NCBI GenBank assembly: GCA_002084705.1
Contig: NBLX01000014.1
Span: 1-36,332, forward strand
Reading direction: 5' to 3'
DNA length: 36,332 nt
Source of the DNA: Desulfobacteraceae bacterium 4572_35.1
GTDB lineage: Bacteria > Desulfobacterota > Desulfuromonadia > Desulfuromonadales > Desulfuromonadaceae
Of the stretch, positions 1-36,332 are shown piece by piece (within the stretch, counting starts at the first letter, position 1; each line of letters starts with the position of its first letter). The notes beneath the pieces are model-generated. The model was not told the origin of the DNA and ran no database searches. It saw only the letters and a list, made by a program, of their open reading frames with translations. The position numbers and the translations under genes are program-made.

Positions 1-23
1 CTAAGTGTTACTAGATCCACTAT

Positions 24-57
24 AAAGCGGTGTCAGCAATGGCTCCGCTTTTATATT
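24..57 (+). terminator. Possible rho-independent terminator at left edge
   Basis: A 7-bp perfect inverted repeat (aaagcgg at 24-30, ccgcttt at 45-51) with a 14-nt loop is followed by a short T-rich run. It could end a plus-strand gene lying left of the window. The stem is short and the loop long, so the call is weak. Confidence 0.3.
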
Positions 58-148
58 TAAAAAGGTTTCAATTTTTGGGAATCAAAACTAAAGTTTACAT
101 AATATACATTATGCGACGTTGATTTAATTCCTGCTTACATATATATTA

Positions 149-178
149 TTGTATTTATCGTTGTATAACGTGTAATAT
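149..178 (+). promoter_or_regulatory. Weak candidate promoter of the HDOD-GGDEF gene
   Basis: TTGTAT (149-154) and TAATAT (173-178) are separated by 18 nt and lie about 40 nt upstream of the start codon. Both hexamers match the sigma70 consensus only partly. A short palindrome, CATAAT-atac-ATTATG, lies further upstream at 98-113 and could be an operator. The flanking DNA is very AT-rich, so chance matches are likely. Confidence 0.25.
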
Positions 179-217
179 TAAATCCTTATACATGTTTTAT
201 TTAACAGGAGTATAGTA

Positions 218-1762
218 ATGACTAAGGAAGAAATTCTTGATTTTGTATTACATTCTGATAACTTACCAACACTATCTACTGTTGCTTCCCGTCTTGTTTC
301 TATTACTACTGACGAGGAAACAACTATAAATGATATTGCAAATTTAATTTCAAAAGATATCTCTTTGTCAGCTAAGATACTTAAGGTTGTAAACTCGTCC
401 TTTTATAGCTTTCCTCAGCGAATAAGCACCATTCAACAAGCATCATCTATTTTAGGTACAAATGCGGTTCGCAGTTTGGTTCTGTCGTTTTCTTTTTTAA
501 AACCGGCGGCAAAAAACAAAGATGGATTTGATTACACCTTGTTTTGGGAAAAATCGTTATTTGAAGCTGTAGCATCACGAATGTTGATGAGTGCAGTTGA
601 AGCAGAAGATTCTGAAGAAGGATTTGTAGCAGGATTATTGCAAAATCTTGGTGTTTTGATTCTTGCGCGATCATTGCCGGATCAATATAAAAAAGTTGAG
701 CAACTAATTAATGATGAAGAAATGAATCGGTGTAATGCTGAAAAAGTGATCATTGGTACTGATCATACTTACATTGGAGGTGGCGTAGTAAAAAGTTGGG
801 GATTTCCTGCTGTGCTTGTTGATCCAGTACTCTTTCATCATGAACCACATAAACTTAAAACTAAGGACAAAAAGGTTAAGTTAATCACGGAAATCGTTGC
901 TCTTAGCGGTATTCTTTCAACTATTTATAGTGTTAAAAAGCCAGATAAAGTTATTGCCCGTTTTAAACTGCAGGCTAAACGACGCTTGCAGCTTACAGAC
1001 AAGAAATTAGATGATTTTTTGGATCGGGTACATACCGAAGTACAAGAAACTGCAACTCTTTTTGATTTAACAATAATTAACCAAAAATCTGTTGCTGAGG
1101 TTTTGCAAATTGCCAATGCTGAGTTGAGTGTTTTAAATTTAAGTTACGAGCAAATGAATCGTTCTTTAGTTGAAAAGACTGTCAAACTAAAGATGTTAAC
1201 CGATGAACTTGAAAAGAAAAATAAATTTCTTGAAAAGCTAGCTAATGTTGATGGACTCACCGAAGCTTATAACCATCGTTATTTTCAAGATTTTCTAGAT
1301 AGGGAGATAAGCCGGTCTGAGCGTAATTATTATACTCTAAGCGTTATTATGGTTGATCTTGATAACTTTAAGAAGTTCAATGATAAATATGGTCATCAGG
1401 CTGGAGATTATGTATTACGTCAGTTTTCTGACATATCGCGCAATATGTTGCGGGAGTATGATTTATTTGCTCGCTATGGAGGGGAGGAATTTGTTTTAGT
1501 GTTACCTGAAACAAATGTTGAGGAAGCTCAAAAAGTTGCTGAAAAATTAAGAGAAACCGTCGCAACTACTCCATTTCAACATGAGTGTGAAACCTACTAC
1601 GTTACCGCTAGTTTTGGTGTGGTCGAGATGTCTCCAGCAACGGATAAATTTAGTAAAAATGATCTGATTGGTTATGCTGATAAAGCCTTATATGAGGCAA
1701 AGAAAAAAGGACGTAACCGAGTAGTAGTATACTCGGGCAAAAAGAGATGGTTTACAAAATAG
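218..1762 (+). CDS. HDOD-GGDEF diguanylate cyclase
   Basis: Predicted cytoplasmic c-di-GMP synthase with an N-terminal HDOD signalling domain. Residues about 15-210 form the HDOD region. A coiled-coil-like stretch (about 300-345) links it to a C-terminal GGDEF domain (about 345-510). The active-site loop reads GGEEF at 421-425, an active form of the motif. An RxxD inhibitory site (REYD, 412-415) sits exactly five residues before it, so product feedback inhibition is expected. No membrane segment is seen. The start is supported by caggag at 205-210, seven bases before the ATG. The gene converges on the methyltransferase gene with only 13 bp between the stops. A PilZ protein, a possible c-di-GMP receptor, is encoded at 23.6-23.9 kb. 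The HDOD ligand or partner cannot be told from sequence. Confidence 0.93.
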   Translation: MTKEEILDFVLHSDNLPTLSTVASRLVSITTDEETTINDIANLISKDISLSAKILKVVNSSFYSFPQRISTIQQASSILGTNAVRSLVLSFSFLKPAAKNKDGFDYTLFWEKSLFEAVASRMLMSAVEAEDSEEGFVAGLLQNLGVLILARSLPDQYKKVEQLINDEEMNRCNAEKVIIGTDHTYIGGGVVKSWGFPAVLVDPVLFHHEPHKLKTKDKKVKLITEIVALSGILSTIYSVKKPDKVIARFKLQAKRRLQLTDKKLDDFLDRVHTEVQETATLFDLTIINQKSVAEVLQIANAELSVLNLSYEQMNRSLVEKTVKLKMLTDELEKKNKFLEKLANVDGLTEAYNHRYFQDFLDREISRSERNYYTLSVIMVDLDNFKKFNDKYGHQAGDYVLRQFSDISRNMLREYDLFARYGGEEFVLVLPETNVEEAQKVAEKLRETVATTPFQHECETYYVTASFGVVEMSPATDKFSKNDLIGYADKALYEAKKKGRNRVVVYSGKKRWFTK

Positions 1763-1775
1763 TTGTTACGAAAAC

Positions 1776-2336
1776 TTAGAAAACAAAAGGAAAAAACATT
1801 TTTGATCTGGCTTGATAGGTGCGGTAATCATTACCAAAATAACTGACATTCTCACCCTCTTCAACTTTGGCAGTCAAGAATAATGCCACACTGACCATCA
1901 CTACCATGGTAAGTGTTATCAAATCGATACGTTTAAGAAAAGCCCCCCAGGCCAACAGCAAAAGCGAACTGTACATGGGGTGCCGTATATAGCAGTATAG
2001 ACCACTCTGAACCAAGTTCTTTGTGTTTTCAAAAGGCAAGTTTTCTGGACATGCCGCCCGTTGTTCTTGCCCCCCTACTCTTTTTAACAGAACAAATCCG
2101 TGAATTACCAATGCAACTGAAAGAAGCAACAATAACCATGATAAGCACTGCAAAGCTGAGAATGGTGAGTTAAACCACACCGGATGGTTATACAATACCA
2201 GGATGGTAACTCCTTCAAATGCGAAATAACGATAAAACCCGTGGGAATGCCTGTTGCGTAGCGAACGACGCGAAATAAAAGTAAAAAAGATACTGAGTAT
2301 AAAAAAAAGCAGTATGCGAAAAGTAAGTGAAATCAC
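1776..2336 (-). CDS. Isoprenylcysteine carboxyl methyltransferase-family membrane protein
   Basis: Integral membrane methyltransferase-like protein of 186 aa, of the ICMT/PEMT type. The N-terminal half contains about three or four hydrophobic helices. The C-terminal half carries the family signature: YIRHPMYSS at about 118-126, then two acidic residues (EE) and FGxxYxxY near the end, which form the S-adenosylmethionine pocket in the family. In bacteria such proteins methylate small molecules or lipids, and the substrate here is unknown. The start appears to be GTG with only a weak GGA upstream. The preceding gene on this strand is the LEA14-like lipoprotein, 51 bp away, so the two may be co-transcribed. 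Confidence 0.8.
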   Translation of the reverse strand: MISLTFRILLFFILSIFFTFISRRSLRNRHSHGFYRYFAFEGVTILVLYNHPVWFNSPFSALQCLSWLLLLLSVALVIHGFVLLKRVGGQEQRAACPENLPFENTKNLVQSGLYCYIRHPMYSSLLLLAWGAFLKRIDLITLTMVVMVSVALFLTAKVEEGENVSYFGNDYRTYQARSKMFFPFVF

Positions 2337-2387
2337 AGTAATTATTTTCCAATCTTGATGCTTTTGTAAAAAAAATGAGCGCCGGAA

Positions 2388-2867
2388 CTACCTTGTCAGA
2401 TCCCGCAATGATAGGGTTCCCTCCTTAGCTACACGAATACTGGGGCGCAACATTCCTAATGAGAGCTTTACTGTAAGCTTATAACTGCAATACTCTTTAG
2501 CGTTACGGGTTAAATCACTTATTAAACGCAGGCTGTTAAACACGTTAGCGGTAGCCGTTAGTTCAATATCTCCAGCATCATAAGCACCAATTGTCGGCAT
2601 ATCATTTGATACACCCTCTACAATTGTATGACCATCTATTTCGATAGAATAGTATAAACCATCAAGTTTTAATGCGCTACTGTTGGGATTAAAAACATGA
2701 AGATCGATTTTAAAATTAGGCGCAAGATTCGATGATGCTATTACCTTGAAACTGGTCACCGTAACCGATGATGGACTATCACCGAGCATATTGAGCATCG
2801 AGCATCCCGTCACTATCGGTAATAGCAATAAAAATGTAAGGTAAACTGTTATAACTTTATATCTCAT
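2388..2867 (-). CDS. LEA14-like (LEA type 2) lipoprotein
   Basis: Predicted exported lipoprotein of 159 aa with one LEA type 2 (WHy) beta-sandwich domain. From the chosen start it has a basic N-terminus, a hydrophobic helix and a lipobox ending VTGC. Residues about 35-130 fit the LEA14 pattern, with NFKIDLHVFNPNS followed by YYSIEIDG. Homologues are often found in the envelope of Gram-negative bacteria, with poorly known function. An upstream in-frame start at 2897 would add ten residues ahead of the signal peptide. The start at 2867 is preferred because AGCAGGG lies about ten bases before it and it gives a normal signal peptide. Confidence 0.82.
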   Translation of the reverse strand: MRYKVITVYLTFLLLLPIVTGCSMLNMLGDSPSSVTVTSFKVIASSNLAPNFKIDLHVFNPNSSALKLDGLYYSIEIDGHTIVEGVSNDMPTIGAYDAGDIELTATANVFNSLRLISDLTRNAKEYCSYKLTVKLSLGMLRPSIRVAKEGTLSLRDLTR

Positions 2868-3094
2868 ACTATAAAAACCCTGCTGTCTATAATTCACGGT
2901 TATCTATTAATACGGTTCACAAGTCAGAGAGAAAAAATGCTAGAATGGATTTGATAATAGCGTAGATATTACTTTATTGCCAAAACTGTTGGGTACCACG
3001 GTTGGTGGCAAACAGGACCATTTTTAGAAGCATTTATTTTTATTGCAACTCCAGTTCAATTTTTTATATAGCAAATAAAATATTCGACTATGCA

Positions 3095-3123
3095 TCGACA
3101 CATGGGCAGTTATCTATTATAAT
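3095..3123 (+). promoter_or_regulatory. Strong sigma70-type promoter of the symporter/partner-switch operon
   Basis: TCGACA (3095-3100) and a perfect TATAAT (3118-3123) are spaced by 17 nt. Transcription would start near 3130, about 38 nt before the small membrane-protein gene. Within the roughly 300-bp gap 2868-3167 this is the clearest signal. A loose inverted repeat, TTGCCA (2977-2982) and TGGCAA (3006-3011), lies further upstream and might bind a regulator. I see no gene in the gap. Confidence 0.7.
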
Positions 3124-3167
3124 TGCAACGTGAATTGCGGTTTATCTGTATGCGCTGGAGATTTTTT

Positions 3168-3413
3168 ATGTCTGAAAAATCAAAATCTCAACAACGACAG
3201 ATGTGGATTTTGTTTTTTATTTTGGGCGTAATTATGCTCAATTTCCCCTTTATCCAAATTTTTAATCGACCTGAAACAATCTTTGGTATTCCGGTTTTTA
3301 TACTATACATACTGTGTGGTTGGCCTTTTTCTATTGTTGTCATATATCTTTTTTCACGCACCATAATCGAAGATAACAATAAACAATCCACAGGTGACAA
3401 CAATGACCTATGA
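3168..3413 (+). CDS. Small two-helix membrane protein, probable symporter small subunit
   Basis: An 81-residue protein with two predicted membrane helices (about 12-30 and 40-63) joined by a short loop containing NRPETIFG, with a polar tail. Small two-helix partners precede several bacterial sodium/solute symporters (for example DUF4212 and DUF485 proteins). By analogy this may be a subunit or assembly partner of the next gene product, though it matches neither family clearly. The start is set by ctggag at 3155-3160, seven bases before the ATG. A longer frame from 3123 lacks this support and lies on the promoter. The stop overlaps the start of the next gene by 11 bp, implying translational coupling. 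Confidence 0.75.
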   Translation: MSEKSKSQQRQMWILFFILGVIMLNFPFIQIFNRPETIFGIPVFILYILCGWPFSIVVIYLFSRTIIEDNNKQSTGDNNDL

Positions 3414-6400
3414 ACACATCAATTTAACCATTTTATTTTATGTTTTGATATTGTTTGCCGTCGCTTTTGGTGCCGCTAGCCATCGCAAACACGGTAAAAG
3501 TATTGTTTCCAATCCCCATATCTATTCTCTGACTCTGGCTATATATTGCACTTCATGGACCTACTATGGCAGCGTCGGTCGAGCAGCAACTACTGGGCTT
3601 GATTTTCTTACCATATACCTCGGACCTACTCTTATATCTTTTACGTGGTGGTTCTTACTGCGCAAAATCATTTTAATCAGCAAAGAACATAATATTGTCA
3701 GTATTGCCGACTTTATTGCCAGCCGTTATGGGAAATCAACATATCTCGGCGTAATTGTGACAATATTTGCGGTGTTGGGTATCGTCCCCTATATCGCGCT
3801 GCAACTTAAAGCTATTAACCATACCTTTAACCTCATAGGAAACTGGCCAGACGCCAGCGTGAACGCAGCTACCTTTATAAAATTCGGCGGGGTAGACACA
3901 GCATTTATAGTAGCTGTGTTTTTAGCACTGTTTTGTATTCTATTTGCAGCAATGCGCCTGGACAGTACTGAACATCACGAAGGATTGATAGCAGTCATTG
4001 CATTGGAGTCGATTATTAAATTAATTGCCTTTCTAGCTATTGGTATATTTGTAACCTATGGTCTCTTTGATGGTTTTAGTGATATTTTTACTAAATTTAC
4101 GAACACATTTCCAGATAAACAAAATCTACTTCGGCTCTCACCCACATGCAGCAGTGGTCCACGCTGGTTCAGCATGACATTTATGTCAATGATGGCGGTA
4201 ATGTTTTTGCCACGTCAATTTCACGCCATGGTAATTGAAAACACTAATCACAATCATGTACGCACCGCCATGTGGGCATTCCCAGCATATCTATTTCTCA
4301 TTAACTTATTTGTATTGCCTATTGCCGTAGGCGGTCTTCTCACATTTAACGGCGATACTAGCCTTGCTGACTACTATGTTTTGAGCCTGCCCTTATCGGC
4401 CAACCAACAAGCATTAGCTGTTTTGGTCTTTATCGGTGGTTTCTCTGCCGCTGCCGGCATGGTAATGCTTGAATCAATCACCTCGGCAACAATGATTTTA
4501 AACAACTTGGTAATGCCTATCATTTTGCGTTTTAATTTAAAAATGACAGACATGTCAGGGATACTGTTAAACATTAAACGTCTTGCAATAATAGGAGTAA
4601 TTTTTCTTGGCTATTTTTATTATCATATTTTGGGAGAATCGGCAGCTCTTATAAATATAGGTTTAATCTCATTTATGGCTGCGACCCAGTTTGCTCCTGC
4701 ATTATTAGCTGGTCTATACTGGGAGAAAGCTAATCAACGCGGGGCCGCTATTGGTTTAATTCTTGGCTTCATTCTTTGGTGCTACACCCTACTTATCCCT
4801 AGTTTTGTAAACGCAGGTTGGTTGCCAACAGGGATCCTTACTGAAGGTCCATTTGCTATAGCGTGGTTAAAACCTACCGCTCTGTTTTATTTGGATAACC
4901 TTGACATCTGGTCACACTCATTATTTTGGACACTATTTTTTAATATAGGTGCATTTTTAACAATCTCAATCACCACAAAACAATCTAAGCAGGAGCAGGA
5001 ACAGGCACACCGTTTTGTTCAGGTATCAACTTGGGACAAAAATAAAAACCAGCTCAGCCGCTTAAGTAAAGCGCCGTCAATTATGGAATTTGTAGATTTA
5101 ATGTCCAAATTTATTGGCGAGAAAGAAGCCCACACTGCTATTGCGGAATATCTGGGAGACAGAACAGTTGATGAAAAAGGCAGCCTGTCTGAATACGAAA
5201 TACCTAATTTAAAACGATTTACTGAAAAAACTCTGGCAGCATCGGTCGGTGCCGCTTCGGCTAGGATAATAATTGAAAATTACCTGTCAGCACGTGGCAG
5301 TAAAATGGAAGATATTTTCAATATCTTCGGTACTGTCAGTTTAAGTCGTAATGCAAGTCGCGAACAATTGTCGGTTTTATATGAGGCAGCTAACGCTGTA
5401 TCCAGCGGAGCAGACCTAGATGATATTTTTGACAGTATCCTCGAATTACTCTATCGCCAATTTCGCTTTGATCTGTGCGTTCTTCGTTTTTATGATGAAC
5501 AAGAAAATAAATTAATTGTCAGAAATTTCAAGGGAATAGATACAGACTTCCTCTCTCGCGCCGATAGAGAAATCAATGATGAAACCTGCATTGGCAAAGC
5601 TTACATAAACAATAAAATACAATTGGCAAACGATAGTGACTGCGTGGATAACCCGGTATCTGTAGCTATTGTTCAACGTGAAGGAATCAAATCTTTTGCC
5701 CATGCTCCAGTAACCATAGAGGGACAACCCATAGGCGTTCTTTCCTCATATTCACATTATTCCAAGGGGATATATACCGATGAATTTATTGAGCTTTATA
5801 AAAATCTGGCAGCCCAAATTGGTATTGCCTGGCGCAATGCTAACCAGATAGCAAAACTCATAGAAGCCAGTGAGCAGGAAAAAGAGTTACGCATAGCCGA
5901 ATCTATTCAATTAGGTTTACTACCGGATAAAATGCCTGACATCTCTGGTCTAGACATAGCCGGCATATGTATCCCAGCAAAACAGGTCGGTGGTGATTAC
6001 TATGATTTTATAGTACAATCTCCCGATATCGATATTGTGATTGCAGATGTTTCTGGTCACAATGTTGGCGCTGCTCTACTTATGGCCGAAGCACGGACGT
6101 TTATTCAAGCCAGGGCAAGACTTCTTGTTTCACCAACAGTTGTTGTAGATTCGTTGAACAGGTTTCTATATAAAGATTTAACTAAGGCTGAACTATTTAT
6201 CACCCTATTCTACTTGAAGTATGATCATGACAAAAAACTTATGACATACACCAATGCTGGGCATAATCATCCTCTGGTCTATCACTCATCCACAAAAAGT
6301 TTTGAAGAGCTAGATACTGAGGGTCTTATTTTGGGTATTAAGCAAGAGGTGTCTTTCGAAGAACGCCACGGGATACTTGAAACTGGCGACATCTTAATTA

Positions 6401-6603
6401 TGTACACTGATGGAATTATCGAGGCAACAAATAATAAAGGGGAGTTATTTGGCCTTGAACGGTTAAAAAATGCTATAATTGAAAGTATAGATAATGATTC
6501 TCAAACAATAATTGATAATACTCTTATCATTGCCCGCATGTTTCAGGGGCAACGACATTTTGTTGATGATGTAACCATGATTGTTGTAAAAATAAATCAA
6601 TAA
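3403..6603 (+). CDS. Sodium/solute symporter-GAF-SpoIIE (PP2C) phosphatase fusion sensor
   Basis: A 1066-aa membrane protein combining transport and signalling domains. Residues 1 to about 525 form an SSS/PutP-type symporter with about 13 helices. A linker follows, then a GAF domain (about 650-815), a short helix, and a SpoIIE/RsbU-type PP2C phosphatase (about 830-1066). All metal-binding aspartates are present: GGDYYD (Asp865), ADVSGH (Asp882), YTDG (Asp1003) and DDVTM (Asp1055-1056). PP2C enzymes of this type dephosphorylate STAS proteins, and the next gene encodes one. In the better known CbrA proteins an SSS domain is fused to a histidine kinase; here the output is a phosphatase. The ATG at 3403 is preferred over GTG 3394 because aggtga (3392-3397) makes a good ribosome site for it. 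The transported solute is unknown. Confidence 0.93.
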   Translation: MTYEHINLTILFYVLILFAVAFGAASHRKHGKSIVSNPHIYSLTLAIYCTSWTYYGSVGRAATTGLDFLTIYLGPTLISFTWWFLLRKIILISKEHNIVSIADFIASRYGKSTYLGVIVTIFAVLGIVPYIALQLKAINHTFNLIGNWPDASVNAATFIKFGGVDTAFIVAVFLALFCILFAAMRLDSTEHHEGLIAVIALESIIKLIAFLAIGIFVTYGLFDGFSDIFTKFTNTFPDKQNLLRLSPTCSSGPRWFSMTFMSMMAVMFLPRQFHAMVIENTNHNHVRTAMWAFPAYLFLINLFVLPIAVGGLLTFNGDTSLADYYVLSLPLSANQQALAVLVFIGGFSAAAGMVMLESITSATMILNNLVMPIILRFNLKMTDMSGILLNIKRLAIIGVIFLGYFYYHILGESAALINIGLISFMAATQFAPALLAGLYWEKANQRGAAIGLILGFILWCYTLLIPSFVNAGWLPTGILTEGPFAIAWLKPTALFYLDNLDIWSHSLFWTLFFNIGAFLTISITTKQSKQEQEQAHRFVQVSTWDKNKNQLSRLSKAPSIMEFVDLMSKFIGEKEAHTAIAEYLGDRTVDEKGSLSEYEIPNLKRFTEKTLAASVGAASARIIIENYLSARGSKMEDIFNIFGTVSLSRNASREQLSVLYEAANAVSSGADLDDIFDSILELLYRQFRFDLCVLRFYDEQENKLIVRNFKGIDTDFLSRADREINDETCIGKAYINNKIQLANDSDCVDNPVSVAIVQREGIKSFAHAPVTIEGQPIGVLSSYSHYSKGIYTDEFIELYKNLAAQIGIAWRNANQIAKLIEASEQEKELRIAESIQLGLLPDKMPDISGLDIAGICIPAKQVGGDYYDFIVQSPDIDIVIADVSGHNVGAALLMAEARTFIQARARLLVSPTVVVDSLNRFLYKDLTKAELFITLFYLKYDHDKKLMTYTNAGHNHPLVYHSSTKSFEELDTEGLILGIKQEVSFEERHGILETGDILIMYTDGIIEATNNKGELFGLERLKNAIIESIDNDSQTIIDNTLIIARMFQGQRHFVDDVTMIVVKINQ

Positions 6604-6627
6604 TTCAAATCTCAGGAGAACTAACTA

Positions 6628-6963
6628 ATGATTGTATCTATAGAAGAACACGGTGCGGTTGTCACCCTATCGCTACAGGAAGAAAGACTAGATGCTCATA
6701 ACAGTAACGAATTAAAGTCTCAACTATTAAATTTGTTTGAAGAGGGTAAAAACAAGATAATTATCGATCTTGCAGATGTTAGATTTATTGATTCATCGGG
6801 GTTAGGTGCGCTGGTTTCAGGCTTTAAAAATGCAAGTTCTCGCGATGGCAGTCTAAAACTGTGTAGCCTGCAAACCCAGGTAAAGTCTATGTTTGAACTG
6901 ACCAGACTTCATCGTGTATTTGAAATTTTTCCTAATCCAGAGGAAGCACTAGCCAGTTTTTGA
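6628..6963 (+). CDS. STAS-domain anti-sigma factor antagonist (RsbV/SpoIIAA-like)
   Basis: A 111-aa single STAS domain. The phosphorylation loop reads FIDSSGLGAL, with the probable phosphoserine at Ser56, the position used in RsbV-type proteins. Its predicted role is to bind the RsbW-like kinase when unphosphorylated, freeing that kinase's target. Phosphorylation by the kinase (next gene) and dephosphorylation by the PP2C domain (previous gene) would set its state. The ribosome site caggag at 6613-6618 lies nine bases before the ATG, and the gene starts 24 bp after the phosphatase stop, so it is in the same operon. Confidence 0.93.
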   Translation: MIVSIEEHGAVVTLSLQEERLDAHNSNELKSQLLNLFEEGKNKIIIDLADVRFIDSSGLGALVSGFKNASSRDGSLKLCSLQTQVKSMFELTRLHRVFEIFPNPEEALASF

Positions 6964-7144
6964 GATTTATACAACAACTCAACTAATTAGCTATATGTGA
7001 TGATCTCGCAAAACACATAGAATGGCTAAGCAAAATTTCGTACCCCAAGACGTAGTGGTTGATCAAGGGGAGAAAGCGCGGCAAAGCAGGTGGGTGGGGT
7101 TTCTGCGACACCATCATATGTATTCTGTTAATGGAGATAGAGTT

Positions 7145-7567
7145 ATGAAAAATCAACTCGAAATGGACATTAAAGTTCCCAATCAAACACGTTATCTTGG
7201 CTTGATTGGCAAAATTGGTGAGGATATCGCGTATACTCTGAAAAACTACAATAACGACCGTGATGAACTAGCCTACCATATTAATTTGGTATTAACAGAG
7301 GCTATGGCTAACACCATAAAACATGCTAACAGCAACGATCCATGCAAAGATGTTCATATAACCATCAACGTGTCGGATGAAAACCTGTGTATCAAGGTTT
7401 ACGATCAGGGACAAGGTTTTGACATAAGTACTACCGGCACCGCTTTGCCTGAACCAACTGATGATCACGGACGCGGCATATTCCTCATCAACACCCTTAT
7501 GGATAGTGTAACTTATAAAAATTGCGGGAATGGTAATGTTCTGGAGATGAAAAAAAGACTTAACTAA
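7145..7567 (+). CDS. RsbW-like serine kinase / anti-sigma factor (HATPase_c)
   Basis: A 140-aa GHKL ATPase of the RsbW/SpoIIAB type, predicted to phosphorylate the STAS protein and sequester an output protein. The N-box reads LTEAMANTIKHAN, G1 is DQGQGFD and G2 is DHGRGIFLI, so ATP binding looks intact. The ATG at 7145 is preferred: GGAGAT at 7133-7138 lies about six bases before it and the protein then has normal family length. A start at 7022 would add 41 residues with no domain character and no ribosome site. No sigma factor gene lies nearby, so the target may be encoded elsewhere or may not be a sigma factor. The stop overlaps the tail of the convergent HAD gene remnant. Confidence 0.9.
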   Translation: MKNQLEMDIKVPNQTRYLGLIGKIGEDIAYTLKNYNNDRDELAYHINLVLTEAMANTIKHANSNDPCKDVHITINVSDENLCIKVYDQGQGFDISTTGTALPEPTDDHGRGIFLINTLMDSVTYKNCGNGNVLEMKKRLN

Positions 7568-8009
7568 GCCAACTGGTCATGTCTAAGTATCTGCAATAAT
7601 TGACAATGATGATCTATACGCAAGCCACCATCCCATTTATTTCGAAATAATCCAAAATTTTCAGCATACTGTCACCACGATTCGTAGCAACAGCGAGTTT
7701 AAAGTGCTGTAACAACTGTGGCAACAATTCTATCAAGCCATCTTCCATTTGCAATTGGGGGATAAATTGATCGTAATCAACCTGTTGTGCATATTCTATA
7801 GCTGCCCTACCAAGGTCTGCGCCAAGCAGACCAAGTAATACCTGTGGGCTTGATGCAGTATGACACAGTTTAACTTTGTCTGGATATTCGTGCGTTACTG
7901 GCACAACAGCAAAGTGTTCCAATATAGTGTTATAGAAATCGAGGTTTGCTTTTTGGCTGTTAAACATGACTCCGTCGCAGTCAAAAACTACTGCTTTGAT
8001 GTTATCCAT
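7564..8009 (-). pseudogene. HAD-superfamily hydrolase with internal deletion
   Basis: The intact reading frame (7614-8009, 131 aa) begins with HAD motif I, FDCDGVMFN, and reaches motif II at AVATNRGDS. It then stops, with no motif III lysine and no GDSxxD motif IV. Full-length relatives have about 210 residues. A second frame just before and beyond the stop (7564-7630) encodes a tail like DGGLRIDHHCQLLQIL, which resembles the usual C-terminal end of this subfamily. About 60 residues therefore seem to have been removed, with a change of frame at the join. The gene overlaps the end of lgt by 8 bp, as a normal operon partner would. The product should lack phosphatase activity. An assembly error is possible. 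Confidence 0.72.
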
Positions 8010-8787
8010 TATTCGACCGCCTGTTTATAAACACAATACCAATAACTCCAGCGAGGATCATTGGCAACGACAAGGTTTGCCCCATAGTTAATCCAGTTGA
8101 CAACATTCCCAGTTGCACATCCGGCTGACGGACAAATTCTATAAGAAAACGGAATAAAGCATAGAACGATATGAAGCCACAAAAAACTGACCATGGTTTC
8201 AAGTTACGTTTAGCAATCAGCCACAACAACATCATCAATATCGGCCCTTCCAGTATCGCTTCATATAATTGACTTGGATGGCGCGGATATGGTCCTGCCC
8301 CCGGAAACACCATGGCCCAAGGCAGATCAGTTATACGTCCCCACAACTCACCATTGATAAAATTACCCATACGCCCAAAAAACAAACCACAACAGGAAGA
8401 GAGCACTAAAATGTCTGCCAGTTGTCCCATGGGCAAACTACGTTTATGAATAAACCAACTTGAAGCAACAATCACACCACATAAACCACCATGAAAACTC
8501 ATACCACCTTGCCACAAATAAAATATTTGAAGTGGATGCTGCCAATAATAAGCAAAATTATAAAAGAGAACGTAACCTAACCGTCCACCGATAACCACAG
8601 CTACAACACAGCTAAAAAGCAGATCAGCAACTGTTTCATTGCTAACACCCAGATCCTTTTTCTTAACCAAGTTCAAAATCATGGCATAGGCACATACAAA
8701 ACCAGCCAGATACATCAAGCCATACCAACGCACAGACAAAGGGCCTATGTGCAGAGCGACAGGATCAATTTGTGGATATGTTATCAT
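8002..8787 (-). CDS. lgt: Prolipoprotein diacylglyceryl transferase
   Basis: Inner-membrane enzyme that moves diacylglycerol from phosphatidylglycerol to the lipobox cysteine of prolipoproteins, the first step of lipoprotein maturation. At 261 aa with about seven hydrophobic helices, it has the expected size. Signature pieces are VRWYGLMYLAGF near the N-terminus, FHGGLCG, and the Lgt motif GRMGNFINGELWGR. The lipoproteins at 2.4 kb and 32.0 kb are candidate substrates. The gene overlaps the pseudouridine synthase gene upstream by 23 bp and the HAD gene downstream by 8 bp, so all three are probably one transcript. Confidence 0.97.
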   Translation of the reverse strand: MITYPQIDPVALHIGPLSVRWYGLMYLAGFVCAYAMILNLVKKKDLGVSNETVADLLFSCVVAVVIGGRLGYVLFYNFAYYWQHPLQIFYLWQGGMSFHGGLCGVIVASSWFIHKRSLPMGQLADILVLSSCCGLFFGRMGNFINGELWGRITDLPWAMVFPGAGPYPRHPSQLYEAILEGPILMMLLWLIAKRNLKPWSVFCGFISFYALFRFLIEFVRQPDVQLGMLSTGLTMGQTLSLPMILAGVIGIVFINRRSNNG

Positions 8788-9733
8788 TGTCCCAACCTAA
8801 AAATAACAAAACTTGGTACATATCGTGTGCTACTGGTGCCACTAGCTGTATATTTTTTTTTGTTACCGGATGTAAAAATTCCAACTGCCATGAATGTAAC
8901 ATAGTTCGTTGCACCGGAAATTTTAGCATTGTTTCATGGTAGCCATATTTTGTGTCACCGACAAGGGGATGACCAGCTTCAGCGAAATGAACTCTAATCT
9001 GATGTGTGCGACCCGTTGGTATATGAACCTCTACTAAAGCGCAATCATCAAACTGATTAATAATTTTGTACTTTGTTGTCGCCAACTTACCGCCCTTGGA
9101 TACAGATTTAATTTTATTAGTAGCTCTGTTTTTCGCCAGCAATGACTCAAATTCACCCATTTTTTTATCTGGGCAACCACTAATAAGAGCAAGGTAGCTT
9201 TTTCTAACCTGCCTTGTCGTAAAAATATCGGTCAAACTTTTATGTGAGTGTGGATGCACAGAAAAGACCATAACACCTGAAGTGTCACGATCTAAACGTT
9301 GCACCATTCCCAATGATGGTTTTAACTGTGGTCGAAAAGGATCTTGAAGCCACAACAACAATGCTTCATATATGGTTCCTTTATAACGCGCAGGCGTAGG
9401 TTGAGATTCAATTAAAGACGGTTTGTTGATAGCAATTATATACTTATCTTGATAAAGGACAGCATCCTCAGTTATGCGAAAATATTTCAGCGAAAAACCA
9501 TCAATAAATATCTCAACCTTGTCACCAACCGCAACTTTGAGACCACATTGACGTACTCTTCTACCATTTAAGTGTACTCCACCTATATCAATAATTTTTT
9601 TAGTTAACGTCCTCGACATAGAAGAACAATTATCACTGATCGCTTGATCTAACCGTTCACCAGCACATGGTATTTGCAAACGAATAACACTATTTTCTCT
9701 ACTCTTATTCACACCACCTCTATCAAACAACAA
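8765..9733 (-). CDS. RluA-family 23S rRNA pseudouridine synthase
   Basis: A 322-aa enzyme with an N-terminal S4 RNA-binding domain (about 20-80) and a RluA/RluC/RluD catalytic domain (about 90-310). The catalytic aspartate lies in QRLDRDTSG, and a second signature reads PTGRTHQIRVHF. It is expected to isomerise specific uridines in rRNA; which sites are modified cannot be decided from sequence. The start given is TTG with GAGG about seven bases upstream. An internal GTG seven codons in, with AGAGG just before it, is an alternative. The 3' end overlaps lgt by 23 bp. The start region overlaps the terminator of the thioesterase gene. Confidence 0.9.
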   Translation of the reverse strand: MLFDRGGVNKSRENSVIRLQIPCAGERLDQAISDNCSSMSRTLTKKIIDIGGVHLNGRRVRQCGLKVAVGDKVEIFIDGFSLKYFRITEDAVLYQDKYIIAINKPSLIESQPTPARYKGTIYEALLLWLQDPFRPQLKPSLGMVQRLDRDTSGVMVFSVHPHSHKSLTDIFTTRQVRKSYLALISGCPDKKMGEFESLLAKNRATNKIKSVSKGGKLATTKYKIINQFDDCALVEVHIPTGRTHQIRVHFAEAGHPLVGDTKYGYHETMLKFPVQRTMLHSWQLEFLHPVTKKNIQLVAPVAHDMYQVLLFLGWDNDNISTN

Positions 9734-9765
9734 AAGGCCTCAAATAGAAAAAACATGAGACCTTT
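9733..9765 (-). terminator. Rho-independent terminator after the thioesterase gene
   Basis: Read on the minus strand, a 10-bp stem with one mismatch (right arm 9756-9765, left arm 9733-9742) and a 13-nt loop is followed by TTTTG and more T. It ends the sppA-ihfB-thioesterase transcript. Its left arm overlaps the proposed TTG start region of the next gene. Confidence 0.55.
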
Positions 9766-9792
9766 ACAAAAATTATAAGTTGATAAAACTCT

Positions 9793-10182
9793 TTAACTCA
9801 ATACATGTTTTTCAACAACAAAGCAGGTAAACAATCCTTTAAAAACTATTTTATTACCTACTTTAACCATGCATTCAACTTCTCTTTTTTTACCTGATTC
9901 TTTCACAACAATTGCTGTTGCCTGAGCAACATCTTTTACTTTTACCGGCGCCAGAAAACTTGTTTCTGCTGATCCTAAAACGACTGTTGGTTCATTTACT
10001 GCCAACATTGCAGCATAATCGGCCAAACCAAAAATAAAACCTCCATGGATCAAACCATATTCATCCGCGACCATTTCCTGAACAGTGGGTAAATTTACTA
10101 CAGCTTTCCCATGTTCAAGAGAATCAATTTTACCAACAAGTTCAGGTGAAATATTTTTATGAGTATCTGCAGTCAATGTCAT
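9793..10182 (-). CDS. PaaI-type hotdog-fold thioesterase
   Basis: A 129-aa single-domain hotdog protein. The active-site helix region reads HGGFIFGLADYAAML, typical of the 4HBT/PaaI group that hydrolyses acyl-CoA or aryl-CoA thioesters. The substrate is not evident. It lies 9 bp after ihfB and is followed by a hairpin terminator, so it is probably the last gene of that transcript. Confidence 0.87.
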   Translation of the reverse strand: MTLTADTHKNISPELVGKIDSLEHGKAVVNLPTVQEMVADEYGLIHGGFIFGLADYAAMLAVNEPTVVLGSAETSFLAPVKVKDVAQATAIVVKESGKKREVECMVKVGNKIVFKGLFTCFVVEKHVLS

Positions 10183-10191
10183 ATTTTATCC

Positions 10192-10473
10192 CTAACAAAA
10201 ATCAACGCGCTCACGTAATTCCTTACCAGTCTTGAAGAAAGGGGTCTTTTTTGGTGGTATTTTGATTAAAGAACCACTTTTTGGATTGCGTGCCTGACGT
10301 GCGTTGCGTTCACGAATAGAAAATGATCCGAAACCACGGATCTCCACCCGATCTCCATAGCTTAACGCATCAGTAATACTATCGAAAATTGTATTAACAA
10401 TTATTTCTGACTCTTTTTTGTTCAGTTCCTTACCATTATCCATCAATTTTTCTATCAATTGACTTTTTGTCAT
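10192..10473 (-). CDS. ihfB: Integration host factor beta-like DNA-bending protein
   Basis: A 93-aa HU/IHF-family protein. It begins MTKSQLIEKL and carries the DNA-binding arm signature GFGSFSIRERNARQARNP, with the proline that intercalates at the kink. The position in the rpsA-sppA neighbourhood and the arm sequence fit the IHF beta subunit better than HU. IHF commonly bends DNA at sigma54 promoters such as the one proposed for glnB. GAGGAAA lies directly before the ATG. Confidence 0.9.
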   Translation of the reverse strand: MTKSQLIEKLMDNGKELNKKESEIIVNTIFDSITDALSYGDRVEIRGFGSFSIRERNARQARNPKSGSLIKIPPKKTPFFKTGKELRERVDFC

Positions 10474-10541
10474 TTTCCTCTACCTTTTTATTGAAATCCA
10501 AAAAAAGTTTAAATCCAACTAATCAACCTTGGTGTACTATA

Positions 10542-11423
10542 TCATTTAATCGGTGACCACATCAATTGCACACCAGAATTATTTGCAGAAACCAAATAGT
10601 CATCAACATGTGTTACCGTTTTACCTATAACATAATCTATAAAATCTATCCGTGGTTTTTCCGGATAAACAACATTGGGCTTGCCAGTAATACCAACCAT
10701 ACGTGCCGCTTCAACAATCGCCGGCTGCATGCCACCTAATTTGTCAATTAAACCAAGTTTTAACGCCTGTCGACCGGTATAAATTCTTCCGTCAGCTAAT
10801 TTGCGAACTTTTTTCTCTGACAAATGCCGTCCTGCGCAAACTGATTCCACAAACTGACTATAAACATCATCAATTAATCCCTGCAACAACTGCTTTTCTT
10901 CTGCAGTCATTTCACGCACTGCAGACCCAATGTCTTTATGAACACCACTTTTAACCACACTTGATTTTAAACCAACCTTATTCATCAACTTCAAGACGTT
11001 TGTAAATTCCATTATCACCCCGATGCTACCAGTAATAGTACCCGGGTTGGCAAAGATTTTAGTTGCTGGTACCGCAACATAATAACCACCTGACGCGGCA
11101 ACTGATCCCATAGAAGCAATTATCGGTTTCTTTTTGACAATCCTGGCAACCTCATCATGTATCTCTTGAGAAGGACCAACGCCGCCGCCGGGAGAATTAA
11201 TCCGCAACACTATAGCTTTAATTGCTTTGCTGTTTTCAAATTTCTGTAGTTTTTCAATTACAGAACGGGAACTCCTGATTACACCTTTTATCTCAACGAT
11301 ACCGATCTTTTCGCCAATGGTAAAGGTTTTATCACCATTATTCAACAACATGATTGAACCGGTGAAAACAACAAAAATAAAGAAAAAAACTAGCAAAGCT
11401 AGCATAAATGGTCGTTTTTTCAT
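10542..11423 (-). CDS. sppA: Signal peptide peptidase SppA (S49 family, short form)
   Basis: Membrane-anchored serine protease that degrades cleaved signal peptides. The 293-aa product has one N-terminal membrane helix (about 7-28) and a single S49 domain. The nucleophile is Ser111 in AASGGYYVA. The general-base lysine is Lys163 in KSGVHKDIGS, 52 residues later, the same spacing as in the Bacillus enzyme. The ATG lies only about a dozen bases beyond the T-tract of the strong rpsA terminator, leaving no room for its own promoter. Expression probably depends on readthrough from rpsA or a promoter inside rpsA. Confidence 0.95.
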   Translation of the reverse strand: MKKRPFMLALLVFFFIFVVFTGSIMLLNNGDKTFTIGEKIGIVEIKGVIRSSRSVIEKLQKFENSKAIKAIVLRINSPGGGVGPSQEIHDEVARIVKKKPIIASMGSVAASGGYYVAVPATKIFANPGTITGSIGVIMEFTNVLKLMNKVGLKSSVVKSGVHKDIGSAVREMTAEEKQLLQGLIDDVYSQFVESVCAGRHLSEKKVRKLADGRIYTGRQALKLGLIDKLGGMQPAIVEAARMVGITGKPNVVYPEKPRIDFIDYVIGKTVTHVDDYLVSANNSGVQLMWSPIK

Positions 11424-11435
11424 GGCAATTCCGAC

Positions 11436-11471
11436 AAAAAAACCCCTGCTACCTATACAATAGCAGGGGTT
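11436..11471 (-). terminator. Strong rho-independent terminator of rpsA
   Basis: A perfect 11-bp inverted repeat (11441-11451 and 11461-11471) with a 9-nt loop is followed, on the minus strand, by seven T residues. It lies 20 bp after the rpsA stop and immediately before the ribosome site of sppA. Confidence 0.9.
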
Positions 11472-11490
11472 GTTATGAAAATATTTTTAT

Positions 11491-13236
11491 CTATTCATCA
11501 TTGTTATTACTAAATGCACCTTGTAGAAGATCTCCAAGGCTAGAAGTTGCTTTCTTTTGAGCACCTATGAATGCATCTACTTCTGCTTTTTCTTTACGCT
11601 CGGATAAATGCTTTATAGACAATGCAATTTTGTGCTCATTTGTATCTACATGAAGAACAACAGCCTCAAGTTCATCACCGATTTTAGCAAAATCCTTTGG
11701 CGATTCAACCTTATCTTTGCTGATCTCAGATACATGAATCAAACCTTCAACGCCCTCTTCTACCTCAAGGAAAATACCAAACTCCGTTACCGAAGTAACT
11801 TTACCACGGATGATAGTACCTGGAGCATATTGCTCTGGAATAATCTGCCATGGATCTTGAGTAAGTTGTTTAACACCGAGAGAGAAACGCTCATTCTCGC
11901 GATCAATATTGAGAACTACCGCTTTGACCAGATCGCCCTTCTTATACAATTCAGATGGGTGCTTGATACGCTTAGTCCAAGACAGGTCGGAGATATGAAC
12001 CAGACCGTCAATGCCTTCATCGACACCAACAAAGATACCAAAATCAGTAATATTCTTAACTTGACCCTCTATGATGGTGCCAGCGGGGAACTTCTCACCG
12101 ATAACTTCCCAAGGATTAGGTTCTACTTGTTTCAGACCCAAAGAGATACGACGGTTGTCGGTATCCATTGCCAATACAACGGTCTCAACTTCATCACCGA
12201 TGGAAAGAATTTTATTAGGATGCTTAATTCGCTTAGTCCAGCTCATTTCAGAAACATGGATCAAGCCTTCAACGCCCTCTTCCAATTCAATGAATGCACC
12301 ATAATCGGTCAAGCTAACAACTTTACCAGTGACCCGACCATTAACCGGATATTTTTCCTCAACACTCAACCATGGATCCGGTGTGATTTGTTTCAAGCCT
12401 AAACTGACACGCTCTTTTTCTTTATCAAACTTAAGTACTTTAACTTTGATGCTGTCGCCCACCGCCAAGATATCAGAAGGATGAGAAACGCGACCCCATG
12501 ACATGTCGGTAATGTGCAGCAAACCATCAATGCCACCCAGGTCGATAAATGCACCATAATCAGTAAGATTCTTAACTACACCTTCAACAATCTGATTCTC
12601 TTCAAGTGTTTCGAGGGTATCAGAACGTTGGCTCTCACGCTCATTTTCAAGCAGAACGCGACGAGAAAGTACTATATTACCGCGACGCTTATTAAGTTTA
12701 ATAATCTTGAATGAGAATGTTTCGCCTATCAACTTGTCAAGATTACGCACTGGGCGTAAATCGACCTGTGAACCAGGCAAAAAGGCGTTGACTCCGATAT
12801 CAACGGACAAACCACCTTTAATGCGCGAAACAATACGACCTTCAACAACCGCGTCCTCTTCCAAGCTGTTCCATACTTTTTGACGATCAGCCTTCTCTTT
12901 TGACAGACCGATCAGGCCACTTTCATTCTCGGCACGTTCAAATAAAACATCAATCTTGTCGCCGACATTCAGTGTAGCCGGTGTTCCATCGACAGAAAAT
13001 TCCGCTAGCGGAATCACGCCTTCAGATTTGTAGCCTACATCGACAACAACAGAATCAGGATTAACCTGAACCACTGTTCCCTCAACCACATCGCCAACAG
13101 CTAAATTGCCCTGCAAGCTGTTTTCGAACATCTCCTCAAAGCTTTCATCACCAAACTCTTCGTCGAACTCCGCTCCGAATTCATCATCCATCAATTCGAG
13201 CTCATCTACATTACTTGTTTCATTGTTTTCAGACAT
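11491..13236 (-). CDS. rpsA: 30S ribosomal protein S1
   Basis: RNA-binding ribosomal protein needed for translation initiation on many mRNAs. The 581-aa product has an acidic N-terminal segment followed by six S1 repeats. The last four are the most canonical, each with a (T)DYGAF or (T)DFGIF core and a GLIH or GLLH strand. The start at 13236 (MSENN) is chosen because AGGGGGTG lies about nine bases upstream. A GTG at 13248 lies inside that ribosome site and is unlikely. The gene follows ispH after about 100 bp and ends at a strong terminator. Confidence 0.97.
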   Translation of the reverse strand: MSENNETSNVDELELMDDEFGAEFDEEFGDESFEEMFENSLQGNLAVGDVVEGTVVQVNPDSVVVDVGYKSEGVIPLAEFSVDGTPATLNVGDKIDVLFERAENESGLIGLSKEKADRQKVWNSLEEDAVVEGRIVSRIKGGLSVDIGVNAFLPGSQVDLRPVRNLDKLIGETFSFKIIKLNKRRGNIVLSRRVLLENERESQRSDTLETLEENQIVEGVVKNLTDYGAFIDLGGIDGLLHITDMSWGRVSHPSDILAVGDSIKVKVLKFDKEKERVSLGLKQITPDPWLSVEEKYPVNGRVTGKVVSLTDYGAFIELEEGVEGLIHVSEMSWTKRIKHPNKILSIGDEVETVVLAMDTDNRRISLGLKQVEPNPWEVIGEKFPAGTIIEGQVKNITDFGIFVGVDEGIDGLVHISDLSWTKRIKHPSELYKKGDLVKAVVLNIDRENERFSLGVKQLTQDPWQIIPEQYAPGTIIRGKVTSVTEFGIFLEVEEGVEGLIHVSEISKDKVESPKDFAKIGDELEAVVLHVDTNEHKIALSIKHLSERKEKAEVDAFIGAQKKATSSLGDLLQGAFSNNNDE

Positions 13237-13338
13237 TAACCAAAACACCCCCTAGAAGATTACGCCTACTATCTCAAGACGTTTACAGCCTACGCTGTGG
13301 TGCCGAACATTATCATAGCCATCATAAAAAACAAATAT

Positions 13339-14181
13339 TTATTTTGCGATTTCCCGCAGTTTTTCCATCACTTCGCCGATTATCCATTCCGGGGTTGAAG
13401 CCCCGGCAGTTATCCCGATAGTTGAAATACCCGTAACCCAATTTGGATTTATCCCGGCGGCAGTTTCAATATGATACGTCTGCGGTTGTATTTCCGTACA
13501 AATACTGGCCAGACGAGTTGTGTTGGCACTGTTGCGCCCACCTATAACCAGCATCATATCTACCTTGCTAGCTATTGAGCGAGCCTCCTGTTGGCGCACA
13601 GCAGTTGCATCACATATAGTATTAAACACGCGCAACTCTTTACATTTATTAAGTAATATTGAGGAGATATCTCTGAAATTTTCAAAAGACTGTGTCGTCT
13701 GGGCAACCAAACCTATCTTTCGCTGTACTGGAATTGCCTGAGCCTGCTCTACATTTGCTACCACCCAAGCTGCAGCGTCGGCAGCATACGAAACTATCCC
13801 CTGCACCTCTGGATGTTCCTGTTCTCCAACAATAACAACAGCGTAGCCATTATTGCCCAGCGATGACACATACTGTTGAGCTTTCTTCACGAAGGGGCAA
13901 GTTGCATCAACAACTTTCAATTGGCGTGCAACTAACTCCTCCTCTTCAGAACGGGTAATACCATGAGAGCGGACGATCACCGTTTCATCTACCATATCCG
14001 CAACAGAGTCAACCACCCTTATCCCCTCGTTCTCAAGTTTTTTTACCAATTGTGGCGAGTGGATAAGGGGTCCCAATGAACATATCGAATCTGACTTATC
14101 AGCCGCTTTAAATGCCATATTGACAGCACGTTTAACCCCGAAACAAAAACCTGCACTTTTAGCTAAAACAATTTCCATCAT
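13339..14181 (-). CDS. ispH: 4-hydroxy-3-methylbut-2-enyl diphosphate reductase
   Basis: Iron-sulfur enzyme of the last step of the MEP isoprenoid pathway, making IPP and DMAPP from HMBPP. The 280-aa protein has the three cluster cysteines: Cys13 (FCFGVKRAV), Cys95 (DATCPFV) and Cys190 (ICDAT). It also has the conserved substrate-site histidines His41, His74 and His123, and Glu125 in GEQEHPE. The ATG overlaps the end of cmk in an ATGA arrangement, indicating translational coupling. Confidence 0.97.
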   Translation of the reverse strand: MMEIVLAKSAGFCFGVKRAVNMAFKAADKSDSICSLGPLIHSPQLVKKLENEGIRVVDSVADMVDETVIVRSHGITRSEEEELVARQLKVVDATCPFVKKAQQYVSSLGNNGYAVVIVGEQEHPEVQGIVSYAADAAAWVVANVEQAQAIPVQRKIGLVAQTTQSFENFRDISSILLNKCKELRVFNTICDATAVRQQEARSIASKVDMMLVIGGRNSANTTRLASICTEIQPQTYHIETAAGINPNWVTGISTIGITAGASTPEWIIGEVMEKLREIAK

Positions 14182-14912
14182 TCCCCTGATGCCTTTCCCA
14201 TAAACAATTCATCATGGCGATGTTCAACAACGGAAATCATTTTTTCCAGCACCTGTTCAATATTCATATTTGTTGAATCTATTGTAATGGCATCTTCAGC
14301 TCGTACTAACGGAGCATGCTCACGACTACTGTCTGCGTCATCACGTTGTCTTACTTCAGCAATTGTTTGTTCCAAATCGGAATCAAAACCATTACTTAGC
14401 AATTCTTCATGACGGCGCAATCCGCGTGCCTCATCACTTGCGCAGAGAAAAAATTTTACCTGAGCATCGGGAAAAACAACACTACCGATATCACGACCTT
14501 CGAGAACAACACCGCCATGCTCAGCCATTTCACGTTGAAGATCTAACAAGGATTTGCGCACTACCGGCAAAGCTGAAATCTGAGAAGTCAACATGCTCAT
14601 TTCTGAGCCACGAATAAGTTCTGACACATCTTCGTCACCCAGCCAAACGGTTTCTTGCCCACCGTCATTTTTAAAATGGATGTGGAGTTGATGACACAAC
14701 TTCTCAATGGCTTCATTGTCATCAAGGGAAAGTCCGGCACGATCTATCGCCAAAGCGACAGTGCGAAACATCGCTCCAGTGTTAATATTGGTATAGCTTA
14801 AACGCTCGGCCAATAAGCGACTTAGAGTACTCTTGCCTGCACCAGAAGGACCATCGATTGCAATTATAAACTTTTCCGGAGTGTGTATGTTTTTCTCTTT
14901 CATGTAAGACAT
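14178..14912 (-). CDS. cmk: Cytidylate kinase
   Basis: Phosphorylates CMP and dCMP to the diphosphates. The 244-aa product carries a P-loop, GPSGAGKST, after a short N-terminal extension. It then has the CMP-binding segment NTGAMFRTVAL, the EGRDIGSVVFP motif and the RxxDDxxR-like segment RQRDDADSSR. Its last codons overlap ispH. It lies 22 bp after aroA in the aromatic-pathway cluster, and the aroA-cmk-rpsA order is widespread in proteobacteria. Confidence 0.97.
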   Translation of the reverse strand: MSYMKEKNIHTPEKFIIAIDGPSGAGKSTLSRLLAERLSYTNINTGAMFRTVALAIDRAGLSLDDNEAIEKLCHQLHIHFKNDGGQETVWLGDEDVSELIRGSEMSMLTSQISALPVVRKSLLDLQREMAEHGGVVLEGRDIGSVVFPDAQVKFFLCASDEARGLRRHEELLSNGFDSDLEQTIAEVRQRDDADSSREHAPLVRAEDAITIDSTNMNIEQVLEKMISVVEHRHDELFMGKASGE

Positions 14913-14934
14913 TTAAATCCTATCCATAAAGTAA

Positions 14935-16245
14935 TTAAATTCTTATTTGTTCAATCATATTCCAAAAATTCGGGAAAGAGATCGCAGTACACTGACTATC
15001 ATCGATAGTCACCTCTTCACCTGCCACTAAAGCTGCCACAGCTGAGCTCATGGCAATGCGATGATCTCCGCATGATTTCACTTGACCACCACCAAGATGT
15101 TCACGACCAACAATGCTCATGCCGTCATCAGCAGTAACTACCTCGACCCCTAAGATCTGTAGAACATCTGCCATAGCGGCAATACGATCAGTTTCCTTCA
15201 CTCGTAATTCTCGCGCATCACGAATCACCGTTGTACCCTCGGCACATGCCGCGGCAACACTGATAACCGGAAGTTCATCTATGGCGCGTGGCACCAAGGC
15301 TCCATCAATTTCAATCCCCTTGAGTTCACTGCTTTTAACCAAAATATCGGCGACTGGCTCACCAGCCATTACTCGTTCATTGACAAGCTCAACAGAGCCA
15401 TTCATCGCCTGCAAAATATCTATAATTCCTGCCCGACTTGGATTAATACCAACGTTACAGATCAACAACTCGGAATTGGGGACTATGAGTGCTGCTACCA
15501 TAAAAAAGGCCGCCGACGAGATATCACCAGGGACAACTACATCGCGCGCTATTAATTCCTGCCCACCGTTTATTGAAGCTCCGCCAGCAAAAGAGTTAAC
15601 CTCTACACCAAAATGGCGCAACATGCGCTCAGAATGATCGCGCGATAGGTGAGGCTCATACACCGTGGTGGTTCCATCAGCGTATAAGCCTGCCAGCAAT
15701 ATCGCGGATTTAACTTGTGCGCTGGCAACTGGAGATGTGTAATCAATCGCCCGCAGTGGCTGCCCGGTTATTGCCAGTGGTGCATACTCGCCACCGCATC
15801 TCCCCTGCATCATGGCACCCATCTGTTTCAGCGGAGTCAACACCCTACCCATAGGACGCTTACGCAGATATTGGTCCCCGGTTAATACCGAAAAAAAATC
15901 CTGCCCAGCCAGTAGACCAGACATCAACCTAATAGTTGTACCGGAATTTCCACAATCCAACACATCTTCCGGTTCACATAAACCGTGCAAACCACGACCA
16001 TCAACAATCAAGTTACCATCATCCAGTTGGTCGATGGCCACACCCATGGCCCTAAAAGCATTCAGAGTAGAAAAGTTGTCCTCTCCGTGCAAAAAACCTT
16101 TTATAAGCGTTTGTCCTTTAGCCAAAGAACCAAACATTATTGAACGATGGGATATCGATTTATCCCCCGGCACCGTTATCTCTGCGCGCAAACCACTTGC
16201 GGCACAGATACTTACAGGTTGTAATTTCACAATATACCCTTTCAC
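14935..16245 (-). CDS. aroA: 3-phosphoshikimate 1-carboxyvinyltransferase (EPSP synthase)
   Basis: Shikimate pathway enzyme joining phosphoenolpyruvate to shikimate 3-phosphate. At 436 aa it has normal family length. Signatures are PGDKSISHRS near the N-terminus, NSGTTIRLM, RKRPMGRV, and GDHRIAMS near the C-terminus. The predicted start is GTG, four bases after the tyrA stop, so translation is probably coupled to tyrA. Confidence 0.97.
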   Translation of the reverse strand: MKGYIVKLQPVSICAASGLRAEITVPGDKSISHRSIMFGSLAKGQTLIKGFLHGEDNFSTLNAFRAMGVAIDQLDDGNLIVDGRGLHGLCEPEDVLDCGNSGTTIRLMSGLLAGQDFFSVLTGDQYLRKRPMGRVLTPLKQMGAMMQGRCGGEYAPLAITGQPLRAIDYTSPVASAQVKSAILLAGLYADGTTTVYEPHLSRDHSERMLRHFGVEVNSFAGGASINGGQELIARDVVVPGDISSAAFFMVAALIVPNSELLICNVGINPSRAGIIDILQAMNGSVELVNERVMAGEPVADILVKSSELKGIEIDGALVPRAIDELPVISVAAACAEGTTVIRDARELRVKETDRIAAMADVLQILGVEVVTADDGMSIVGREHLGGGQVKSCGDHRIAMSSAVAALVAGEEVTIDDSQCTAISFPNFWNMIEQIRI

Positions 16246-16249
16246 GCAA

Positions 16250-17137
16250 TCAACTCTTTACCCCTTGGGCAAGAAGCGCATCGCGACTTATCTTGGAACG
16301 ATAAAAAAACTCAAACAACTTTTCACCATCTCCACTGTCGATATCCTGCTTCAACTCGGCCAAAAATTGCTCAAATTGAGTAATCATCTCCAACAACGAT
16401 TCACGGTTATTCAAGGCGATGTCGCGCCACATTACTGGATCCGAGGAAGCAATACGGGTAAAATCTCGAAACCCGCCAGCGGAAAAATCAAGGATATTCT
16501 CTTCATAACGATCATAAGAACTGACTGAATTAACCAACGAATAAGCTATCATATGTGGCAAATGGCTAATCGCCGCCAAAATACGATCATGTTTCACTAT
16601 ATCCATGCGAACAACTTCACTGCCAGCGGCTTGCCACATGGTTTCAATCAATGTTAGTGCTTCAATATTGCTATTAATGGTTGGGGTTAAAATGCAGCGC
16701 TTACCACGATACAATTCGGCAAAGGCAGATCCAGCACCACTGCGTTCAGTGCCGGAGATTGGATGCCCAGCAATAAAATTGACTCCCCCGGCTTGCGCCA
16801 AAGGCTCTAATTCAGAGACCACTGTTTGTTTAACACTGCCGGTATCTGACAACACCGCTCCACATTTCATATGGGCGATCACATTCTGAGCTACAGCAAG
16901 CATACTTCTCACCGGCACTGCCAGAACAACTACATCAGCATCAGCTACCGCCTGTTCAACGCTGTCTGCCGCAATATCAACAACTCCCAGTTGTACCGCT
17001 AGCTCTAAATTTTCCCTATCGGTATCCCAACCGACAACAGTACGAACACTGGCAGCTTGTTTTAACGCCAAAGCCAGCGACCCCCCGATTAAACCAACTC
17101 CAATAATAACAATTTTATCAATCAAATAAGCAGTCAT
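16250..17137 (-). CDS. tyrA: Prephenate dehydrogenase
   Basis: Oxidatively decarboxylates prephenate towards tyrosine using NAD(P). The 295-aa protein opens with a Rossmann motif, GVGLIGGSLALAL. It has the conserved HPISGTERSG stretch of prephenate dehydrogenases and a helical C-terminal dimerisation half. No chorismate mutase or ACT domain is attached; those are in the adjacent pheA product. It lies 12 bp after pheA and 4 bp before aroA. Confidence 0.95.
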   Translation of the reverse strand: MTAYLIDKIVIIGVGLIGGSLALALKQAASVRTVVGWDTDRENLELAVQLGVVDIAADSVEQAVADADVVVLAVPVRSMLAVAQNVIAHMKCGAVLSDTGSVKQTVVSELEPLAQAGGVNFIAGHPISGTERSGAGSAFAELYRGKRCILTPTINSNIEALTLIETMWQAAGSEVVRMDIVKHDRILAAISHLPHMIAYSLVNSVSSYDRYEENILDFSAGGFRDFTRIASSDPVMWRDIALNNRESLLEMITQFEQFLAELKQDIDSGDGEKLFEFFYRSKISRDALLAQGVKS

Positions 17138-17149
17138 AACTAAAAAGAA

Positions 17150-18220
17150 TTAAGCTTTCTTCGGGTATGAACCCAACACTTTAACAAATTGGCAGTATTG
17201 CCCAAGTTCCTCCACTGCGGCACTAACATTTTCGTCTTTTATGTGTCCCTCAACATCAAGAAAGAATATATATTCCCACGCTCGTTTTTTCAGCGGTCTA
17301 CTCTCAATTTTTGACAAATTGATCCCCCGTTCACCAAAGGGTTCAAGCATGCGCAAAAGAATGCCCGGCTCATCCTTGATACAGAACATAATACTGGTTT
17401 TATCCTGACCACTGGGCTCAGGCAGTTTTCTACTTATCACTAGAAAGCGAGTAAAATTACAGGAATTATCAGCTATATTACTCTTCAGTTGGCGTAGACC
17501 ATATTGGGCACCAGCCATAGCACTAGCTATGGCAGCAGCGGTAGAATCGTCTGCTGCCATCTGTGCCGCAGCTGCAGTACTGGCAACATCTATCAATGGC
17601 ACATCGGGTATATTTTCCTCCAACCATTTGCGACACTGGGCCAGAGCCTGAGGGTGTGAATAAACTCGTTCTATCTCATCAACGGAAGATGACAAGGAAA
17701 GTAAATCATGTGAAATTTCCTGCAGTATTTCTGCATTGATTTTTAATTCCGACTCCATGAACATATCCAAAGTATGGGTAACTACCCCTTCATTAGAATT
17801 TTCCACCGGAATAACGCCATAATCTGCTCGACCACGCGCAACCTCATCAAAAACAGCCGGAATACTTTTTTGTGCCACTAACTGGGCAGACAAACCAAAC
17901 TGCTGCATCGTCGCCACATGGGTAAAGGTAGCCTGCGGTCCGAGAAATGCTACCTTCATTGGTTGTTCCAAAGATAACGAAGCAGATATTATTTCACGAA
18001 AAACCCTTTGTATCGCCTCCACAGGAAAGGGACCATTATTCCCACTTTTCAAGCGTTCATAAATTGCCTGCTCGCGATTAGGGACATAAAATGATTTATG
18101 ACTATCCGCTTTGGCTTTACCAACATCAATTACAACCTGAGCTCTGGAATTGAGTAATTCCATTATCTGGTTGTCAATAGCATCAATTTTATCGCGTAAT
18201 GGTTGCAACGGGTCAGACAT
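17150..18220 (-). CDS. pheA: Bifunctional chorismate mutase / prephenate dehydratase (P-protein)
   Basis: Converts chorismate to phenylpyruvate for phenylalanine synthesis. The 356-aa protein has an AroQ chorismate mutase domain (about 5-85), a prephenate dehydratase domain (about 90-270, with GPQATFTH and NFTRFLVI), and a regulatory ACT domain (about 280-355). The ACT domain keeps GINLSKIESRP, the phenylalanine-binding motif, so feedback inhibition is expected. The start at 18220 is chosen because GGAG lies about seven bases upstream; an earlier in-frame ATG at 18241 lacks this. It is the first gene of the pheA-tyrA-aroA-cmk-ispH cluster. Confidence 0.96.
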   Translation of the reverse strand: MSDPLQPLRDKIDAIDNQIMELLNSRAQVVIDVGKAKADSHKSFYVPNREQAIYERLKSGNNGPFPVEAIQRVFREIISASLSLEQPMKVAFLGPQATFTHVATMQQFGLSAQLVAQKSIPAVFDEVARGRADYGVIPVENSNEGVVTHTLDMFMESELKINAEILQEISHDLLSLSSSVDEIERVYSHPQALAQCRKWLEENIPDVPLIDVASTAAAAQMAADDSTAAAIASAMAGAQYGLRQLKSNIADNSCNFTRFLVISRKLPEPSGQDKTSIMFCIKDEPGILLRMLEPFGERGINLSKIESRPLKKRAWEYIFFLDVEGHIKDENVSAAVEELGQYCQFVKVLGSYPKKA

Positions 18221-18536
18221 AGTCAACTCCACAACTAACATAACAACTTAGAATTATAAAAAGGCTCGAAGAATTTACATTATCAACAACGTAAATGCAA
18301 CGTAACTATAAAATAACATTCTATTTTTAAATATTGATGATCAAATTGGCTTATAATTTTATTCCGATTAAATATTTATTCCCCGGCACTTAAACAACCG
18401 ATACTAACAACACATGTACAGTCGTAAAACTAATCGTAAAAACATTGCTTTATTGCAATTAATTGTGCTAGTTTATCGCGGTTAAAAATAACGATAAGCG
18501 ACCAACCTCTAACTGCAATAAACTTGAGCACACTAA
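18221..18536. other. Divergent intergenic region between pheA and the Bax-like gene
   Basis: This 316-bp AT-rich stretch should hold the promoters for pheA (minus) and the Bax-like gene (plus). I see TATAAT matches on the plus strand (18352-18357) and the minus strand (18253-18258), but no well-spaced -35 hexamer for either. No coding frame or RNA gene was recognised. Confidence 0.5.
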
Positions 18537-19520
18537 ATGACAACTATTACTAAGAAGTTTTGGCTAATAATCCTTATTTTTCCGTTAATTTTGTTGGAGG
18601 GATTAAATCCCAGCAACGCAAATGCCAACACCTCAATAAATCAAATAAAACCTACATCTTACAAAGATTTACTAAATTTATTTGTCAAGATGGATTATCA
18701 TTGGGATACGCTAGAACTTGGTGTTCCCAACATAAAACTGCACAGTTTTCCAGCAGACATTGAAAAAATAAGTAATGTACAAGAGAAAAAACACTTATTT
18801 TTTATGAGTTTACTTCCCATGATTATATCTCAAAACAATTCGATTCTCCAACAACGTCAACAATTACAACAGATTTTGAAAGACCATGATCAGCACCAAA
18901 AGTTGACACAATGGCAACAGCGGTGGCTACATGATCTTGCAAAACAATATCGTTGTAAAATAACACCTGAAAACCTAGATAATAAACGTAATGAAATTTT
19001 GCGCAGGGTCGATATTGTGCCTGCGGCATTAGTGATTGCTCAAGCGGCCAATGAATCTGGTTATGGCACCTCACGCTTTGCTCAACAAGCAAACAATATT
19101 TTCGGCGAATGGACTTTCAAACCAGGAACAGGTTTAATTCCCAAGCAACGCAGCGCTGGAAAGACCCATGAAATAAGGGTATTTAATCATCTAAGCGAAT
19201 CGATCTACTCATATTTGAACAACATCAACACCCACGGTGCCTATGAGAAATTACGCCAATACCGCGAACAAATGCGTAACAATAACCAGCCATTAGATGC
19301 ACAAAAACTTGCGGAAGGTTTAATGAATTACTCAACCAGACGTGATGCGTATGTTTCCGAGATCAAAAAAATGATCAACTATAATCGATTGAGTGATTTA
19401 TCGGAAATTAACTTACGCTCATCGTATGCTAAAGTTGCAGAGCAAGAGGCGACGGTACCTAAGGCTATGCTCCCCATGAGCATACTAAGCTCACGTATAA
19501 ACGCCAAGCAATTGATATAG
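18537..19520 (+). CDS. Bax-like secreted glucosaminidase-domain protein
   Basis: Predicted exported peptidoglycan hydrolase of 327 aa. A signal peptide occupies about residues 1-30, ending near NANA. The C-terminal half (about 150-300) is a glucosaminidase (PF01832-like) domain similar to E. coli Bax. It contains AALVIAQAANESGYGTSRF, in which the glutamate is the expected catalytic acid, followed by NNIFGEWTF and a later YSTRRDAYV. The N-terminal part contains a glutamine-rich helical stretch. Cleavage would be of N-acetylglucosaminyl bonds in murein. Only a weak TTGAG lies before the ATG. The gene converges on the deacetylase gene. Confidence 0.88.
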   Translation: MTTITKKFWLIILIFPLILLEGLNPSNANANTSINQIKPTSYKDLLNLFVKMDYHWDTLELGVPNIKLHSFPADIEKISNVQEKKHLFFMSLLPMIISQNNSILQQRQQLQQILKDHDQHQKLTQWQQRWLHDLAKQYRCKITPENLDNKRNEILRRVDIVPAALVIAQAANESGYGTSRFAQQANNIFGEWTFKPGTGLIPKQRSAGKTHEIRVFNHLSESIYSYLNNINTHGAYEKLRQYREQMRNNNQPLDAQKLAEGLMNYSTRRDAYVSEIKKMINYNRLSDLSEINLRSSYAKVAEQEATVPKAMLPMSILSSRINAKQLI

Positions 19521-19554
19521 GCTACACACAAGCTGAGTTCAGTCACATAACTAT

Positions 19555-20592
19555 TTATGGATGAATCCACAAATGACTGAACCAGTACCACGATTTACCA
19601 TCGCAGCTTTGCGCAGTCAGTGTGTACTTGTTACGCCGCCCTGCCAATGATTTTTCGGCACGGACACTAAATTTATCAGCCCCCAGCGCAACAGCTTTCA
19701 CCATTTTTTGACCTTGTACATAACAACACAAACTGTCCACATTTATATCTGTAGTATCAAGGCTAAAAACCATCAACGGAGGGTCTTGATCAGCTAAAAC
19801 TGGATCGGAAGTGGAAAATAATTTAATCGGCAAGGGCTTCATTGCCAATTTACTTTTGAAGCCGGACAGGGTTGCATACGCCCCCCCCATGGGAAAGCGA
19901 GGCAAACTATAGTATGAACTTAACTCTGAACTGATAACACCGGACTGCTGTGCAAATGCAGCATCAAACCCCAATTCTTCCAGCAACTCCTCCATAGCTG
20001 AAGAATATTCCCCGTAGGGATATGCAAAGGCCGTTGGAATATAATTCAGATATTTTTTGAATGCTTTTTGAGCGCTGCCAATATCCTGCGATGCTTTTTG
20101 ACGCCAACCATCTGGGTCATTGACTTCGTTGCCGACAAAATATGGGTGCGATGCAGAATGATTGCCAATTTCGACCCCTTCATTTTGTAATTGACGCAAC
20201 TGGTGCCAGTTAAGATAACTGCCACTTCCCACACTACCACTGCTAACAAACAAAGTTACCGGGAAACCATATTGGCGCAGCAAAGGCATAGCTCCAGTTA
20301 AAAAAGTACTGTAACCATCATCAACAGTTAAAGCAGCACAACGATCTGGCAAGGAGATGCCCTTTTTAAGCCGATTAACGATATCGCTAACATAGAGAAC
20401 TGTATAGTTATTTTGGTGTAGATATTCTAATTGGTTGGCAAACACTTCAATATCTATATTCGTCGAAGGATAACGATCGTCGCCAAAACGGTGATAAACA
20501 AAAACATTTGCCTGTTGCGCTGCCAACACCGTACCAGCAAATAGCACCAGTAACAGCACTGTACCAACCAAATATCTTTTTATCATACCCAA
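19555..20592 (-). CDS. Secreted polysaccharide deacetylase (NodB domain)
   Basis: Predicted exported, metal-dependent carbohydrate de-N-acetylase of 345 aa. After a signal peptide (about 1-25) comes a NodB domain with VYHRF, the metal-site motif TVDDGY and the histidine motif HSASH. This resembles the PgaB/IcaB group acting on poly-N-acetylglucosamine or similar polymers. Residues about 240-345 form a C-terminal extension rich in beta strands that ends in HLWIHP and has no recognised domain. The first codon may be TTG (20592) or the ATG two codons later. The gene starts 3 bp after the RelA/SpoT-like gene, so the two are co-transcribed. Confidence 0.88.
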   Translation of the reverse strand: MGMIKRYLVGTVLLLVLFAGTVLAAQQANVFVYHRFGDDRYPSTNIDIEVFANQLEYLHQNNYTVLYVSDIVNRLKKGISLPDRCAALTVDDGYSTFLTGAMPLLRQYGFPVTLFVSSGSVGSGSYLNWHQLRQLQNEGVEIGNHSASHPYFVGNEVNDPDGWRQKASQDIGSAQKAFKKYLNYIPTAFAYPYGEYSSAMEELLEELGFDAAFAQQSGVISSELSSYYSLPRFPMGGAYATLSGFKSKLAMKPLPIKLFSTSDPVLADQDPPLMVFSLDTTDINVDSLCCYVQGQKMVKAVALGADKFSVRAEKSLAGRRNKYTLTAQSCDGKSWYWFSHLWIHP

Positions 20593-20595
20593 TCT

Positions 20596-22029
20596 CTATT
20601 TCCTTTGTACATGGGATCTTAAGCAACGACGAATACTGTTACGCGCCTTAGGCGTTATGGCCCATTCAAGCCATTTTGGTAATACTGATAATTGGTCGGT
20701 AATTTCAATGAAAACTTGATCTCCATCCATAAGTGAAGTTTTCAAAAGTCTGGTTTGACCGTTAATTCTGGCACGAAATGCATGCAACCCTAGCTGTTCA
20801 TGAATATCAAAAGCAAAGTCAAGAGCACAACTCCCCTCAGGCATCATTCGCACTTCTCCGTTGGGAGTATAAACAAGAATCGTAGCTGATGCCAAACGCA
20901 AACGTTCTATATCAAAAACAGATTCACCGTCCAGCAAGCTACGCATCAAATCATCGAAATTCTGTTTTCGGAACTCAAATCCTGGCGCTAACACTCCAGC
21001 TTGATTGAAACGATCCAATTTACGCGTTGTGATCCTAACCCGCAAACGATATTCTCCTGCTTGAATTGTCGTTTTAATAGCCTGATAGCCATGTTGCGAT
21101 GGAGCATTAAGGTGATCTTTCAACTTACCGGTAATTGGTCTGAATAAACGATGCAAAACGCCCAGTGCCATGTAGGCATCCATAGTTGAATTGACCAGTA
21201 CGTCAAGGGTGTAAAGAGCACTGACACCGCGCGAGACACGTATGACACTCTCAAGAGAAAACGGACGCCAAGTGTCATTCAATAAAACATTAAGGTGGTG
21301 ACGCTCAAATTCTGCATTGATATCGCTGTGGATTTTTTTTAAAGTTGCGCTTGAGCGTTGCTGAACTTCGGTCAATACTCGCTTATAACGGGAAGCTCTA
21401 CGCGGATACAACACAGCTATGGACAAAGTTTCTAGTTCACTTGCAACTTGACCCATCCCCAAATGACGCGCTAATGGGATATATACCGTCCGAGTTTCCT
21501 CAGAAATCAACACCTGCTTAGCATGAGATAAGGCTGAAATAGTACGTAGATTATCAATCCTATCCCATAATTTAAGACACAGCACCCGGATATCTTTAAT
21601 TGCTGTCAATATCTGGTTACGATAAGTTTCCTCCTTTAAGATGTCACGACTTAGTTCAGGATCCTCAACCTTGGTCAACCCGTTGACAAGCAACGCAACT
21701 TCGTTACCAAATTGAGCCTCAATCTCCTCAATGGCAATGGGAGTATCTTCTACAACATCATGGAGTAAACAGGTGATTATAGAAGAGAATTCCATCCAAT
21801 GGCGAGCCGCAAGATGAGCAACTCGCAAAGGATGAAACAAGTAAGGTTCACCAGATTTTCTAAACTGAGACGCATGAGCTAATTTGGCCAACTTAAAAGC
21901 ATCATTAAGACTGGTAATACGCTGCTCGAGCTCTTCATCTGACAAACTTCCGCCATGATAGGTGACTAGGAGCTCTGTAATCTCCATCATCAACTTTTGC
22001 ATTTCACGCTCTTGCGCCTGAGTCAACAT
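20596..22029 (-). CDS. RelA/SpoT homologue: HD hydrolase intact, synthetase degenerate, TGS
   Basis: A 477-aa RSH-family protein. The HD hydrolase domain (about 35-195) keeps the manganese-site residues: His66 (FHPLRVA), His90-Asp91 with Glu94-Asp95 (LHDVVEDTP), and DRIDNLRTI. The synthetase region (about 220-350) is recognisable from KLKDHLNAPSQHGYQAIKTT. However, the GRPKxxxSxxxK loop has become WRPFSLES, the metal-binding aspartate position of the DLIAIR-type motif is not conserved, and the ExQIRT motif reads RVRITT. ppGpp synthesis is therefore unlikely while hydrolysis is plausible. A TGS domain (about 385-445) follows, and no ACT domain. The ATG at 22029 has GAGGTG seven bases upstream; a TTG at 22044 is less likely. 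Confidence 0.88.
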   Translation of the reverse strand: MLTQAQEREMQKLMMEITELLVTYHGGSLSDEELEQRITSLNDAFKLAKLAHASQFRKSGEPYLFHPLRVAHLAARHWMEFSSIITCLLHDVVEDTPIAIEEIEAQFGNEVALLVNGLTKVEDPELSRDILKEETYRNQILTAIKDIRVLCLKLWDRIDNLRTISALSHAKQVLISEETRTVYIPLARHLGMGQVASELETLSIAVLYPRRASRYKRVLTEVQQRSSATLKKIHSDINAEFERHHLNVLLNDTWRPFSLESVIRVSRGVSALYTLDVLVNSTMDAYMALGVLHRLFRPITGKLKDHLNAPSQHGYQAIKTTIQAGEYRLRVRITTRKLDRFNQAGVLAPGFEFRKQNFDDLMRSLLDGESVFDIERLRLASATILVYTPNGEVRMMPEGSCALDFAFDIHEQLGLHAFRARINGQTRLLKTSLMDGDQVFIEITDQLSVLPKWLEWAITPKARNSIRRCLRSHVQRK

Positions 22030-22102
22030 CCTAAAACACCTCAACCGTCATCGACAAAAATAAAATAGTTTCCGTCCAAATTGGCATCTATTTAGAGAAC
22101 AA

Positions 22103-22450
22103 CTAGCCCGGAGGCCACGCCATCTTTCGCCCCCCTAAAAGATGATAATGAAGATGATATACTGCTTGACCTCCATCTTCATTACAATTATTAACCAATC
22201 TAAAACCAGGCTCTGCTATATCAAAATCCTTAGCCAGCATAACTGCAACTTGATGAATATGAGCAATCAATAAATTGTCTTCATCGGTAATATCAGTTAT
22301 TCGCGCTATATGCTTACGTGGTATAATGAGCAGGTGCACAGGTGCTTGCGGATCAATATCCTTAAACGCAACCACCAGTTCATCTTCATAAACTTTATCT
22401 GCTGGGATTACACCTGCGACAATTTTACAAAAAAGACAATTGTCCACCAT
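22103..22450 (-). CDS. HIT family nucleotide hydrolase (Hint-like)
   Basis: A 115-aa histidine-triad protein. The active-site triad is His99, His101 and His103 in YHLHYHLLGGR, and the N-terminus, CLFCKIVAGVIPA, is typical of Hint/PKCI-type purine nucleoside phosphoramidases. The start is fixed by a very strong GAGGAGG six bases before the ATG at 22450, ruling out a longer frame from 22474. It lies upstream of the RelA/SpoT-like gene with a 73-bp gap. Confidence 0.94.
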   Translation of the reverse strand: MVDNCLFCKIVAGVIPADKVYEDELVVAFKDIDPQAPVHLLIIPRKHIARITDITDEDNLLIAHIHQVAVMLAKDFDIAEPGFRLVNNCNEDGGQAVYHLHYHLLGGRKMAWPPG

Positions 22451-22572
22451 TATCAGCCTCCTCTTCTGTTTCAATCATTCTGTCCGAGTCCAAATTAAGT
22501 AGCGCATCATCTAGAAAAAAGGCAAACGTGTTGTCGACTATTGTTACAATTGTCCACGGTGCTAACCTTTTC

Positions 22573-23364
22573 TCACATCAACGGATCCGATAAACACGTA
22601 TCTGCCACAACACCCTCAGCAGTATCATATGTTGATAAATGAATGAGAAATTCGCGATTACCTTTAGGACCAAGAATCGGGCTAGCTATCACTTTTTTAA
22701 CATCGCAGACCAAACGCTGAGCAGCCTCTTTTATCTTTTCTATTACTTCATGATGCAAATGCGGATCGCGTACCACACCACCCTTACCAACTCGACCTTT
22801 CCCTACTTCAAACTGTGGCTTAATAAGTGCAATAATATCAGAATGTTTACTCAACAGTGTTAATGTCGCAGGTAATACTTTTTCCAGGGAAATAAATGAC
22901 GCATCAATCACCGCCAAATTTGGTTTCTCAGGTAAACCTATGCTAGCTAATTCTCGAATATTTGTGCGCTCCAGATTGATAACACGCTCATCTTCACGCA
23001 AACTCCAAGCCAATTGGCCATAACCAACATCAACAGCATAAACCCTTCTTGCACCGTGTTGTAGCAGACAATCGGTAAATCCGCCCGTTGATGCCCCAAC
23101 GTCTATAGCTACCCTGTCTTTTACAAGCAGATCAAAACATCGCAATCCTTCCGCCAGTTTCATTCCACCTCGGGAAACATAAGGTATATCTTCACCGCGT
23201 AAACGAATTTGAGCCTCAATATCAACTTTTGTGCCAGCTTTATCCACTACATGATCGTCAACTAATACCTTACCAGCCATTATCATAGCGCGAGCACGTT
23301 CGCGGGAACTACACAGTGTCTGATCAACCAATAGTTTATCGATACGTTCTTTAAAAACTGCCAT
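22573..23364 (-). CDS. TlyA-family rRNA (cytidine-2'-O)-methyltransferase
   Basis: A 263-aa protein with an N-terminal S4 domain (about 4-65; ERIDKLLVDQTLCSSRERAR) and a FtsJ/RrmJ-like methyltransferase domain (about 70-250). The AdoMet site is VAIDVGASTGGFTDCLL. Catalytic-type residues are visible in RGGMKL, DASFISL and IKPQFEVG. In characterised cases TlyA methylates cytidines in 16S and 23S rRNA; many homologues are mis-named hemolysins. The start at 23364 (MAVFKERI) is chosen because the S4 domain begins there. An in-frame extension to 23427 is hydrophobic and outside the family. Confidence 0.92.
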   Translation of the reverse strand: MAVFKERIDKLLVDQTLCSSRERARAMIMAGKVLVDDHVVDKAGTKVDIEAQIRLRGEDIPYVSRGGMKLAEGLRCFDLLVKDRVAIDVGASTGGFTDCLLQHGARRVYAVDVGYGQLAWSLREDERVINLERTNIRELASIGLPEKPNLAVIDASFISLEKVLPATLTLLSKHSDIIALIKPQFEVGKGRVGKGGVVRDPHLHHEVIEKIKEAAQRLVCDVKKVIASPILGPKGNREFLIHLSTYDTAEGVVADTCLSDPLM

Positions 23365-23586
23365 TGTTATATGCTCAATTTGGATAATATGCGTTGTGTA
23401 AAAAAAGAGGTAGAATAGAATAACCAACCCGAATCACGCCATAATCTAACATAGCCAATCAGTTGGCAGCAACACAAACAGAGGAGTGGCTCAGAAAGAA
23501 CTAAAAAACATTTTATTAGGATAAAACTGATATAGGCATTGGAATAAACTATAAGACCATACTAAACCGCACTATTTACGAAATCA

Positions 23587-23910
23587 TTAATGACATAATT
23601 TGAGATATTCTTCGCGTCCATTCATAAAATTTAATATTTTCACTCCCATGCCAGCGTATTTTACTTTACGTAACAAATTAGGGGGCACTTTACGTGCCCA
23701 ATGAACTCGTCCCTCTGCACGAATGACAACTCCGTCAGAAGTCTCAAGTTCCAACAAAACAATTTCTCCAGGAGCGTAAACAATAAAAGATTTAATGCAA
23801 ATTCCAGATTCAGAAATATCTGAAGTAAAACCAACCTTGGAAGGAATATTAGTGCCATACATCACCCTAATCCGCTTGCGGAAACGTGCTTTTCGCCGTT
23901 TATCAACCAT
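23587..23910 (-). CDS. PilZ-domain protein, probable c-di-GMP receptor
   Basis: A 107-aa stand-alone PilZ domain. The N-terminal basic motif RKARFRKRIR contains the RxxxR c-di-GMP ligand pattern, and DISESGICI matches the D/NxSxxG motif, so ligand binding is likely. It lies 28 bp beyond the broken AsmA gene on the same strand. Its effector target is unknown; the HDOD-GGDEF protein at the left of the window could supply the ligand. Confidence 0.87.
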   Translation of the reverse strand: MVDKRRKARFRKRIRVMYGTNIPSKVGFTSDISESGICIKSFIVYAPGEIVLLELETSDGVVIRAEGRVHWARKVPPNLLRKVKYAGMGVKILNFMNGREEYLKLCH

Positions 23911-23938
23911 TTTTTACCAATCCGTTTCGTATTAAAAT

Positions 23939-24505
23939 CTATTTTTTCAATAAATTCTGCAAGGTGGTCTCCAAAAGTTCCACCCCAGGCACCACTTTTA
24001 CAGCATCTTGTACACCTAATTCTTTATCAATTTTTGCATTAATTTTATCAACACTTCGCTGAGCTAGTGTGTGCTTAACCTTTGCAAGATTAACACTAAT
24101 CTTTGGCGTACCTAGTTGCCCAGAAATGGTCAATGGGACAACCTCCCAACCTTTTTTATCCTGCAAATATTCCAGCAAATTTGAATCAGCTTTCAATTTA
24201 TCTTTGACCTCCGGCGATAAGTATATATCTATATCCGACTGGACATTACCGCCAAAGGTATACAAACCAGCGGACATCAACCTCGCTTTATTTCCGACAA
24301 ATTTAGTTACATATTCCAGCTGACCTCCAATGTGTAAATCAAAACCACCTGTCCCCTGTTTAAAACTAAAAACCTTCAACTCTGAAACATTAAACAGTCT
24401 AGCCAGCTTATTCAACAATCCGCTATTCTGCATCTGACCATCATTAATAACAAATTCACCAGCAGCAGAAAGATTTTGTTGTAAACGTAACCAAACCTTG
24501 TCGAT
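23939..24505 (-). pseudogene. AsmA-family protein, 3' part (frame-shifted from 5' part)
   Basis: This is the C-terminal part of an AsmA-like outer-membrane biogenesis protein, in a different frame from the 5' part. Reading back from the stop at 23939, the frame is open to a TGA at 24506-24508. The encoded stretch QQNLSAAGEFVINDGQMQN matches the conserved C-terminal AsmA block and starts upstream of the first ATG in this frame (24433). A separate protein starting at that ATG would cut through the motif. The frame change must lie between 24456 and 24505. Some 50 residues normally found before this block also seem to be missing. Confidence 0.72.
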
Positions 24506-26162
24506 TCAGGTCTACCCTACCTGATGAATTCAACACTCCGTCAGCCAGGCGAGCGTTGAAATAGTCATACACCACAACACTATCGTTAACTGTATAGTGA
24601 GCCCGTACATTAGTCAGTTTATAGCTATCCAGAGTAAGATCCGCTATCGAGATATCACCTATCAAGTCTACAGGTAAATTGAATGGTCCCGGTTCCACAA
24701 CCACTAAATCGGCAGGATATCCTCCGCTACTACCGCCTACTCGCGGTTCACTCAATTTATGATCATAGCCGATACCCATAGTAGTAAAACTATCAGCCTT
24801 AATGTTTAAATATATCTTTGGTCTGTTAGCTGACCAATTCTTTGAGTGCAAATCCAACGCCATAGCGTTATCACCAACGACCAGCTTAAGCTGTTTTGAG
24901 CGTAACTCTTTACCATTCAACGTTATCTCACCGGATAATGATGGACGAAGCTTACCTACACTTGCCTGAATACCATCTAAAGCAATAGTAGCATTTGCCA
25001 GTAGATTCTTAATGTCACCACTTCCAAGCAGATCCATTTTTAACGTTAGATCACCGGCGAGATCATAACCCTCTACAGTACGTGCAAGTTGTTCTGGCAA
25101 TACCGAAACAACAGAGCGCATCTGCCATTTGTCAGCAACAACATTCACGTCAAAATATGGCGCAGTGCGTATATTCTTAACAACACCAGCGCCATGTAAA
25201 TTTACACCGTCAACATTTAAATCTAACGAAGAAACAGTAATTAGATCCGTACTATTATCAAGAGTAATATCACAATCAATAGCAAGATAATCTGCATGTA
25301 GCTGATAAGGTACAAACATTGCGTCAAGCTGGCGTAAATCAAGTCTACCTTTAACATTGTGCCGAGTAGCATCGCCCCAAAAGCGACCATCAATGTTCAA
25401 TTTCAAACTATTCAACTTTCCGGCTAGATGGCGATAATATGGTTGAAATTGCACCATATCTAAATCAGCAACATTCAAATTTACATCGTAACTGCCATCT
25501 CCAACGTTAAGTAATCCATCAATATCTACAGGCGCACCATTAATTTTCCCCCACAGTTTAATATCAAAAGCATCTACCAGGGAAAAACCACTGACTTGAA
25601 CCCCAAGATCATGTAAACGGTAACGATGTGGAACTGCAGAAAAACGATAATCTCGCAAAAGGATCTCGCCTTGGGTGACAAAAACTTTACTGACAACAAG
25701 ATTGATATTCTGATCTTTATTATCACGGTGCGCTAAAGTATCGGAGCCTTTATCAGACGGGTTACCACCGCCATCAACAAGTTGCAATAAATTAAGTTTA
25801 CCATCTGATAATATTACAACATTAGCGCGTGGATGCTCCAATCTAATCTCATCGACAACAATTCTTTGGGTAAAAAGGGGAAGTAGCTGATAACGCATCA
25901 CAACCTTGTCGGCTGCCAAAAACATGCTTTTACCATTACTGCTCAGCAACTCTAGATTGGTTAGAGCCACCCCAGACAATAAATTTACCTCAATTTTTCC
26001 CAGATTTATTTTACAGTGGAGATAATTTTCTACGATAGGCACCAAAGTATTGCGCATTTTCTCAGGGGTAACGAGAAGTCTTGCCATGATAATCAAGCTA
26101 ATGCAGGCTATAAAACCACCGAGAACAGCATAACAGATATATTTACGCACCCTGCCAAACAT
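24456..26162 (-). CDS. AsmA-family protein, 5' part (truncated)
   Basis: A 568-aa N-terminal part of an AsmA-type protein, a family of bridge-like proteins linked to lipid or envelope transport between the membranes. It has one N-terminal membrane helix (about 8-28), then long beta-strand repeats with typical phrases such as VTPEKMRNTLVPIVE and LLSGVALTNLELL. After GRVDLNRQGL the frame runs into an unrelated short end (FCCW) and stops. The conserved C-terminus continues in another frame immediately downstream. Either the gene is broken or the assembly has an indel or deletion here. Confidence 0.78.
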   Translation of the reverse strand: MFGRVRKYICYAVLGGFIACISLIIMARLLVTPEKMRNTLVPIVENYLHCKINLGKIEVNLLSGVALTNLELLSSNGKSMFLAADKVVMRYQLLPLFTQRIVVDEIRLEHPRANVVILSDGKLNLLQLVDGGGNPSDKGSDTLAHRDNKDQNINLVVSKVFVTQGEILLRDYRFSAVPHRYRLHDLGVQVSGFSLVDAFDIKLWGKINGAPVDIDGLLNVGDGSYDVNLNVADLDMVQFQPYYRHLAGKLNSLKLNIDGRFWGDATRHNVKGRLDLRQLDAMFVPYQLHADYLAIDCDITLDNSTDLITVSSLDLNVDGVNLHGAGVVKNIRTAPYFDVNVVADKWQMRSVVSVLPEQLARTVEGYDLAGDLTLKMDLLGSGDIKNLLANATIALDGIQASVGKLRPSLSGEITLNGKELRSKQLKLVVGDNAMALDLHSKNWSANRPKIYLNIKADSFTTMGIGYDHKLSEPRVGGSSGGYPADLVVVEPGPFNLPVDLIGDISIADLTLDSYKLTNVRAHYTVNDSVVVYDYFNARLADGVLNSSGRVDLNRQGLVTFTTKSFCCW

Positions 26163-26456
26163 CAGATTTATCTTTCTGGAATGATATAATAAACATACTC
26201 TGGAGATATCGGACTAATAATGCCAAATCTTTAATAAGAATGCAATAAATGCGTATCAACCCAAGACTCGCAACAGGTTTTATCAAGCTACCCTATCTCG
26301 GATTTTGGGCGTTGTTTCCAACTTGAAAGATAAAACTTTTTGAGCTAACCTGCTAACCTCTTTAGTGATAAGTTGGTTTTGCCTAAGCAACCAAATTGTC
26401 TCACATTTTAGATGTTTTTTTATTTTCCATCTTAGCTCTTGGGAATTATAAAATAA

Positions 26457-27017
26457 ATGGGCACACTACCAGTACTACTGAAAAATCCAAACATACTATT
26501 GATTGGCGGAGGAAAAGTCGCTTTACATAAGGCGCAAATACTCCTAAATAATAACATTAACTTCTTTATAATTGCACCACAGCTATGCAACAAGCTTTTA
26601 TCTTTAAACATACCCTGGAGTCAAAAAAAACTTGAACCAAAGGATTTAGATCAGGCTCAAATTGTTATAGATGCAACGGGAGACCCCGATGTAGCTGCGC
26701 TAATTTTGAAAAAAAAAGAACATAAAAATCTATTAGTAAACTGCGTCGATCAACCAGATCTCTGTGATTTCTATTTTTCTTCACTTTTAAATTACGGTAA
26801 TTTAAAAATCGCTGTATCAACTAATGGGCACAGCCCAACTATCGGGCAAGTTATCCGGGATGAGATTGCCACCATAATTCCAGCAAAGATTGAACATCTT
26901 GTTGAAGAAAAAAACCATGAGCGCAAATTAGGTATTATCAATCCTCTTGCAACCAAAGAGCAATGCAAAAAACTCTTGTTTACTGCTGCACGCTATATAA
27001 AAAGAGATATCCCCTAA
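26457..27017 (+). CDS. Precorrin-2 dehydrogenase / siroheme synthase N-domain protein
   Basis: A 186-aa stand-alone Met8p/SirC/CysG-N-type protein, predicted to oxidise precorrin-2 to sirohydrochlorin with NAD and possibly to chelate iron. It starts MGTLPVLL and has an NAD motif, LLIGGGKVALHKA. The conserved VNCVDQPDLCDFYF supplies the catalytic aspartate, followed by IAVSTNGHSPTIGQVIRDEI. Its C-terminal helical region is short compared with CysG. No other tetrapyrrole gene is nearby. The ribosome site is poor (GGGAA about 13 bases upstream). Confidence 0.87.
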   Translation: MGTLPVLLKNPNILLIGGGKVALHKAQILLNNNINFFIIAPQLCNKLLSLNIPWSQKKLEPKDLDQAQIVIDATGDPDVAALILKKKEHKNLLVNCVDQPDLCDFYFSSLLNYGNLKIAVSTNGHSPTIGQVIRDEIATIIPAKIEHLVEEKNHERKLGIINPLATKEQCKKLLFTAARYIKRDIP

Positions 27018-27102
27018 AAAGCGGTCATCCTCCCCTATCCCACCAAATTTTCCTTCACATTCGTCAGTTTTCACCCTCCACAGTCTCATTGCACAACTTT
27101 TA

Positions 27103-27111
27103 TGTTATAAT
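27103..27111 (+). promoter_or_regulatory. Extended -10 promoter for the 27146-27721 gene
   Basis: TGtTATAAT (27103-27111) is a perfect extended -10 element. No good -35 hexamer lies 16-18 nt upstream, as is common for extended -10 promoters. Transcription would begin near 27118, about 28 nt before the ATG. Confidence 0.5.
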
Positions 27112-27145
27112 TAGCGAATCAATACAACAAGAAAGGGGATCAGCT

Positions 27146-27721
27146 ATGATCGAATCAATCGGGACAACCTCACTTGAAAGCTTCAGAGTTGAAGCTCACA
27201 AACTTCTTGAGAACACCATCAAAAAAAATCAGGAGGAACAACAAACTAACAATAGTACCCAGCAAGATAAGGTTTCCTTAGGCAATAAACCGGTAGAAAC
27301 CGGCACTTACACCGCCGCAGTTTCTGATGCCGAACTGGGGAAAACATTTACCATGCTGCGTGATCTATTTGCTGCCACCCTCAAAGAGCAGGGAGTTGCG
27401 ACTCTGGTAGCAAATGGCAGTAATGACATTAACATTGAAAGTTTAACCCCAGAGGAAGCGACTGAATTGGTCTCTGATGACGGTTATTTCGGTGTTGATA
27501 ACACCGCGAAACGTATTTTTGATTTCGCTACCGGAATGGCCAATAATGATCCAAGCCGACTAAACGCCATAATAGATGGGATAAATGACGGTTTCGCTGA
27601 AGCTGAAAAAGCTTGGGGCGGCACACTGCCAGAGATATCCTATGCAACCAGAGATTCACTACAAACCATGCTTGAAGATTGGAGTGGACAAGAGGTTGAT
27701 TTGGGAGGCGATCAGGCTTGA
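27146..27721 (+). CDS. Acidic cytoplasmic protein of unknown function (DUF5610-like?)
   Basis: A 191-aa protein without signal peptide or membrane helix. The first 65 residues are polar and glutamine-rich, probably disordered. The rest is a compact acidic region with SLTPEEATELVSDDGYFG, KRIFDFATGMANNDPSRL and GFAEAEKAWGGTLPEIS. That layout reminds me of the DUF5610 type, but the match is from memory and uncertain. The ATG at 27146 is preceded by aaagggga (27133-27139 region), and an extended -10 lies just upstream. A longer frame from 26963 overlaps the dehydrogenase gene and is not credible. The gene stands alone and converges on the MBL hydrolase gene. Confidence 0.75.
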   Translation: MIESIGTTSLESFRVEAHKLLENTIKKNQEEQQTNNSTQQDKVSLGNKPVETGTYTAAVSDAELGKTFTMLRDLFAATLKEQGVATLVANGSNDINIESLTPEEATELVSDDGYFGVDNTAKRIFDFATGMANNDPSRLNAIIDGINDGFAEAEKAWGGTLPEISYATRDSLQTMLEDWSGQEVDLGGDQA

Positions 27722-27784
27722 TGACCATTCGGCCAATAATATAATCAAAAGACAGACCTTTTTATCCGGCTGCATCGGGATGAT

Positions 27785-28621
27785 TTATTTTAATCTACAC
27801 CTTGTATCATTATCCAGTTTAGTTATGTTTTTAAAATTTTCATCTCGCTTGCATAGCCAATTAAAAAGAGTTTGTTCCCGTGCGTCAGCTGCAATACCAG
27901 AGGTAGCGGCTACGGCCTCTACCCACAAAAGCAATTGTTTGCGTCCAATATTTAGATATGTTTTAGCGGGCGCAACCAAACCGTGGTGAGCTATTACAAG
28001 ATAGTCAAGTTCAAGTGCCAGCATTCGATCAATAGATTTCAAAGCTACGTCAAGCATAAAGCGAGGTGGTGTTGCTGGGCGCATATAAATACCACCGTCA
28101 ATTTCGCTATGTACCCCGCATACTTCTCCACCGAATAGCAGTTTATCGAATTTGAAACATAGATGGTGAGAGGCGTGCCCTGGTGTTTTATACACTTCTA
28201 TGCCAGTTGAGCCCACATGCTCTTCGAATCCTATCTGCAGTTTCGGAACAGCTATTATTTTTCCATAAATCTCAGCCATTTCACCCAAAACTTTCAATGA
28301 TCCTTGCCATAGTTTTTCTGGCGCAACCATGTGACGAATACCATCAGGATGGCATACAACTTGTGCTTCAGGATAACATTTCAGCAGTTCTCCAGCACCA
28401 CCAGCGTGATCAATATGGATGTGGGTCAACAAAATATAATCCAGGCGTTCAACACCCATCTCGCGCAAGGAGTTCACCAGTAGCGGGATTGTTGATAAAG
28501 GCCCCGGATCAACCAATGCAGTAAATTGTTGCTCATTTATCAGCCAAGCACTGATAAAACGACGAAACCCTTCTAGCTTCGGCTGATCAAGATCTATACA
28601 ATGGATATTGTTCAAATTCAT
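27785..28621 (-). CDS. MBL-fold metallo-hydrolase
   Basis: A 278-aa metallo-beta-lactamase-fold protein. The dinuclear metal motif is LTHIHIDHAGG, with a further ligand in TPGHASHHL and a late histidine in IAHHG. The C-terminal part (about 220-278) is helical. Such proteins hydrolyse thioesters, lactones or glutathione conjugates, and the substrate cannot be assigned. AGGGAA lies seven bases before the ATG. The glnA terminator lies about 100 bp upstream, so it has its own promoter or relies on readthrough. Confidence 0.87.
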   Translation of the reverse strand: MNLNNIHCIDLDQPKLEGFRRFISAWLINEQQFTALVDPGPLSTIPLLVNSLREMGVERLDYILLTHIHIDHAGGAGELLKCYPEAQVVCHPDGIRHMVAPEKLWQGSLKVLGEMAEIYGKIIAVPKLQIGFEEHVGSTGIEVYKTPGHASHHLCFKFDKLLFGGEVCGVHSEIDGGIYMRPATPPRFMLDVALKSIDRMLALELDYLVIAHHGLVAPAKTYLNIGRKQLLLWVEAVAATSGIAADAREQTLFNWLCKRDENFKNITKLDNDTRCRLK

Positions 28622-28723
28622 TGTCGGTTCCCTTTTTAGATTCTATTTTAAGCTCTACAAAAACTTATTTCCTCTTGATTCAAATAACTGCAGGGCACAA
28701 CAGCATAACAAGATTTGGTTATT

Positions 28724-28757
28724 AAAAAAGCCTCTGAATAATCTCAAAGGCTTTTTT
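28724..28757 (-). terminator. Terminator of glnA
   Basis: A 14-bp stem with one mismatch (28724-28737 and 28744-28757) and a 6-nt loop is flanked by A6 and T6, so it can act in both directions. It begins 20 bp after the glnA stop codon on the minus strand. Confidence 0.85.
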
Positions 28758-28777
28758 ACAACTACATACTGACAAAT

Positions 28778-30187
28778 TTAGATGTCGTAGTACAGATTAA
28801 ACTCTTCAGGTACCGGACGCATCCGTACCGGATCAACTTCGGCTTTAGTTTTATAATCTATCCACATATCGATAACATCCTGAGTAAAGACATCACCCTT
28901 AAGCAAGAAATCATGGTCATCACGCAGTTGCTGCAAGGCATCTTCTAAACTGCTTGCAACAGAGGGGACATCTTTCAACTCCTCCGGTGACAAACCATAG
29001 ATATCTTTATCAAGAGGCTGCCCAGGATCAATTTTATTTTCAATGCCGTCAAGACCAGCCATCAACAACGCAGCAAAAGCCAAATAACCGTTACAAGATG
29101 GATCGGGAGTACGATACTCAACACGCTTGGCAGCAACAGCATTGGTTACCGGAATACGCAATGATGCTGAACGGTTGCGGTTAGAATAAGCCAAATTGAC
29201 TGGCGCTTCATAACCTGGAACCAGACGTTTATAAGAATTAGTGCTCGGGTTGGTAAACGCACACAATGCCTTAGCATGTTTCATGATGCCACCAATGTAA
29301 TACATGGCCATTTTAGACAAGCCACCGTAACCATCGCCAGCAAACATATTCGTACCATCTTTCCAGATAGATGAGTGGATATGCATCCCGGAACCATTAT
29401 CACCATAAATTGGCTTAGGCATAAAAGTTACCGTTTTTCCGTTACGTACAGCAACATTCTTAATGATATACTTGAACCATTGCAGTGTGTCACCCATACT
29501 GACTAACGAATCAAAACGCATATCAATTTCGCATTGACCACCCGATGCCACCTCATGGTGAGAAGCCTCAATACGCATGCCAACACTTTGCAAAACTTCA
29601 ACCATCTCATTTCGCAGATCAACGGAAGAATCCGTTGGCGCACATGGGAAGTATCCCTCTTTATGGCGTGGTTTATAACCCAAGTTTGGATATTCATCAC
29701 GACCTGTATTCCAACGACCCTCAATTGAATCGACAGCATAAAATGACTGGTTACAGGTTGATTCAAAACGCACATCATCAAAAATAAAGAACTCTGGCTC
29801 AGGACCAAAGAAGGCAGTATCACCTATGCCTGTAGACTTGAGATAAGCTTCAGCTTTGGTAGCAATATAACGCGGATCGCGAGAATATCCTTCGCGAGTA
29901 ATTGGATCGATAACGTTACAGATTAAACTAAGAGTCGTCAGTTCAATAAATGGATCAATTTTGGCACTGTCCGGTACTGGGATGAGCAGCATATCGCTAT
30001 TATGAATTGGCTGCCAACCACGAATTGAGGAACCGTCAAAACCAATCCCTTCCTCAAAAGTATCCTCATCGAATTCAGAAACCGGTGTAGTAAAATGTTG
30101 CCAAATCCCAACGAAATCTAAAAATTTATAATCAACCATCTTTACATTGTTATCTTTTGCAAACTGCACAACTTCTTGTGGATTCAT
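28778..30187 (-). CDS. glnA: Type I glutamine synthetase
   Basis: Makes glutamine from glutamate, ammonia and ATP. The 469-aa protein is a GSI enzyme with the N-terminal beta-grasp domain and catalytic barrel. Visible signatures are [10 protein letters not shown], the metal-site PEPEFFIF, the ATP/glutamate-site [11 protein letters not shown], and NRSASLRIP. Tyr397 in [11 protein letters not shown] sits at the position adenylylated in the E. coli enzyme, so covalent regulation is possible. The start at 30187 (MNPQEV) is set by AAGGAGAA about nine bases upstream; a start at 30229 would run through that site. It follows glnB after 47 bp and ends at a strong terminator. Confidence 0.97.
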
Positions 30188-30234
30188 TAATTTATTCTCC
30201 TTGTTTTTGTCGCTAACAAATAAACTCAACTGCT

Positions 30235-30579
<345 letters not shown>

Positions 30580-30704
30580 CTACCCTCCTCTTTTATAGTT
30601 TTCTGAGCTTTTATTACCAACAGTTACCCCGTTGCAACTATTAACCCATTTAAATTCACAACACATAATCTAATAATCACGTCGTATCCCACTTAAAATT
30701 CACT

Positions 30705-30720
30705 AGCAATAATTTTGCCA
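30705..30720 (-). promoter_or_regulatory. Sigma54 (RpoN) promoter of glnB-glnA
   Basis: Read on the minus strand the sequence is TGGCAAAATTATTGCT. The -24 GG and -12 GC are separated by exactly 10 nt, and TGGCA and TTGCT match the RpoN consensus. Transcription would start near 30694, leaving a leader of about 120 nt before glnB. An NtrC-type activator and low-nitrogen control are expected, though no clear NtrC site was recognised. Confidence 0.78.
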
Positions 30721-30773
30721 CAATTCGTTGACATCACAATTATATTACAGCTTTTACTATAAAAATTAAACCT

Positions 30774-30796
30774 TAGCCTGTTTCAAAGGCAGGCTA
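30774..30796. repeat. Interrupted palindrome upstream of the sigma54 promoter
   Basis: TAGCCTG and CAGGCTA form perfect 7-bp arms around a 9-nt spacer, centred about 70 bp upstream of the sigma54 element. There is no T-tract, so it is not a terminator. The location suits an enhancer-binding-protein site, but it does not match the usual NtrC consensus. Confidence 0.45.
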
Positions 30797-31159
30797 CCGA
30801 CAATAAATAATCAAGAAATAAGTCAGCATATCGGCTAGTTAGCACATAAATTTATAACTCAATTACCAGCACTTCAAAAAAACAATTAAAATCCAAGCCA
30901 AGAATCAAAGCATTTCAATAACTGTCCAGTTCATCAACAAAAAATATTGTCAACTGCCTACTTACAAGGCAACACAATCAAGCCATGCTTATTATTTATA
31001 CAATTTGCAAATAATATTATCACCAATTCTATGTAAAATACTGTTATCATGGACATACATTCATAACCAACAACAAAGCTAAAGCAGCACAAATATCGAC
31101 AATTAATCTATTTTTGATTCAACACATTAAATTCTTCTTTTTATCAGGATATAATTACC

Positions 31160-31810
31160 GTGGCTCGCTTCTACACAAAAAACTGGTTTCCGTACACATT
31201 CCCGTTCCTGCTATGTTTCAGCATATCCCAAGCAACTATATATCTACCCAGCTGGTATCTACACTTATCTATAGCAAAAATTTTTATAGGTGGTACGCTT
31301 CTTTGGATGTGGCGTGAAAAATTTAGCGCTGAATTAAATGCAGTCATAAATAAAAAACAATTTATTCTCGCTTTACTGTTTGGCATAATTGGCTTTATTT
31401 TTTGGATAGCAACCAGCCATTATGGACTTGTACAATTCCATCCAAACAACATCCCGTCAGAGTGGAATATCGCCATAAAAACCATCGTAATCATTATTTT
31501 AATGAGCGGCGGCGTTATAGTATTACCAATCATATCTGAAATATTCTGGCGCTCCTTCATGCTCCGCTACTTAATTGAACAAGATTTTAAATCTCTCCCC
31601 ATTGGTAAATTTCAACTGTTTTCATTTCTGGGAGTAGTTGTCCTGTCTGCCATACCATCTTCGTACCCTGTTGCGGTTGCAGCAATCAGTGTTACGCAAA
31701 ATCTTTTGTTAATCTGGCAGAAAAATCTTAAGTGTTGTATACTTTCGTCCGTGATGACTAATATTTTGTTAGCAACGTACCTCCTACTCAATAATTACCA
31801 GCTTCCGTGA
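31160..31810 (+). CDS. CPBP-family membrane protein, PEP-CTERM type, catalytic residues lost
   Basis: A 216-aa polytopic membrane protein with about six or seven helices. The region around 115-210 aligns by eye with CAAX-protease-related (CPBP) proteins of exosortase/PEP-CTERM loci: IISEIFWRSFMLRYLI, then PIGKFQLFSFLGV. In active members motif 1 is EExxxR, a histidine follows in motif 2, and motif 3 carries another conserved polar residue near TN. Here motif 1 is SEIFWR (first glutamate replaced by serine), the motif 2 area reads SAIPSS with no histidine, and motif 3 reads SSVMTN. It is probably inactive as a protease. The start is GTG with caggat ten bases upstream. Confidence 0.68.
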   Translation: MARFYTKNWFPYTFPFLLCFSISQATIYLPSWYLHLSIAKIFIGGTLLWMWREKFSAELNAVINKKQFILALLFGIIGFIFWIATSHYGLVQFHPNNIPSEWNIAIKTIVIIILMSGGVIVLPIISEIFWRSFMLRYLIEQDFKSLPIGKFQLFSFLGVVVLSAIPSSYPVAVAAISVTQNLLLIWQKNLKCCILSSVMTNILLATYLLLNNYQLP

Positions 31811-31823
31811 ACAACCAATTATT

Positions 31824-32000
31824 ATGGATTACGCAGAAAACAAGCTTTACGAAATAGAGATTAAAGTATTGCGCACCAACCCTAAGCAGCCGCGTAAATA
31901 TTTTGCCGATTCTGCTATTGAAAAAAAGATGGCGTTGAGATTGCGTAAAAATAGATCTGTAACGGAATCAACTCAAAAAGCACTAGAATTTAATTTTTAA
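31824..32000 (+). CDS. Micro-ORF with ParB-like N-terminal motif, possible remnant
   Basis: A 58-aa open frame, ATG at 31824 and TAA at 31998-32000. Residues 10-27 read EIEIKVLRTNPKQPRKYF, which strongly resembles the start of ParB/Srx-fold domains (I/L...NPxQPRKxF). The rest is basic and polar and does not continue as ParB. No ribosome site is visible, although the frame begins 13 bp after the stop of the upstream gene. It may be a decayed ParB-like gene or a small protein reusing the motif. Confidence 0.45.
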   Translation: MDYAENKLYEIEIKVLRTNPKQPRKYFADSAIEKKMALRLRKNRSVTESTQKALEFNF

Positions 32001-32017
32001 CCAGCATTGGATACAAA

Positions 32018-32530
32018 ATGAAAAAACATATTCTCTACTCACTTATCCTGTTACTGATTTTTTTAACTGCATCTTGCGGTACAACCAAACCAGGAGAGGA
32101 CGAATACAACAAGGGGATAGAAGCCAACAAGGAAGATAAAATCGAACTCGCACAGCAATTGTTTAAACAGGCAATAGAAAAAAATCCAAAACTGGCTGAA
32201 GCACACATAAATCTAGGACAAACATATATTAAGCTCCACGATTTTGAACAGGGATGGGCAGAAACGTTAAAAGGTCTTGAACTAGCTACAACAACAAAAA
32301 CCACAATTATCAGAGGCAGTACATGGCAGGAGCAAGCAGCCTTGGCAAACAACAACTTGGCAAAAATTGTTTTCGACCGTGCCATAAAGGCTTGCAGCAG
32401 TGGTAACCTGGCAGAGCAGCAACGATATAAAGATGAAGCATTAATTTACATGCAACAAGCAGTTGAATTGGCACCAGAAAATGAAACCATTGAAAAGAAC
32501 TTTAAATATATTCAACAATGGCCCAATTAA
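32018..32530 (+). CDS. TPR-repeat lipoprotein
   Basis: A 170-aa predicted lipoprotein. The signal peptide ends in a lipobox, LTASC, with Cys20 as the lipidated residue. Residues about 30-100 contain two tetratricopeptide-like repeats (EYNKGIEANKEDKIELAQQ; AEAHINLGQTYIKLHDFEQG), with a further helical pair near the C-terminus. Proteins of this kind scaffold envelope complexes and often occur in polysaccharide or exosortase loci. GGAT lies six bases before the ATG. The specific role is unknown. Confidence 0.83.
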   Translation: MKKHILYSLILLLIFLTASCGTTKPGEDEYNKGIEANKEDKIELAQQLFKQAIEKNPKLAEAHINLGQTYIKLHDFEQGWAETLKGLELATTTKTTIIRGSTWQEQAALANNNLAKIVFDRAIKACSSGNLAEQQRYKDEALIYMQQAVELAPENETIEKNFKYIQQWPN

Positions 32531-32548
32531 AAGGCGTACTAAAAAACC

Positions 32549-32752
32549 ATGACCAAAAAACATAAAATATTATCTGTCATTACTGCCAGCTACGTTTTAT
32601 TGCTGCTGGTAGTGGCAATAATAACACTACATGATTTTACGCAACAGAATTTTGGCTTACTTTTTATTGTAATTACCATGTGGCCAATAGGACGTTTTTT
32701 TCTATTACGGAACGCAAGAATCAATGCTTGGCTGAACAAGATTAATCAGTAG
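32549..32752 (+). CDS. Small two-helix membrane protein of unknown function
   Basis: A 67-aa protein with two predicted membrane helices (about 8-27 and 35-52) and basic residues at both ends. It follows the TPR lipoprotein gene by 18 bp, suggesting co-transcription. The ribosome site is weak. Its 3' end overlaps the convergent zinc-ribbon gene by 11 bp. I do not recognise a family. Confidence 0.55.
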   Translation: MTKKHKILSVITASYVLLLLVVAIITLHDFTQQNFGLLFIVITMWPIGRFFLLRNARINAWLNKINQ

Positions 32753-33029
32753 TTTCATATTTCTTGACCCAGTAGATACTGACGACAATGGCAAAAAATG
32801 AAATAGCACCAAAGCGCCAATTACCATCACGAAATAAATTGGTTACACCAAGACATACTACAAACACCAAGCAACTTAGTGCCACACAACTTATAGCCAG
32901 CCACTCCATAAGACAACGATGTCTCACCTCTGTAAGGGATTGAGCAACAACCACAGTTTCACACTGTATACAAATTTTTGCTCTTTTTGGTAGTGGCGTT
33001 CCACACTTATGACAATAAATTCTCGCCAT
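32742..33029 (-). CDS. Zinc-ribbon membrane protein
   Basis: A 95-aa protein with an N-terminal zinc ribbon formed by CHKC (6-9) and CIQC (20-23), followed by two predicted membrane helices (about 43-62 and 70-88). GGAG lies six bases before the ATG. Such small zinc-ribbon membrane proteins are common and mostly uncharacterised. The gene is convergent with the preceding small gene and lies next to the epimerase remnant on the same strand. Confidence 0.72.
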   Translation of the reverse strand: MARIYCHKCGTPLPKRAKICIQCETVVVAQSLTEVRHRCLMEWLAISCVALSCLVFVVCLGVTNLFRDGNWRFGAISFFAIVVSIYWVKKYETTD

Positions 33030-33071
33030 CTAGATCTCCAATCTATATTTCCGCAAATTTTTATTCGCGAA

Positions 33072-33195
33072 TCATACATTATCACGACACACAATAGACT
33101 TCGCCGTCTGTTCAGCATGGCTGCCCGAGCCAACCTCAAGATTGATATCCGGCTTCGGCATCTCCAGATCAACAAAGGAGGATTTTTGCTCATAT
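33072..33195 (-). pseudogene. Fragment of UDP-N-acetylglucosamine 2-epimerase
   Basis: On the minus strand a short frame encodes FVDLEMPKPDINLEVGSGS followed by HAEQTAK. This is the highly conserved N-terminal segment (about residues 30-60) of non-hydrolysing UDP-GlcNAc 2-epimerases (WecB/MnaA). The similarity ends after TAK and a TGA follows at 33072-33074. No start codon, upstream part or catalytic domain is present, so this is a relic. It points to a former surface-polysaccharide gene in the space between the zinc-ribbon and VanZ-like genes. Confidence 0.68.
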
Positions 33196-33308
33196 TTTTA
33201 GTAACATTGCCATATATTAACTGGTTATTAAGTTAAAAAATGTGTTTTAATAAAAATTTTCTCTATGCAACCAACCTGACATATTTTGCATAAGCAGCCA
33301 AATATTAT

Positions 33309-34610
33309 ATGCTAACAACCACTTCAACCACAAGATTTCTAATTGTATTAATTCTACTCTATGGCACTCTGCTGATCTACGCCAGCCTGATGCCCTTCAC
33401 CTTTAATGTTCAGGTAAACCTGCACCAGCAACTGCTGTATAAGTTCTGGTCTTACTGGCCATTCAATCCATTTGGAAGAATAAGCGGTTCAGATCTGCTA
33501 AGTAACCTGGTTCTGTATTTCCCCCTGGGATTTTTACTGACCACATACAGCGCATTAACAAAAAACCGTTCCACTAAAATCACAATTTTAACGGCGCTGG
33601 CTATATGTTTCAGCCTGAGCATGAGCATTGAATTTGTACAGATATTCATTGTCAACCGTGTTTCCAGTGCCACAGATCTGCTCCTCAACAGCATAAGCGG
33701 CCTGTGTGGAGCAACAGTCGGCGCTTATTTAGGCAAACGCTACTTTAACGATTTCATCAACTGGATACAACAGCGCTGGCACCAATGGCCTCTCGACATA
33801 TTCACCCTGCTGCTGATCATGTTATTATGTGCTGATGCCTTCGCCCCTTTTCTGCCCACAATCAAACTGTCTCAAGTGTGGCACAGCCTGAAACGCTCAC
33901 ATATTGATCCCATAGGTGGTTTTTCCCTGCATCCATGGCACTGGTGGCTGATGATCAGGATCCTCCCCGTTCATCTGCTCACCATCATGCTTGCCTTCTG
34001 GAACGCCGACGACACACGAAAAGGGCATTGGATGCAGGCGGCATGTTTAACCTCCGGCATCGTCCTGGGACTGGAACTGATTAAACCAATGATCGCCACG
34101 CGCGACATCAACGTCGCCAACGTTATCGCCAGTGCCATAGGCGCGTTTATGGTTTTAATAAGCGGAGCATGGATAAGACAATTGTCCCGAAAAAACATCC
34201 TGAATCTCGCCATTCTCTGCACGTTCAGCTACACACTCTACCTTGGCTGGCTCCCGTTCAATTTCAACTGGAACCTGCAGGCAGCCGCTCACAAACTGCC
34301 AACCACCATAAAGGCGCTTTTACCACTCTATGACTACGCCATGGGTGCTACACTGGATCATGCCCGGCTGTTTGTGCAGAACATTACCCTTTCCGCAATA
34401 CTGATTTTCCTGTTACGATTGCGCTATCACACATTTGCCAATAACAGAAACAGAATATATTTTGCCCTGATATCAGGTATGCTTATCGGAATTATGCAGG
34501 AAGGCGGGCAACTGTTCATGCTGAGCAGGACACCGTCAATGACCGATATTTACTGTTTCATGATCGGTGGCTATCTAAGCACAAAAATGCCCCACAACAA
34601 TAAACTGTGA
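33309..34610 (+). CDS. VanZ-like family membrane protein with two VanZ units
   Basis: A 433-aa polytopic membrane protein with about ten helices. The N-terminal half is VanZ-like: LYFPLGFLL, then EFVQIFIVNRVSSATDLLLN. The C-terminal end repeats the pattern as EGGQLFMLSRTPSMTDIY, so the protein appears to contain two VanZ units. Proteins of this kind occur in exopolysaccharide and exosortase loci; the name comes from teicoplanin resistance, but no van cluster is present. The ribosome site is weak. It lies 1 bp before the CapA gene start, implying coupling. Base composition is more GC-rich than most of the window. Confidence 0.8.
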   Translation: MLTTTSTTRFLIVLILLYGTLLIYASLMPFTFNVQVNLHQQLLYKFWSYWPFNPFGRISGSDLLSNLVLYFPLGFLLTTYSALTKNRSTKITILTALAICFSLSMSIEFVQIFIVNRVSSATDLLLNSISGLCGATVGAYLGKRYFNDFINWIQQRWHQWPLDIFTLLLIMLLCADAFAPFLPTIKLSQVWHSLKRSHIDPIGGFSLHPWHWWLMIRILPVHLLTIMLAFWNADDTRKGHWMQAACLTSGIVLGLELIKPMIATRDINVANVIASAIGAFMVLISGAWIRQLSRKNILNLAILCTFSYTLYLGWLPFNFNWNLQAAAHKLPTTIKALLPLYDYAMGATLDHARLFVQNITLSAILIFLLRLRYHTFANNRNRIYFALISGMLIGIMQEGGQLFMLSRTPSMTDIYCFMIGGYLSTKMPHNNKL

Positions 34611-34611
34611 T

Positions 34612-35700
34612 ATGACAATGCAAACAACAAACAAACAAATCAGGATTGCAGCAATCGGTGACCTGCTGCTTACAGCAAAGCCGGGCAGTGATGAACCACA
34701 ACGTGGTTTAGAGGCACTATCTGCTGAAATAGGCGACATATTCGCCAGTGCCGATATCGTTTTAGCCAACCTTGAGTGCACCCTCAAGGCGCAAGAACTG
34801 ATTGCAACCGAGCCACGGGTTTTCACCACCAACAAGCAACTCGAATCACTGGCTACGGCAGGAATAAACCTTGTCACCATGGCGAACAACCATGCCTTCG
34901 ACTCCTTTGACGCAGGTTTTGACAAAACAATCGACACACTTGACAAGACAGGCATCCGGGCATTTGGCGCAGGAAAAAACTCGCAACAGGCCTGTGCACC
35001 AGCCATCTTCACAATCAACGGCATCAGCATCGCATTTGTCGCCGCCGTCGACAGGTCCACCGGCATGCACAGCTTTGCCGCTGAAAACAAAAGCGGTGTT
35101 CCCGCACTGGAAAGCGCCACAATCTGTGCAACGATCAAAGAGCTCAAGACCCAATATGATCACGTCATTTTCACGCCCCACTGGGGGGAAGAACGCTTCC
35201 GCTTCCCCTCTCCACAACAAATTGACCAAGCACACGCCTTCATTGATGCCGGAGCCTCGCTGGTGTTGGGGCACCATCCCCATGTGATTCAGGGAACAGA
35301 ACAATATGGCGCTGGATTTATCGCCTATTCACTGGGGAATTTTCTTACCAACAATGTTTACTGGGAAAACGGTGACGTCCTGACCTGGAATAAATTCGAA
35401 CGCAGCAGCGAAATCATTCTGATCGACCTCAAAGCAGACGAGATTGTAGAGATCCAACAAATCCCCATCTATGATAACGGCACCCATATAAACATAGAAA
35501 AAAGCGGGCACGGCAAACATTATCTAAAAAAAGCAGATCTCTATATAAGCAAGGGAATCACAGCGGCGAAGTACAGAAGAGAAAGTTATTTAGCCAAATC
35601 GCTGTTGCCGATTACAAAACAATTACGTTGGGACAAATTGCGGCGTATCAAGCCAGGGCATTTTACAAAAGCGCTAAAACTGCTGTTACAGCAAAAGTAA
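34612..35700 (+). CDS. CapA-family (PGA_cap) metallophosphatase-like protein
   Basis: A 362-aa protein with a calcineurin-like PGA_cap fold. Motifs in order are AAIGDLLL (about 11-18), ANLECT, MANNHAFD, TPHWGEE, GHHPHVIQG and YSLGNFL, which are the metal-binding blocks of CapA/PgsA proteins for capsule polymers. Unlike many family members it has no N-terminal signal peptide or membrane anchor, so it may be cytoplasmic. The C-terminal 80 residues are basic. It is translationally linked to the VanZ-like gene and shares its raised GC content, suggesting the pair moved together. Confidence 0.86.
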   Translation: MTMQTTNKQIRIAAIGDLLLTAKPGSDEPQRGLEALSAEIGDIFASADIVLANLECTLKAQELIATEPRVFTTNKQLESLATAGINLVTMANNHAFDSFDAGFDKTIDTLDKTGIRAFGAGKNSQQACAPAIFTINGISIAFVAAVDRSTGMHSFAAENKSGVPALESATICATIKELKTQYDHVIFTPHWGEERFRFPSPQQIDQAHAFIDAGASLVLGHHPHVIQGTEQYGAGFIAYSLGNFLTNNVYWENGDVLTWNKFERSSEIILIDLKADEIVEIQQIPIYDNGTHINIEKSGHGKHYLKKADLYISKGITAAKYRRESYLAKSLLPITKQLRWDKLRRIKPGHFTKALKLLLQQK

Positions 35701-35812
35701 CCATCTGCAACCATTGAGCTCTCTACACATGATCTCGCTACTACCAATGATGTCACTATCGGTAAAATGGCGTATTCGGCTTAAAAACCGGTCGGATATG
35801 GTTGGAGCAAAT

Positions 35813-36332
35813 TTACACCTTCTCCCATTTCACAGAACTGACATTCTTTTTTTCTGCATCAAAATCTATCCCGATCAGGTAGATTGTTTTGCCGTCATGG
35901 ATATATTTCTGCTGATAATCTTTATCTTTTATCTGCTGCAATGCTGTTTCCGCTCCGGTTACCACAGGATCACCACCATCAACCTTAAATTCGAGAATAT
36001 AGATATTATCGGCTATTTTTATCGTCAGATCAATTCGCCCTTTGTTGGTAACATCTTCGGGGATTATCTCTAAACCCAAGCTGGCAAGATAGGCGTAGAT
36101 AACACTAGCGTAGTAGCCTTCGTAGCTGCTGATAGTATTGTTGACGTAGTTGTTGTAGGCAATACCGGCAAATAAGGTTTTTATGGTTGTGCCTAAAGCA
36201 TCGACATCACCATTTTCCAAATATTCGTACAGTTTATCTTGATAGCGGGTACGCTCTACCGGTTGTCCGGTAAGATAATCGATAACCATATCGTTGAATG
36301 AGAGCTGTACTTCTTTATTGGGAATTCCCAGA
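35813..36332 (-). CDS. AAA-ATPase-like / PD-(D/E)XK nuclease family protein, C-terminal part (cut by window end)
   Basis: The frame is open from the stop at 35813 to the window end, so the gene continues beyond it; an ATG at 36289 is internal. The visible 172 residues include GIPNKEVQLSFND, then a PD-(D/E)XK core with GRIDLTIKI (Asp) and YILEFKVDGG (Glu-x-Lys). This architecture is the C-terminal nuclease domain that normally follows an AAA-ATPase-like domain (PF09820/PF08011). Such genes are abundant and often multicopy in some anaerobes, with unproven roles in mobile or defence functions. The N-terminal ATPase is not in view. Confidence 0.8.
   Translation of the reverse strand, partial: LGIPNKEVQLSFNDMVIDYLTGQPVERTRYQDKLYEYLENGDVDALGTTIKTLFAGIAYNNYVNNTISSYEGYYASVIYAYLASLGLEIIPEDVTNKGRIDLTIKIADNIYILEFKVDGGDPVVTGAETALQQIKDKDYQQKYIHDGKTIYLIGIDFDAEKKNVSSVKWEKV

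Follow-up and report, generated by a model that had tools for sequence, protein, structure and literature searches.

The second gene of a four-gene operon in Desulfobacteraceae bacterium 4572_35.1 (contig NBLX01000014.1; the window, i.e. the whole stretch of DNA analysed, is 36,332 nucleotides long) is probably a CbrA-type transceptor in which an RsbU/SpoIIE-type phosphatase, acting on the adjacent STAS-RsbW pair, stands in place of the histidine-kinase output. Our analysis of domain content, gene order and conservation revealed a single SLC5-STAC-GAF-PP2C protein encoded next to these partners in almost all sampled loci, and an exchange of kinase and phosphatase outputs on one sensor lineage.

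All four genes lie on the forward strand, and the reading of the region as one operon in the initial annotation was borne out, each gene being found where it had been placed. A small two-helix membrane protein of 81 aa (3168..3413; ORF, hydropathy and family alignment) is followed by the fusion (3403..6603), a STAS anti-anti-sigma-type protein (6628..6963; TIGR00377, 1.7e-23, with matches to TM1442 and SpoIIAA) and an RsbW-like GHKL kinase (7145..7567; PF13581, 5.4e-23, with matches to RsbW 6m36 and SpoIIAB and a family alignment). The phosphoserine loop and the RsbW-like kinase described earlier were both found: the STAS protein carries a DSSG loop, and an RsbW-type GHKL kinase is encoded together with it. 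Upstream, a sigma70-like promoter (3095..3123, forward strand; TCGACA-17-TATAAT, 11/12 consensus matches) is indeed the best site of the region, but the count of promoter-like sites did not rise above that of shuffled sequences (17 in the region vs a shuffle mean of 16.5). ATG 3168 is the most likely start of the small protein, since TTG 3123, the possible first codon of its ORF, sits on the final base of the -10 hexamer (3118-3123). The most likely start of the fusion is ATG 3403, the first codon of its ORF being GTG 3394 (1069 aa from there), and its 5' end overlaps the 3' end of the small gene by 11 nt. For the kinase, whose ORF could begin at 7022, the alignment places the most likely start at ATG 7145, because most family rows begin there.

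Within the fusion, the SLC5 (SSS) membrane domain (3430..4953, approximately residues 13-520 of 1069) was delimited from CbrA (PDB 10ed) and the model helices, and Foldseek matched its model to SGLT, NIS and SiaT-type structures. Pfam SSF gave no match at E 0.001 in the window fusion and was above cut-off in three of the six relatives scanned whole (L074, L180 and L173; not L182, L101 or L109). The match to CbrA (PDB 10ed) covers fusion residues 13-634 (E 5e-70) and spans SLC5 and a STAC domain (approximate limits 5044..5298; helical in the model). This STAC domain had been overlooked in the earlier description of an SSS-GAF-SpoIIE fusion with all PP2C metal aspartates, of which the domains and the aspartates were confirmed; the six aspartates are invariant in 49/49 aligned fusions. 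The GAF domain (5410..5832; PF13185, 1.4e-15) is of the same type as 2qyb (E 2.8e-27), the GAF domain of a Geobacter sulfurreducens membrane protein. A long helix in the AlphaFold2 secondary structure (5779..5919; model residues 793-839) joins it to the PP2C/SpoIIE phosphatase domain (6031..6594; PF07228, E 7e-48 and 3.5e-46 in two scans), which occupies the C-terminus, where the histidine-kinase output domains HisKA and HATPase_c are absent.

In the CbrA/CbrX system of Pseudomonas (SLC5-STAC-PAS-HK), SLC5 and STAC align with the fusion and the Na2-site lysine is common to both (CbrA K196 = fusion K209, 1069 numbering); this residue is K in 49/49 fusions, and five more CbrA pocket residues are retained in 46-49 of 49. 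CbrA differs in carrying PAS and a histidine kinase, whereas the fusion has GAF and PP2C, and in three pocket residues: CbrA S53, A56 and F248 correspond to T, T and S, so that the ligand of the fusion may not be histidine. Just upstream, both loci encode a small two-helix protein; that of the window has two hydrophobic stretches by hydropathy and is CbrX-like in gene place and topology, while a search of PDB chains with its profile gave no credible chain that would indicate sequence kinship with CbrX. Judged by the first start codon, the small gene and the fusion overlap in 25/40 loci and are separated by no more than 30 nt in 13/40; the two remaining loci fit neither class, among them L074, where the small gene was paired with the wrong fusion copy. 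For CbrA, cbrX has been reported to be dispensable for growth on histidine (PMC6591292, PMC13022988). Neither the parallel with CbrX nor the kinase-type relatives had been noticed in the initial annotation.

These relatives, 13 kinases from other classes of the phylum (L099-L111) and one from the same order (L182), share the SLC5-STAC-GAF modules of the fusion, but their output is HisKA-HATPase_c and that of the fusion PP2C. The sensor of the 13 is 43-48% identical to that of the fusion from about residue 13 to 826-837. HisKA and HATPase_c were present in all 15 kinase rows, and a branch of the tree (SH-aLRT 98) separates all 28 PP2C rows from the rest. There is one sensor lineage, on which the output has been exchanged between kinase and phosphatase; the linkers of the two forms differ in length (L110 and L111 left out). 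A homologous small protein is encoded upstream of 12/18 relatives with a kinase or EAL output, among the kinases before nine of the 13 and before L182, in whose neighbourhood a symporter of the VC_2705 family and the small subunit of this symporter are also encoded.

A relative was found in 84/84 sampled genomes of the order outside family f4, and at least an SLC5-STAC-type match in 216/244 sampled genomes of the class; such a relative was missing from three incomplete genomes of the order outside f4 and from at least five genomes of the class. Matches were present in 377 plasmid records, but in none did they reach 80% coverage of the fusion. The Bacteroidetes/Ignavibacteria loci L083-L087 were rejected as independent fusions, their match being limited to the phosphatase end. 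Loss of acetate oxidation as the cause of the absence of the fusion from f4 found no support, citrate synthase being present in 8/8 f4 genomes tested (16/17 genomes tested overall; not found in the window's incomplete genome).

Neighbour tabulation showed the four-gene order to be retained in 39/40 sampled loci. Together with the domain content and the occurrence of a single STAS match and a single strong HATPase_c_2 match in the window's genome (87% complete), this supports a partnership of the fusion with STAS-RsbW. The support is weakened by three complete genomes of the same genus, which hold 5, 7 and 7 STAS matches and additional strong HATPase_c_2 matches, so that the pair is not alone there. 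Co-variation of PP2C and STAS beyond that with lgt and pseudouridine synthase was modest (partial r 0.39; the shuffles ignore phylogeny). A STAS-RsbW pair that serves as a hub for several PP2C phosphatases, with the fusion as one input among these and not a dedicated partner, is thinkable, if on balance somewhat improbable. It would fit family f4, where STAS-RsbW is present without the fusion in 10/10 sampled loci, the two additional SpoIIE proteins beside one STAS match in the window's genome, and the additional fusion copies that have no STAS-RsbW alongside, but not readily the position of the fusion directly 5' of the pair in all but one of the sampled loci. The hub is compatible with the transceptor explanation. 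What f4 does speak against is exclusive control by the fusion; the original interpretation is supported as regards an RsbU/SpoIIE-type phosphatase that is attached to a transporter-type sensor and encoded beside its own STAS and RsbW genes, while direct control of dephosphorylation by solute binding or flux is a proposal.

How the transceptor might work can be proposed from these systems. The small protein, probably translationally coupled, would pack against SLC5 as CbrX does on CbrA. SLC5 probably binds a small solute, to judge from a pocket that is largely retained and a Na2-site lysine that never varies, and perhaps imports it with protons. Its state would be read via STAC, and combined with a cytoplasmic signal at GAF, which, lying between STAC and PP2C, is a second possible input. 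By analogy with RsbU, the two together would bring order to the helix preceding the PP2C dimer and turn on the phosphatase, a coiled-coil linker mechanism that has been proposed as general for such phosphatases (PMC12143880). As in RsbV/RsbW, the active PP2C would then dephosphorylate the adjacent STAS protein, which would bind the RsbW kinase and free the kinase's target. Overproduced CbrA without its TM domains is reported to signal still (PMC6591292), which speaks against solute-only control. The same report, and the GAF domain directly preceding the linker helix, would suit a phosphatase controlled by a cytoplasmic signal via GAF alone, with SLC5 as a mere membrane anchor or independent importer. 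We regard this as rather unlikely, given that SLC5 is conserved at least as well as PP2C in seven representative fusions, that the lysine and most pocket residues persist over all 49, and that in CbrA the base of SLC5 is where STAC docks (PMC13022988).

As had been stated before, no sigma factor is encoded nearby: six sigma-factor queries against ORFs of at least 90 aa found none in 61 regions, among them the entire window. RsbW could in principle sequester RpoS, the sigma factor of stationary phase that is targeted by the HsbR-HsbA and CrsR-CrsA switches (PMC6482189); the operon would then place the general stress response under nutrient control. None of the six sigma proteins classified is of SigB/F type and a genus member (G006) has an RpoS-like protein, but this protein scores below both RpoS cut-offs, no linkage was seen across the 61 regions, and the window's incomplete genome yielded no RpoS and no RpoD; we hold this target to be doubtful. 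Unlikelier still is a class-wide transceptor of Desulfuromonas- and Geobacter-type bacteria in which import or binding of a small carboxylate by SLC5, assisted by a CbrX-like subunit, sets STAS phosphorylation and, through RsbW, how much of a global regulator such as RpoS is available. A merger of separate symporter and phosphatase genes by assembly error, which the initial annotation had allowed for, can be ruled out for practical purposes, as nothing beyond a few split or interrupted copies (G003, G012, G032) favours it and one reading frame runs through both halves in many independent genomes, including the single-contig genomes G002, G006, G027 and G195.

Other known systems share parts of this arrangement. 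RsbU, RsbP, RsbZ and SpoIIE have, like the fusion, a helical linker in front of a PP2C fold with metal aspartates, and STAS and GHKL kinase partners, but no transporter domain, and their targets are known. CrbS/MxtR and RpuS (acetate, pyruvate) are SLC5-STAC sensors of carboxylate use (PMC9100948), likened to the fusion here by their description alone; they are hybrid histidine kinases with LuxR-type regulators. Acetate or pyruvate was not adopted as the ligand, CrbS/RpuS in print and the L182 neighbourhood being the only indications and too weak for such a claim. 5TMR-fold (S-component-like) receptors fused to SpoIIE likewise join a transporter-related membrane fold to a PPM phosphatase, but the fold is another and the available description names no partner-switch genes (PMC11109136). 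SSS with PP2C_SIG in a single protein has already been published for Actinobacteria, in proteins with HATPase_c, GAF and PP2C_SIG (PMC7918813), the only such report in the literature surveyed, which did not cover Korycinski 2015 on STAC. Unlike the fusion, those proteins carry HATPase_c in the same chain, and the available part of their description makes no mention of STAC, a small subunit or separate STAS and RsbW genes.

The fusion and its relatives represent a natural exchange of kinase and phosphatase outputs on one transceptor sensor lineage, which fits the idea of an exchangeable toolkit (PMC12143880). With the transporter half carrying a phosphatase by which the neighbouring switch is probably reset, a nutrient signal could bypass the classical two-component system, and the simple phosphatase readout makes it testable whether ligand binding or transport drives signalling in SLC5-STAC proteins. 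If the proposal is true, most of the class genomes sampled would gain a candidate central regulator.

ORF calling agreed with the initial annotation on the positions of the operon ORFs, and Pfam and NCBIfam identified the STAS/anti-sigma antagonist and, last, the RsbW-type ATPase that it had described, together with GAF and SpoIIE domains in the large SLC5-STAC-GAF-PP2C protein (the fusion). The small gene more likely starts at ATG 3168 than at the TTG, because the -10 box ends at that TTG; ATG 3403 is the probable start of the fusion, giving an 11-nt overlap with the small gene, and ATG 7145 that of RsbW. The cryo-EM sequence of the Pseudomonas histidine kinase CbrA (10ed) matched fusion residues 13–634 (E 5e-70), spanning SLC5 and STAC, and the GAF part matched 2qyb, a GAF domain from a membrane protein of Geobacter sulfurreducens, a match that was stronger in a fusion from another family of the class (L097, E 7e-47). 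An AlphaFold2 model with 49 aligned fusions as input (mean pLDDT 82.5, pTM 0.59) showed a single helix (793–839) joining GAF to PP2C, and its Foldseek matches included the PP2C phosphatases RssB, SiaA and SpoIIE and SLC5 transporters; since the pTM is moderate, relative domain placement was not drawn from it. Upstream, 218–1762 encodes an HDOD-GGDEF protein with distant matches at the same place in 5/6 same-genus loci and 0/34 other sampled order loci, which places it outside the conserved operon.

The initial annotation had proposed tabulating the neighbours of transporter-phosphatase fusions: among 40 Desulfuromonadales regions (39 genomes, picked for long contigs), small protein, fusion, STAS and RsbW were consecutive in 39, with lgt and a pseudouridine synthase gene beyond the four in 38 loci. 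The exception, L074, carries two extra fusion copies; a stop codon interrupts the fusion at L049:7807-11019 (genome G032), which is counted among the 39. Six class-level regions (L174–L179) have the same gene set, the L175 STAS gene being observed under handle L098 only. L173 has the fusion alone, and L180 and L181 have small protein and fusion without STAS-RsbW, the L181 contig ending ~490 nt past the fusion.

Searching 98 genomes of the order with the fusion gave matches at E 1.1e-113 or better in 84/84 outside one family (f4), some partial at contig ends or split (e.g. G081, G091, G030, G003, G012; in G081 and G091 the match listed lacks the phosphatase part), while the best match in the 14 f4 genomes was only 5.2e-28, the phosphatase level. 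At E 1e-60 or better, 216/244 genomes of the class sample matched, some possibly kinase-type. Among 20 listed of the 28 without a match were 12 from f4, three from the order outside f4 (G590, G612, G627; 71–80% complete) and five from other orders of the class (G488, G491, G503, G519, G530; 99–100% complete); the fusion is therefore common, not universal. In the phylum sample 78/395 genomes matched (9 from the order, own genome included, 8 from the class outside it and 61 from other classes). None of the 61 extends past residue 852 among the matches listed, and 13 fetched relatives from other classes (L099–L111) contain HisKA and HATPase_c. Near relatives that carry a name were assemblies of Desulfuromonas and other Desulfuromonadales.

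Each of ten f4 regions contained STAS, RsbW, lgt and synthase, and none contained small protein or fusion; RsbW occurs in 13/14 f4 genomes. Pfam placed a same-strand AAA_33/Zeta-toxin-like P-loop gene directly before STAS in the f4 region L165 (L165:7678-9288, 536 aa) and before the small gene in the fusion-bearing class-level region L179 (L179:5282-6844, 520 aa), which suggests that f4 lost the small gene and fusion from between this gene and STAS. Four further f4 regions have a gene of like size and strand there, the family assignment applying to L165 and L179 only. Separately, 16/40 order loci have an upstream same-strand gene cluster of like size, which may or may not be AAA_33; Pfam found no AAA_33-like gene upstream of the operon in the window.

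A single sensor lineage carries two outputs: in a tree of the SLC5-STAC part (44 proteins) a single branch separates the 28 PP2C rows from the others (SH-aLRT 98, quick method), the tree being unrooted and not showing which output came first. Five of 49 rows were left out: L098 is a divergent, mis-bounded PP2C fusion, the ORFs of L106 and L108 are truncated, and L089 and L173 are duplicates. The assignment of each of the 15 kinase rows was checked with Pfam, and one row is GGDEF-EAL. The majority of the PP2C rows belong to the alignment of 49 fusions with invariant aspartates or represent the same gene as one of its members; the assignment of L180 and L181 comes from Pfam, that of the second L074 copy and of L174 from whole-length matches alone, and the L049 row covers an N-terminal piece. 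Long branches lead to L182 and L183. At L182:2986-12769, in a same-order genome, a kinase-type SLC5-STAC-GAF protein adjoins DUF294 and HAMP-exonuclease proteins, with a VC_2705-family symporter and small subunit, neighbours that hint at carboxylates. In an Azoarcus plasmid protein (L184:3968-7159) SLC5-STAC is fused to GGDEF-EAL, which adds a third output to this kind of sensor; a homologue of the small protein is encoded upstream.

Of 20 loci searched, 14 matched the small-protein profile: L101, L103 and L105–L111 (nine kinase loci), the kinases L182 and L185, L184 (EAL) and L180 and L181 (PP2C). Seven were profile rows (L101, L103, L105, L106, L108, L110, L111), leaving seven independent matches (L107, L109, L180, L181, L182, L184, L185); L099 (only ~115 nt of upstream sequence), L100, L102, L104, L183 and L186 gave none. 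As cbrX, encoding the small protein upstream of CbrA, is reported to be translationally coupled to cbrA (PMC6591292) yet dispensable for growth on histidine (PMC13022988), the small protein may by analogy serve expression, structure or both.

Of the histidine-pocket and Na2-site residues of CbrA named in PMC13022988, Y51, W55, F71, Y75, F406 and K196 are identical in 46–49/49 aligned fusions; T, T and S predominate at the positions of S53, A56 and F248. The F248 position is S also in kinase relatives with usable alignment, and this pattern suggests a putative site fit to bind a ligand other than histidine, common to kinase and phosphatase forms.

The own genome (87% complete) has one STAS match, three SpoIIE proteins and five HATPase_c_2 matches, of which one exceeds 80 bits and four score 29 bits or less. 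STAS matches number 5, 7 and 7 in the complete same-genus genomes G002, G006 and G008, all three of which also have one or more additional HATPase_c_2 matches above 80 bits, counts that tell against uniqueness of the STAS-RsbW pair. As the initial annotation had noted for this locus, no sigma gene lies nearby, here in 61 regions. The six sigma proteins classified, RpoH twice and FliA in the own genome and RpoS-like, RpoH and FliA in G006, all fell below the SigB/F/G cut-off; no RpoD or RpoS turned up in the own genome, 87% complete, which is therefore incomplete for sigma factors. RpoH, RpoE, RpoN, RpoD, RpoS and FliA are reported from two Geobacter species (PMC2700814). SSS proteins with GAF and PP2C_SIG are described from Actinobacteria (PMC7918813), so the SSS-PP2C combination itself has been published before; a form that contains STAC, has a CbrX-like partner and comes with STAS and RsbW as separate genes was not found in the literature searched, the original STAC paper being outside its scope.

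Distances co-varied with partial r of 0.39 (PP2C/STAS), 0.38 (PP2C/RsbW), 0.68 (STAS/RsbW) and 0.67 (SLC5/small protein) after regression on lgt and synthase in 37 loci, with label shuffles that leave phylogeny in. The DSSG serine and the RsbW N-box presumably have the roles known from SpoIIAA/SpoIIAB. Architecture, conservation, gene order and the single sensor lineage with two outputs are observed directly. In the proposed mechanism the small subunit would bind the SLC5 domain, the fusion would sense a ligand, the helix would mediate phosphatase activation and the STAS protein would be the substrate. The extra fusion copies without STAS-RsbW in the stretch of sequence covered (L074, L173, L180 and L181, the last near a contig end) are perhaps further inputs to one switch.
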